DNA of 64,000 nucleotides from Spiroplasma endosymbiont of Cantharis nigra (GTDB taxonomy: Bacteria > Bacillota_I > Bacilli_A > Mycoplasmatales > Mycoplasmataceae), in the NCBI RefSeq assembly GCF_964019925.1, contig NZ_OZ026470.1:310001-374000 (forward strand). Direction: 5' to 3'. The notes under the pieces are model-generated. The model saw only the letters and a list, made by a program, of their open reading frames with translations, did no database searches and had not been told where the DNA came from. Position numbers and translations under genes: made by a program. Below are positions 1-64,000 of the stretch, one piece after another. Position 1 is the first letter of the stretch. Every line of letters starts with the position of its first letter.

Positions 1-316
1 AATAGAAAAAGTAAAGTTTAATAGTACAGGTGTTTGCAATGTTTTATCACAAGTTAAAAAAAATGTCAGTGCTAATTTAGTAGAGCATTCAATCATTCAA
101 TCAGATATAGGTGTTGCAAATACTTCTCTTATTGTTAAGAGATTATTTGATAAATAAAATAATCTTACACTGTCAATGCCCGATGTTGAATTTAAATACA
201 ATTATCCTACTGAATCTTTAAATGGATGATACAAAGATATTTTCTTCAAAGATTATGGAAATAGTTTTCCTTCATTTGAGAATTTTATAACTAAGTTCAG
301 AGAATTTATTTTATAA
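1..316 (+). pseudogene. IS3-type integrase C-terminal remnant (group A)
   Basis: This is the 3' part of a DDE integrase, broken by stops and frame changes. A piece resembling the second catalytic Asp region (IIQSDIGVANTS) is followed, after an in-frame TAA, by a C-terminal piece containing PTESLNGWYKDIFF and FENFITKF. The same PTESLNGW block occurs in the remnant at 4665-4996, so both derive from one element family. The 5' part lies outside the window or is lost. It is not expected to be functional. Confidence 0.75.
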
Positions 317-360
317 AAATAATCCTCAAGATTATATTTATAATAAAAAAAAAAAAAAAA

Positions 361-400
361 GAACTTGCACCTGATTTAAAATCAAGTGCAAGTTCTTTTA
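361..400. terminator. Strong hairpin after group A remnant
   Basis: The arms GAACTTGCAC and GTGCAAGTTC enclose a second pairing (TGATTT/AAATCA). The hairpin is preceded by 16 A and followed by CTTTT, so it could terminate transcription in both directions. Hairpins also close the other group A tails. Confidence 0.7.
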
Positions 401-405
401 AGTTG

Positions 406-1849
406 GGTATTGGGGGGCTAAGTACATAGGTCTCCCAATTTTTTCGTTTTATAATTCCGAACAAGATTATAATTGTATTAGCAAGAAAGGTTGTATCTAA
501 ATGAAATATTCAAATGAGTTAAAAATTCAAGCTGTTAATGATTATATTAATGGAATTAAATTAAAAGATATTGCAATTAAATATAATATAAAAGCTAATT
601 CAAGTATTTTAGATTGATATCAAAAATATCACGAGTCATCTGATATTAAAGTATTTGAGAGGAAAAAACGTAGTAAAACCAATGAAGTTAGACTTAAAAA
701 TAAAGTTAGCAAATATAGTGAAGAGAATAAAGAATTGAAAAAGAGGCTTTTGAATTAGAATCACAAATTAAACGAAGTGCTGATTTAATAGAACTTAAGA
801 AGGAAAAGAAGAAAAGAGAACAAGCAGAGAAGGAAGTTAAGTTATTAAAAAAGTCCATAGCATCATTTCTAATAGGTTATCAAAAGGTTAATAAAAGGGC
901 ATATACAAAAAAAGATATAACTCAGATATATCAAACAGTATATGAATTATCATTAATGGGAAATGATGCAAAACAAACTATTCTAATTGATGGTGTTGGT
1001 TATCGTAGTTATACTAATTGAATTAAAAGAGGAAAACCCGAATATAAAAGACAATATCATATTCATGCAAAAGAAGCTGTAGAAAGTATTTATTCAAGGA
1101 AGGACGGTATATTTGGTGCTGAAAAAATGGACTCTATTAAAGATATTAAAAGACTTCAATATAAATCTTTCTAGAGAGACAATTATTGAACTTAGAAGAG
1201 AAATTTTATTAAAATTAAAAAAAGAAATAGCATCTTCTAAATCAAAAACAAGAATGGGAATAAGTACTCATAAGAAATATACCTCATTAGATCTTATAAA
1301 AGGAGATTATAGCTCTAATAAATATTTAGAAAAGATTGGAATCGATGGTACATGATTTAAAAATATTTAAATGCAGCAGTTAAAACAAAACGCTTATTTT
1401 TACCTGCATATGACTTTTACTCTAATGAAATTAGTTCATATTCAGTTGGCAACTCTGAAAATATACTAGTAACTCTTGAAATGCTAGAAGGTTTAGTAAG
1501 AAAAATGGACTTAGTTAGAATAAATAAAATTATTTATGCATAGTGATTTAGGTTCTGCATTTACAAGTAAAGAAACAGAAAAATTTTGTAAGCAACATAA
1601 TATAATTAGATCAAATTCAGTATCAGGATTTAAAGGTAATCAATTTGTAGAACAAACAAATAGATGAGTCAAAAAGTATTTTTATTTAATATTTGGTAAT
1701 AAATTTAATAATGATTAACATTTTAGAAGTTGTATATATAAATTTGTTAAAATTTTTAATAGTACAAATATAATCTTAAAAAATGGATGTACACCAAACG
1801 AAATGATCCAAAATTTTAGGAAATAATGTTACTTAGCCTCCCCAATACC
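406..1849 (+). mobile_element. Decayed IS3-family element, group C
   Basis: The ends are inverted repeats of about 19-20 bp: GGTATTGGGGGGCTAAGTA at 406-424, against the complement of the sequence at 1830-1849, with one inserted base. A TTG triplet flanks both sides and would fit the 3-bp target duplication usual for IS3, but could be chance. The element abuts a truncated group D element on the right (1850), which suggests that it inserted there or recombined with it. Confidence 0.8.
501..1825 (+). pseudogene. Group C transposase OrfA/OrfB, multiply frameshifted
   Basis: The reading starts at ATG 501 after a GAAAGG ribosome binding site, with a helix-turn-helix OrfA (MKYSNELKIQAVNDYINGIK, then a coiled coil rich in Lys and Glu). 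OrfB continues as fragments in different frames. They include a pre-catalytic region with GYRSYTNWIKRG, a piece resembling the first Asp region (GIDGTWFKN), MHSDLGSAFTS around the second Asp, and GNQFVEQTNRW with the catalytic Glu. At least three frameshifts or stops separate them (near 757, 1170, 1370 and 1543), so no active transposase can be made. Confidence 0.8.
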
Positions 1850-2346
1850 TTGTTAAATTTTCTTGGTTTATTGCCTTTAAATTTTTACATTTTTTTTTTT
1901 TTTTTGCTTTCCTGCTTTTTAGAGTATTAATTAAAATATTTTCCTCTATTAATATGTGTCTGATTGCAGAGTAACTTATTATACTATTTTATTTTAATTC
2001 TCAATAATGTTTAATACTAAGGTCATAATATTAAGTTTCAAAGAATTCTATTATTTCATCTTTAAAAAATTATTGAAGTTTATTTACAGGCATTTTATTG
2101 GTATTTTAATGAATAAAATTTCTTGCTCCAATCTCTTGATACTGCTTAAGATTTCGTCTTATATGTCTAATACTACAACCTAACTAAAAGGCCTCTTTTA
2201 ATAGATTTTTTTAAAAATAATTTTTTAATTAATCTTAATTGCTCTTGTTTCATGTTAGTCCCGTCATAAAAGTTTCATTTATTGATTATAAAGGAGGACA
2301 AAGTCGCTTGTTATTATACAGCGACATAATCGCTTATTACTCATAA
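1850..2346 (-). mobile_element. Group D (IS1202-like) remnant, 5' half
   Basis: On the minus strand this matches the first half of the intact element at 47293-48767: the N-terminal coding part, the leader TTATAAAGGAGGACAAAG and the terminal repeat CATAATCGCTTATTACTCAT near 2322-2346. Group C replaces the distal half at 1849. The reading frame is broken by several stops and deletions, and a run of 16 T sits at 1890-1905. Confidence 0.75.
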
Positions 2347-2446
2347 ATAAAGTTTGCAAGTTTTGTAAAAATGTGAAATTTAAATCACACGTTAAAATAT
2401 AAATGTAAATAGAAAAAAGCAGTTTGCAAATATTGCAAACTGGTAA
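2338..2446 (+). pseudogene. Group A integrase tail with hairpin
   Basis: This stretch is the inverted counterpart of about 4665-4775. Both carry the integrase C-terminus (NINRKKQFANIAN in one frame) and the hairpin CAGTTTGCAAATATTGCAAACTG. Here the tail points right, toward the lipoprotein gene. It is non-coding in its present state. Confidence 0.65.
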
Positions 2447-2593
2447 AATTAAGATATCGCATTAATAAATTTAACTTATAAGTTTTTAAAATTATAAATA
2501 TTTTTTTAAATTCTACTTATATGTTTTATTCTTATATGTAGTACGGATATATTTTAAAAATATTTTTTATTTTTTTTATTTTTTTATAATACC

Positions 2594-2621
2594 TTGAATT
2601 TTTATTGTTTAGTCTTAGAAT
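2594..2621 (+). promoter_or_regulatory. Putative promoter of lipoprotein gene LP1
   Basis: TTGAAT (2594-2599) and TAGAAT (2616-2621) are separated by 16 bp. The same arrangement, followed by a closely similar leader ending in ATAATCAAAGGAG, occurs before LP2 (6692-6719). This conservation supports it. Confidence 0.5.
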
Positions 2622-2659
2622 AGATAATAAGATTATAGAAAATAATCAAAGGAGAAAAT

Positions 2660-4519
2660 ATGAGAAAATTATTGAGTTTATTAGGAGCAGTAACTCTAAT
2701 AGCCACATCAAGTACAACTGTAGTTGCTTGTGGCCAAGATAAAGTAGTTCCACCTATTATAGGAATAAATTATGAGGAACTTGTTCAGTCATTGAAAAAA
2801 GATGTGAATGAAATTTTTTGAAAGCATTTAAATGAAAATGTATATAAAAATTTAGTTGGTCTTCCAGATACAGAAAGTAATTATTATTTTTTAAATAGAA
2901 CTAAAATAACTGAAAATAGTGAAAAAGGTGCAGCTGAACTTGATCCTTTTGATTTACGACAATTAGAAAATGATTTGAAGAAAATTTTAGAAATGGATCA
3001 ATTATCAAAAGATTTAAATACTTTAAAAAATGTAAATGAATATAAAGTAATTTTAAATGATGTTAATAATTTATTAGCAAATATAATTTTTGATTGAAGT
3101 TCATTGACAATTAAATCTTATGAATCTGAAGAAGATAAACTTTATTTGGGAAATGTAATTGTTGATTATAAAATTGAAATTAAGTATAAAGGGGAAAAAG
3201 ATATTGAGAGCTTTTATATAAATGAAAACATTAAATATACTTCAACAAATAGTGACTCTTTAAAAAAGGCAAGTGATGATTTTTATAAAAATATCTCAAA
3301 AGACTATTTTTCATCAACTGATTCATCAGATATTAAACATACTAATTTAAATTGAGAAAATCTTAGATCTAACAAAAAGTCTTCTGATGGTTTAGGAAAA
3401 ACAGATAAAGAGTTTAAAAAATATTATCAAGATGACTCTAATCAAAATGGTTTTAAAAAATCAATGATAGATTTTATTAAGAAAAATTATTTTGATAAAG
3501 TTGGAAATACCTTACCTCTTTCTTTTGAAGGAGATTTAATATACAAATTTTCTGAGATGAATAAATTTTCATTGTTTAGCAGTATAAATAAATATAAAAA
3601 CTATGAAAATGAAGAATCAATAAAGTTTAATTATAGTCAAGATGAAGGAAGAATAATGTTAGATACTGTTTTTAGAAAAGATCCAAATAGTGGAGCAACA
3701 CAAAATATTTTATCAACTCAGTACTTTAAAATTTCAAATTATAAAGTTTGAAAATCTGATTTTGAAAATCAAAAGGATAATTTTCTAAAGGAATTAAAAT
3801 TAAATGAAGAAGTAAGCAATCAAATAAAGCAAACAAACGAGTTTAAAAGTTCAACAGCTTTAGGTTATATTAATCTAACTGGGCTTTCAATTAATTTAGC
3901 AAATGGAACTTATATTCATGAACTACCAGATTTTAAAATTGCTGTAAACTATTTTATTGATATTGATCAAAGTGACGCTCAGATTTTATCTAAAATGTCT
4001 GAGTTCTCCGTTGAAAGTTTAAAAGTTTGACATAAAATATTTGGAGTTTCAAATAGTTATGAATATCCAGAACACAATTCAAAAGAAGATTTTTTAGTAA
4101 GTCTAAAATCTTCAGAGCTTACTGAAAAAATATCTGCTAGTTTTTTTTTAAACCCACCAGAGTGAGGAAATAATCATACTTATTACTTTAATAACAGTTT
4201 TAGTTTAAATAAACTTGCTTTATTAGAGGATACTAAAATAAAATTGATTAATGATGCAAATCTTTTTGAAGAATCTATATATAACATGTCAATTAGTACA
4301 CCAGACTCTAAAAGTGTAGGAGCTTTAACATATTCAGCTTTTGATTGAACAGCTAATAAAAAAACTGGTATTAATATTGAAGCAAATGGTAAAAGTGAAA
4401 ATAGAAATAATAATATAATGTCATTTACATTTGGTTATTTTAATTTCCATATTGATTTAGATAAAATAACTCTTGGGGCTTTAGAGCTTAATGATAAAGA
4501 TATAGTTAAGTTTATATAA
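2660..4519 (+). CDS. Surface lipoprotein LP1 of the ABC-cassette family
   Basis: A 619-residue lipoprotein of unknown function. The signal peptide MRKLLSLLG...VVAC has its lipidation Cys at position 24, so the mature protein should be anchored outside the membrane. No known domain was recognised. The body is acidic and lysine-rich, with a conserved block near residue 420 (IHELPDFKI) that recurs in every lipoprotein of this window. The ATG follows AAAGGAG. It is closest to LP2 (6756) and LP6 (50400). No permease follows directly; instead there are insertion sequence remnants and then LP2. Seven or more TGA codons are read as Trp. It was probably a duplicated cassette member, perhaps a substrate-binding or adhesin-like partner of the permease at 8816, but this is inference. 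Confidence 0.93.
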
Positions 4520-4559
4520 AAGAATGACTATTAAAATTAAAAAGTTAATAACAAATTTT

Positions 4560-4587
4560 ACAAGTAGATTGACTACTTGTTTTTTTA
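4560..4587 (+). terminator. Terminator of LP1
   Basis: ACAAGTAG and CTACTTGT pair across a 5-base loop, followed by a run of seven T. Confidence 0.75.
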
Positions 4588-4664
4588 AGGTTAAATATAA
4601 ATGAAATAAATATATTAAAAATATAATATTTTAAAAAAATAAATATGATAGAATGCGATAGCCT

Positions 4665-4996
4665 AAGTTTACCAGTTTGCAATATTTGCAAACTGTTTTT
4701 TTCTATTTATATTATATTTAAAATCATGATTTAAATTTCACATTTCTACAAAATTTGCGAACTTATTATGAAAATCCTTCATTGAAGTAAATTAATTACT
4801 ATATTGTTTATAAAATTTATTTTTCACTCATCCATTAAGTGATTCGGTTGGAGCATTATGCTTAAAACCCGCTTCAGACATAGAATAAGTTAAAAAATTA
4901 CTGTTCTTATTAATAAAACTAAATATCATTTTATTGGCAAGTGCTGTGCCTCTATCTGTTTGTATTAAAAATTTAGATATTGAGAAGTTCTTAACT
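4665..4996 (-). pseudogene. Group A integrase remnant, C-terminal part
   Basis: On the minus strand it reads IQTDRGTALANKM (second catalytic Asp region), then SEAGFKHNAPTESLNGW (catalytic Glu), a stop, and a tail ending in the hairpin CAGTTTGCAATATTTGCAAACTG at 4678-4700. The upstream part is cut off by the group B element at 4997. Its tail points left toward LP1, mirroring the tail at 2338-2446, so LP1 sits between two inward-facing tails. Confidence 0.75.
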
Positions 4997-5029
4997 GAAT
5001 ATACTTTGTCAAGTATACAAAATGTTTTT

Positions 5030-5943
5030 TTATAAAGTAATTGCATTTAATGCAATTACTTTTATTTTGTTTCAATTATTAAAGTATTCATAAGATGGAG
5101 GGTTAGAAGTTTTAACTCGTATTCTTTCATAATTATAGAAGTGAATATATTTACTAATAGAGCTTTCCAATTTTTCAAAAGAGTTTACTTTTAACTCTTT
5201 TTTTCATTCCTCTTTTAATGAAGAAAAAAATGTTTCACACATTGCATTATCTATTGAATTTCCAGGTCTTGATAAAGAAATAATTATATTATTCTTTTTT
5301 GAATAGTTTTTTGCAAAAAATGATGTATATTGAGAACCATTATCAGAGTGAATTATAAGCGATTTACTTATGTCATTTCTATATTTTGTTGAATTAATAA
5401 GAGTATCTCTATAAATTTTTATATCATTTATTTTAGACAATTTATAACCAACTATAAATCCTGTCTTAACATCCTTTAAAATACTAAGATAAGCAAATTT
5501 ATTATTTAATGGTAAATAAGTAATGTCAGTCACTCAGCATTCATTCTTCTCATAAATTTCTCATTTTCTATTAACAATATTGGGTCCATGAGTAATACTT
5601 TTCTTTTCCTTAGGTTTTCTAATCATCTTTTTAACTCTAATTACTGAATACATCTTATATATTCTCATTATTCTTGCTACTTTATTTTGACTAATCTTTA
5701 TTCCCTTATTTTTTAAACATATTGTTATTCTTGGACTACCATAAATACCTTTATATTTAAAAAAGTGAAACTTTATTTCTTTTGCAATATTAATGTCTAT
5801 TTTTATAATATAATCCTTTTTACCATTGCTAACTCACCTATAGTAACTTGATCTAGTAATTTTTAAAAGCTTACATAAATCCGAAATACGATATTTGTAT
5901 TTAAATTCTTCTATGATTTTATAAATATAATTTATTTTTTCTT
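5030..5943 (-). CDS. IS3 transposase OrfB (integrase), copy 1
   Basis: This is the DDE integrase of the group B element. It lies in the -1 frame relative to OrfA and overlaps its end, so it is presumably made by programmed frameshifting in the A-rich stretch near 5936-5946. It carries the HTH-like start (ISDLCKLLKITRSSYYRW), the first Asp in WVTDITYLP, the second in HSDNGSQYTS and the Glu in NAMCETFFSSLKEE. The reading frame is open to TAA at 5030. The start given is approximate because no good independent start codon or ribosome binding site is seen. A perfect hairpin (AAAGTAATTGCATT and its complement) overlaps the 3' end and may act as terminator. Confidence 0.85.
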
Positions 5944-6279
5944 TTGATTTTCCATCATTTCATTGAACTTTTTTATAACTTCATTTTCCATTTCTAATCA
6001 TTTAATTTTCTTTTTAAGAATTGCTAGTTCCTTATCTTTTGGGTCTAAAGAATTTGGTCTAACACTAGAATGCTTGTTGTGCTTTCCTGTTTTTGAAATT
6101 AAACATTCAGCTCCATATATTTTATAATTTATGCAAAGGTTTCTTGCTGTTGAATAAGATACACCATATTCAATTGAAAGCTCTCTAAAAGTTCTATTTT
6201 CATTATAGTGTCTATTTACTAACTCTTGCTTTTGTTTGATACTTAAAATATTTGATTTATTACCTGTAACATTTGACAT
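5932..6279 (-). CDS. IS3 transposase OrfA, copy 1
   Basis: A 115-residue DNA-binding subunit with a helix-turn-helix (KQELVNRHYNENRTFRELSI...YGVSYSTARNL) and a Lys/Glu-rich coiled-coil tail. The start MSNVTG was chosen because AAGGAGAA lies 8 bases before it; a longer reading to 6321 runs into the terminal repeat. TGA at 5997 is read as Trp, which extends the protein beyond a standard-code stop to TAA at 5932. It would be fused to OrfB by a -1 shift. Confidence 0.85.
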
Positions 6280-6346
6280 ATAAAAAATTCTCCTTGTATA
6301 CATTCTATGTTTTTTTAACATTATGTATACTTAGAGAATTATATTC

Positions 6347-6447
6347 AGTCATTTATGTTTGGTTATTTTAATTTTTATATTGATTTAGATCAAATTACTA
6401 TGGGTGCAATAGAACTTGGCGATAAAGAAATAGTTAAGTTTATATAA
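6347..6447 (+). pseudogene. 3' remnant of a lost lipoprotein gene
   Basis: The last 33 codons of a third lipoprotein copy (FGYFNFYIDLDQITMGAIEL...KFI) start right at the end of the group B element. They match the C-termini of LP1 and LP2. Everything upstream has been lost, presumably when the insertion sequence mediated a deletion. Confidence 0.85.
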
Positions 6448-6471
6448 AAATATATTAAAAAAATTCTTTTT

Positions 6472-6498
6472 ACCAGTATGAAGTTTTACTGGTTTTTT
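6472..6498 (+). terminator. Terminator after the lipoprotein remnant
   Basis: ACCAGTA and TACTGGT pair across an 8-base loop and are followed by T-rich sequence. Confidence 0.7.
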
Positions 6499-6691
6499 AA
6501 CAAAAAATATTTAGAAACTTTAATAAAATAATAAGGACTAATTTTATAAATTATTAATATTTTCTTTAAAAAAGTTATTCATATTTAATTCTACTTATAT
6601 GTTTTATTTCTTTAAAAAATAATCATTAAAGTGTTAAAAAAATATAATTTTAGTAAATAATTTTTAGTATTTCAAATTATGTTTATAAATC

Positions 6692-6719
6692 TTGCTTTTT
6701 TTTAATTTGTTTCTAAAAT
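6692..6719 (+). promoter_or_regulatory. Putative promoter of LP2
   Basis: TTGCTT and TAAAAT are spaced by 16 bp. The leader that follows is nearly the same as before LP1. Confidence 0.5.
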
Positions 6720-6755
6720 AACTATAAGATTATAAAAATAATCAAAGGAGAAACT

Positions 6756-8603
6756 ATGAGAAAATTATTGAGTTTATTAGGAGCAATAAGTTTAATAGCA
6801 ACATCAAGTGCAACTGTAGTTGCTTGTGGTCAAGATGAGGTTGTTCCACCTGTAGTAGTAAATTATGATGAACTTGTTAAGTCATTAAAAAATGATGTTA
6901 ATGAGATTTTTTGAAAGCATTTAAATGATAATGTATATAAAAATTTAGTTGGTCTTCCGGACACAGAGAGCCAATATTATTTTTTAAATAGAACTAAAAT
7001 AATTGAAAATAGTAATTTAAGTGCTGAGGATATTGATCCTTTTGATTTACAACAGTTAGAAAAAGATATTAAAAAAGTATTAGAAGTTGATCAATTATCA
7101 ATGGAATTAAATAAATTGAAAAATGTAAATGAGTATAAGGTTATTTTAAATGATGTTAATGATCTATTAAAAGCTGTGGTCATCGATTGAAAATCATTAA
7201 TTATTAAATCATATGAATCTTCAGCTGAAGATAAACTTTATTTGGGGAATGTGATTGTTGATTATAAAATTCAAATTCAGTATAAAGGTGAGAAATCAAT
7301 TGAAACTTTTGATATAGATGAAAATTTTAAGTATACTTCAACAAATAGTGATTCTTTAAAAAAGGCAAGTGATGACTTTTACAAAAATATTGCGAAAGAT
7401 TATTTTTCATCAACAGATTCAAATGATAAAAAACACACTAATTTAAATTGAGAAGATATTAAAGATAAGAAAAAGTCATATGAAGGACTTGGAAAAACAG
7501 ATAAAGAGTTTAAAAAATATTATCAAGATGATTCAAAAACTAATGGTTTTGAAAAATCTTTAATTGATTTTATTAAAAAGAATTATTTTGAAAAAGTTGG
7601 AAATACATTGCCTCTTTCTTTCGAAGGAGATTTAATATATAAATCTTCAGAGATGAGTAATTATTCAATGTTTGATACAATTAATAAATTTAAAAAATAT
7701 AATAGTAAATCAAGTGTACAATTTGATTACAAAGAGGATTCAGGAAGAATATTTTTAAACACTATATTTAGAAATAATCCAAATGATTTGACAACAAAAA
7801 ATAATTTATTAACTCATTATTTTAAGAAAACAAATTATGATATTTGAAAAAGTGACTTTGAGATTAAAAAAGAAAGTTTCTTAGAAGGATTAAAATTAGA
7901 AAATGAAAGTAGTATAAAAGAAAGTAGTGAATATAAAAGCTCAACAGCTTTAGGTTATGTTAACCTTACAGGACTTTCAATTAATTTAGCTAATGGTATT
8001 TATATTCATGAATTACCTGATTTTAAATTAGCAGTAAATTATATGGTAGATATTAATCAAAGTGATGCACAAATTTTAGATAAAATTGCTGAATTCTCTG
8101 TTGAAAATTTAAAAATTTGACATAAAGTATTTGGAGTTTCACATAATTATGAATATCCAGATTATAATTCAAATGAGGATTTTTTAATGAGTTTAAAATC
8201 TTCAAAACTTACTGATGAAATGACTAAAAAGTTTCCTGATGGAAATAATGTAAATGCAAATTTGACTAGTCACTTTAACGAAGTTTTTACTTTAAAAAAT
8301 AGTCCTTATTTAGTTGAAACTAGAGAAAATTTACTTAATGAGACAAATATTATTGAAGATTCATTGTACAGTATAGGAATTAATGATTTAGCGCAAAATT
8401 CTAATGCATGAACATATTCAGCTTTTGATTGAACAGCTAATAAAAAAACTGGTATTAATATTAAAGCAAATGGTAAAAGTGAACAGAGAAATAATAAAAA
8501 TCTATACTTCATTTTAGGTTATGTTAACTTCTATATTGATTTAGATAAAATTACTATGGGAGCAATAGAACTTGGTGACAAAGAATTAGTTAAATTTATA
8601 TAA
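6756..8603 (+). CDS. Surface lipoprotein LP2 of the ABC-cassette family
   Basis: A 615-residue lipoprotein, a clear tandem paralogue of LP1 along its full length. The signal peptide has its lipobox Cys at position 24 (TVVACG). The conserved block IHELPDFKL lies near residue 425, and the C-terminus FYIDLDKITMGAIEL matches LP1 and the remnant at 6347. The start follows AAAGGAG. About 210 bp downstream begins the permease at 8816, in the same direction, so LP2 is the lipoprotein member of cassette 1. Function is unknown. The dense Lys/Asp/Asn composition is normal for mollicute surface proteins. Confidence 0.93.
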
Positions 8604-8627
8604 TAAAAAATTAAATATAGTTACAAA

Positions 8628-8660
8628 ATTAAAGTTCTTTATTATTAAAACTTTAATTTA
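8628..8660 (+). terminator. Weak hairpin after LP2
   Basis: ATTAAAGTT and AACTTTAAT pair across a 12-base A/T loop and are followed by a T-rich stretch. It may partly separate LP2 from the permease, which has its own TATAAT at 8792-8797. Confidence 0.4.
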
Positions 8661-8815
8661 TTTTTATGAAAAAACAAAAAATCTTTAGTATTTAATGGAC
8701 AGTTTTACTAAAGAACGAAATACATTATTTAAATAAAAAAATGAAGAGCTGTTTTAAAATGGAAATTAATTTAAATAATTAATGAAATTTATATAATAGA
8801 AGTTGGATAGTAAAT

Positions 8816-10573
8816 ATGAAAAAAGTTATTCCTGGATTATGAATAGTAAAATTTAGTTTTAAATTAATTATAAAAGAAAGATCATTTGTGATATTTAATG
8901 GACTATATTTTTTATTCTCCTTATTCATAGCAATTTACTCTGTTATTCAAAAAAATATTAGTAATTTCCTAATGATTTTTGATTACTATGTTTTATTAAC
9001 AATCTTTGTTATATTATTTATTCTTTGTTTAAGATTAACTCAATACTTTTATGTAGTTAAACGTGATGATAAAACCATGAATATAATTATTACACAGCAA
9101 CTTTCAAGAAAGAAATTGTTTTCTTATCAGTTTATGGCGTTTATATTACTAATTTTTATAAATTTATTTATTAGTTATTTATTAATAAATATTATAAATA
9201 TGCTTTTTCTACTAGAAGTTAATTTATTTTTGTTAAAGATTACAACAACTTATTTAGTATACTCATTAATTAGTTGTGTATTTTTAATTAACTTCTTTTT
9301 ATTAATTTCTTTATTTACAAATATTCAAGTTTCTACAATTGTAGCTACTTTAATACTTGCAAGTACTTTTATTAGTAATCTTCCTTATACATTTTTAATT
9401 CAAGGAGAAGAAAGTAAAAAGATTTCTTTATCTTATAAAGGCAGTAATACTATTTTTTCTGTAAATGAAGTCTATGATAGCTATGATTTAAAAAAACATG
9501 TTTTAAATAAGCAATTAAAATATCCAAACTTGAGTTTTTCTATTTATGATGATTTTATTAAAAATAAATATGAGACAGATCCAAACTCACTTACTAATAA
9601 TTTTGATACTGATAAAAATATTCAAAACAGATTACAATTTTGAATAAAATTGGGAATTATAGAAGAAAAAAATAAAGTTGTTGAATTAAAAACTCCAACT
9701 AAAATTGTTGGAGTTAACAGTAATTCAAAAATTGCAAAGTGAAAGGGTGACGAAATTACATTTAAATTTCAATTAAAATATAGATTTTTATCAATTGAAG
9801 AGTTAGAAAATAAAATAAAAAGTAATGAATTTGATGAAGAGAATATAAAAATTGTTGAAGAATTTATTAGTTTTACAAATTTTATAACAACTAAATTCAG
9901 TGATTTTCAAGATAAGTTTTCTAACTTATTTGATACCTTTATTTTATTAAGTGACCCAGATAACATTGATAAAAATTATATTAAAAATGTAACAAATCCA
10001 GAAGAAGAAAACTTATTATTTGAGAGTAAAAACTTAACTGAATTTTATCAAAGCTACTTTGCTTATTCAAATAACAAACTAGTTTTAGAAAACTCTAAAG
10101 TTGAAAATTTAGTTGAAGATGAATTGTTCTTTCCTACAATGTTAAGTGCAAGAATACTAGAAAATTATTTTATACGTTATACAAATAATATGGTTATTTT
10201 TGAGAATAGCACTGTTATAAAAGATGAAAACTGAACTAAGTATTCAAAATCAAGAAAAACTTACAGTATCTTTTTTCAAATGAACTTTATTTCAAATATG
10301 ATGCAAAATTATATTTATTATGGTGGAAGAAACTATGATGATATGTGATTTGAACCTGAAAGTTCAAGTAAAATAATTTTTAATAAGCAAGATAATTTGT
10401 TTATGGCTAAACCAACATATACGATTAAACTTAATGAGAGAAATGCCATTGATGAAAAGACATATAATAATTTTATTGCTCCATACTTTTATATAGTACT
10501 ACAGTTAGCAATAGCAATTATTAATTACTATGTAGCAAAAAATAAATTTAAAAAATTAGATTTGACAGGATAA
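8816..10573 (+). CDS. ABC transporter permease with large external domain, cassette 1
   Basis: A 585-residue membrane protein. Hydrophobic segments lie near residues 25-45, 55-80, 100-130, 145-175 and 178-200. A hydrophilic domain of about 350 residues follows, then one segment at about 557-575. With an N-in start the large domain would be outside the cell, where it could meet the lipoprotein. Conserved family signatures include YYVLLTIF in segment 2, LPYTFL after segment 5, and RILENYF and WFEPE late in the external domain. It is followed after 6 bases by the ATPase gene. It is the most divergent permease of the set. The start is ATG with only a weak ribosome binding site (TTGGAT). The fold class is uncertain; it resembles ABC exporters more than importers. 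Confidence 0.85.
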
Positions 10574-10579
10574 TTAAAT

Positions 10580-11503
10580 ATGGAAGAAATTATAAAATTT
10601 GATAACTATACTAAAAAATATAAAAAGAAAGTAATTGGACCTTTAAATTGTTTAATTAAAAGGGCTAGAATTACAGCATTACTTGGAAGTAGTGGAAGTG
10701 GAAAGACTGTTATTTTAAACTCATTATTAGGAATAATAAAAGATTTTAAAGGAAACATTGAAATTGAAACTAGTTCAAGAAAATCGGGAAAGTATTTTTT
10801 AGTAAACAAAAATATTGGTTATTATACTCAAATGGATTTTTCTTTGTATGTTGTTAGTGCATATAAATTTCTTTTAGATATTTGTATAATGATGGGTATT
10901 GAGAAAAAAGAATCAGTTAAAAAAATTGAGTATTGAATGAAATACTTTGATATTTGAGAATCAAAGGATAAATCAATTAGAAGTTTTTCATGAGGAATGA
11001 AAAATCGAATGAATTTAATACTGTGCTTTATTAAAGATCCAGAAATTATTATATTGGATGAACCTGGAGCAAACCTTGATTCGTATTGAAGAAATAAAAT
11101 TAAGACTTTATTAGTAGAGGCTAAAAAAGCTGGAAAAACTGTTGTGATAACTGTTCATAACATTGATGAAATTGCAGATATTATTGATGACTTCATAATT
11201 ATTGATAATGGAAAAAATATATTTAGTGGTTCTACTGAAGAACTAAATGTTTATGCCAAATATAAGTTATATGTAAATGAAAAGTTTGATGAAAAAGACT
11301 TTAGAACTTTTTTAGAGGAATTAGGCATAAAGACATTTAAATATGATATTGATGAGAATTCATTAGTAGTGGCAATTGAAAATTTTAAACAAATAAATTA
11401 TTTATTTTTATATCTAATTAAAAATAATTTGCCAATAAAAAACTTGGTTAAATTACCAATAAATATGGAATCTATTTATAAGGCATTGGAAGCAAAAGAG
11501 TAA
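10580..11503 (+). CDS. ABC transporter ATPase, cassette 1
   Basis: A 307-residue nucleotide-binding subunit partnering the permease 6 bases upstream. Walker A is GSSGSGKT (36-43). The Q-loop region is YYTQMDF. The signature is SFSWGMK (135-141) in place of LSGGQ. Walker B is [13 protein letters not shown] (Asp160, catalytic Glu161), and the switch His is in TVHNIDE. After the ATPase core a family-specific C-terminal domain of about 80 residues follows ([26 protein letters not shown]). Three TGA codons code Trp, including the one in the signature motif. It should power the permease; the substrate is unknown. Confidence 0.92.
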
Positions 11504-11792
11504 AACATTTTAAATTATAAATCTCTAATTTTAAATAATATTTATAGTATGACTTTTTAAAATGAGATTTTTTTTATTTTTATATATGAACTACCCTTAA
11601 ATTAAAACGGTTTAAAAAGTTAAAACTTACTACTCATATTTTATTTAAAATAATTTCTATTTTAATTCTTAAAATTAGAAATTTTTTTAAATATTTGATA
11701 AAATATATTTGGATAAAGAAGTAATTAAAAAGTAAATAAATTCTGGTCTAACTTAACTATATAAATATTAATAAAATAACTATTGCTAAAAA

Positions 11793-11821
11793 GGGCGGCA
11801 GGGTGGGTTAAGAAAGAAGGG
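11793..11821 (+). promoter_or_regulatory. G-rich leader element before the levansucrase gene
   Basis: Four G-runs (GGG at 11793, 11801, 11805 and 11819) occur within 29 bases of an otherwise very A/T-rich leader; the last belongs to the ribosome binding site AAGAAGGG. The same layout precedes the secreted-protein gene at 53547. The rest of the 11504-11830 gap is A/T-rich and holds no gene that I can see. Confidence 0.45.
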
Positions 11822-11830
11822 AAATAAAAT

Positions 11831-13180
11831 ATGAAATTATTATTAAGTTTACTTGGGACAGTAATAATACCAAGTGCCTCAATATCAAACATAGTAGTTA
11901 AAGAAGAAATACAAATTAATCATAATACTTATAGATGAACAGAAATGACAGCATCAAAAGTTAAATTCAATAATGAAAGGTTAATGCCTAACATTGACTA
12001 TTCAAATAAAACAGCTTTTATTGAGAATTATGATATTTGAGATAGTTGAGCATTAATGAATAATGATGGAAGTGTAGCAACTGTAAATGGTTATCAAATA
12101 TGATTTGCTTTATCAAAACCAGCTGATGGTAGTGGGGAAACAAAAATTATGTACTTTTATTCTAAAACAGGAAGTAATTGAATTCCAGGGGGATATGTTT
12201 TATATGAAAATTTAATTAAAGGTTCAGAAGAATGATCTGGCTCTGCTTTATATGATGAAAATACTAAACAAGTTAATTTATTTTATACTGTATCTAATCT
12301 TACTTATGGTAAGAACTGAAATCAAAGAATTGCTTTAGCAAAACTAAACTTAAATTTTGATAATATAACTCCAAAATTTGAGAAACCTATTTTTCACAAA
12401 ATAATTGCTGAAGCAGATGGGGACTTATATCAAACTCATGAAGCAGCTGAAGCAACAGGGTATGATAAACAAAAATGAGCTTTCAGAGATCCATTTTATT
12501 TTAGAGATCCAAAAACAGGTCAAGAGTATTTATTATTTGAAGGAAATACAGGTTTATTAACTGGTAAAGAAGGAGAAAGACTACCTGAATATACTGGCGG
12601 TTTTGAAGATTATCCTGACGATTATGATTTTGAGAGATCAAATATGGCAAATTCAGCTATTGGAATTGCTAAATTAGATTTAGATAGTGGAAATGTTGAA
12701 TTATTAAACCCTCTATGAGCTTCAAATTTAGTTTCTGATGAAACCGAAAGACCAAGTTTAATTTATAATAAAAAATTCGATAGATATTATATGTTTACAA
12801 CAACTCATGGATACTATAATATGAATTTAGCTCCAGGTTTAAATGAAAATGATAGTTTACATGGGTTTACATCAAAAGGAAGTTTATTTGGTGAAATGAC
12901 TCCTATAAATGAAGATGGTTTAATTTTATATTCTAAACCTGAAAAAATCGAAAGTGAAAATGAGATAATTTGAAATGAAAATTATGCTTATGCATGAGGA
13001 GTAATTTCAGATAATTTGGATTCAGAATATTTATTAACTTTAGCTTTTAGTAATTTTTCATCTGATGGTAAAAATGAATTGAAAAAAATAAGAGGAGCAG
13101 CTCCAAGTTTATTATTAAAAATTGTTGATGATAAAATATTAGTAGAGGATGAACTACTTCCTGCTCAAGTCATGAGATAA
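11831..13180 (+). CDS. Secreted GH68 levansucrase / fructosyltransferase-type enzyme
   Basis: A 449-residue enzyme of glycoside hydrolase family 68, which splits sucrose and transfers fructose to water or to a growing fructan. All three catalytic residues are in place: nucleophile Asp71 in IWDSW, transition-state Asp220 in FRDPF and acid/base Glu306 in DETERPS. EWSGSA and FALSKPADG also match the family. The length is close to Bacillus SacB. The N-terminus (MKLLLSLLGTVIIPS) looks like a short signal peptide without a lipobox Cys, so export into the medium is likely. The start ATG follows GAAGGG. The next genes are an RpiR regulator, a sugar PTS and a 6-phospho-glucosidase, so it belongs to a sugar-use island. 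Whether it makes polymer or only hydrolyses cannot be told from the sequence. Confidence 0.9.
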
Positions 13181-13224
13181 AAAAATTACAAAGCTATAAA
13201 TATTTAAAAAAGTTATATAATTTT

Positions 13225-13256
13225 AGTTCCAGTTTTTATAAAGTTGGAACTTTTAA
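13225..13256 (+). terminator. Terminator after the GH68 gene
   Basis: AGTTCCA and TGGAACT pair across a 13-base loop and are followed by TTTAATTTT. Confidence 0.7.
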
Positions 13257-13320
13257 TTTTATTAGTTTTTTTAAGTATATATCAATAGTATATTTATACT
13301 GAAAAAAATTTAATTCATTA

Positions 13321-13350
13321 TTGTTTTTTTTTTTTTTTTATTAATAATCA
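13321..13350 (+). promoter_or_regulatory. Possible promoter with T16 spacer before rpiR
   Basis: TTGTTT (13321) runs into 16 consecutive T (13324-13339) and then TAATAATC. If TTGTTT is the -35 box and TAATAA/TAATCA the -10 box, the homopolymer is the spacer, and slippage would change promoter strength. The box assignment is tentative. Confidence 0.35.
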
Positions 13351-13375
13351 TATTTGACTATAAAGGAGCTACTAA

Positions 13376-14110
13376 ATGAAATCTGTTCTAAATCAGTTAT
13401 TTATTAATATAAATATTAATCCAAATTCTGCTAATAATGCTATTTCAAAGATTTTATTAAAATCCTATTTAACAAAAGTTATACCAAGTATTAAAGAATT
13501 AGCTAAGTTATCAAATGTAGCTGAGTCTACAATTTCTAAGTTCTCTATTTCTCTAGGTTATAAAGGATATAGAGAATTAATTTTTAAAATAAAATTAGAG
13601 ATATCTGATCGTGAAACTAAGCAAAATTTGGACAGTTCTAATAAAAATTATTTAGATTTTGAAGCGGACATAGTTGGCGCTATAAAAGAATTTAGAAGTT
13701 TTGAAAATAAAATTATAAATTCAAAAATAAGTATAAAAAAATCAAAAAAAATATATATATTTTCTTCTTATCAATTTCAATTTGAATCCTTATTTTTTGC
13801 TGAATTATTAAGAAGAAATGGAAAAGAATGTGTCTATTACACTCAAATGCTTGATCAAATTAATCAAATAGCAAAAGTTGATGAAAATGACTTTGTTATT
13901 TTTATTGTTGGTGGACAAGATACTAAAACTTTGGAAATGATTTTAAATGACTTTTTATATAGTAATTATTTAGTATTAAGCACACATTCAAAAGTGAATG
14001 AATTTAGTAATAAGGAAAAAATTATATGTATTGATTCAAAAGATCTAAAACATCTTTATGAGTATAGAAGTTTTATTTTAAAATATTTATTTTTACAACT
14101 TTGTAATTAA
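13376..14110 (+). CDS. RpiR/MurR-type transcriptional regulator, module 1
   Basis: A 244-residue regulator with an N-terminal helix-turn-helix (about 32-75: IKELAKLSNVAESTISKFSI, GYKGYREL), typical of the RpiR family. A divergent sugar-phosphate (SIS-like) domain follows (KKIYIFSSYQ, DFVIFIVGGQD). Such proteins sense a sugar phosphate and control neighbouring sugar genes. The ATG follows AAAGGAGC. The PTS gene begins 104 bp downstream, so it probably controls that operon. A paralogue at 54806 has the same place in module 2. Confidence 0.85.
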   Translation: MKSVLNQLFINININPNSANNAISKILLKSYLTKVIPSIKELAKLSNVAESTISKFSISLGYKGYRELIFKIKLEISDRETKQNLDSSNKNYLDFEADIVGAIKEFRSFENKIINSKISIKKSKKIYIFSSYQFQFESLFFAELLRRNGKECVYYTQMLDQINQIAKVDENDFVIFIVGGQDTKTLEMILNDFLYSNYLVLSTHSKVNEFSNKEKIICIDSKDLKHLYEYRSFILKYLFLQLCN

Positions 14111-14214
14111 TTATATATTCAATTTCACTAATAGGAAAGTAGAATACTCTTAACTATTTTTTATATATATTATTTTTTATAATTGTATTCTTTTTATGAA
14201 AGGAGATTTCATAA

Positions 14215-16806
14215 ATGGAAAAAAATATTAAAATTTATTCTCCCATAGATGGAAAAATAAAACCATTAAAAAATTTAAATGATGGTGTATTTTCTGAAAA
14301 TATGTTGGGAGAGGGAGTTTACATTGAACCAACTTCAAGTGATTTTTATTCACCTTTTGAAGAAGGAACAGTTGCTCAAATATTTCACACTAAGCATGCT
14401 TTTCATTTTAAAAGTAAGCAAGGACCAATAATTCTTATGCATATTGGTCTTGATACAATTCATTTACAGGGAAAACCCTTTGATGTTAAAGTCAATGAGG
14501 GAGATTCAATTAATTTAAAAACAAAAATTGTTACTGTAGATTTTAAGCTTTTAGAGGAAAAAAACATTATCAAATCTACACCAATAGTAATTGATTTAAA
14601 TGAATTTAAAGATTGAAGTTTTAATAGTAATATTCAAGGCGAAAAGTTAATAAAAAGAGGAGACTTAATTGGAGAATTAATTTTTAAAGAAAAAACTATT
14701 GAAAATTCAACTGTAGAACAAGTTCAAAAATTATTAAATACTAAAAATAAATATGAACAAGCAGCAGAAGATATTTATAAAGCAGTAGGAAAAAAAGACA
14801 ATTATAAACAAGTTTATAATTGTATGACTAGATTGCGTTTTGAAGTGCTTAATACTAAAAAAGTAGATGTTGAAGCAATTAAAAATATTAATTTAGTTAA
14901 AGGTATTATTTGAGCTGGAAATCAAATCCAAATTGTAATTGGAGGAGAAGTTTATAAAGTTAAAGAGGCTGTAGATAATGTTGCTCAAGGTATTACTACT
15001 AATAAAACTAAAGTCAAAACTATAAATAAGCAAAGTTTGGCTAGAAGATTTATGATTGCTGTTGGAGCAATTATAATGCCATCATTGCCAATAATGATGG
15101 CTTCAGGTCTATTAATGGGACTTAAAACTTTGCTTGTAATGGGAAATGTAATTACTGATATGAAATTTGGTACGGGAGCTCCTATTGATATGAATGTGGA
15201 TTTATTTTCATTATTTATTAATATTGCTTCAGAAACTGGACTAAAACTAATGGGAATTTTTATTGGTTATAATGCAATGAAGTGATTGGGGGGACCTACA
15301 ATAATGCAGTTATTGCTTTCGCTATTAATTGCAGGAGCTCCTTTAGGTTTGGGTATACAACCTGATTTAACATTATTTAGTATTAATGGTTTTGTTGTTA
15401 AAGCTGCATTATATACTTCATCAATTATTCCCCATGTTGCTATGGCATTTATTATCTTTTATTTAGATAAATGAATTAAGGTTTGAATGCCTACTTCAAT
15501 TGATGTTTTATTTAGACCCTTATTAATAGTTATTATTGCTTATGGATCAATGTTCTTTGTATTAGGACCAATATTATTTTTAGTAGAACAATTTATGGCG
15601 TTAATAGTTGGTTATTTATCACAAATTCCTTATGGATTTGGAGTTATGATATTTGTTGCAGCTTGGCAACCATTGGTTCTTACAGGAATGCATGTACCAG
15701 TTGTTATGACTGTAGTTATGCCAATGGCAGCGGGTCACTTTACAACTTTAATGGCCATTAACATCGCTGTTTTTGCTCAAGTTGGTGCAGCAGTTGGGGT
15801 GGCTATTAGAACCAAAAATGGTCAGTTAAGATCAACTGTTATTGCAGCTATTCCTGGAGGAATTGTTGGAGTAACTGAACCAATACTTTATGGAATTAAC
15901 TTACCAAAAATGCGACCCTTTATTTCAGGAGTTATTGCAGCAGGGATTTTTGGATTATTATCTGGTTTAATGGGAATTGAAGCAAGAACTTCTGGAGGTT
16001 TAGGGATCTTTGGTTTTACAGGGACACTAATGGAACCAAGATATGTTGAAACAGTAATTAATGGAGTAAAATTAATGCCTTCGGCAAATAATATTTTTAC
16101 GGGAGTTCCTAACTCTGCAGTCTTAAATTGTGTTTTATGATTTATTCTTAACATTGGAGTAATTCCAGCAGCGGCAGCAGTTGCCTACCTAATGTATATT
16201 GAAAGAAAAAATGAAATAAAATCTGTTAAATCTGCAAATAAAGCTCTTTTAAAATATTATAGCTTAGCTAAAAAAATTAAAATTGATGTTGCAAAAACAC
16301 AATTGCAAGAAGAATTAAAAAAAATAGACTCGGTAATAACTTTAGAAGATAGTTTAAGATCAAAAGAAATTGAGAAAGTCTTTATTAAGATTAATTCCTT
16401 GGAATCCAAAATAGATATTTTATCTTCAAAATTAGAGAAGAAAAAACAGTCTTTAATTACAAAGTTAGCAAAAGTTTCAAATAAGAAAGGTAATGAAACA
16501 AAGTTAAAAACTTTATTAGAGAATTATAAACAATTAGAAAATAATTTAAAACTTAAAGAGTTAAGTGAACAATTAGTAAAAGTTAAAACACAAAATGATA
16601 AAGCAATTAATGAGTTTAATAATTGAAAAAAAGAATCTTATAAAGCTATTAATACTGTTGTATTAGAAATAAGTCAAAAAGCTGACAATAAAGTATTGGC
16701 AGAAGTGGGAGATGTATATTACAATGCCATTAATGCCTTAGAAATTGGTTATATGTTAATTGATTCAAAAGATTTCTATATTAGTAAAAAAAGAATTAGA
16801 CAATAA
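14215..16806 (+). CDS. PTS sugar permease, fused IIA-IIB-IIC, beta-glucoside type, module 1
   Basis: An 863-residue phosphotransferase transporter. The order is IIA (1-130, phospho-His76 in LMHIGLDT), IIB (about 180-255, phospho-Cys203 in YNCMTRLRF), then IIC (about 270-660) with many membrane segments and the family signature GVTEPILYGINLP. A C-terminal extension of about 200 residues, rich in Lys, Glu and Leu, looks like a long coiled coil. BglP-type proteins usually run IIB-IIC-IIA, so both the order and the tail are unusual, but the paralogue at 55603 shares them. The ATG follows AAAGGAG. The 6-phospho-beta-glucosidase gene follows after 14 bases, which fits uptake of a beta-glucoside or cellobiose-type disaccharide as its phosphate. 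The exact sugar is uncertain. Confidence 0.92.
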
Positions 16807-16820
16807 AAAGGAGAAAATGT

Positions 16821-18236
<1,416 letters not shown>

Positions 18237-18289
18237 TAAGGAATTTTAAAATAAGAGTATTTATATTTTTACAATATGGAATTTTATGT

Positions 18290-18328
18290 GTTTAGTTAAA
18301 TTCAAAGATATTTAACTAAACTTTTTTA
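18290..18328 (+). terminator. Terminator of the PTS/GH1 operon
   Basis: GTTTAGTTAAA and TTTAACTAAAC form an 11-bp perfect stem followed by seven T. Confidence 0.85.
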
Positions 18329-18418
18329 TTATGAATTTTAATAATAAAAAGTCTTTATGCTATGGTTTACTTAAAAAAACACAACTCTCTTTCTTTTTTA
18401 TTAGAATATAGCAATAAA

Positions 18419-18448
18419 TTAAACTAAATTATTAATAAGTGATATAAT
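18419..18448 (+). promoter_or_regulatory. Putative promoter of the AAA/subtilisin operon
   Basis: TTAAAC (18419-18424) and TATAAT (18443-18448) are spaced by 18 bp, 24 bp before the ATG at 18472. Confidence 0.45.
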
Positions 18449-18471
18449 TCTCTTAGAAAGTGGGCAATAAA

Positions 18472-19419
18472 ATGAATAAAGTGAGTAAAAAAACATTAAA
18501 AGTGCTTAATATAATTCAAAAATTGGATGAAGAAGACTTTTTAACATTAAAATCAGTATTAAAAGATCAATTTTCAAAAGAAGAAATGGATTTTTTAGAG
18601 AATCAATATGCAGGAAGAAATTTTGTTCTTAAATCTTCTTCAATAATAAAAAGTAGTTCTTCAATTAAGGAAATATACAAATTAGAAATTGAAAAAATAA
18701 ATAAATTATTAAATAGTCAAACTCTTATTGAAAAAATAGGAGGACTTAAAATTTTATTTTATGGTAAAACAGGAACTGGTAAAACATCATTAGTTGAAGA
18801 AATTGCGTATCTTAATAAGCATTTATTATTTGAAAAGATAACTTTAGAAAGTATTTTAAGTTCAAAATTAGGACAAACACAATTAAACTTAATTTCTTTG
18901 GTAACAAATTTAAATTTAAAATATAAAAATAAAAAGGTAATTTTATTTTTTGATGAGTTAGATTCTGTAATTTCAAATAGACAGAATAAAAATGATGTTG
19001 CAGAACACGACAGAATTGTAGCATCTTTTATAAAATTTTTTGATGAACTGGATATTAATTATATTATTTTTGCAGCTACAAATATGATGGAATCAATTGA
19101 TATCGCTATTCAAAGAAGATTCAATATACATGTAGAAGGAAAATTATTCTCTGTTGAGACATTTGCAAAATTATACAATGATGAAAATGAAAATAATGAG
19201 TTATCTTTGAGATTATTGAACTCTACTTTTATTTTAAATGACGAATTACTCTTTTCACTTAGTGATTTAAAATCATTTGAACAGGAAGTAATTATTGATA
19301 CTGAGATTTATAATAAAGTTGATACTCTTCAAATTTTTTGAAATAAATTTAAAAATTTTCTGGTTCTTAGATCAGATGATGAAATATCTAAAAGAACTAA
19401 AGAGAGGCTTGGAGTATAA
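18472..19419 (+). CDS. AAA ATPase, IetA-like, partner of subtilisin
   Basis: A 315-residue AAA-family ATPase: Walker A GKTGTGKT (98-105), Walker B ILFFDELDS (Asp161, Glu162), sensor 1 AATN (201-204) and arginine-finger candidates RR (215-216). The N-terminal 90 residues form a helical region. It has no signal peptide. An in-frame GTG lies 12 bases upstream, but the ATG at 18472 gives the more usual start. The stop codon overlaps the start of the subtilisin gene (TAATG), so the two are translationally coupled. An AAA ATPase joined to an intracellular subtilisin is the architecture of the IetAS anti-phage system. The family assignment is by architecture and motifs only, and the symbol is left blank for that reason. 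Confidence 0.85.
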
Positions 19420-21551
19420 TGGCAGTTAAACTTAAAGCAACTAAATTTCAAGAGAAAGGTAATAGAGGAAGAATTGATAATAAATCTTTTGAAGAAGTAA
19501 ATGAAATTGTTCAAAAAAATAAAACAAAATTACTTTCAATTACTAAAAAAGTTGAAAATTTTAATTCAACAATAGAGGGTAAGGTTATATTTTTTATTGA
19601 ATATATTAATATAATTCCTCCTAAAACTAAAAGATTTATTTTTAATATTGACGGTAATCCAGAAAATATTTTAAATATTAAACAGAAATCAATTAGCTCA
19701 AAAAAAATTGATGGCAAAAGTTACATTAGAATATTTTATGAAATTAATAGCAATGAGTATAATAAGTTGATTTCTATGTTAAAAAAATTTCTAAACTATT
19801 CAGCTGAACTTTATGTTAGAGGAAAAGACGAGTATTTTTTGGCATGTATTATTCTTTGTGAAGGCTTCAGTCAAGAATATTACTCATATAGTGTTATAAA
19901 TAAAGCATATGTATCAACTCTTCCATTGCCTTGGGTTTTTGAAGATTTAGTATCTAGAAAAATTATTTCTAAAAATGATTTCAATTCAGATTTGAATTTT
20001 GGTTTTTTTACTGGAGAGCAGGTTAAGAAAATAAATGAGTTATATCCTTTTATGATTATTGAGGTTTTTAATTCAATGACTCTGTATGAATCACCAATCA
20101 ATATTTTGGACATGGATATAAAAGATAAAAATATAGAATTAGATAAACCAAGACAAACAATAATAGGAGTAATTGATTCAGGTAATAATTTACCAGAACC
20201 ATTTTCTAAATATATTATTGGTATTGAGGATTGAAGGGAATTTAAAAAATTTTCAAATAATGAACATGGTTCTATGGTTTCTTCATTATTAGTTGCTAAT
20301 GATGAATTAAATCCTGGTAGTGCAGATAAACTTGGTAATTTTTTTATTAAACATTTTGAGATGCTTGAACCAATTATAGAAGAAGGCAAGCCACAACTAT
20401 CATTTGAACACTTACAAAATAATTTGGAGACAATAATATCTCAAAATTCCGATATTCAAGTTTGAAATTTATCCATTGGTGGAATTAAAAGTCCTTATTC
20501 ACCTATAATGTCTAAAGTTGGAGCATTTCTTGATTATATTGCTAGAAAATATAATGTTTTATTTATAATATCTTCGGGTAATTTAAGAGAAAAGGTCTTT
20601 AATCCAATGGAGTCGTTATGTATGCCTGGTGATTCTTTAAATGCATTAACTGTAGGATCAATTCAAAAAGTTAAAAATAATATTGTACCTGCAAATTATT
20701 CTTCAATAGGACAAATCTTATATTTTGAAAAACCAGAGGTATCAACGTTTGGTGGTCCTGAAAATAGTGACAGTACTTCAACTGTTGCATATTGAAATGG
20801 TTTGAATTATGGAATAAAAGGTACCTCTATTTCTGCTCCAAGAATATCAAGAATTGCTGCACATTTAATAGAAGAAGGTTTTTCTCCTTTAGAAGCAAAA
20901 GCTAAAATATTAGCTATGTCTGTAAGAGAAAGACCTTCAAAAAAATCATCATCTTTTGGTTGAGTGGATAACTCTTTATTACTTAAACCAACATTGAAAG
21001 TAACTATTTCTCTTACAAATAAAAACCCTAAATATCTTGATATAAAAATACCTAAGGGAGTTACAGAAATTATTATTGGAGCCAGTCATTTTGTTCAACC
21101 TAATTCTATTTTTGGTGAAGAATACAGTATTCATAATTTTGATGTGGGATTAATTTGATATAATTCAGACGAAGAATCAAATAATCCGGAACACAAAGAA
21201 GTAACAAAAAAAGTAGGGGCAAAAGAAAAGTCAAATAATGATAGTAAGTATTTTAATGAAAAATTACTAAGATTAGAAGCAGGAAAATATTTTTCTTCAT
21301 CTAAATTTAGGTATCTTAAAGAAAATATTGATAATGCTAGATTAGATGGAATTTATCAAAAAAAATTTACCAATGATAATGCACAACTTGCTATAAGAGT
21401 GAAAAAATTAGATTTATTTGATACAAAAGAGGAACAAGTAGAATCGGTTGCAATTGCAATTTTATTAATAGGTAATGTTACAGAAAATGATTTCATTATT
21501 GAAAATAAGGCAATTGTTGAGTTAGAAGCTGAAGTAGAAATATATTCATAA
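19419..21551 (+). CDS. Intracellular subtilisin-like protease (S8), IetS-like
   Basis: A 710-residue serine protease with a complete subtilisin triad in order: Asp253 (IGVIDSG), His283 (NEHGSMV) and Ser470 (GTSISAP), with oxyanion Asn388 (ISSGN). About 240 residues precede the Asp, more than a normal prodomain, and about 220 follow the catalytic Ser. There is no signal peptide or membrane segment, so it should act in the cytoplasm, unlike secreted subtilisins. It overlaps the ATPase gene by one base. The ATPase presumably controls or feeds the protease. The likeliest role is defence against phage or plasmid invasion, as in IetAS. A housekeeping protease complex is the alternative. Confidence 0.87.
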
Positions 21552-21662
21552 AAATAAATTAAAGTATTTAAAAAAATTAGATCTAATTTAAATTTAACAA
21601 TAGCCATATTTTTTATGTGTAAAAATTTATTTTTAATTAGTTTATAAGGAAAGGAGTAAAAT

Positions 21663-21878
21663 ATGAAAAAAAGAAGTTTTTTCAGTATTAAAATTGAAGA
21701 AAAAAGGAAGATAGATATTTGAGAAGAAAACTCTAAAAATATTGATTGACAAAAAATATATGATAAGCCTGTAAATATTGTAGGAAATGAATGAAATAAT
21801 CAGCTTAAATTTTTTGCTCTTGAAAATATTAATTTCTCACAAATTAAAGAAATAATTGAAGTTTTATCAACTCAGTAA
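21663..21878 (+). CDS. Small protein of unknown function
   Basis: A 71-residue reading frame with a very good ribosome binding site (AAGGAAAGGAG, 6 bases before the ATG). It contains four TGA-coded Trp in conserved-looking contexts (DIWEENSKNIDWQ, NEWNNQLKFFAL), which suggests a real gene rather than chance. It lies 111 bp after the subtilisin gene in the same direction and could be a third member of that operon. No family was recognised. Confidence 0.65.
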
Positions 21879-22010
21879 AAACAGTATTTATTTTAATTAC
21901 TATGAAATAATAGTAAAAGGATTATTGAAATTACTCAAGAAACTTTTATTTTTTAACCTCTTTTTTAATTATTAAAAAGACTATAATTATATTGGGTAAA
22001 GGAGAACAAA

Positions 22011-22835
22011 ATGAATAAAATACTCGATAAAGCTTTAAAATTTAATAATGGTTTAGAAATACCGCAAATAGGATTAGGAACATATGAATTAGTTGATGAA
22101 AAGGAGACATTGGAATCTATTAAAGCAGCTTTAAACGCTGGATATAAACATATAGATACAGCATCTATTTATCAAAACCATAAAATAATAGCTCAAGCTA
22201 TTAAGGAAAGTGGAGTAGATCGTCAATCATTATTTATTACTTCAAAAGTGTGAAATTCACATAATAAATATGAGTTGGCAAAAGAAGCTATTAATGATAT
22301 TTTAAAAGAATTAGAAATAGACTATATTGATTTACTTTTAATTCACTGACCAACTGAATATAAATTAGAATGTTGAAAAGCATTAGAAGAAGCAGTTGAT
22401 CAAGGAAAAGTGAGATCAATTGGAGTAAGTAACTTTCAAGTACATCACTTGCAAGAAATATTAGAAAATTGTAGAATTAAGCCTGTAATCAATCAAATTG
22501 AATTACATCCTGCTTTACAAAATCTAGAAGTTGTTAAATTTTGTCAAGCAAATGATATTTTAGTTCAATCATGAGGAACAATGATGAGAGGAAAATGTTT
22601 TGAGGTTGAAGAAATTAAAACATTAGCTAAAAAATATAAAAAGTCAGAAGCTCAAATATGTCTAAGATGAGGATTACAAATGGGTTACATAATAATACCA
22701 AAATCTTCAAAACCAAGTAGAGTAATTGATAACATTCAAATAGAAGATTTTGAGTTAACTCAAGAAGATATGAAATTACTAGGAAAAATAAAAAATGAAA
22801 GAGTTGGGCCAGATCCAGATAACTTCGATTTTTAA
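22011..22835 (+). CDS. Aldo/keto reductase
   Basis: A 274-residue NADPH-dependent reductase with the usual barrel. The opening NGLEIPQIGLGTYEL is followed by the catalytic tetrad: Asp in HIDTAS, Tyr in SIYQNHK, Lys in TSKVWN and His in LIHWP. The cofactor-binding end (IIIPKSSKPSRVIDNI) is present. It resembles the 2,5-diketo-gluconate / methylglyoxal reductase group of small monomeric enzymes; the physiological carbonyl substrate is not predictable. Start ATG after AAAGGAG, with TATAAT at 21982-21987. It appears to be a single-gene unit closed by the terminator at 22873. Confidence 0.92.
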
Positions 22836-22872
22836 AAGCAATTAAAATAATTGCGATTACTAAAGTAAATTA

Positions 22873-22911
22873 AGTTATTAAGTGATGTAAAATCACTTAA
22901 TAACTTTTTTA
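22873..22911 (+). terminator. Terminator of the aldo/keto reductase gene
   Basis: AGTTATTAAGTGAT and ATCACTTAATAACT form a perfect 14-bp stem with a 5-base loop, followed by T-rich sequence. Confidence 0.9.
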
Positions 22912-22961
22912 TTTGATTAAATGTTAAAATATTTTGTAAATAAAAGAAAGGTAATTAACTT

Positions 22962-23492
22962 ATGAGAATTATTCCATATGAACTTTATAAATATGCTCCT
23001 GATATTGCATTGACTGCTTTAAGAAAAGAATTTGGAATGCATGACTATTATCTAAATATAAATCCCAATAATAAAGCAATGCAACCTTTTTTAGACTTAG
23101 GAAGAAATTATTTTAACCAATTAATGTATGAATGAAAGAAAGAAATGGATAAAAGGGGCTTTTATGTTAATTCTTTTCATTCATTTTATTGCCTCAACAA
23201 TAGTTTTGAGTCTCTAAAAACTAACTATTTTTTAATATTAGAGTGTATTATTCAATGAGAATTAAAAGATTTTTTACCTTATGATACAAGTTTGAGTTGG
23301 TATGAAATAACACAAAAGTTATTAGAGAATTACTCACTTAAAATAAGCAAATTTAGTCTAAAAAACTATCAAGATTTATTAAAATGATATAAAGAAAGCT
23401 TTATGACTTTAAATGAAGTAAATAGATTAAAACCTAAGAACTTGGATATGAATAAAGTTTTAAACCATTTTAAAACTTATTTTAATATTTAA
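22962..23492 (+). CDS. Unknown protein, 176 residues
   Basis: A complete reading frame from ATG (after AAAGAAAGG) to TAA with several TGA-coded Trp (YEWKKE, QWELKDF, LKWYKES). It has no signal peptide or membrane segment. The opening MRIIPYELYKYAP with LRKEFGMHDY slightly recalls small proteins annotated as pyrimidine-dimer glycosylase-like, but the match is too weak to call. It stands alone after the terminator at 22873. Confidence 0.7.
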
Positions 23493-23796
23493 CTTGTTTT
23501 TTTTATAATAATGGGGTAATTTTTAAATAAAAGAAATAAGGGACTCTTTTAAAATTTAAATTCATTAATAAGCTTTATAAAAATAACTAGTCAATTTAGT
23601 AATCACACTATAGGAGTAATCTGGATTAATTATCTGATTAATTATTTGAAATACTCAATATAAAAGTGATAAAAATTCATATATTAAAAACATTTTTACT
23701 TACATAAAAAATTTTTCAAATACTTTAAAATAATTTAATTAAACTTATTTTAAATATAATTAAATTGTATTCTGGAAATACAAGTGAGGAAAAAAA
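23493..23796. other. Intergenic region before LP3
   Basis: About 300 bp of A/T-rich sequence without a gene. TATAAT at 23755-23760 is the likely -10 box for LP3, but no convincing -35 box is seen. The short inverted motif GATTAATTATCTGATTAATTA occurs near 23624-23645. Confidence 0.4.
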
Positions 23797-25572
23797 ATGA
23801 AAAAGTTATTAACACTTTTGGGAGCATTTGGAATGCTTACGTCAGCTGGAGCAACTGTAGTTGCTTGTGGATCAACTGGCCCAAATATAATTGATCCAGA
23901 AGATGATTGATCAGAAATTATTGAGGAATTTAACTCTGATTTATCATCATTATTTCAAGATTATAAAGATGATCAATTGAAATATTTAATTAATATTGAG
24001 ACTAATGAAGCAACTGTAAGAGATGAAAATAAACTGAAATTTTTTACAAAATCTAATGTAGAGAGTTTCTTGAATAGTGGTAAAGACCTTACAGATGAAC
24101 AAAAAAGAGATATTTTAAGTGACTTAGAATTGACAATGGATAAAGTAAAACTTGAAGACGAAATAAAATTATTGGCTAAAGAAGAAAAATATTCTATCTT
24201 ATTTTCTAAGATAGAAGGTAATTTATTAGATGATTTTAAGATTGTTAGTGATATTAAAGTTATAAGTAATGCTGATTCAAAAGATGAAGAAGAAGCATAT
24301 TATGCAAATATTATTTTTGATTATGAAATTTATGTAAATTATTCAAAATCAAGTGAAGAAAAAGCAAAATTTAAAATTGAAGACAACTTTAAATTTACAA
24401 TTACAGATAGTTCAAAATTTGGAGAAATATTTAAAGATATAGTAGAAAATATTCAAAAAGATTTTCTTTCTTCAGTAAAAAATGACACCATGACAGACTT
24501 TGCAAATATTGATTTCAAAAATTTAGGTACAGACAAAGCTGATTTAGAAAATACAGATCAAGAAATCAAAGAGTATTTTAACAAAGATGAATACTTTAGA
24601 GATAAATTAGCTCTTTTCATTGATGATAATTATATTGATAATAATTTATCTATTAATGCAAAATTTCAAAATCAAATAATTACAAATACTAAAAGAGATA
24701 TTGAATGACAAGTTGAGTATAGAAATGAAGCAAGTGAATTAACTACATCGACATTTAAAGACAAAAAAGAATTTGGTAAAGGTACTAAAATTTATAATCA
24801 AGTAAGTTTATTAACAGGTCATGATATGACAACTGCTGCTGGACAACAAAAAATTGAAGAGTATATTGAAAAATCAACTGAGTTAGAAGAAAAAAAATTC
24901 AATGATAAGTTTGATGAAATTACAAAAGATATTGAAAATAATTTATTATTAAAAGAAAATGTATTAAAAGTTGGAAAAATTAGGCTTAATAGTTTAACAA
25001 TAGTAACTTCTAGTGGATATATTCATCAACTACCAGATTTTTCATTAATGATGGGTTATTATTCAGATGAAAGTAATAAAAGAGATAGTGAAATAACAGC
25101 AAAAAAATTTAAAGATAATATAGTTACAGCTATTAGCGAATTTCAAAAAATTTATGAAGTGGATTTTAGCAAAAGAAATAATGCTTTCTTTGGTGGATTT
25201 AAAGATAGTTCTGTTGTATTTAAAAAATGAAATTGAACTAATACACAATGAAATGGTAGAGAAGTTTGAGAAAATATGAGTTTAAGAACTTTGGAACTAG
25301 TTCAATATAGAGAAGAATTATTGGCAAATTCAAATCAAAGTCATTTTGATTTTCAATTAGGAAGAAATACAAAAGGTTTTGGTGTTTATAAAACTGATCA
25401 AAGAATTAGTCTTTCAGAATTTAGAGAAACCAGTGATCTTAAAAAAGAACTTAATCTTTATATAGAATTTGATTATTTCAAACTAAAATTAGATGGTGAA
25501 CTAGAAAATTATAAAGATTGATATGAAAATAGACTATTTACAGGTTTAGATAAAGATGAATATTTAAAATAA
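23797..25572 (+). CDS. Surface lipoprotein LP3, cassette 2
   Basis: A 591-residue lipoprotein with signal peptide MKKLLTLLGAFG...VVAC (Cys24). Its closest relative is LP4 (30881): long stretches such as FFTKSNVE, ANIIFDYEIYVNYSK and MSLRTLELVQYREELLA are the same. The shared family block is IHQLPDFSLMMGYY near residue 408. No known domain was recognised. The permease gene starts 99 bp downstream behind its own strong ribosome binding site, followed by the ATPase gene, so this is a complete three-gene cassette. Start ATG after GAGG. Confidence 0.93.
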
Positions 25573-25671
25573 TTTAATATTTAAAATTACAAAATAAAAA
25601 GTTCAAATAAAATTATTCAATCATGTTTGTATAATTTTATTTTTTTATTAATAAATTAAAAAGGAGGAATT

Positions 25672-27471
25672 ATTATTTTAATTAAAAATAAAATAAGTTT
25701 TATAGATATTTTTAATTATCAATTTAAAAATATTTTAAGAGATAAGTCTTTTATTATAATGTATTTTTTATCTATAAGTTTTTCTATAATAGCATCTATT
25801 GTAATTATGACAAAAAAAACTTCTGGAGAAGCAATAACAATTTTTAATTTTTATGTTCTTATTCATACATTTGTAATTATATTGATATTGATTTTAAAAT
25901 TAATTGGTTTTTTCTTTTATATAAAAAAGGAAGATAAAACTATTAATATTATTACAGTCCAGCAAATTGGTCGAACTCAATTATTTAATGCTACAATTAT
26001 TGTTATAGTAATATCTAGTTTAGCTTTGTTTTTAATAAATTTTATTTTAATAAATTTTATCTCATTTTTTGCAAATATGAAATTTGATGTTGTCATGTTA
26101 AGAGTTACATTGACATATTTAATCTTTTCTCTTGTTATTGTAATTTTATTAATAAATTTTATTTTATTTCTATATTTCATTTTTAATATTCAATTTGCAA
26201 CAATTTTAATTACATTAATTATGGCTTTTGGTTTCATTGCTTCTTTACCATATCAATTTTTATATACATCTGAAAAGTCAAAAAGTTTAGTTTTTGAATC
26301 GGATTCAAATGAAAAAGTTATTTTAATGGTGGAAGATATTTATGATGCTTATGAATTTCAAAGTAATGTAAACAAGGGAAGAATTTTATATCCTAATCTT
26401 AGTAATTTTATAAATGATAACTTTTTAAAGGAAAAAATGAGAATAAGTAATTTTAGTGAATTAAATAATATTGATAGGAGAATAGATATTTGAAAAGATT
26501 TAAATATTATTAAAGATAAACCTTTAAAAGTTGGATATGAAGGAAAAATAACTAGAACAAAAATTGGTTCAGAAATTGATGATTGAAAGTTTGGATCAAA
26601 AATTAAATTTGAAACTTATTTAAAATATAATTTTTTATCTTTGGAAGAATTATCGCAATTAATTGATAGTTCTGATAATGAAAATAAAAAAATATTAATA
26701 GAGTTAGAAGAATTTACAAATTACATAATGGATCATTATTTAGAATTTCAAAAATCTTTTTATACATTATTTGACGATTTTATTATTTTAGAAGATTGTG
26801 AAAATATTGAGAATGAAAATTTTTGTTGAAACAATTCAAATGGACAAAAGGAAAAACATGGTTATATTGAAAAAATAGATGATCAAGGTCGTAAAGATAA
26901 AAGGTCATTTAAATTAGAATATCTTTTAGAATTGTATAAAAATTATTATTGAAATTTAAATGGATTTACTTTAAATAGAGATGAAGCAAGTGAGTTTATT
27001 GAATCTTACATGTCAGATGGGGGATTATTTAATCCTTTAATGTTATCAGTAAGAATTTTAGAAAATTATTTTATTAAATATACATCAAATTTTGTTATTG
27101 CAACAAATTATTCAATTAGAGATACTTCAAGTCAATGAAAAAGTTATATAAAACCAAGAAAAAATTATGACATAATTTTAAATTTTAACTTTTTATCTAA
27201 TTTAATGTTGAATTATACTTATTATTCTGGTTTTAGTTATAACGACTTTTGATTTGAACCAAACTTTAACTCAAAAATTTCTTTTGAAAAACAAAAAAAT
27301 ATGTTTTTACCTTATACTACATTTACTTTAAAAATAAAAAATGATAGATTAGATCCTTATTCTTATAATTATTTTTTACCAGTTTACTACTATTTAGTAT
27401 TTCAAATTTTTATGAGCATTATTTTTTATGTAGTATCATTTATAAAATTCAAAAATATGGATTTAAATTAG
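25672..27471 (+). CDS. ABC permease with large external domain, cassette 2 (non-ATG start)
   Basis: About 599 residues: membrane segments near 26-46, 60-80, 108-138, 146-170 and 175-200, an external domain of about 350 residues, then a last segment near 570-590. An excellent ribosome binding site (AAGGAGG, 25661-25667) is followed by ATT ATT TTA ATT AAA in frame. There is no ATG, GTG or TTG before Met30, which lies inside the first membrane segment. Alignment with permease 4, which starts MKDIKENIS at an ATG, places the start at ATT 25672 or a neighbouring ATT/TTA codon. Family signatures are NFYVLIHTF, SLPYQFL, RILENYF, TYYSGFSYNDFWFEP and LPYTTF. It partners the ATPase 17 bp downstream. Confidence 0.85.
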
Positions 27472-27488
27472 CAGAAGGAAGCGAAAAG

Positions 27489-28412
27489 ATGGAGAAAATA
27501 ATTACTTTTAAAAACTTTACTAAAAAGTTTAAAACAAATCAAATTGGACCTATAAACTTTGATATTGAAAGGGGTTCAATTACTGCTTTATTAGGTGGTA
27601 GTGGTAGTGGTAAAACAGTTGTACTAAATGCCCTAACAGGAATTATCAAAAAATATAAAGGTGAAATTATAATAGAAAAAATTAATAGAAAAAATAGAAA
27701 ATCATATTTAATAAATAAAAGTATGGGTTACTACACTCAAATGGATTTTTCTCTTTATGATATTTCTGCATATAATTTTTTATACGATAGTTGTAAAATT
27801 TTTGGTTTGGCAAAAAATAAAATAAAAGAAAAAATTGAATATTGATTAACTTTTTTTGAACTATGAGATAAAAAAGATAAAAAGTTAAAAAACTTCTCAT
27901 GAGGAATGAAAAATAGAATGAATTTTATAATTTGCTTTATTAAGGAACCTGATATTATTATTCTAGATGAGCCAGGTGCCAATCTAGATTCAATTTGAAG
28001 AAATAAAATAAAAAACCTTTTAATAAAATTTAAAAGTGAGGGTAAAACAATAGTTGTTACTGTTCATAATATTGATGAGTTAGCAGAATTATTTGATGAT
28101 TATATAATACTTGAATCAGGAGCTATTATTTTTAAAGGCTCAAAAAAGGAATTGGATTTATATAATAAGTTTAAAATATTTTTTAGTGTTAAAGTTGATA
28201 TTAAAAAATTTAGGGACTTTATGAATTCTAAAAAAATAAAAACTTTTAAATATGATTCTTTAGAAAATTCAATTGTATTTGCTTCAAACTCTGCTGAAGA
28301 AATTAACTGAGTATTTTTATTTTTATTAAAAGAATCCGTTCCAATTAAAAATTTAATTAAATTATCAATTAGTATGGAATCGATTTATAAAGCCTTAGAA
28401 AAAAATGAATAA
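27489..28412 (+). CDS. ABC transporter ATPase, cassette 2
   Basis: A 307-residue ATPase with Walker A GGSGSGKT, Q-loop YYTQMDF, signature NFSWGMKNR, Walker [14 protein letters not shown] and switch His in TVHNIDE. The C-terminal family domain ends in SMESIYKALEKNE. It is almost the same as the ATPase at 35563, so cassettes 2 and 3 are recent duplicates. ATG after GAAGGAAG. It energises the permease just upstream; substrate unknown. Confidence 0.92.
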
Positions 28413-28479
28413 AATATTTGACTGTGGATATAATTCCTTAAGTATACAAAATAATAAATAAGACATTTATTATTAATGT

Positions 28480-29396
28480 ATGAATGTAATTCTCTAAGTA
28501 TACATAATGTTAAAAAACATAAGATGGATACTTAGAGAATTTTTTTATGTCAAATGTTATAGGCAATAAATCAAATATGTTAAGTGTCAAACAAGAGCAA
28601 GAGTTAGTTAATAAACTCTATAATTAAAATAGAACTTTTAAATAACTATCAGTTGAATATGGTATATCTTATTCAACAGCAAAAAATTTTTGCATGAATT
28701 GTAAAATATATGGAACTAAAGGTTTAATTTCAAAAACTAGAAAGCATAACAGTCATTCCAGTATTAGACCAAACTATTTATACGCAAAAAATAAAGAATT
28801 GGCAATTCTTAAAAAGAAGATTAAATGATTAAAAATGGAAAATGAATTTATAAAAAGTTCAATGAAATGATGGAAAATTAAAAGAAAAAATAAATTATAT
28901 TTATAAAATTATAGAAGGATTTAAATGTAAATATAATGTCTCAGATTTATGTAATCTTTTAAAAATTACTAGATTAAGTTACTATAGGTAAGTTAAGAAT
29001 GGTAAAAGGATTATATTATAAAAATAGATATTAATATTGCAAAAGAAAAAAATCTTTATTTTTTAAATATGAGGGTATTTATGGTAACTCTAGAATAAAA
29101 ATATGTTTAAAAAGGTAAGGGAATAAAGATTAGTCAAAATAAAGTAGCAAGAATAATGAGGATATATAAAATATATTAAGTAATTAGAGTTAAAAAGATG
29201 ATTAGAAAACCTAAGGAAAAGAAAAATATTACTCATGTTCGAAGTATTGTTAATAGAAAATGAAAAATTTATTAGAAGAATTAATCTTCAGTGAACGAAA
29301 TTACTTATATTTACCATTAAATAATAAATTTACTTATCTTACCTTTTTTAAAGATATTTAGACAGGGTTTATAGTTGGTTATAAATCCTGTCTAAA
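28480..29396 (+). mobile_element. Decayed group B (IS3) element
   Basis: It begins with a left-end repeat GAATGTAATTCTCTAAGTAT and an OrfA remnant (MSNVIGNKSNMLSVKQEQEL) and runs through OrfB pieces (CNLLKITRLSYYR, FKDI with FIVGYKS). Many frameshifts and stops break it, and it is cut at the group D element at 29399. A second partial end (ATAATTCCTTAAGTATAC) lies just upstream at 28434-28455. Confidence 0.8.
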
Positions 29397-29398
29397 AT

Positions 29399-30777
29399 TG
29401 TAGATAATAAGTGATTATGTCCTAAAATGCAAGATTTATCTAATAAATAGATCTTGTATTTTTTCTTTTTCTATCAAAAAATATCAGTTAGTTGCTTTCC
29501 AAGGAGAGTCAATTTTGGGTACTTTATTAGTTTCAACTTCTTAATTAGATAGTGTTTTAATACTTCCATGTAAGCATTCATCTTCAACTTAAATAAGATT
29601 GTAAATGTCATTTCCAATTAGTGCATAATACTTTTTATTTATCGTTGCCATAACCATTACTTTTAACTTTGGCTTAAAGTAAATTGGAGTAAGGCCCTTA
29701 CAAATAAATCACTTAGTTTTTTTAAAACTGATACTATGACCATTATCAATAATTCATTCACTTCGATAAGAGAAAGCAATATTTTCATCTTGATCAAATT
29801 TTTCTAGTTACTGATTCTAATTGGTCTAAAGGTATTGAAAAATATTGATTGTATTCTTGAATAAAATGGGCAAATAATTATTTAATTACTTAATTTTTTT
29901 AAATATGAGAGTCTAATTATTTGAGGTCTTCTTCTTTGCAATGTTCTAAAAGAAGTTCTTTCGACTAAAGTTTTTTCTTGAGGGATTGACGTTGTTTTTG
30001 TATTTACTTTAAAAAGTGAGAAATAAATTATAATTGTGTATTTGAAACGCTATCACCAAAATGCTTACGATTATTTTTACTACTGAAAACATTTCGATTA
30101 TCACTGACATTTAGTTTTGGTAAACCATAATGTTTAAAGGCTTTTTTATAGATATTATAATAACTATCAATAGTTTCATGTTCGCTGGAATAAGCTGCCA
30201 AAATTCTTTTACTATGTTTATCAATTACATTATGCAAATGATATTTTAAATTCTTAATTCATTGATGATTTGAAGCATCAGTTTCGTAGATTTCTCCAAA
30301 TTTTACAATTTTCTTTTGCGTAGGAAGGGGTTGATATAGTTGAATTTGAAAGATACTGGCGTGCTAAATTTTCTTGGTTTGCTGCCTTTAAATTTTTACG
30401 AATATCTTTTTTTGTTTTTTGTTTTTCTATTAAGAGTCTCAATTAAAATATTTTCTTCTATTAATATGCGTCTAATTGCAGAATAACCTATTTTCCTTTT
30501 TCGATTTAGTTCTTAATAATGCTTAATAATAAAGTCATAATATTTAGTTTGAAATAATTGTTGAATTTTATTTATAGGTATTTTATTGATATTTTTATGA
30601 ATAAAAGCTTTTGTTCTAATTTCTTGATACTCTTTAAGCTTTTGTCTAGTGTGTCTAACACTATAACCTAGTCCAAAGGCTGTATTTTTAATAGTTCCTT
30701 TCATAAAACCTCCATTTATTGATTATAAAGGAGGACAAAGTCGCTTGTTAATATGTAGGGACATAATCGCTTATTAC
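29399..30777 (-). mobile_element. Decayed group D (IS1202-like) element
   Basis: It carries both terminal repeats (TAATAAGTGATTATGTCC at 29405 and GGGACATAATCGCTTATTA at 30758) and most of the transposase on the minus strand in broken frames: HNVIDKHSKRILAAY with NVSDNRNVFSSKN, and the N-terminal KGTIKNTAFGLGYSVRHTR. Compared with the intact copy at 47334-48686 it has several stops and a shortened N-terminus. Confidence 0.85.
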
Positions 30778-30880
30778 TCATAATTTAGTTTATTTTTTTT
30801 AAAAAGAATTTTAATTTTCTAAAATATTTTTATATAATGTATTTAAGCATTAATATGCTACGAAAAGGGGAAAATAATTT

Positions 30881-32638
30881 ATGAAAAAATTATTGGGATT
30901 ATTATCAACAATTGGGTTAGTTGCTGCAACAAGTACAACTGTTATTGCTTGTAAAACAGATGTTACAACTGACCCAGATGATGATTTATCAGAAATTATT
31001 GAAGATTTCAATTCTGAATTATCATCATTATTTCAAAATTATAAAGATGAACAATTAAAAAATTTAATTAATGTTGATGTGCCATCAACAGAAGAAAGTA
31101 AATTTAAATTTTTTACAAAATCTAATGTAGAAAATTTCTTAAATAGTGGTAAAGAACTAACTGCTGAACAAAAAAATGATATTTTAAGTGACTTAGAATT
31201 AACAATGGACAAAGATAAACTTGAAGGTGAGATAAGGAAGTTAGCAAATCAAGAAAAGTATTCAATATTATTCTCTAATATAGAAGGTAATTTATTAGAT
31301 AATTTTAAAATTGTTAGTGATATTGAAGTTATAAGTAATGCTGATTCAAAAACTGAGGAAGAAGCATATTATGCAAATATTATTTTTGATTATGAAATTT
31401 ATGTAAATTACTCAAAATCAAGTGAAGAAAAGGCAAAATTTAAAATTGAGGACAACTTTAAATTTACAATTACAGATAATTTGGATTTTGGAGCAATATT
31501 TAAAGATATAGTAGAAAATATTCAAAAAGATTTTCTTTCGTCAGTAAAAAATAAAACTATGGAGAATTTCGCAAATATTGATTATGAAAATTTAGATACA
31601 GATAAAGGTCATTTAGAAAACACAGATACTGAAATTAAAAATTACATTAATAAAGATGAAAACTTTAAAGATAATTTAGCTATGTTTATTAATGAAAATT
31701 ATATTAAAAATTTACCTATTAAAGCAAAGTTTCAAAATAAAGAGATTATAAATAATAAAAGAGAAATTGAATGACTTGCTGAATATAGAAATGAGGCAAG
31801 TGAAATAACTACATCTACTTATAAAACAAAAACAGAGTTTAATAAGGGTACTAAAATCTATAATCAAGTAAGTTTAATTACAGGATATGATATGAAAACT
31901 GATGAAGGAAAAGCAAAAATTGATGAGTATATGAAAAACTCTACTAAGGCAGAAGAATTAAAATTTAATTATCAAATTAATGAATTAACTAAGGATATTG
32001 AAGATAATTTATTATTAAAGGAAAATGTATTAAAAATTGGAAAAATTAGACTTTATTCTTTATCAATAGTAACTTCTAATAACTATGTTCATCAGTTGCC
32101 AGATATTTCATTAATGATGGGTTATTATTCAAATAAAAGTAATAAAAGAGATAGTGAAATAACAGCAAATAAATTTAAAGATAATATAGTTACAGCTATT
32201 AGTGAATTTCAAAGAATTTATGAAGTAGATTTTAATAAAAGAAATAGTGCATTTTTTGGTGGATTTAAAGAAAATGCTATTATATATAAAAAATGAAATT
32301 GAACTAATACACAATGAAATGGTAGAGAAGTTTGAGAAAATATGAGCTTAAGAACTTTGGAACTAGTTCAATATAGAGAAGAATTATTGGCAAATTCAAA
32401 ACAAAGTCATTTTGATTTTCAATTAGGAAGATATTCAAAAGGTTTTGGTGTTTATAAAACTGATAAAAGAATTAGTCTTTCAGAATTTAGAGAAACAAGT
32501 GATCTTAAAAAAGAACTTAATCTTTATATAGAATTTGATTATTTCAAACTAAAAATAGATGGTGAATTGGAAAACTATCAAGATTGATATGAAAATAGGT
32601 TATTCACAAGTTTAGATAATAATGAATATTTAAAGTAA
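30881..32638 (+). CDS. Surface lipoprotein LP4, cassette 3
   Basis: A 585-residue lipoprotein, signal MKKLLGLLSTIG...VIAC (Cys24), a close paralogue of LP3. The region just after the Cys differs (KTDVTTDPDDD), while the middle and C-terminal parts are highly conserved. The family block is VHQLPDISLMMGYY. TATAAT at 30833-30838 is a likely -10 box. Its permease is separated from it by about 1.1 kb of decayed insertion sequence, so co-transcription has probably been lost or weakened. ATG after GGGGAAAATAATTT. Confidence 0.93.
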
Positions 32639-32693
32639 TTTGATACTTTAAATTGGAGAATAAAAATTTAAATAAAAATATTTAATAAAATTT

Positions 32694-33660
32694 GTATAAA
32701 TATAATTCTCTAAGTGTAAAAGATGATAAAAGCAAATATCACTTATATATAAGGAGAATTTTTATATTACAAGCTAAAAATAAAAAAGCTTAACAAGTAA
32801 ATTTACAGTTAAAAATAAAGTAGTAAAAAAGTTAAATAAACTCAGGAAGAACTAGAAAAAAATAATTTGTGGATTTAAACTAAAGTATATTCCTTACAAA
32901 TTATGTAATCTATTAAAAAATTGGTTGAAGTACTCCTACTTTAACTCATAAGTATTGGAGTCGGTTATTTATTATCTAATAAGTTTTAAATTGAATAGAT
33001 TAGATTTAGATGATAACAAAATTGAAAAAAAAAAAAAAAATCATCCCATGCTACACTTCCCTAAAAAAAGCTATTAAAATGTTATTCAATATATGATTTA
33101 ATAATCGATAAAACTATTAGCAATTTCATCAATTACCAAATCAAAAATATATAAAAATAAATGGAGAAAAATTAAAATAAATTATTGAAAACCTGCCAAT
33201 ATTCAATAAAATTTTATTGAATAAAATGAATCATGAGTTATAAATACTATCTATTTTCAAATTTAAAAAGAGTTGTATATTTATCAGTTAAAAGGTTTTT
33301 TAAGTTTTAATGTTGGTCATTCTATATCTGAAAATAATGATAATAAAATTTGTAATAGTATTTTATTAGAAGTTATGAAATGCAAATGAACAAATGAAAA
33401 AAATATTTTATTTAAATAATGAATAAAAAGACTATAACATTTTTTATAAGTCCATATAAATCAATACACATTACTTCTTGTAAGGAATTCTTAAAAGAAG
33501 AAGTATCTCAAAGTTTAGTAAAAATTATTAAAAACTATTTAAAGTATTATAACTATAATATTAATTCAATAAGATAAAGCGGAATATCTTTTGAATATTA
33601 CTATAGTTATAAATTGAAAAACATAACACTCAATTTGTTTGAACCAATGTATATATAAAA
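32694..33660 (+). mobile_element. Heavily decayed group B (IS3) element inside cassette 3
   Basis: The left end ATAATTCTCTAAGTGT with a following AAGGAGAATTTTTAT matches the start of the group B element, and a stretch reading YKLCNLLKNW matches the OrfB start. Further right only scattered similarity remains, and the frame is destroyed by stops. The right end is not definable; the coordinates are approximate. Apart from this I see no gene between 32639 and 33744. Confidence 0.55.
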
Positions 33661-33744
33661 AATTATTATATAGTGGACTAGTTATATCTACCATAAAATT
33701 TATATAATTTAATTTTTTATTAATTAGTTAAAAGAGGAGGAATT

Positions 33745-35544
33745 ATTATTTTAATTAAAAAGAAAATAAGTTTTATAGATATTTTTAATTACCAGTTTAA
33801 AAATATTTTAAGAGATAAATCTTTTATTATTATGTATTTTTTATCCATAAGTTTTTCTATAATCGCATCTATTGTAATTTTTACAAAAAAAACTTCTGGA
33901 GAAGCAATAACAATTTTCAACTTTTATGTCATTATTCATACATTTGTAGTTATTTTGATATTAATTTTAAAATTGATTAGTTTTTTCTTTCATATAAAAA
34001 AAGAAGATAAAACCATTAATATTATTACAGTCCAGCAAATTGGTCGAACCCAATTATTTAATGCTACAATTATTGTTATAGTAATATCTAGTTTGCTTTT
34101 ATTTGTAATAAACTTCACCTTGATAAATTTTATTACATTTTTCTCTAATATGAAATTTGATATTGTTATCTTTAGAGTTACTTTAACGTATTTAATATTC
34201 TCTTTTATCATTGTAATTTTGTTAATAAATTTCATTTTATTTCTCTATTTTATTTTTAATATTCAATTTGCCACTATTTTAATTACATTAATTATGGCGT
34301 TTGGTTTTATAGCTTCTCTACCTTATCAATTTTTATATACTTCTGAGAAATCAAAAAGTTTAATTTTTGAGTCGGATTCAAATGAAAAAGTAATTTTAAT
34401 GGTGGAAGATATTTATGATGCATATGAATTTCAAAGTAATGTAAATAAAGGAAGAATTTTGTATCCGAATCTTAGTAATTTTATAAATGAAAATTTTATA
34501 AATGAAAAAATGAGAGTAAGTAATTTTAGTGAGTTAAATAATATTGATAAAAGAATTGAAATATGAAAAAAATTAAAAATTATAAAGGAGGAACCTTTAA
34601 AAATTAATTATGAGGGGAAAATAACTAGAACAAGAATGGATTCAGAAATTAGTGATTGAAAGTTTGGTTCAAAAGTAAAAATTGAAACTCATTTAAAATA
34701 TAATTTTCTATCATTGGATGAATTATCAGAATTAATTGATAATTCTGATAATGAAATGAAAAAAATATTGATGGAGTTGGAACAATTTACAAATGATATT
34801 ATGAATTATTACTTACAATTTCAAAAATCCTTTTACACGCTATTTGATGATTTTATTCTTTTAGAAGATTGTGAAAATATTGAGAATGAAAATTTTTGTT
34901 GAAACAATTCAAATGGACAAAAAGAAAAACATGGTTATATTGAAAAAATAGATGTTGAGGGTGTTAGGGATAAAAGATCATTTAAATTGGAATATCTTTT
35001 AGATTTATATAAGAATTATTATGCAAACTTAAATGGATTTACTTTAAATAGAGATGAGGCAAGTGAATTTATTGAATCTGATATGTCACAAGGAGGGTTA
35101 TTCAATCCTTTAATGTTATCAGTAAGAATTTTAGAAAATTATTTTATTAAATATACATCAAATTACGTTATTGCAACAAGTTATCAAATTAGAGAAGATT
35201 CAGCTCAATGAAAAAATTATATAAAGTCAAGAAAGACTTATGACTTAATGCTAAATTTGAATTTTTTATCTAATTTAATGCTTAATTACACATATTATTC
35301 TGGTTTTAGTTATAATGACTTTTGATTTGAACCAAACTTTAACTCAAAAATTTCTTTTGAAAAACAAAAAAATATGTTTTTACCTTATACTACATTTACT
35401 TTAAAACTAAAAAATAATAGATTAGATCCTTATTCTTATAATTATTTTTTACCAGTTTACTACTATTTAATATTTCAAATTTTTATGAGCATTATTTTTT
35501 ATGTAGTATCATTTATGAAATTTAAAAATATGGATTTAAATTAG
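33745..35544 (+). CDS. ABC permease with large external domain, cassette 3 (non-ATG start)
   Basis: About 599 residues, nearly the same as permease 2 (25672) along its length: five N-terminal membrane segments, an external domain, one C-terminal segment. The region GAGGAGG AATTATTATTTTAATTAAAA before and over the start is conserved with permease 2, again without ATG, GTG or TTG, so the ATT/TTA start is a shared trait and not a chance mutation in one copy. The Asp/Asn-rich external domain contains LEDCENIENENFCW and YNDFWFEP. The ATPase gene follows after 18 bp. Confidence 0.85.
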
Positions 35545-35562
35545 TAGAAGGAAGTTGAAAAT

Positions 35563-36486
35563 ATGGAGAAAATAATTACTTTTAAAAACTTTACAAAAAA
35601 GTTTAAAGCAAATCAAATTGGTCCTATCAGTTTTGATATTAAAAGGGGTTCAATTACGGCTTTATTAGGTGGTAGTGGCAGTGGTAAAACAGTTGTATTA
35701 AATGCTTTAACAGGAATTATTAAAAAATATAAAGGTGAAATTATACTTAAAAAAAGTAATAGAAGAAGTAGGAAATCATATTTAGAAAACAAAAGTATGG
35801 GTTACTATACTCAAATGGACTTTTCTCTTTATGATATTTCTGCATATAATTTTTTATATGATAGTTGCAAAATTTTTGGTCTGGCAAAAAATAAAATAAA
35901 GGAAAAGATTGAATATTGATTAACTTTTTTTGAATTATGAGATAAGAAAGATAAAAAATTAAAAAATTTTTCATGAGGAATGAAAAATAGAATGAATTTT
36001 ATAATTTGCTTTATTAAGGAACCCGATATTATTATTCTAGATGAACCTGGAGCTAATCTAGATTCAATTTGAAGAAATAAAATTAAAAATCTTCTAATAA
36101 AATTTAAAAATGAGGGTAAAACAATAGTTGTTACTGTTCATAATATTGATGAGTTAGCAGAATTATTTGATGACTATATAATACTTGAATCAGGAGCTAT
36201 TATTTTTAAGGGTTCAAAAAAAGAATTAGATTTATATAATAAGTTTAAAATCTTTTTTAGTGTTAAAGTTGATATTAAAAAATTCAGAGATTTTATGAAT
36301 TCTAAAAAAATAAAAACTTTCAAATATGATCCTTTAGAAAATTCAATTGTATTTGCTTCAAACTCTGCTGAAGAGATTAACTGAGTATTCTTATTTCTAT
36401 TAAAAGAATCAGTTCCGATTAAAAATTTAATAAAATTATCAATTAGTATGGAATCAATTTATAAAGCCTTAGAAAAAAATGAGTAA
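35563..36486 (+). CDS. ABC transporter ATPase, cassette 3
   Basis: 307 residues with all ATPase motifs ([44 protein letters not shown]). It differs from the cassette 2 ATPase at few positions, mainly around residues 60-75. ATG after GAAGGAAG. Expected to power the permease at 33745. Confidence 0.92.
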
Positions 36487-36540
36487 AAATCTTTAAAAAA
36501 TTTTAATTTATTTTTTTAAAATTTTCAATTTTTATAATAA

Positions 36541-36960
36541 GCCATTATGTCCTAAAATGCAAAATCCATTTATTAGATAGGTTTTGCATTTTTTTACTTT
36601 TTATAAAAGGAATTCTTGAAAGCAACCCATTTTTTGTGCTTTCTTCTAGATATTGAAAAATAAATTGCATATCTGTAATTAAAATAGTGTCACCAAAATA
36701 ATTATGTTATTTTCAATAATATACAGATTTGAATTTTTACTAAATACAATTTCTAAATATTTATTCTCGTATATCTAATACTATATTCTGACCTAAGGAA
36801 TGTCATTTTAAGAGATTACTTTCTTAAATATAATTATTTAATTAGGATTTGGTTTTATTATTTCATCCCATTTACTATTAGTCCTTTCACAAAGAATTTA
36901 TTCATTTATTATAGATTTGGACAAAATTATTTGTTAATTTATGAGTACATAATTACTTAC
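36541..36960 (-). mobile_element. Group D (IS1202-like) remnant, internally deleted
   Basis: The left end (ATTATGTCCTAAAATGCAAA with the short inverted motif at the transposase 3' end) and the right end (GACAAAATTATTTGTTAATTT, GTACATAATTACTTAC) of the element are joined with nearly all of the transposase missing. It is probably the oldest group D copy here. Confidence 0.65.
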
Positions 36961-36983
36961 AATTTATAACTCCTTTTGTAATA

Positions 36984-38242
36984 TGTAGTGTAACCTTTTT
37001 TCGGACACATTTTAAAAATACTTTATATATTGATATAAAATATTTGTGAACGAAGAGAGGTTTTATTTTGACTAAGTATTCAATCAATCAAAAAATTGAA
37101 TTAGTATTAAATTTTTATAAATCCAATTTGTTATTAGCACAATATTCAAAAGTAGTAGGAATTGATAAATCAAGATTGAAAAACTGAATAAAAATTTATA
37201 ACAAAAATGGAAGAAGTGAATTTAAAAAGTTTTTTAAAGCCAATAATGAGGAAATTATAAATTAAAAAAAAGCTTAAAAAATCAAAAAGAGAGAGTAAAG
37301 ATTTAAAATTAAGAGATAAAATGTTTAAAGAATTAAGAGAAATGATTGATAGAAAGAAGTAAATAAGTGAAAGTTAAGCACATTTAAATCAAAAGTAGTT
37401 TATAATTTTACAATTAAATACCCAAATATTGCAATTAGAAGACTTTGTAGACTAATTGTTTTAGCAAAAAGTATTTACTATGATTGAATATCAAAAGGTA
37501 AACCAAAAATTAAGGCTATTAATTGGGCTTTGGTTTTGAATATTATAGAAACGATCTAAGAAAATTTCTGTAAGTTGCTTAAAAAACCTGCTCTTGAATT
37601 ATTTGAATCATTTATTGTGAGTTTATTCAAATTTAAATTGTAGTCATAAAAAGTTCTGCGAATAATGAGGTCTCTAAAGTTAAAACCTAACAACTATAAA
37701 ATACAAAAGAATAAAGCAGTTATTCTAGTAAAAAATGACAAGTATCTTAGACTATTTAAATATCAAATAGATTTAAAAAATTATGAAGATATTTTCTCTG
37801 TAAATATTACAGAGAAAATAATAGCAGGATGCAAAGTATATACTTGTGCTTTTTATCATGTAAACACTAAAAAAGCTTATGGTTTTTAACTAAAAATATT
37901 AAAGGTATGAAATTAGTATTGGAGTCATTTTTTAATATGGTTAATGAGTTTGGAACATTTAAGCTAAATTCCATTAATCACTTTTATAATGGTTCAGAAT
38001 TTAAATATTATCAATATCGCTTAGCTACAATGTGATTTGGTTTATGTCTAAAATAGTCAGATCAATGGATAATGGAGGATATACTGCAGGTTTTTGAAGT
38101 ACTCTTAAAAGAGAAGCAAACAAGGAGGGTTATAAATTTAATATTTTAAATGAATATATTTATAATTTGAAAATGTATCAATATTTTTATAGTAATAGAG
38201 TTATTTATAAAATATAGGTGTCCGAAAAAAAGAAACAGTACA
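36984..38242 (+). mobile_element. Decayed IS3-family element, group E copy 1
   Basis: Ends: TGTAGTGTAACCTTTTTTCG at 36984, and the complement of GTCCGAAAAAAAGAAACAGT ending at 38242. Inside, OrfA begins at TTG 37068 (TKYSINQKIELVLNFYKSNL) and stops early; OrfB pieces (SLKLKPNNYKIQKNKA, GCKVYTCAFYHVNTKKAYGF) are out of frame with each other. The flanks carry an imperfect direct repeat (ATTTATAACTCCTTTT left, ATTTATAACTCTTTTT right). Confidence 0.8.
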
Positions 38243-38343
38243 ATTTATAACTCTTTTTACCACTATAATAGGGTGGTGTTTATAAAATTAAGCATTATAA
38301 TAAAATCATCTTGAATATTGACTAGGTAATAAAAAGGAGAACA

Positions 38344-40074
38344 ATGAAAAAATTATTAAGTTTATTAGGTGTTATTAGTTTAGTAACTACAGCAAGTGCA
38401 ACTGTTGTTGCTTGTGGCGATACTACTAGACCAGTTGTTACAAATTATGATAAAGTTTTAAATGAATTTAAAGCAGAAATAAATCAAATTGTAAATGAAC
38501 ATTTACAAGAAGTATCTAAGAATTTTTACATTAAAGAGGGTAAATCAAATGAAAGTTTTAGATTTATTAAGAAATCTGAAATAGAAAAATTCATGGATGG
38601 AAGTCAATCAAAAGTTGGTGACTACTCAATAATGGAAGATTTTTCAAAAGATTTTAATTCATTACTACAAGAGGATATTCTAAAATATAAAATTAACTCT
38701 TTAGCAAAAAAAGAAAACTACTCAATTATTTTAAATGGAGTAGATAATGTCTATCAAGGAGTTAATTTACCTGTTGCAAGTCAAATTAATCTATTAAATA
38801 TAAATAAAGAAGTAGATGGAACTTTAACTTGATTTAGTACAATTGAGTTTAATTATTCAATTATAGTTAATTATAAAAATCAAGAAAAAAATAGTGAAGA
38901 GTATAAAATAACAAACTTAAATAGTGTTATATCATTAACGGATAATGAAAAAATTGCTGATAAAGTTCAAAAATTTTATGCTCAGATTGAAAAAAAATTT
39001 ATATTGAATGAAGTTAGTTCAATTAGTGGTGAAAAGTTAGATATTAATAAGAACTATTTGGAAAATAATGATAAAGAAATTTTAGATTATTTAAATGGAA
39101 AAGACTATTCAGATAGCTTTAGAACTTTTGTTAATGAAAATTTTCAATTGGAATTAAAAGAGTTTGAATATGGTCAATTTGAAAAATTAACAAGAGATAT
39201 TTCATATCGATCAGAAGCAAAAAAAATAAGTGATTCTTCTACCATTACTAAATATCAAGATATTTTATTTAAAAATGAGGGCGATTTCTCAGAAATTTTT
39301 AATGCTACAAAGAATGACGCTGATGATTTAATTATTAAGCAGTTGGAAAGCAGTTTAGATAAAATTGAAAAAAACTTACATTTGACAGAAGAAACAAAAG
39401 ATATAAGAAAAAATAGTATAAGAATGTATGGGTCTAATGTAACTAAATTAAGTTATAAAGTCGACAATAATACATTTATTAGTATGCCAGATGTACATTT
39501 AAATTTATCATATGTAAAAAATAATGGAATATCTAGAGAAGAAATTCAAGAAGATATAGCTCAGAATATAGAAGTTGCTATGAATGCATTTTATGAAATA
39601 TATGGAATAGATCTTAATCCTGAAGAACAACAGCATTTAGCTAGACCTAATTGATTTTATTTTAAAAATAATGATTCAAAAGTAAAAAAGGAATGGAACA
39701 AAGTATGACCATATCCTGATTTAAATAAAAGCTCGGATAGTAATGAAATATCATCTATTTTAAGTTTAACAGCGAACTCTACTTTAAATGATTATAGATA
39801 TGAACTACTTAAAAATTCTAAACAAAGTAACTTTAATTTTGCAGTAGATTGAAGTGATCCAGCAAATATGGATAATAGATGATATCAAATCAGAACTGAT
39901 AGTTATAGAGAACGAGCAGTTTATATTACAAGAAATACTGTTAATGATGAAATATTATTTAATACAACCTTTGAGTTTGATTATCTAAAGCTAAATTTTA
40001 GTAATCATATGGATTTAACAAAGGTTTCACCTACACTATTTTATTTAGGTGATACTAACCTAATAAGGAAGTAA
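38344..40074 (+). CDS. Surface lipoprotein LP5, cassette 4
   Basis: A 576-residue lipoprotein, signal MKKLLSLLGVIS...VVAC (Cys24). It is divergent from the LP1/2/6 and LP3/4 groups but of the same architecture, with the family block SMPDVHLNLSY near residue 380 and a C-terminal part resembling LP3 (LTANSTLNDYRYELL against MSLRTLELVQYREELL). ATG after AAGGAG. The group E element ends about 100 bp upstream, so the promoter may lie partly in insertion-derived DNA. The permease follows after 81 bp. Confidence 0.92.
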
Positions 40075-40155
40075 CCTCAAATTAAATAAATTAAAAAACT
40101 AAATATATTTTATAATTATAGTTTCTTAAATAAAAAACCTAAAGGGAGTAAATTT

Positions 40156-42015
40156 ATGAAAGATATTAAAGAAAATATTAGTTTTTTTACTATTTTTAAG
40201 TATCAATTCAAAAGTATTATAAGAGAAAAAACATTTATGATTATGTATTTAATTTCAATAAGCTTATCTTTATTAATTGGATTAATGCTAGCATTATTAC
40301 CATCATCAGAGACAAAAGTTATTGTTTTTAACTATTATGTACTTATCCATACTTGTGCAATAGTAATATTAATTACAATGCGATTGATGAATTACTTTTT
40401 TTATATTAAAAAAGCTGATAAAACAATAAATATAATTTCAACGCAACATTTAAAAAGAACTAAACTGTTTGTTGTAACTAATTTAGTAATTTGAATGTAC
40501 TGCTACTTATTATTTCTATTAAATTATTTATTTATAAGTCTATTTAATTTTAATAATATTGTAGTTATAAGAATAGCTTCAGTGTATACTTTTTATTTAT
40601 TTTTAATAGTGATTTTATTGTCAAACTTTATATTATTCTTATTTGCAATATCATCACCTCAAGTAACAATAATTATTGTTACTTTATTAATGTCTTTTAG
40701 TTTTATATCAAGTTTACCTTATCAATTCTTGAAAACATCTGAAAAAAGTAAAAATCTTTCTTTTTCAGGAGAGGGTGGTAATGTTACTTTAAGAGTAGAT
40801 AATTTATATGAGTCTTTTGATTTAGTATCTAGAATAAATAAATCACAGATTGCATATCCAAATCTAAGTAAATATATTTTAGATTGTTTTTTAGAAAAAA
40901 AATTTAGAACAAGTACTTTTAGTAATGAAGAGGGTATTGAAATTAGAAAAAATATTTGAAAAGATTTAGGCATAATTGATGATAGGCCAGTTGTAATTAA
41001 ATTTAATGGTAAAATTTCATCAGTTCCATTTAATTCAGATATTTCAGATTGAGAATTTGGTGATGAAATTAAAATAGAGACATTCCTAAAATATAAGTTC
41101 ATTAGCTTAAAGGAATTAAATAATTTAATAGATACAACTGACCAAAAACTTATTGATGAAAATGGTTATAATAAATATTTAATATTGAAAGAGATTTATG
41201 AGTTTCATAATTTTATATATAATTACTTTAATAGTTTTCAAGAAAAATTCTATTACTTATTTGATGACTATATTCAACTAGAGTCATGTGAGAATTTTAA
41301 TGAAAGTAAATGTTGAAACTTAACTAATGAACAAGGACAATTAGAAAAGCAAAAAAATGGCTATATTGAATTAGTTAAAAAGTCTAGTTCAAATTTAAAT
41401 ACCAAAGCAACAAAAAGTAATAAGAGAGCTTTTAAATTATCTTACTTAACTGATATTTATCAAAATTATTTTACTAATTTAGCGGGTTTAAGACTTCAAA
41501 CTAATGATGCCAAAAATATTGTTACAACAGATATGGACTCAAGTTATATTCAAGATGCTTACTCAGCTTTATTCAATCCCTTAATGATTACAACTAGAAT
41601 TTTGGAAGATTACTTTATAAGCTATATTTCTAATTATGTAGTTGCAACTAATTATACAATTAATGCTGATAGTGATGAATGAAAAGACTATATAAAATCA
41701 AGAAAAATTTATAATACTACTTTTAACTTTAATTTTTTATCAAATGTATTATTAAATTATACATATTATTCTGGTCTAAGTTATGGTGATGTTTGATTTA
41801 ATCCAGAAGTTAAGTCAAACTTAATCTTAGATAGCCAGAAGAATTTATTGCTACCTTACAGTACTTTTACTTTTAAATTAAATCAAAATAAACTAGAGGC
41901 ACTTTCATATAATAATTCAGCTAAACCATATTTTTATTTAATAGTACAAATTATAATAAGTGCTGTATTATTTGCAATAGCTTTTTACAAATTTAATACT
42001 GCTGACTTACAGTAA
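40156..42015 (+). CDS. ABC permease with large external domain, cassette 4
   Basis: A 619-residue protein with a normal ATG start after AAAGGGAG, useful as the reference for the start sites of permeases 2 and 3. Membrane segments are near 25-48, 57-78, 100-130, 138-165 and 172-195, then the external domain, then about 590-610. Conserved blocks: NYYVLIHT, SLPYQFL, QEKFYYLFDDYIQLESCE, TRILEDYFISYTSNYVVA, TYYSGLSYGDVWFNP and LLPYSTF. The ATPase follows after 16 bp. Together with LP5 and ATPase 4 this is an intact cassette. Confidence 0.88.
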
Positions 42016-42031
42016 TAAAAGGAATAAGACA

Positions 42032-43063
42032 ATGGAAAAATTAATAGTATTTGATAATTTTCAAAAGAAGTTTAAAACAAATCTAATAGGACCTATTAGT
42101 TTTAATGTTGAAAAGGGAAAAATTGTTGGATTGCTTGGTTCTAGTGGAAGTGGAAAAACTGTTATTTTAAATGCATTACTTGGAATAATAAAAAAGTATA
42201 AAGGAAAAATTGTAGTAAATAATTGAGATCGAAAATCACATAGTTATCAAAAAGCAAATAGAGTAATAGGGTACTACACTCAAATGGATTTTACATTACA
42301 TGATATATCTGCATATAACTTTCTAAAAGATAGTTGTATGATAATGGGAATTAACAATGATAAGATAAAGCAAAGAGTTGAATATTGAATGAAATACTTT
42401 GATATTTGAGAGCATAGATCTAAAAAACTAAAGGACTTTTCATGAGGAATGAAAAATCGAATGAATTTAATATTATGCTTTATAAAAGAACCAGAACTAA
42501 TTATTATGGATGAACCAGGAGCAAATTTAGATTCTTATTGAAGAAATAAGGTTAAAAATTTGTTAGTTGATTTTAAAAAACAAGGTAAAACAATAGTTAT
42601 TACTGTTCACAATATTGATGAAATTTCAGATATTATTGATGATTATATTATTTTGGAAAGTGGTAAAAAAATTTTTGAAGGGTCAAAAGAAAGTATAGAT
42701 ATTTATGCTAAGTATAAATTATTTATTAAAGATCAATTTGATGTTAACTCATTTAGAAATTATTTAATGCAAGAAAATATCTTATCTTTTAAATATGACA
42801 GTGATGAAAATTCACTAGTAATTGCTGCTAAAACTTATCGCCAAATTAATTACTTATTTTTATACTTAATTAAAAATAATTTACCTTTAGTGAATCTTTT
42901 AAAGTTACCAATAAATATGGAATCCATTCATAAGGCTTTGGAAAGTAAAGGAATAACAGAAATTAATAATATTGAAAAACATAATTTAAAACAAGACATA
43001 ATAACTAAAAAAAATAAAAAAATAAAAAAAGTCAAACCTAAAAATGCGAGATTAAAGAAGTAA
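42032..43063 (+). CDS. ABC transporter ATPase, cassette 4, with basic tail
   Basis: 343 residues. Walker [16 protein letters not shown], signature DFSWGMKNR, Walker [13 protein letters not shown] and TVHNIDE are all present. After the family C-terminal domain it has an extra tail of about 35 residues very rich in Lys ([18 protein letters not shown]), absent from the other copies. The tail could bind lipid head groups or nucleic acid, or be neutral. ATG follows GGAATAAG. Confidence 0.92.
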
Positions 43064-43068
43064 AGAAT

Positions 43069-43107
43069 AGACAACCTTAAGGAGACCAACAGTCTCAATA
43101 GAAAGTT
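43069..43107 (+). terminator. Terminator hairpin split by a group B insertion
   Basis: GACAAC...GTTG with the inner stem GAGAC/GTCTC forms a hairpin after ATPase 4; the same type follows ATPase 5. The insertion at 43108 duplicated its 3' half, so the last pairing bases and the T-run now sit at 44460 onward. Confidence 0.6.
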
Positions 43108-43108
43108 G
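43094..43108. repeat. Direct repeat at group B copy 2, left
   Basis: CTCAATAGAAAGTTG, 15 bp, repeated exactly at 44460-44474 on the other side of the element. It is much longer than the 3-5 bp usual for IS3. Confidence 0.85.
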
Positions 43109-43140
43109 AATATACTTTGTCAAGTATACAAAATGTTTTT

Positions 43141-44054
43141 TTATAAAGTAATTGCATTTAATGCAATTACTTTTATTTTGTTTCAATTATTAAAGTATTC
43201 ATAAGATGGAGGGTTAGAAGTTTTAACTCGTATTCTTTCATAATTATAGAAGTGAATATATTTACTAATAGAGCTTTCCAATTTTTCAAAAGAGTTTACT
43301 TTTAACTCTTTTTTTCATTCCTCTTTTAATGAAGAAAAAAATGTTTCACAAATTGCATTATCTATTGAATTTCCAGGTCTTGATAAAGAAATAATTATAT
43401 TATTCTTTTTTGAATAGTTTTTTGCAAAAAATGATGTATATTGAGAACCATTATCAGAGTGAATTATAAGCGATTTACTTATGTCATTTCTATATTTTGT
43501 TGAATTAATAAGAGTATCTCTATAAATTTTTATATCATTTATTTTAGACAATTTATAACCAACTATAAATCCTGTCTTAACATCCTTTAAAATACTAAGA
43601 TAAGCAAATTTATTATTTAATGGTAAATAAGTAATGTCAGTCACTCAGCATTCATTCTTCTCATAAATTTCTCATTTTCTATTAACAATATTGGGTCCAT
43701 GAGTAATACTTTTCTTTTCCTTAGGTTTTCTAATCATCTTTTTAACTCTAATTACTGAATACATCTTATATATTCTCATTATTCTTGCTACTTTATTTTG
43801 ACTAATCTTTATTCCCTTATTTTTTAAACATATTGTTATTCTTGGACTACCATAAATACCTTTATATTTAAAAAAGTGAAACTTTATTTCTTTTGCAATA
43901 TTAATGTCTATTTTTATAATATAATCCTTTTTACCATTGCTAACTCACCTATAGTAACTTGATCTAGTAATTTTTAAAAGCTTACATAAATCCGAAATAC
44001 GATATTTGTATTTAAATTCTTCTATGATTTTATAAATATAATTTATTTTTTCTT
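43141..44054 (-). CDS. IS3 transposase OrfB, copy 2
   Basis: Same as the copy at 5030-5943 except for NAICETFF instead of NAMCETFF before the catalytic Glu. The DDE residues are intact (WVTDITYL, HSDNGSQYTS, CETFF). Expressed by -1 frameshift from OrfA; the start is approximate. Confidence 0.83.
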
Positions 44055-44390
44055 TTGATTTTCCATCATTTCATTGAACTTTTTTATAACTTCATTTTCC
44101 ATTTCTAATCATTTAATTTTCTTTTTAAGAATTGCTAGTTCCTTATCTTTTGGGTCTAAAGAATTTGGTCTAACACTAGAATGCTTGTTGTGCTTTCCTG
44201 TTTTTGAAATTAAACATTCAGCTCCATATATTTTATAATTTATGCAAAGGTTTCTTGCTGTTGAATAAGATACACCATATTCAATTGAAAGCTCTCTAAA
44301 AGTTCTATTTTCATTATAGTGTCTATTTACTAACTCTTGCTTTTGTTTGATACTTAAAATATTTGATTTATTACCTGTAACATTTGACAT
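44043..44390 (-). CDS. IS3 transposase OrfA, copy 2
   Basis: 115 residues, identical in sequence to OrfA of copy 1 over the visible part. The ribosome binding site is AAAGAGAA, where copy 1 has AAGGAGAA, so translation may be weaker. Confidence 0.83.
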
Positions 44391-44459
44391 ATAAAAAATT
44401 CTCTTTGTATACATTCTATGTTTTTTTTAACATTATGTATACTTAGAGAATTATATTCA

Positions 44460-44474
44460 CTCAATAGAAAGTTG
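44460..44474. repeat. Direct repeat at group B copy 2, right
   Basis: Exact 15-bp partner of 43094-43108. Confidence 0.85.
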
Positions 44475-46223
44475 TCATTTTTATTTTATCAGTTCTTGTA
44501 GGTATTATTTTAATGATATTCAAAACATCAGATATAAAAATGATAGTTTTTAATTATTATGTACTAATACATACGTGTGCAATTGTAATTCTAATCTCAA
44601 CGAGATTGTTAAATTATTTTTTCTATGTTAAAAAAACAGATAAAAAATAAATATAATCTCAACTCAACATTTAAAAAGATCAAAGATTTTTGTTGCAACA
44701 AATGCAGTTATTTTAGTTTATTGTTTTTTATTATTTACAATTAATTATTTAATTATTGCAATAGCAAATATTAGTAGTCTTGTTATTTTTAGAGCAGCGA
44801 CTGTTTATACAATATATTTATTTTTAATTATAATACTATTATCAAATTTTATATTATTTTTATTAGCTGTTCTTTCTCCACAAGCAGCAATAGTTATAGT
44901 TACTTTAATTATGTCTTTTAGTTTTATTTCATCTTTACCTTATCAGTTCTTAAAAACATCAGAAAAAACACAAAATTTAACTTTTTCAGGACAATCAGGT
45001 AATGTTCTTTTAAAAGTAGATAGTGTTTATAACTCTTTTGATTTAGTTTCTTATGTAAATAAATCTGAAATTGCATATCCAAACTTAATTAAGTATATTG
45101 TTGATAATTTTCTAGAGCAAAAATATAGAATTAGTACAATAAATACAGATGAAAATATAAATAATAGAAAAAGACTTTGAAAAGATTTGGGAATTATTGA
45201 TGATGAACCTTTAAAAATTCGCTTTGATGCAAAGATTTCATCAGTTCCTTTTCAATCTGAAATTTCAGATTGAAAATATGGTGATGAAATAAGAGTAGAA
45301 ACTTATTTAAAATATAAATTTATTAGTATAAAAGAATTGGAGGCTCTAATTAAAAATACTAATCGACAAACTTATGATGAAAATGGTTATAATAAGTTTA
45401 ATATTTTAAGTGAATTATTAGAATTTAACAATTTTATTAATTCATATACAAATGATTTTCAAAAAAATTTTTATTATTTATTTGATGATTATATTCAACT
45501 TGAGTCATGTGATACAAATAATATTGGTACTTGTTGAGAATAAACTGATGAACAGAGAAATATTGTTACACAAGAAAATGGTTATATAGAATTAATTAAT
45601 AGTGTAAATAATACTTATGAAGGTGAAACATTACCTGCAAAAAAGGTTTTAAAAGATCTTTATCAAAATCACTTCATGAACTTAAACGGATTAAGAATTC
45701 AACAAACTGATGGAGAAAGAGTTATTCAAGGGGACATGGATGAAAACTATAACTCAAGTGAAAATTTTTATTCAACAATTTATAATCCATTAATGTTTAC
45801 TACTAGAATATTGGAAGACTATTTCATAAATTATACTTCGAACTATGTTATTGCTACAACATATCAACTTGATGAGTTAACTGAAGATTGAAAGAATATC
45901 TTTCTAGTAGAACAGTTTACAATACATTCTTTAATTTTAATTTCTTATCAAATGTACTTGTAAACTATACATATTATGCTGGGATGAACTATAATGATAT
46001 TTGATTTAATCCGAATTTAAAATCTAATTTTGAATTAGAATCACAAAAAATTTTACTATTACCATATAAAACTTATAATCTAAAGGTAAAAAATGGTTTT
46101 ATAAATCCACAATCTTAGGATAAAGGTATAGATACATATTGATATTTAATTGCTCAAATTGCTATTAGTTTAGTTCTATATTTTATTGCTTTTTATAAAT
46201 TTAATTCTTCAGATTTACAATAA
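44475..46223 (+). pseudogene. ABC permease 5, truncated and frameshifted
   Basis: Homologous to permease 4 from its first membrane segment onward. The N-terminus is replaced by the group B element. A frameshift lies near 44640 (KKTD then a stop), with in-frame TAA at 45539-45541 (after CWE), another frameshift near 45905 and TAG near 46117. The remaining blocks NYYVLIHTCAIVI, SLPYQFLKTSEK, TRILEDYFINYTSN and NDIWFNPN are recognisable. No functional product is expected. The matching lipoprotein gene is missing, presumably deleted on insertion. Confidence 0.88.
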
Positions 46224-46247
46224 TAAATAAAAAAGGGGTAAAAAAAT

Positions 46248-47180
46248 ATGAAAAATTTAATTATCTTTGACAAATTTATTAAAAAATTTAAATCTAATAC
46301 AATTGGACCAATAAGTTTTCAAATTGGAAAAGGAAGAATTTCAGGTCTTTTAGGTACAAGTGGTGGTGGAAAAACAGTTCTTTTAAATTCTTTATTAGGC
46401 ATAATTAAAAAATATAAGGTTAAAATAACAGTTGATAACATAAAAAGAAAGTCACCAAAATATCATAAGTCAAATAGAGTGATTGGTTATTATACTCAAA
46501 TGGACTTTGCTTTACATTATATATCTGCTTATAATTTTCTAAAAGATAGTTGCATGATAATGGGTGTAAAAAAGAATAAAGTTAATGAGAAAGTAAAATA
46601 CTGAATGAAATATTTTGATGTTTGAGAACATCGTAAGAAAAAGGTTAAGGATTTTTCATGAGGAATGAAAAATAGAATGAATTTAATTCTTTGCTTTATA
46701 AAAGATCCAGAAATTATTATTATGGATAAACCAGGAGCTAATTTAGATTCTTATTGAAGAAATAAAGTAAAAAATTTATTAATTGAATTTAAAAATCAGG
46801 GTAAAACAATCATAATCACTGTTCATAATATCGATGAAATTTCAGATATTATTGATGATTATGCAATTTTGGAAAGTGGTAAAAAAATATTTGAAGGTTC
46901 AACTGACGAATTAAGTATATATCCAAAATACGAAATATTCATTAAAGATTTCTTTGATGTTGAGGCATTTAGAAAATATTTATTGCAAGAAAATATTAAA
47001 TCATTTAAGTATGATGAAATTGAGAATTCCTTAGTAATTACAGCACAAACTTATCGTCAAATTAATTATTTATTTTTATATCTAATTAAAAATAATTTAC
47101 CATTAGTTAATCTTGTGAAATTACCAATAAATATGGAATCAATTCATAAAGCATTAGAAAATAGAGATATTAAAAATTAA
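46248..47180 (+). CDS. ABC ATPase 5 with Walker B Glu-to-Lys change
   Basis: A 310-residue open reading frame with Walker A GTSGGGKT, YYTQMDF, signature DFSWGMKNR and TVHNIDE, but Walker B reads IIMDKPGANLDS: the catalytic Glu is Lys (GAT AAA at about 46724-46729). ATP binding may remain, but hydrolysis should be abolished or crippled. With the permease upstream broken and no lipoprotein, this looks like an early stage of decay. ATG after AAAGGGG. Confidence 0.85.
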
Positions 47181-47199
47181 TTTAATAATAAATATGATT

Positions 47200-47247
47200 A
47201 GACAATCTATAGAGACCAAACGTCTCAATAAAGAGGTTGTTTTTTTA
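47200..47247 (+). terminator. Terminator after ATPase 5
   Basis: GAGAC/GTCTC inner stem with flanking ACAATCT/AGGTTGT and seven T. It is the same design as the hairpin at 43069. Confidence 0.75.
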
Positions 47248-47266
47248 TGCCAAAAATAATAGATGA

Positions 47267-47292
47267 AAAAAAGGGAATAGTATTAGAAAAAT
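47267..47292. repeat. Long target duplication of group D element, left
   Basis: 26 bp (A6, GGGAATAGTATTAG, AAAAAT), repeated exactly at 48768-48793. Members of the IS1202 group are known for duplications of this length. Confidence 0.9.
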
Positions 47293-48767
47293 TGTAGATA
47301 ATAAGCGATTATGTCCCAAAATACAAGATTTATCTAATAAATAGATCTTGTATTTTTTCTTTTTCTATCAAAAAAATATCAGTTAGTTGCTTTCCAAGGA
47401 GAGTCAATTTTGGGTACTTTAGTAGTTTCAAATTCTTCATTAGATAGTGTTTTAACATTTCCATGTAAACGTTCATCTTCAACTTGAATAAGATTGTAAA
47501 TGTCATTTCCAATTAATGCATAATGCTTTTTATTTATTGTTTCCATAATCATTACTTTTAATTTTGGTTTAAAGTAAATTGGAGTATAGCCCTTACATAT
47601 AAATCACTTATCTTTTTTAAAACTAATACTATGACCATTATCAATAATTCTTTCACTTCGATAAGAGAAAACAATATCTTCATCTTGATCAAATTTTCTA
47701 GTTACTGATTCTAATTGCTCTAAAGGTATTGAAAAATCTTGATTGTATTCCTGAATAAGATGGGGTAAATAATTATTTAACTGCTCAATATTTTTTAAAT
47801 CTAAGAGTCTAATTATTTGAGGTCATCTTCTTTGTAATGTTCCAAAAGTTCCTTCGACTAATGCCTTTTCTTGAGGGATTGACGTTGTTTTTGTATTTAC
47901 TCCTAAAGAGTGAAAAATAAACTGCAATTGTGTATTTGAGACACTATCCCCAAAATGGTCACGATTATTTTTACTACTAAAAACATTCCGATTATCACTT
48001 ACATTTAGTTTTGGTAAACCATAATGTTTAAAGGCTTTTTTATAGATATTATAATAACTTTCAGTAGTTTCTTGTTCGCTGAAATAACCTGCCAAAATCC
48101 TTTTACTAGCTTTATCAATTACAATATGCAAATGGCATTTTAAGTTCTTAATTCATTGATGATTTGAAGCATCAGTTTCGTAGATTTCTCCAAATTTTAC
48201 AATTTTCTTTTGCGTAGGATGGGGTTTGCTTGTTATAATTGAATTTGAAAGATACTCGCGTGTTAAATTTTCTTGGTTTGCTGCCTTTAAATTTTTACGA
48301 ATATCCTTTTTTGTTTTTCTGTTAAGAGTATCAATTAAAATATTTTCTTCTATTAATATGTGCCTAATTGCAGAGTAACTTATTTTTCTTTTTCAACTTA
48401 ACTCTCAATAATGTTTAATACTAAAGTCATAATATTTAGTTTGAAATAATTCAATTATTTCATCTTTAAATAATTGTTGAATTTTATTTATAGGTATTTT
48501 ATTGGTATTTCTATGAATAAAGGCTTTTGCTCCAATCTCTTGATATTCTTTAAGTTTTCTTCTTGTGTGTCTAACACTATAACCTAATTTATAGGCTGTA
48601 TTTTTAATAGACTCTTTTCTTAAAGATAATTGTTTAATTAATCTTAGTTGTTCTTGTTTCATGGTATTTAATAGTAGTCCTTTCATAAAACCTCCATTTA
48701 TTGATTATAAAGGAGGACAAAGTCGCTTGTTAATATGTAGGGACATAATCGCTTATTACTCATAATG
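47293..48767 (-). mobile_element. Intact IS1202-like element (ISNCY), group D
   Basis: 19-bp terminal repeats TAATAAGCGATTATGTCCC (47299) and GGGACATAATCGCTTATTA (48740), slightly inside the junctions with the 26-bp target duplication. One complete transposase gene on the minus strand fills it. Three other remnants occur in the window (1850, 29399, 36541), so this is the youngest copy. Confidence 0.9.
47334..48686 (-). CDS. ISNCY/IS1202-type transposase
   Basis: A 450-residue transposase open from end to end in code 4. An N-terminal helix-turn-helix (GYSVRHTRRKLKEYQEIG) is followed by a DDE core: Asp in YETDASNHQW, Asp in NVSDNRNVFSSKN, Glu in QEKALVEGTFGTLQRR. The phrases HIVIDKASKRILAGYF and TKTTSIPQEKALVEG are characteristic of the IS1202-like branch. 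The ATG at 48686 has GGAGG 4 bases before it; an internal ATG at 48662 is an alternative. It is probably active, since no stop or frameshift is seen. Confidence 0.9.
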
Positions 48768-48793
48768 AAAAAAGGGAATAGTATTAGAAAAAT
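48768..48793. repeat. Long target duplication of group D element, right
   Basis: Exact partner of 47267-47292. Confidence 0.9.
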
Positions 48794-48808
48794 ATCAAAA
48801 TGGAGAAA

Positions 48809-48823
48809 GTTGTAATAAAATAG
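48809..48823. repeat. Direct repeat at group E copy 2, left
   Basis: GTTGTAATAAAATAG, 15 bp, repeated exactly at 50072-50086. Confidence 0.88.
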
Positions 48824-50071
48824 TGTAGTGTAACCTTTTTTAGGACACATTTTAAAAATACTTTATATATTGATATAAAATATTTGTGAACGAAGAGAGG
48901 TTTTATTTTGACTAAGTATTCAATCAATCAAAAAATTGAATTAGTATTGAATTTTTATAAATCCAATTTGTTATTAGACAGTATTCAAAAGCAGTAGGAA
49001 TTGATAAATAAAGATTAAAAAACTGAATAAAAATTTATGACGAAAATGGAAGAAGTGGATTTAAAAAGTCCTTTAAAGTCAATAATGAGGAGATTATAAA
49101 TTTAAAAAAAGAGCTTAAAAAATCAAAAAGAGAGAGTGAAGATTTAAAATTAAGAGATGAAATGTTTAAAGAATTAAGAGAAATGATTGATAGAAAGAAG
49201 TAAATAAGTGAGAGTTAAATACATTTAAATCAAAAGTAGTTTATAACTTTACAATTAAATACCCAAATATTTCAGTTAGAAGACTTTGTAGACTAATTGA
49301 TTTAGCAAAAAGTACTTACTATGATTGAATATCAAAAGGTAAACCAAAAATTAAGGCAATTAATTGAGATTTGGTTTTGAGAATTAATGATGTTTATAAA
49401 AATGAAGTTAAAATCTATGGTTCTAGAAGATTAATGAAGTATTTAGATCTAAATTGTAGTCATAAAAAAGTTCTGCGAATAATGAAGTTTCTAAAGTTAA
49501 AACCTAATAACTATAAAATACAAAAGAATAAATCAATTACTCCAGAAAAAATTGTTAAGTATCCTAGATTATTTAAATATCAAACAGATTTGAAAAATTA
49601 TGGAGATATTTTCTCTGTAGATATTACCGAGAAAATAATAGCAGGATGCAAACTATACATTTGTGCCTTTTATCATGTAAACACTAAAAAGGTTTATGGT
49701 TAGGTAACTAAAAATATTAAAGGTATGAAATTAGTATTAGAGTCATTTTTTAATATGGTTAATGAATTTGGAACATTTAAACCAAACTCAATTATTCACT
49801 CTGATAATGGCTCAGAATTTAAATCTTATCAATATTGCTTAGCTACAATGTGATTTGGTTTTGGTTTAAGTATGTCTAGAATTGGTAGATCAATGGACAA
49901 TGGATATATTGAAGGTTTTTGAAGTAGTCTTAAAAGAGAAGCAATCAAGGAAGGATATAAATACAATGTTGTAAATGAATACATTTATAATTTGAAAATG
50001 TATCAATATTTTTATAATAATAATAGAGTTAGTTATAAAATATAGGTGTCCGAAAAAAAAGGAACAGTACA
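48824..50071 (+). mobile_element. IS3-family element, group E copy 2, inactivated
   Basis: Ends TGTAGTGTAACCTTTTTTAG and the complement of the right end (TGTACTGTTCCTTTTTTTTC). OrfA starts at TTG 48908 after AGAGAGG, but a one-base deletion near 48977 and a TAA break it. OrfB covers DLAKSTYYDW, FSVDITEKIIAG (first Asp), HSDNGSEFKSYQ (second Asp) and SMDNGYIEGFWSSLKRE (Glu), interrupted by TAG at 49702. It is younger than copy 1 at 36984 but no longer active. Confidence 0.87.
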
Positions 50072-50086
50072 GTTGTAATAAAATAG
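50072..50086. repeat. Direct repeat at group E copy 2, right
   Basis: Exact 15-bp partner of 48809-48823. Confidence 0.88.
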
Positions 50087-50247
50087 CTTGAATCCTTAAA
50101 AAGATGATAGCAAAAATACTTTCTTTTATGATATTATGGAAATATTTTTTGTTCCATAAAAAATTCTAAATTTAAATCAAGAAATTCACTTTATAGATAA
50201 ATAATAATCAAAATTACACTTATTTACATATAAAACTCACAATTTAT

Positions 50248-50335
50248 TTGACAATAATTGTCAGTTTCTTTTAAGATTGCCTATTATATACAAGTATTTT
50301 AAAAATGTTTTTAGACTTTATTTATTCTTTATAAT
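50248..50335 (+). promoter_or_regulatory. Operator-like palindrome and -10 box before LP6
   Basis: TGACAATAATTGTCA (50249-50263) is a perfect palindrome, and its first bases also give a consensus-like TTGACA. TATAAT lies at 50330-50335, too far to pair with that TTGACA. It may be a regulator site upstream of the promoter. The rest of 50087-50399 holds no gene. Confidence 0.4.
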
Positions 50336-50399
50336 CATAGGTTTTGTTTTTTATAAATATAAAATTAATGTATTATTATAAAATAATTAAGGAGAAAAC

Positions 50400-52235
50400 A
50401 TGAAAAAATTATTAAGCTTATTAGGAACAGTTAGTTTAATTGCAACTTCAAGTGCAACTGTAGTTGCATGTGGTAATGGTGAAACTAAGCCTCCACCAGA
50501 AATAGAATATGACAAATTAGTTAAGGAACTTGAGCAAGATGTTAATAAAATTTTTGTAGATCATTTACAAAATAGTGTTTATGAAAAAATGATAGGTCTA
50601 ACTATTAATGAAAAGGAAAATAAGTTTTTAAATAAAACTACTATTAGAACATTTAAGGGTAGAACTGCAAGTGAAATTGGAGAAAAAAACTTAGTACATT
50701 TAGTTGATGATATTAATAGAATATTAGATATTACTCAATTAGAATCTAAATTAAATAAATTAAAACTTATTAATGAGTATAATATTCTTTTAAATGATGT
50801 AAGTACTTTATACAAGGGAATTGTGTTTGATTGAAGTACTTTGGATATTAATACAAATGAAAGTGAATCATTATATTTAGGAAATGTTTTATTAGACTTT
50901 AAAATACAAATTCAATACAAAGGTGAAAAAGATATTGAATTACTAGAAATTAATGATTCTTTTAAATATACTCTAACAAATGATGCAACATTAAAAGATT
51001 CATCTGATAAATTTTATAAAAATATTACAAAGGATTATTTTTCATCACAAGATTCAGATGCCATAAAATACTCAAATTTACTGTGAAATGATATTAATGG
51101 ATCAAAAAGTAAATTAGATGCATATGGAAATATTGATAAAGAAATGGACAATTACTGAAATAATACTGCACAAACAAATGGATTTAAAGATTCTATTACT
51201 AAGTTTATTAAAACTAATTATTTTAGTAAATTACCAACATTGCCTTTATCTTTTGAAACAGATAATTTTTATAAAGGCTCACAATTAACGTCAACATCTC
51301 TTTTTAATTCTATTAATAAGCCAAAATCATTTGTTAATGAAGAGTCAATTAAGTTTGATTATAAAACTGAAGAAGGTCAATTAATGTTGGAAAGTATTTT
51401 TAGAAAAAATCCTGATATTAATCCAACAAATTTTATATTAAGAAATAATTATTTTACTGAAAAGAATCTTAATGTTTGAAAAAAGGATTATGATATAAAA
51501 AAAGAAAATTTTATTAAAGATCTAAATTTACACTTAAATGAAGAGCTTAAACAAACTGAACAATACAAAAACTCATTTTCAATGAAGTATGTTGACTTAA
51601 CTGGACTTTCAATCAAATTTTCTGATGATGAATATGTTCATAATTTACCTGACTTTAAAATAGCTACTAATTATATAATTGATTCAAATCAAAGTTCAGA
51701 AGAAATTTTAGATGATATGACTGAATTTTCTATAAAATCAGTTAAAGCATTTCATGAAATTTTTGGTGTTGATTATAATTATAACTATTTGGAAAATAAT
51801 AATTCCAAAGAAGATATTTTAATGGCTATTAAGAAATCTGACTTTACAAATGCAATTTATTTTGAAAGAGATAATACGGGTGGGGTACATAGAATGAGTC
51901 GAGCTCTTTCATTGAGCGCTAACAACACTTTAATTTCTTATAGAAATAATCTTTTAGAATTGTCAAATTTACCATTAACTTCACCATATTTATTTGATTC
52001 TAGATCTTCAATTAGTAGTGAAAGTAGTGCGTCAGGAGAGACAACAACTAAATACTCTAGAAGTCATAATAAAGAAGGAATATTTTCAACAATATATAAC
52101 ATTAAGGTAAATAGTGATTATTATAATGAAAAAATATTTTATTGAAATTTGGGTTACTTAAATATGTACTTTGATTTAGATCAAATAATTGATGGAACAA
52201 GATTTGGAGAAAAAGCATTTATTGTATTTTCATAG
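50400..52235 (+). CDS. Surface lipoprotein LP6
   Basis: A 611-residue lipoprotein, signal MKKLLSLLGTVS...VVAC (Cys24), closest to LP1 and LP2: GNVLLDFKIQIQYKGEKDIE, TLPLSFE and FDLDQI are shared. The family block is VHNLPDFKIATNY near residue 420. The Ser/Thr-rich stretch around residues 530-560 (SSISSESSASGETTTKYS) is particular to this copy. ATG after AAGGAG. The downstream genes of its cassette are lost or ruined: only a decayed ATPase remains at 52489. Confidence 0.93.
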
Positions 52236-52329
52236 ATAATATTTTTATGTTTAATAATAAATATAACTTCAAATTTAGGTAGTTTTTATCAATTATAATA
52301 CTTTTATAAAAAAATATTATAATCTAAAT

Positions 52330-52420
52330 TTAATAGTTTGCAGATATCTGCAAACTATTTTTTATATATGAGGACATGATTTAGAGTTAAAATTTTTGGA
52401 AGTTAGGTAAGTCTAAAAGT
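52330..52420 (-). repeat. Group A tail with palindromic hairpin
   Basis: AATAGTTTGCAGATATCTGCAAACTATT (given here as a 28-bp perfect palindrome at 52332-52359 with core TTTGCAGATATCTGCAAA), followed by sequence similar to the complement of the group A tail at 4665-4775. It lies 3' of LP6 just as the other lies 3' of LP1. It may now serve as terminator. Confidence 0.55.
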
Positions 52421-52488
52421 GTAATATATTTTTTTGATAAGTCTTTTTAAAGTACTGATTTTGTTGAATTACTAATAAAAATGATATC

Positions 52489-53276
52489 CATTTATAGCAA
52501 TAATCAAAAAGTATAAGGGAAAGATAACTACTAATAATATTAATAGAAAATCACATAGCGATCATAAATCAAATCGTGTAATAGGGTATACTCAAATGGA
52601 TTTCTCATTATATGATATTTCAGCTTTTAATTTTCTAAAAGATACTGAATTAGTTATGGGGATTAAAAAGTCAAAAATTAATAAAAAAGTAAAATACTGT
52701 ATGCAGTATTTTGATATTTGAGATAATAAAAAAAAGAAAAGAAAAGATTTTTCATGAGTTATGAAAAATCGTATGAATCTAATCTTATGATTTATAAAAT
52801 ATCCAGAAATTATTATTATGGATGAACCTGGAGTAAATTTAGATTCATATTGGAGAAATAAAGTTGAAAATCTATTAATAGATTATTCAAAACAAGAAAA
52901 ACTGTAATTATAAATGTTCAAAATATTGATGAGATTTCAGATATAATTGATAATTATATAATTTTAGAAACTAGAAAAAAATATTTGAAGGATCAAAAGC
53001 GAGCTTAGGTATTTACTCAAAATATAAAATTTTTATAAAAGATATTTTTAATGTTCAATCTTTTAGAAAATACTTATTGCAAGAAAATATATTATCATTT
53101 AAATTTAATCCCGATGAAAACTCCTTAGTAAATTGCAGCACAAACTTATCATCAAATTAACTATTTATTTTCATATTTAATTAAAAATAAATTACCGTTA
53201 GTAAATCTTATAAAACTATCAATAAATATGGAATTAATTCATAAAACTTTGATGAGTCAAAACAGAAAAAAATAAT
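52489..53276 (+). pseudogene. ABC ATPase 6, decayed
   Basis: Starts inside the gene, after Walker A, with [13 protein letters not shown]. It keeps YTQMDFSLYDIS, DFSWVMKNR, IIIMDEPGVNLDSYW and fragments of the C-terminal domain. Frameshifts lie near 52900, 52980 and 53130. The permease that should precede it is absent. Stretches between 52420 and 52489 are too degraded to assign. Confidence 0.8.
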
Positions 53277-53507
53277 AAAATATTTAAAAAATAATAAAAT
53301 ATAAAATAAAAATTAATATAAATAATGGATATTTTTATTTTAGTCAATTTATATCTTAAAAAATTTAATAACGTAATAAATTTTTTGAAAATAAATGAAT
53401 TTATTGTATAACATCAATTCATAAAATTAATTTTAAAAGTTAATTAAAAATCTAATAACTCTATTTTTTTATTATATTTGTTATAAAATTTAATTATATT
53501 AAAAAAT

Positions 53508-53535
53508 GGGTGCGGGTGGGAATTTGAAAGAAGGG
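53508..53535 (+). promoter_or_regulatory. G-rich leader element before the secreted-protein gene
   Basis: GGG at 53508, 53514, 53518 and 53533, with GGGTGGG in the middle and the last run in the ribosome binding site GAAGGG. It is the same layout as at 11793-11821. The remaining 53277-53507 stretch is A/T-rich with no gene seen. Confidence 0.45.
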
Positions 53536-53546
53536 AAAATAAACAA

Positions 53547-54527
53547 ATGAAAAAACTTTTAAACACTTTAGCTATCTTTGGTTTAGGATTAGCTTCTGTA
53601 AATCAAGTTACAGCATTTACAATAAAAAATGATGAAGATTCTTTAAAGGCAAATGATAAATTTTCATTAAAAACATCTACTTCAAATTTTGAAGTAGATA
53701 ATAAAAATGAACTTTTACCAAATAAAAGTTATGATAGAAAAAAAGAAATGCAAGAAAACTTAATTGAATGACAAAAGTATAAAAGAGAAAATAATATTAC
53801 AAATTTAAATATTGAAAAGCTAGAGGCCCAATTTGGAGCATTAGATAGTTCTGGCAATAATATTGATAAAAATTTTTATTGAAAACTATTAATTTCAGAT
53901 AATGTAGAAGTTCAGAAATTAAACTTTTATGTTTATGATAAGTTAGACCAACAATACAAAGTAGATTTTATTGGTGATTTTAAGATAGATAATATTGAAT
54001 ATGAAAATATTTCACTTTCTGGATATGACAAAAATCAATACTTTACATCTTGACAAATTTTGAGTGATTTCTTTATTATTACTGAATATCAAATTTATGA
54101 TTTACTAAAATTTAATCATAAAGAAATTATTACTTTGGACTTAGGTATAGGCGATTCTCAATCAGTATTTGTAAAAACATTAAATGAATATAAATATTAC
54201 TTTAATTCAAATCCTAATGAAAAACAAAAGATAGTAAAACCATATTGATCTTTTTCAAATATTAAAACTAAAGAAGAATTCAATGTCAATGCAACAGATT
54301 ATAAAAATGATGATAGAGTGTTTACCGAAGAGGCTTCTGAAACAATGGTATCAATTAGATTAATAGAGGATAGACCAGGTACTGAAACTAGCGTTGTAGG
54401 TTTAAATTGAGTTACAATAATGGAAAGTCCTGGGAATTTATCGGGAGCTACTATTATTAAAAAATATGAATCTGATACTATAAAAGGAGACTTTGAACTT
54501 TCCTTAAATGTAACAATAAAAAGATAA
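53547..54527 (+). CDS. Secreted protein of unknown function, module 2
   Basis: 326 residues with an export signal (MKKLLNTLAIFGLGLASVNQVTAF) but no lipobox Cys. The mature part begins with a low-complexity linker and continues with hydrophilic, probably beta-rich sequence (WKLLISDNVEVQKLNFYVYD, ITLDLGIGDSQSVFV). No enzyme motif was recognised. Its position before an RpiR/PTS/GH1 operon and its leader match those of the GH68 gene at 11831, so a role in handling an external sugar or glycan is plausible, but this is inference from context only. ATG after GAAGGG. Confidence 0.8.
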
Positions 54528-54596
54528 ATTAATTTTTGTATTGTATATAAATAAATCTAATTTTAATGAAAAGTAATATAAGAGTACATATAATTA

Positions 54597-54627
54597 AAGG
54601 GATGGTGAGGTTAACCATCTTTTTTAA
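54597..54627 (+). terminator. Terminator after the secreted-protein gene
   Basis: AAAGGGATGGT and ACCATCTTTTTT pair around a short loop, ending in T-rich sequence. The rest of 54528-54805 is A/T-rich with no gene. Confidence 0.75.
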
Positions 54628-54805
54628 ATAGGAGTATAATATTATAATTTAAAACTAATAATTTAGAGACTAAATTATAAAAATTAAATTAATAAAGTAA
54701 AATTTAATAGAGTTTAAAATTTTCTACATAATTTTAAAATTCTGAGTTATTATTATTTTTATATAAGAAATATTATTTAAATAAAAATAATTAGAAAAGG
54801 TAATT

Positions 54806-55522
54806 ATGATTTTTGATAAGTTAACTAAAATATCACAAAATAATGATAATAAGAATGATACGCTAATTGCAAAAAAGTTAATAGAAATGTATATTAATCA
54901 GAATTTCTTATCTATAAAAGAATTTGCTGATTGTATTCATGTATCTGAAAGTTTGTTAACAGTGTTTTCTAAAAAACTTAAATTAAGGGGATATAGAGAA
55001 TTAATCTCATTATTAAAATTTGAATTATTAGAACAAATAGCTCCAAATTTAGATTTTAATCAAGAAAATAAAGACCTAAATATTTTTTCTCAAATGAAGG
55101 AAAGTGTTTTTAAGATTTATAATAACATTAAAGATCGCAAAGTTTATATATTAAGTTCTAGTCAATTAAAGTATTATTCCAATTTAATTGTCGAGTTATT
55201 TAATTTAAATAATATTGATACTATTAACATAGTTAATGATTATTTATTTTATACATATCTTGAAAAAATTAATTCAGAGGACACAATATTACTTTTTTTT
55301 GCAGGTCAAGGTAATGAAATACTAATTAAAATTTATGAAAAGATTATAAAAACAAATGAAAATATATTTATATTTTGCTCAAGTTCACAGAAATATAAAC
55401 TTAATACATATAAAAGTAGAGTTATTTTAGATTTAAAAGAATTTCCAAGTAATTATATTTATAGAAATATTTCAATGAGTTATATATTAGCATTTTTTTA
55501 TGAAGCTATTAATTTACTTTAA
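54806..55522 (+). CDS. RpiR-type transcriptional regulator, module 2
   Basis: 238 residues, a paralogue of the regulator at 13376. The N-terminal helix-turn-helix is near 36-75 (IKEFADCIHVSESLLTVFSK, RGYRELISLL), followed by a reduced SIS-like domain (KVYILSSSQLKYYSNLIVEL, DTILLFFAGQ). ATG follows AAAAGG. The PTS gene begins 80 bp downstream past a terminator, so it may control that operon separately. Confidence 0.82.
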   Translation: MIFDKLTKISQNNDNKNDTLIAKKLIEMYINQNFLSIKEFADCIHVSESLLTVFSKKLKLRGYRELISLLKFELLEQIAPNLDFNQENKDLNIFSQMKESVFKIYNNIKDRKVYILSSSQLKYYSNLIVELFNLNNIDTINIVNDYLFYTYLEKINSEDTILLFFAGQGNEILIKIYEKIIKTNENIFIFCSSSQKYKLNTYKSRVILDLKEFPSNYIYRNISMSYILAFFYEAINLL

Positions 55523-55540
55523 TTAATTTAATTTAAAAGA

Positions 55541-55565
55541 AAAAAGACTTAAGAGTCTTTTTTTA
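55541..55565 (+). terminator. Terminator between rpiR and PTS, module 2
   Basis: AAAAAGACT and AGTCTTTTT with a 4-base loop and a T-run. It could also work as an attenuator for the PTS gene 38 bp downstream. Confidence 0.75.
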
Positions 55566-55602
55566 ATTTTATTTTTAGAGATAATACTAATTGGAGGATA
55601 AT

Positions 55603-58092
55603 ATGGAAAAAATAAAATTTTATGCACCATGTGATGGAAAAATTTTCAAAATTGAAGATTTAAAAGATGGTGTTTTTAGTGAAAAAATGCTTGGAGATGG
55701 TATTTATATAGAACCAGAATCTAATATTTTTTATTCACCATTTGAAGAAGCAAATATCAATATGATTTTTGATACAAAACATGCGATGTTTATACAATGT
55801 AAAAATGGTCCAAATGTTTTAATTCATATAGGATTAGATACAGTGAATTTAAAAGGAAAGCCTTTTAAAATTTTTACAGATATTAATAAACAAGTTTCTT
55901 TAAAAGATAAACTTGTTGAAGTTAATTTTGATATGATAAAGAAAAATAAACTTTCTCTTGCTACTCCGATAGTTATTGAAGAGAATTTAGAAGAGAATTG
56001 AAAATTTGTTTTAAATGATGATGTAAAAAGTGTTAAAAAAGGTGATGAGATTGGTTATTTTTATTTAGATAATCAAAAAGATATCTTAAAAAATATAGAT
56101 GCACTTATATCTATAAATAAATATGATAAAGTAGCAGAAGATATTTATGAATTTGTAGGAACTTCTGCAAATTATTCTAAATTTTATAACTGTATGACAC
56201 GTTTTAGATTAATTATTAAAAATAAATCAAAAGTTGATTTAGAAAGTATAGAGAAACTAAGTTTAGTAAAAGGGACTCATTGAAATGGTGAAGAGCTTCA
56301 AATAATTATTGGTGGAGAGGTTCAAAAAGTATTTACAGCCTTTACTATACTAAATGATAATCTTTTGAAAGAGACAAATGCAGTTAAAGTAAAAAGACCT
56401 TTTAAAGAAAGAATTATGGCTGCTTTAGCAGGGGTTATGGTTCCTAATTTACCAATTTTTATTGGTGTGGGAATGTTAATGGCTGTTCAAAGTATTTTAA
56501 TTCAAGCTGGAGTTTTAGTTAAACCTGGGCCAGCGGGTTCCTTAGAAGAAATTGATCACTTTAGTCAGTATTTTTACATTATTACGGATGTTGCTTTTAA
56601 ATTTCTAGGATTATTTGTTGGTTACAATACAATTAGATATTTAGGTGGAAATTCTCAAATGGGGTTACTAATTTGTTTAGTAATTGCAAATCCATTTTTA
56701 TTTCAAAATGCAACTCCTATTTGAACTTGATTCAAAATAGGAGATGTATCAATAGGGATTAAAGCATACGCAAATACAATATTGCCTTGTGTAGCTGCAA
56801 TGATTGGATATTATTGATTAGATAAATGAATTAAAACTTGAATGCCATCAATGGTAGATATAATTTTTAGACATACACTTGCTTTTATTGTAATAGTAAG
56901 TGCAACATTCTTTTTTGTAGGACCAACATTAGGTCTTGTTGAATATGGAATTGGTTATCTTGTAAATCAAATTGGATTACTTCCCTTAGGAATTGGGGTT
57001 GCTATCTTTTCATTTGTTTGACAACCAGCAGTTGTCCTTGGGATTCACATTGCTATTGCAATGCCAATTTCTGTACAAGTTCAACAACAAATTCCACAAT
57101 TATTAAGTCCAGGTTTAATGTATGGTGTTTATGGACAAGTAGGAGCTTTAATTGGCTTAATTATTAGAACCAAAGATGCTAAATTAAGAGCTATAGGAAT
57201 TGCAAATATTCCAGCAGGATTAATAGGGGTTTCAGAACCTATATTATATGGAATAAACTTACCAAAACAAAAACCATTTATGGCTGGAAATATTGGAGCT
57301 GCTATTGGTGGAATGATCTCTGGTATTATTGGAGTTAAAATGCATGTTCCAGGAGGTTATGGAATATTTTCAATAACAGGTTATATTCCTGGTGGCTCTG
57401 TTAATGTAGCAATGTTTTCAATGTGTTTATTAATAACTCTTGCTTCAAGTGCTTTAGTAACATTATTGATTTATAAAGAAAGACCTGATGAATTAAAAGA
57501 AATTCAAAAGATAAATAAATTATTAGTTTATGCTTATTGTCAAAGAAATAATTTAACTAAAAAAGAAGCTTATGCTCAATTAGATGTCTTTTTATTAAGA
57601 ACAAATAATTTCTTTTCAAAAGAAGAATTAAAAAATATCAAAGAACTAGAAAAAGAAATAATTATTTTAAATAAAAAAGAAGCTGTTTATGAAAAATATA
57701 GTGAGAAGTACGAACTACAAAAAAATAAATATCTTTTAAAATTAAAAAAATTACGTAAAACAGAAGATATTGAAAAAATAAAAAATCTATATAATACATT
57801 TGAAAATTTTGAAAAAAACAATAAGCAAGAGCAAATGCTAGAAGAAATTAACTTGTTTAAAGAAAATGTTAAAGAAAAATCAAAATGATTTAATAGTAAG
57901 CAAGATGAGTTTATGGATTTAGTGTCTCAAAATACTGAAAAATTTGCAAATGATGTAGAATTTTCAAATTTAGTTAAACTTAATAATCAATATTTTAATG
58001 CAATACATTCTTTAGATATAAATTATGGTTTGACTCAAATTAACAATGATTATTTAAGAAAAAAAGATATCAAAATAAAGGCGGTTAGTTAA
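55603..58092 (+). CDS. PTS sugar permease, fused IIA-IIB-IIC, beta-glucoside type, module 2
   Basis: 829 residues, a paralogue of the PTS protein at 14215 with the same IIA-IIB-IIC order. Phospho-His75 lies in LIHIGLDT, phospho-Cys197 in YNCMTRF, and the IIC signature is GVSEPILYGINLP. A C-terminal extension of about 180 residues, rich in Lys and Glu, again looks like a coiled coil. The start ATG 55603 was chosen for its TTGGAGG site 7 bases upstream; an in-frame TTG lies at 55591 inside that site. The GH1 gene follows after 2 bases. Specificity probably differs from module 1 (membrane part only moderately similar). Confidence 0.92.
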
Positions 58093-58094
58093 AT

Positions 58095-59501
<1,407 letters not shown>

Positions 59502-59608
59502 TAAAATAGCTATTTTTGCACACTAAAGTATTTATTTTTAAATTTCTTTTAATTTATCTACCTTTATTCATAAAAATAGTTTATAGTTATTGTAAAGGAG
59601 AACGAAAC

Positions 59609-59845
59609 ATGGGTACAATTGTAAATATTACTATTACTAAAATTGTCGATTTCGGAGCATTTTGTGATGCTGAAATTGATGGTAAAATCTACAAGGGTCT
59701 TATTCATATTTCAGAAATTGCTGACGCTTACGTAACAAACGTAGCTGACTATGTAACAGTAGGTCAACAAATGGATGGATATGTTATTTCAGTTGATGAA
59801 AGCAAAGACCAAGCTAAGTTATCATTAAAAAGAGTATCAAAATAA
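59609..59845 (+). CDS. S1-domain RNA-binding protein
   Basis: A 78-residue protein that is a single S1 domain: VNITITKIVDFGAFCDAEID, GLIHISEIAD and AKLSLKRV are the classic strands. Related Firmicute proteins (YugI / GSP13 / CvfD type) are longer, so this is a minimal version. It probably binds RNA or the ribosome. ATG after AAAGGAG. Its G+C content is higher than that of its neighbours, as is usual for conserved housekeeping genes. Confidence 0.9.
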   Translation: MGTIVNITITKIVDFGAFCDAEIDGKIYKGLIHISEIADAYVTNVADYVTVGQQMDGYVISVDESKDQAKLSLKRVSK

Positions 59846-59962
59846 TATAATTTAGCTTTTATTTAAATAGGGTTTTGGTTTTAGTAATAATATTACAATT
59901 GTCTTGCTTTATGTTAAATTTCTAAATAATTTATTAATGATGTCATTTTAATTAATATGGCT

Positions 59963-59993
59963 AAAAAAACTTCTGTAAAGAAGTTTTTTTCTT
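59963..59993 (+). terminator. Terminator downstream of the S1 gene
   Basis: AAAAAAACTTCT and AGAAGTTTTTTT with a 4-base loop. It can serve the convergent hydrolase gene as well. Confidence 0.85.
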
Positions 59994-60035
59994 TTTATAA
60001 TAAATAGGGTATAAAAAAAGGTTTTATAAAACCTT

Positions 60036-61031
60036 TTAATTATTGATAAAACCAATAGTTGTATCAATATAATCTTGTAAATTTTTATGCATTGAACTTG
60101 AATGTTTTGCATTTTCATATAACTTAATTTGACTCAATTTAACTTTTTCAACTAAGTTTTTTAAAGAATATAGAACAACTGAATTATGATATAAAATAAA
60201 ATCATCTTTTTTACCATGAATAAATAAAATTTTTAGATCATTTATATTATTATATTCTTTTAGTAAATTAACATCTTTAATGTTCATTTTAGCATATTTT
60301 CTAAAATTACGATTTATTCCTAATGACATTAATCATCAAGGGATTATCATATATTTTTGCAAAAAGAATCTAATTTGTGGAACAGCTTGAGTAAATGGAC
60401 AGTCGGCAATTAGTCAATCTATTTTATTTTTTTCATAGTATTTATTTGCAAAAAATACTGCACTAGTAGCACCCATACTTGTGCCAAAAACTCCAATTTC
60501 CTCAACTTCAAATGAGTTTTTAACTCAAGTAATTACCTCATTTAGTACTTTTGCATTTGTAAGTCCAAAATCAGAGTATTTGCCATAAGTTGAACCATGA
60601 GCGAAGGCATCAAAACAAATAATATTATAACCTTTTTCATAAAGATGAAAAACTCCTCTTAAACCCATATACTTATTTCTTTTAAAACCATGTAGTCCAA
60701 TAACTCATTTTTTTGAATCTTTATTTTTAACAATTAGAGCACTAATTTGTTCACTAGTGGGACCAATATTGAATTCTCTAATTTGTTCTTTTTTAATGTT
60801 AAAATTATTAATTTTTTTAACGTCCAAATCATAAAGTAAGTGCTCGTAGGTATTAAATTCAACACCCTTATATTTTCCTTCTCTTGTATACTTAAACAAG
60901 TATGGTACGAAGATAATAGAACATAAAATTGATAAAATTAATACAATAGGAAAAAGAAGGATCATTAATGTAATATTTAATCAATTATAGTGATATTTTT
61001 TTATTTTTTTTAAACTTTTTTTATAATTCAT
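60036..61031 (-). CDS. Membrane-anchored alpha/beta hydrolase
   Basis: 331 residues with one membrane segment near residues 20-45 (LMILLFPIVLILSILCSII) and then a hydrolase domain. The oxyanion motif is GLHGF, the nucleophile elbow GTSMGA (Ser), and the acid and base are probably Asp in HGKKDDF and His in NAKHSSS. It resembles the mollicute family of serine esterases/lipases or acylaminopeptidase-like hydrolases; substrate unknown. The ATG at 61031 follows AAAGGAATG. It is convergent with the S1 gene. Confidence 0.88.
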
Positions 61032-61425
61032 TTATATCATTCCTTTAATATTATTTTAAAGAAATTTCTGTAAAAAACTATTAATTTATTATAAAAAAAT
61101 TGTACTTATCTATTTTTTTTTATATTTTCCAAAATCTTTTTAAATTTGTTCCTACTTATTTCTTTTTTTATTATGAAGATATAAAATTAAATTGCCTTAC
61201 TTAGAATAGGTAGGGTTAAATAACTATTATTTAAATATCTTGAATTTTATATTTACTTAGATTTGAATTAATATATATTTTTAAAATAAAAAAGAGATAA
61301 CAAATTAAAATTGATATTTTTAAAAAATACAATATAAATTGCAGTCTTATTAAAAAAGGACAAAGAAAATTATATTTTTAACAAGTATTTTATATATCAC
61401 CTAACTATATATAAAATAAATTTAA
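61032..61425. other. Non-coding, A/T-rich intergenic region
   Basis: Almost pure A/T between divergent genes, and presumably the promoters of both. I see no gene or clear box in it. Confidence 0.5.
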
Positions 61426-61470
61426 TTATAAATAAAATAACTAGTCAAAAGCTAGTTATTTTATTTATAA
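61426..61470. promoter_or_regulatory. Long perfect hairpin before 61489
   Basis: TTATAAATAAAATAACTAG and its exact complement form a 19-bp stem with a 7-base loop, ending 19 bp before the ATG and just before the weak ribosome binding site TTGAGGAC. There is no gene in the same direction upstream for it to terminate, so it may be a leader structure for the gene below. Confidence 0.5.
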
Positions 61471-61488
61471 TTTTATTGAGGACAATTT

Positions 61489-61980
61489 ATGGAAAAGAAA
61501 GATTTTTTGAAGCAGTTAAATATAGAAATAAATAAGAGTAATTGTAGTGAAATAGAGTTTTATGAGCCAAAGGACTCTGGTGAATTAAAAGAGATATATA
61601 AAGTCTCATTTAGAAACAATGATTATAAAGTTATTAATTTATATATAGTTTTTGATAATAGAAACTGATTAATAAGAGCAAGCAATCAAAACTCACTAAG
61701 TCATTATCTTGATTTAAGCAATAAATCAGAAGAAGAAAGTCAAAAATTATTTGATTTATATTTAAGAAATCCTAGTATTTTAGGTTTAAATGAAATTATC
61801 CCAAGCATTCAATTGGGTCCAATCTTATTATTAGAAAGTGTTATTGATGACGAAACACATATTTGTGTAAGAATTATTAAAAATAAAAATGTTGCAGTTC
61901 AAAGTGTAACTAATTTTGATTGTTTATTTATAGATTCAGCTTCAGAATTTTTCTCAAAATTCTTACCAGTATGAATTTAA
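61489..61980 (+). CDS. Unknown protein, 163 residues
   Basis: A complete reading frame (ATG after GAGGAC, TAA at 61980) with acidic, soluble sequence; TGA-coded Trp occurs in DNRNWLIR and PVWI. It has no signal peptide or known motif. The phosphatase gene starts 15 bp later with its own ribosome binding site, so the two form an operon and may share a pathway. Confidence 0.75.
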
Positions 61981-61995
61981 GAAGGGGTAAAAACA

Positions 61996-62442
61996 ATGAG
62001 TAAAAAAATAGTTGAAAATTTATATCTTGGAGATATGAACAGTATTCCAAATGATTCACAATTAATTTTAAGTTGTGCTCAAGAAATTTTTCTTGATCAA
62101 AATCCAAAAGAAGGAGAAAATAAATTAATCGACCAAAAAAGTAATAGAATCTTTTATAATTTTGAAGATTATCCTTATTTTGAAGATATTGATGAGTCAC
62201 TAATTTTAGATGCAATAAAACAAATTGAAGATAATATAGAAAATAAGAAAATTTATATTCACTGTGTTTGAGGAGTTAATAGAAGTGCAAGTATTGTTTT
62301 TATGTACTTAGTAAGAAATAATATAATAGAAGCTAATTCTTATTTTGAAGCTCAAAAGAAATATTGAAAAATTTATCCTAATCATTCGCCAAATCCTGGT
62401 TGAAAAAAATTTTTGGAACTTAATTTTCCATATAAATTTTAA
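61996..62442 (+). CDS. Dual-specificity / tyrosine phosphatase-like protein
   Basis: 148 residues with the cysteine phosphatase signature HCVWGVNRSAS (HC-x5-R-S) and an opening VENLYLGDMNSIPND typical of small dual-specificity phosphatases. The general-acid Asp is probably in NFEDYPYFED. The Trp in the signature is TGA-coded. It could dephosphorylate proteins, or phospho-sugars or lipids. It sits in an operon with the unknown gene at 61489. Confidence 0.88.
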
Positions 62443-62464
62443 ATTTTGTAAATATTTGAAAATG

Positions 62465-62496
62465 AATCTTTTTACCATAGTAAAAAGATTTTTTAA
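62465..62496 (+). terminator. Terminator after the phosphatase gene
   Basis: AATCTTTTTAC and GTAAAAAGATT with a 4-base loop followed by a T-run. Confidence 0.85.
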
Positions 62497-62625
62497 TTTA
62501 TAAAAATAATTAATAACTAAAATTAAATTATTTGTTAAGCATAAAATAATAGTTGAGGACAAAGAAACAATTAAAATTTTACTAATTTATAGTAAAAGTA
62601 AAAAAATTTTAGAAAGGTAAAATTT

Positions 62626-63804
62626 ATGTATTTGTCAACAAATATTGGAGAAACCGTAGTCAAGGTACTTGGCGATTGAGGGTTTTGAGGAGCTATTTTA
62701 TCAACTTTAGCAGTAATTTTTTTGGGTTATATATTAACTAAAAAAAATATCCTTAATAAGGAATGAGATAAAGTATTTGTAAAAGTTGTTATGCTAATCG
62801 GATTACCTGCGCTTGCTTTGGATGGATTCTTAATAGATATCAAAGTACAAGATCTTATTAATCAACTTGGAGTTTTAATTATTGGTTTTTTATTTTATTC
62901 CATTATGCTATTTACTTCAAGATACTTTTTTTTAAAAACCAATAAAGATATTCAAGATACTTTAGCAATGTGTGTTGCTTTAGCTTCAACAACTTTTTTT
63001 GGTTTACCAATAGTGGGAGCAATTTTTGATAAAGCAGGAACTTTATCAGGAAACTTGTTCAATGTACCATATAGAATATTCTTATATAGTTTAGCACTAA
63101 TGATTATGAGTCGAAAAAACCTTGCAGTTACGCTTACAAGAGAAGAAAAAAAAGAACATAAACTAGAACTTGCTAAACTGCCTGCTGAGGAAAAGAGAAA
63201 AAATAAAAAGGAAAGAAACATTCAAATAAAAAAAAGCTTAAAAGCAATTTTTATAAATCCTATTTTAATTGCCACTTTTGTAGGTTTATTTATTTGAGTT
63301 ACACAATTAATTCCTGGAATTGATTTAATAAAAAAGGGTGAAGTAAATTATTCTATTTTCAGAATAGATATTTTATTTCCACCAATTAGTAAAACATTAA
63401 AACTAGTTGCTGGAATTTGTACACCTTTAGCATATTTGGCTATTGGAATGAGTTTAGCTTCAAGTGATATAAAAGCTGCAGCTAAGTCAAAACTAGTATG
63501 GTATTCAACATTTATAAAAGTAATAGTATCGCCATTAATTATTTTATTAATGGCGGTTGGTTATGCAGCAATTGGAAAAGTAATTACAGGTAATAGTGTT
63601 CTTACAGAAGCAAATCTAGGAGCACTTGTTGTAATGACTGCAGCACCACCAGCTTCTGTCGTTATATCATATGCAATTTCATATGATAAAGAAAAAATTC
63701 TTGCTAGTAATTTATCAGTTTTAGCAACAATAATGTCTGTTATAATGATGCCATTTTGAATTATTATAGTTAAAGTTATTGCAGCAACTAATTTGTTTAG
63801 TTAG
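62626..63804 (+). CDS. AEC-family transporter (auxin efflux / malate permease type)
   Basis: A 392-residue integral membrane protein with about ten hydrophobic segments. It starts with the family phrase ILSTLAVIFLGYILTKKNIL and contains VMLIGLPALALDGF and CVALASTTFFGLPIVGAIF. A charged cytoplasmic loop of about 50 residues lies in the middle (REEKKEHKLELAKLPAEEKR). In bacteria this family moves organic acids such as malate or lactate. The D-2-hydroxyacid dehydrogenase gene starts 10 bp downstream, which points to lactate or a related acid. ATG after GAAAGG. Confidence 0.88.
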
Positions 63805-63814
63805 GAGAAAAAAT

Positions 63815-64000
63815 ATGTCTAAAAAAGTTGTATGTTATGGTGTTAGAGAGTCTGAAAGAGCAATATTTAAAGAAGTTGCTAATAAGTTCACTTATGAGCT
63901 AATTTTAGAAGAAAATTTATTAACACACGAGAATATTAAAACAGCAAAAGGAGCATATGCAGTTATTTTAAGAGCAAATTGTATTGCTGATAAAATAAAT
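63815..64000 (+). CDS. D-2-hydroxyacid (D-lactate) dehydrogenase, N-terminus, runs off the window
   Basis: The first 62 residues only. KKVVCYGVRESERAIFKEV and LLTHENIKTAKGAYAVILR match the substrate-domain start of D-lactate dehydrogenase-type enzymes; the NAD-binding domain lies beyond the window. ATG after TAGGAGAA, 10 bp behind the AEC transporter, probably one operon. Confidence 0.8.
   Translation, partial: MSKKVVCYGVRESERAIFKEVANKFTYELILEENLLTHENIKTAKGAYAVILRANCIADKIN

Follow-up and report, generated by a model that had tools for sequence, protein, structure and literature searches.

We describe an intact, full-length gene for a glycoside hydrolase family 68 (GH68) enzyme, evolving under purifying selection, in the Spiroplasma endosymbiont of Cantharis nigra: an addition to an established enzyme family, from a host in which it was not expected. 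The gene lies in a stretch of 64,000 nucleotides (the window) from a complete genome of 1,237,520 bp, which bears the signs of a mollicute in its code (TGA read as Trp), in the LP_plasma and spiralin-type lipoprotein leader of the window and in its relatives. Our favored reading, held with reasonable though not full confidence, is that the product is an exported, probably membrane-held fructosyltransferase or sucrase, devoted mostly to hydrolysis and short transfer and encoded as a mobile accessory trait.

Table 1. Features of the window discussed in the text
Feature	Position	Strand	Basis or remark
ABC transporter ATPase, upstream neighbor	10580..11503	+	PF00005; syntenic in G020 and G088
G-rich leader before the start codon	11793..11822	+	several GGG runs; alignment with G020 and G106
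GH68 sucrose-acting enzyme gene	11831..13180	+	449 aa with TGA as Trp; PF02435, PDB 7bj4, SacB alignment
N-terminal export signal, residues 1-23	11831..11899	+	Spiroplasma-type, without lipobox Cys
D71 codon, nucleophile (SacB D86)	12041..12043	+	SacB alignment
D220 codon, transition-state stabilizer, RDP motif (SacB D247)	12488..12490	+	SacB alignment
E306 codon, acid/base, DETER motif (SacB E342)	12746..12748	+	SacB alignment
Intrinsic-terminator-like hairpin 3' of GH68	13225..13251	+	1 found, shuffle mean 0.4
RpiR-family regulator, downstream neighbor	13376..14110	+	PF01418
PTS EIIA-EIIB-EIIC, nearest beta-glucoside type	14215..16806	+	family searches
GH1, nearest 6-phospho-beta-glucosidases	16821..18236	+	family searches

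The window encodes an intact GH68 protein

With TGA read as Trp the frame is open over all 449 codons and uses TGA for 11 of its 11 Trp residues, whereas under table 11 the longest listed ORF inside the same interval is 60 aa. PF02435 (Glyco_hydro_68) is the sole Pfam family matched at E ≤ 0.001 (E = 2.8e-69; 234.5 bits vs a cut-off of 27), covering positions 25-413 of the 424-position profile; at the same threshold the GH32 and GH43 profiles were unmatched, as was PF08244, the GH32 C-terminal sandwich, in the Pfam search. An NCBIfam search with the protein gave no matches. Among PDB sequences phmmer found 34 distinct chains (best 7bj4, 4.3e-46), nearly all named levansucrase, inulosucrase or beta-fructofuranosidase, while two bear the depositor name glutamate 5-kinase. 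The Pfam and PDB matches together bear out the original prediction of a GH68 enzyme; placement in a GH43-, GH32- or GH130-like clan was looked for and not seen. An AlphaFold2 model computed from a two-row alignment was poor (mean pLDDT 45.7). Relative to the closest copy dN/dS is 0.11, and all six pairs of GH68 copies fall between 0.11 and 0.33, which indicates purifying selection.

GH68 is rare in the order

Of 298 genomes in the order, 4 match PF02435; 20 genomes of the genus include 3 carriers, and 392 drawn from the phylum likewise include 3. Among 14 controls Bacillus subtilis alone gave a match. At the protein level, 395 genomes of the class yielded those three carriers of the genus again, plus a single weak fragmentary match (7.4e-4). 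These draws overlap, and S. platyhelix is not in every one of them. The four carriers are the window genome (G000), G020, G106 and S. platyhelix PALS-1 (G025, NZ_CP051215.1), a species first obtained from a dragonfly (PMC7679083). The rarity expected of such an enzyme in this group is thus confirmed at four order genomes in 298.

Carriage by phages was considered and rejected, since phages gave no GH68 match and two Spiroplasma-specific peptide patterns found no relative among viral contigs. A scan of named genomes with the Spiroplasma-specific patterns, which say nothing on other donors, recovered S. platyhelix only. In the open full-text literature, judged by titles and the starts of abstracts, we found no report of a levansucrase, GH68 or fructan enzyme from Spiroplasma or Mollicutes; one levan-related item among the results concerns Brenneria (PMC8426549). 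Automatic annotation has likely already labeled Spiroplasma GH68 proteins in sequence databases.

The donor pocket is largely retained and chain-holding residues are replaced

Residues were aligned with Bacillus SacB, the reference sequence being taken from the record of a laboratory plasmid. The Asp nucleophile, the RDP Asp and the Glu of the DxxER motif are present in all four Spiroplasma copies, and EWSGSA of the window protein aligns with EWSGSA of SacB, so that the motif first noticed, like the three catalytic residues (SacB D86, D247 and E342), has its counterpart in SacB. Beyond the triad, W70, W135, S136, R219, E304, R307 and Y387 agree with SacB, and by this alignment the donor pocket is intact in nearly all its parts. 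Of the SacB calcium site (D241, Q272, N310, D339), two of four ligands are kept (N274, D303), while D241 and Q272 are changed to Gln214 and Glu247.

The residues that hold the growing chain in SacB, a Gram-positive enzyme of the polymer-forming type, are replaced. R360 aligns with H326 and N242 with K215, and K363 aligns with N332 beside a 3-residue insertion that leaves this last pairing unsure. Gram-negative enzymes also lack R360, the position being His in every Gram-negative and haloarchaeal row of our alignment but that of Sphingobium (Gln). Some Gram-negative GH68 enzymes with His at this place are known levan makers, and His therefore does not exclude polymer.

Published work bears on the same positions. 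Change of B. megaterium levansucrase R370, the equal of SacB R360, is described as giving short oligosaccharides only, and the same text places His at the equivalent site of Gram-negative GH68 enzymes (PMC6531494); N242 mutants are described as ending their products at tetrasaccharides (PMC7948499), and an enzyme from haloarchaea whose R360 counterpart is His (H290) as an inulosucrase (PMC8066391). Since R370 variants make short products and yet the H290 enzyme is an inulosucrase, His alone does not settle the product. From the replacement of R360 by His together with that of N242 we favor hydrolysis with short fructo-oligosaccharides as products; a thick levan matrix is less likely.

Sugar genes of the cell and the case for a fructan coat

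A gene run in the window genome comprises a regulator, a sucrose-type PTS EIIBC, ScrB and a fructokinase. The models for the sucrose PTS, ScrB and fructokinase score below curated cut-offs, so that 'sucrose' names the nearest family and is not proof; with that reading, the genome appears to encode intracellular sucrose use. It also holds three fructose-PTS EIIC matches. Its one GH32 gene is ScrB-like and without a signal, and no exported GH32 fructanase was found in the genome. A Spiroplasma transcriptome study reports that sucrose gene sets differ between members of the genus and suggests that the sucrose could come from nectar (PMC5726471).

The alternative that survives best is a true levansucrase or inulosucrase laying down a fructan coat or matrix around the wall-less cells. 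Such an enzyme would use just the complete pocket seen here, including S136, E304 and Y387, in a genome whose single, cytosolic-type GH32 leaves no exported fructanase to consume the polymer; but SacB R360, N242 and probably K363 have given way to H326, K215 and N332, and both the R370 changes and the tetrasaccharide stop of the N242 mutants cited above point to short products. We consider this alternative unlikely, at perhaps one chance in a handful. Rather less likely still is that a surface-tethered, mobile fructosyltransferase coats the cells with self-made fructan drawn from the dietary sucrose of the host, although, if true, the coat would amount to a sugar-polymer envelope for bacteria without a cell wall.

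Elsewhere we observed tandem arrays of 2-6 genes of GH32 size (about 510-570 aa) at L037 (G073), L038 (G177), L039 (G183), L040 (G118), L041 (G097) and L043 (G168). The array genes carry Spiroplasma lipoprotein or signal-anchor leaders, with the RDP motif in 19 of 19 checked and the ECP motif in 10 of 19, and their products are possibly surface fructanases or invertases. Mutual exclusion of GH68 and exported GH32 is not claimed: none of the six array genomes among the 20 is one of the three carriers, an outcome expected by chance about 1 time in 3.

The GH68 protein bears a probable export signal of Spiroplasma type

The leader of the window protein, MKLLLSLLGTVIIPSASISNIVV, is of Spiroplasma type and resembles the lipoprotein leaders encoded elsewhere in the window, except that it has no Cys at the lipobox. 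Assessed by eye and by hydropathy, it contains a hydrophobic stretch of 15 residues from residue 4 with a mean Kyte-Doolittle value of 1.97, and the export signal originally proposed is on these grounds probably correct. In S. platyhelix the GH68 leader ends in VVGC, and that copy is predicted to be a lipoprotein. The signal peptidase I profile PF10502 (Peptidase_S26) gave no match in the four carrier genomes and matches in 12 of 14 controls. As judged by this one profile, the window enzyme may therefore remain tethered to the membrane; it may be uncleaved, membrane-tethered or otherwise processed.

GH68 occupies three different genomic sites

Upstream of GH68 lie in a run the genes for a lipoprotein, an ABC permease (identified by position and hydrophobicity, as it matches no family) and the ABC ATPase. 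The gap of 327 bases to the ATPase gene and the hairpin behind GH68 suggest that GH68 is probably transcribed as a single gene. Membership in an operon with the downstream beta-glucoside PTS and GH1 genes was rejected, as G088 has those genes without GH68 and the hairpin follows GH68.

Gene order in G020, whose GH68 is 93% identical, is that of the window. In G088, which is sister to G000 and G020, the place of GH68 between the genes for the ABC ATPase and RpiR is taken by a lipoprotein gene (764281-762440), and GH68 was absent both from the 260 kb examined and from a whole-genome family search. The G106 copy lies elsewhere; the two genes that flank it have relatives next to each other in G088 (805544-804270 and 803834-802572). 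In G150, the sister of G106, relatives of these neighbors were not found in 136 kb save weak or paralogous ones, and no empty site was defined there. The S. platyhelix copy lies in a housekeeping stretch between a short-chain dehydrogenase gene and frr-side genes, frr being our reading of the sequence of its 181-aa neighbor. The four copies thus occupy three sites.

The pattern AGGGTGGGTT of the G-rich leader has one match in the window (shuffle mean 0.65 with one mismatch allowed). The leader precedes GH68 in a window of 23% GC, and similar leaders stand before GH68 in L024 and L025, so that two different genomic sites have it but S. platyhelix does not. It may be regulatory or form a G-quadruplex, and may have travelled along with GH68.

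Three further observations concern the surroundings. Lipoprotein, ABC permease and ABC ATPase modules are repeated at 8816-11503 and 25759-28412 (+ strand), with paralogues in G020, G088, G106 and G150. The G088 orthologue of the PTS gene matches in two adjoining pieces (761382-758794, within L104-L105), which suggests that it is frameshifted or split. Finally, AAA ATPase and subtilase genes at 18472-21551 (+ strand) match PADLOC IetA (1.3e-28) and IetS (6.4e-43) as an IetAS-type defense pair, which is absent from the syntenic G020 stretch and from the G088 stretches examined.

Probable transfer between Spiroplasma lineages, and the outside origin

GH68 identity to the window copy is 93.3% in G020, 80.0% in G106 and 70.6% in S. 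platyhelix, set against PolC identities of 97.5%, 84.0% and 48.1%. Between the window genome and S. platyhelix Ffh is 47.9% and the best fructose-PTS protein 52.9% identical. The GH68/PolC ratio of pN falls from 2.7 for G020 to 1.2 for G106 and 0.57 for S. platyhelix. When GH68 presence is mapped on a PolC tree comprising 25 genomes, no fewer than 3 changes are required, a count as low in 68 of 500 shuffles, so that the carriers are not clustered beyond chance. Synonymous distances were dropped as a transfer test because sites are saturated.

Vertical descent from a carrier early in Spiroplasma history, followed by repeated loss and without transfer between lineages, would account for the single clade formed by the four copies (100/100) and for the course of GH68 divergence in G000, G020 and G106, which tracks that of PolC (80% vs 84%) and makes inheritance with losses possible within the genus. 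It accords poorly with the identity of 71% to S. platyhelix for GH68 vs 48% for PolC and Ffh, with the scatter of the four carriers over the PolC tree and with the three sites, and we give it only a small chance. The S. platyhelix identities, the pN ratio and the scattered carriers together support transfer, and on comparison with three proteins (PolC, Ffh and the fructose-PTS protein) GH68 has probably passed between distant Spiroplasma lineages. The acquisition first proposed from the window alone is, in the sense of mobility, probably right, given also the patchy presence and the lipoprotein gene at the G088 site.

The source outside the genus was approached with a tree of 25 proteins, its outgroups from plasmid records only (Arthrobacter was left out as it looked frame-shifted, L. 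plantarum was trimmed to 151-800 and Burkholderia was represented by the matched stretch). The Spiroplasma clade sits on a stem 1.62 changes per site in length and joins Bacillota (93/96) through a short branch (0.083). Constraining it to group with haloarchaea costs 7.6 log units and is not rejected (p-AU 0.0995). A Firmicute donor is not established, given the great length of the stem and a haloarchaeal neighbor that the constrained tree does not reject.

Discussion

In the mechanism that we propose, GH68 would have entered Spiroplasma from outside, been fully recoded to TGA as Trp and then moved among distant lineages of the genus as an accessory trait. The protein would be exported and would probably stay attached to the membrane. 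D71 would attack sucrose, giving a fructosyl-enzyme, with E306 donating a proton to the departing glucose, and the fructosyl group would pass mostly to water or short acceptors. Glucose and fructose would then be taken up by PTS, the enzyme working alongside the cell's own sucrose-type PTS, ScrB and fructokinase. The ecological setting first suggested, in phloem, nectar or gut, may apply.

Sucrose is the presumed donor. A different main beta-fructoside, such as raffinose or fructo-oligosaccharides, might be expected of a deep, separate lineage whose alignment shows loops of its own around H326 (THGYYNMN) and before RDP; against this, the fructosyl- and glucosyl-holding residues are mostly retained, and we think it improbable, slightly more so than vertical descent. 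That the protein belongs to another propeller family (GH32, GH43, GH130) or resembles GH68 by chance is contradicted by the sole, near full-length PF02435 match and by PDB matches that are GH68 enzymes, and can be set aside.

An exported sucrase of this kind would give wall-less bacteria with reduced genomes a means to split sucrose outside the cell, and perhaps to make fructan. Considered alongside the lipoprotein GH32 arrays, it suggests that beta-fructoside chemistry at the cell surface recurs in Spiroplasma-type Mollicutes as a trait exchanged horizontally.

Among known systems, the GH32 array enzymes of the same genus are alike in being likely extracellular beta-fructoside enzymes with Spiroplasma leaders, but belong to PF00251, and none of their arrays turned up in the genus members that carry GH68 (three genomes). 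The Gram-negative levansucrases (Pseudomonas, Pantoea, Rahnella) share the triad and His at the R360 place, whereas they have EWAGT for EWSGSA and Gln at E304 and form a separate clade. Haloarchaeal GH68 proteins are of equal size, single-domain and likewise carry His at the R360 place; they supply the best plasmid matches (30-36% identity to the window protein) and the best PDB match, 7bj4, deposited as a levansucrase and presumably haloarchaeal. Their rows differ by Ala for S136 and Gln for D303, and they stand apart from the Spiroplasma copies in the best tree, though the constrained grouping was not rejected. Finally, SacB of the Bacillus subtilis type differs at R360 (His in the window protein), N242 (Lys) and the calcium ligands D241 and Q272 (Gln and Glu) and is separated by a very long branch, but shares the triad, EWSGSA, the SDE-ER motif and an AN-AIG-like stretch, and belongs to the group nearest the Spiroplasma copies in the tree.
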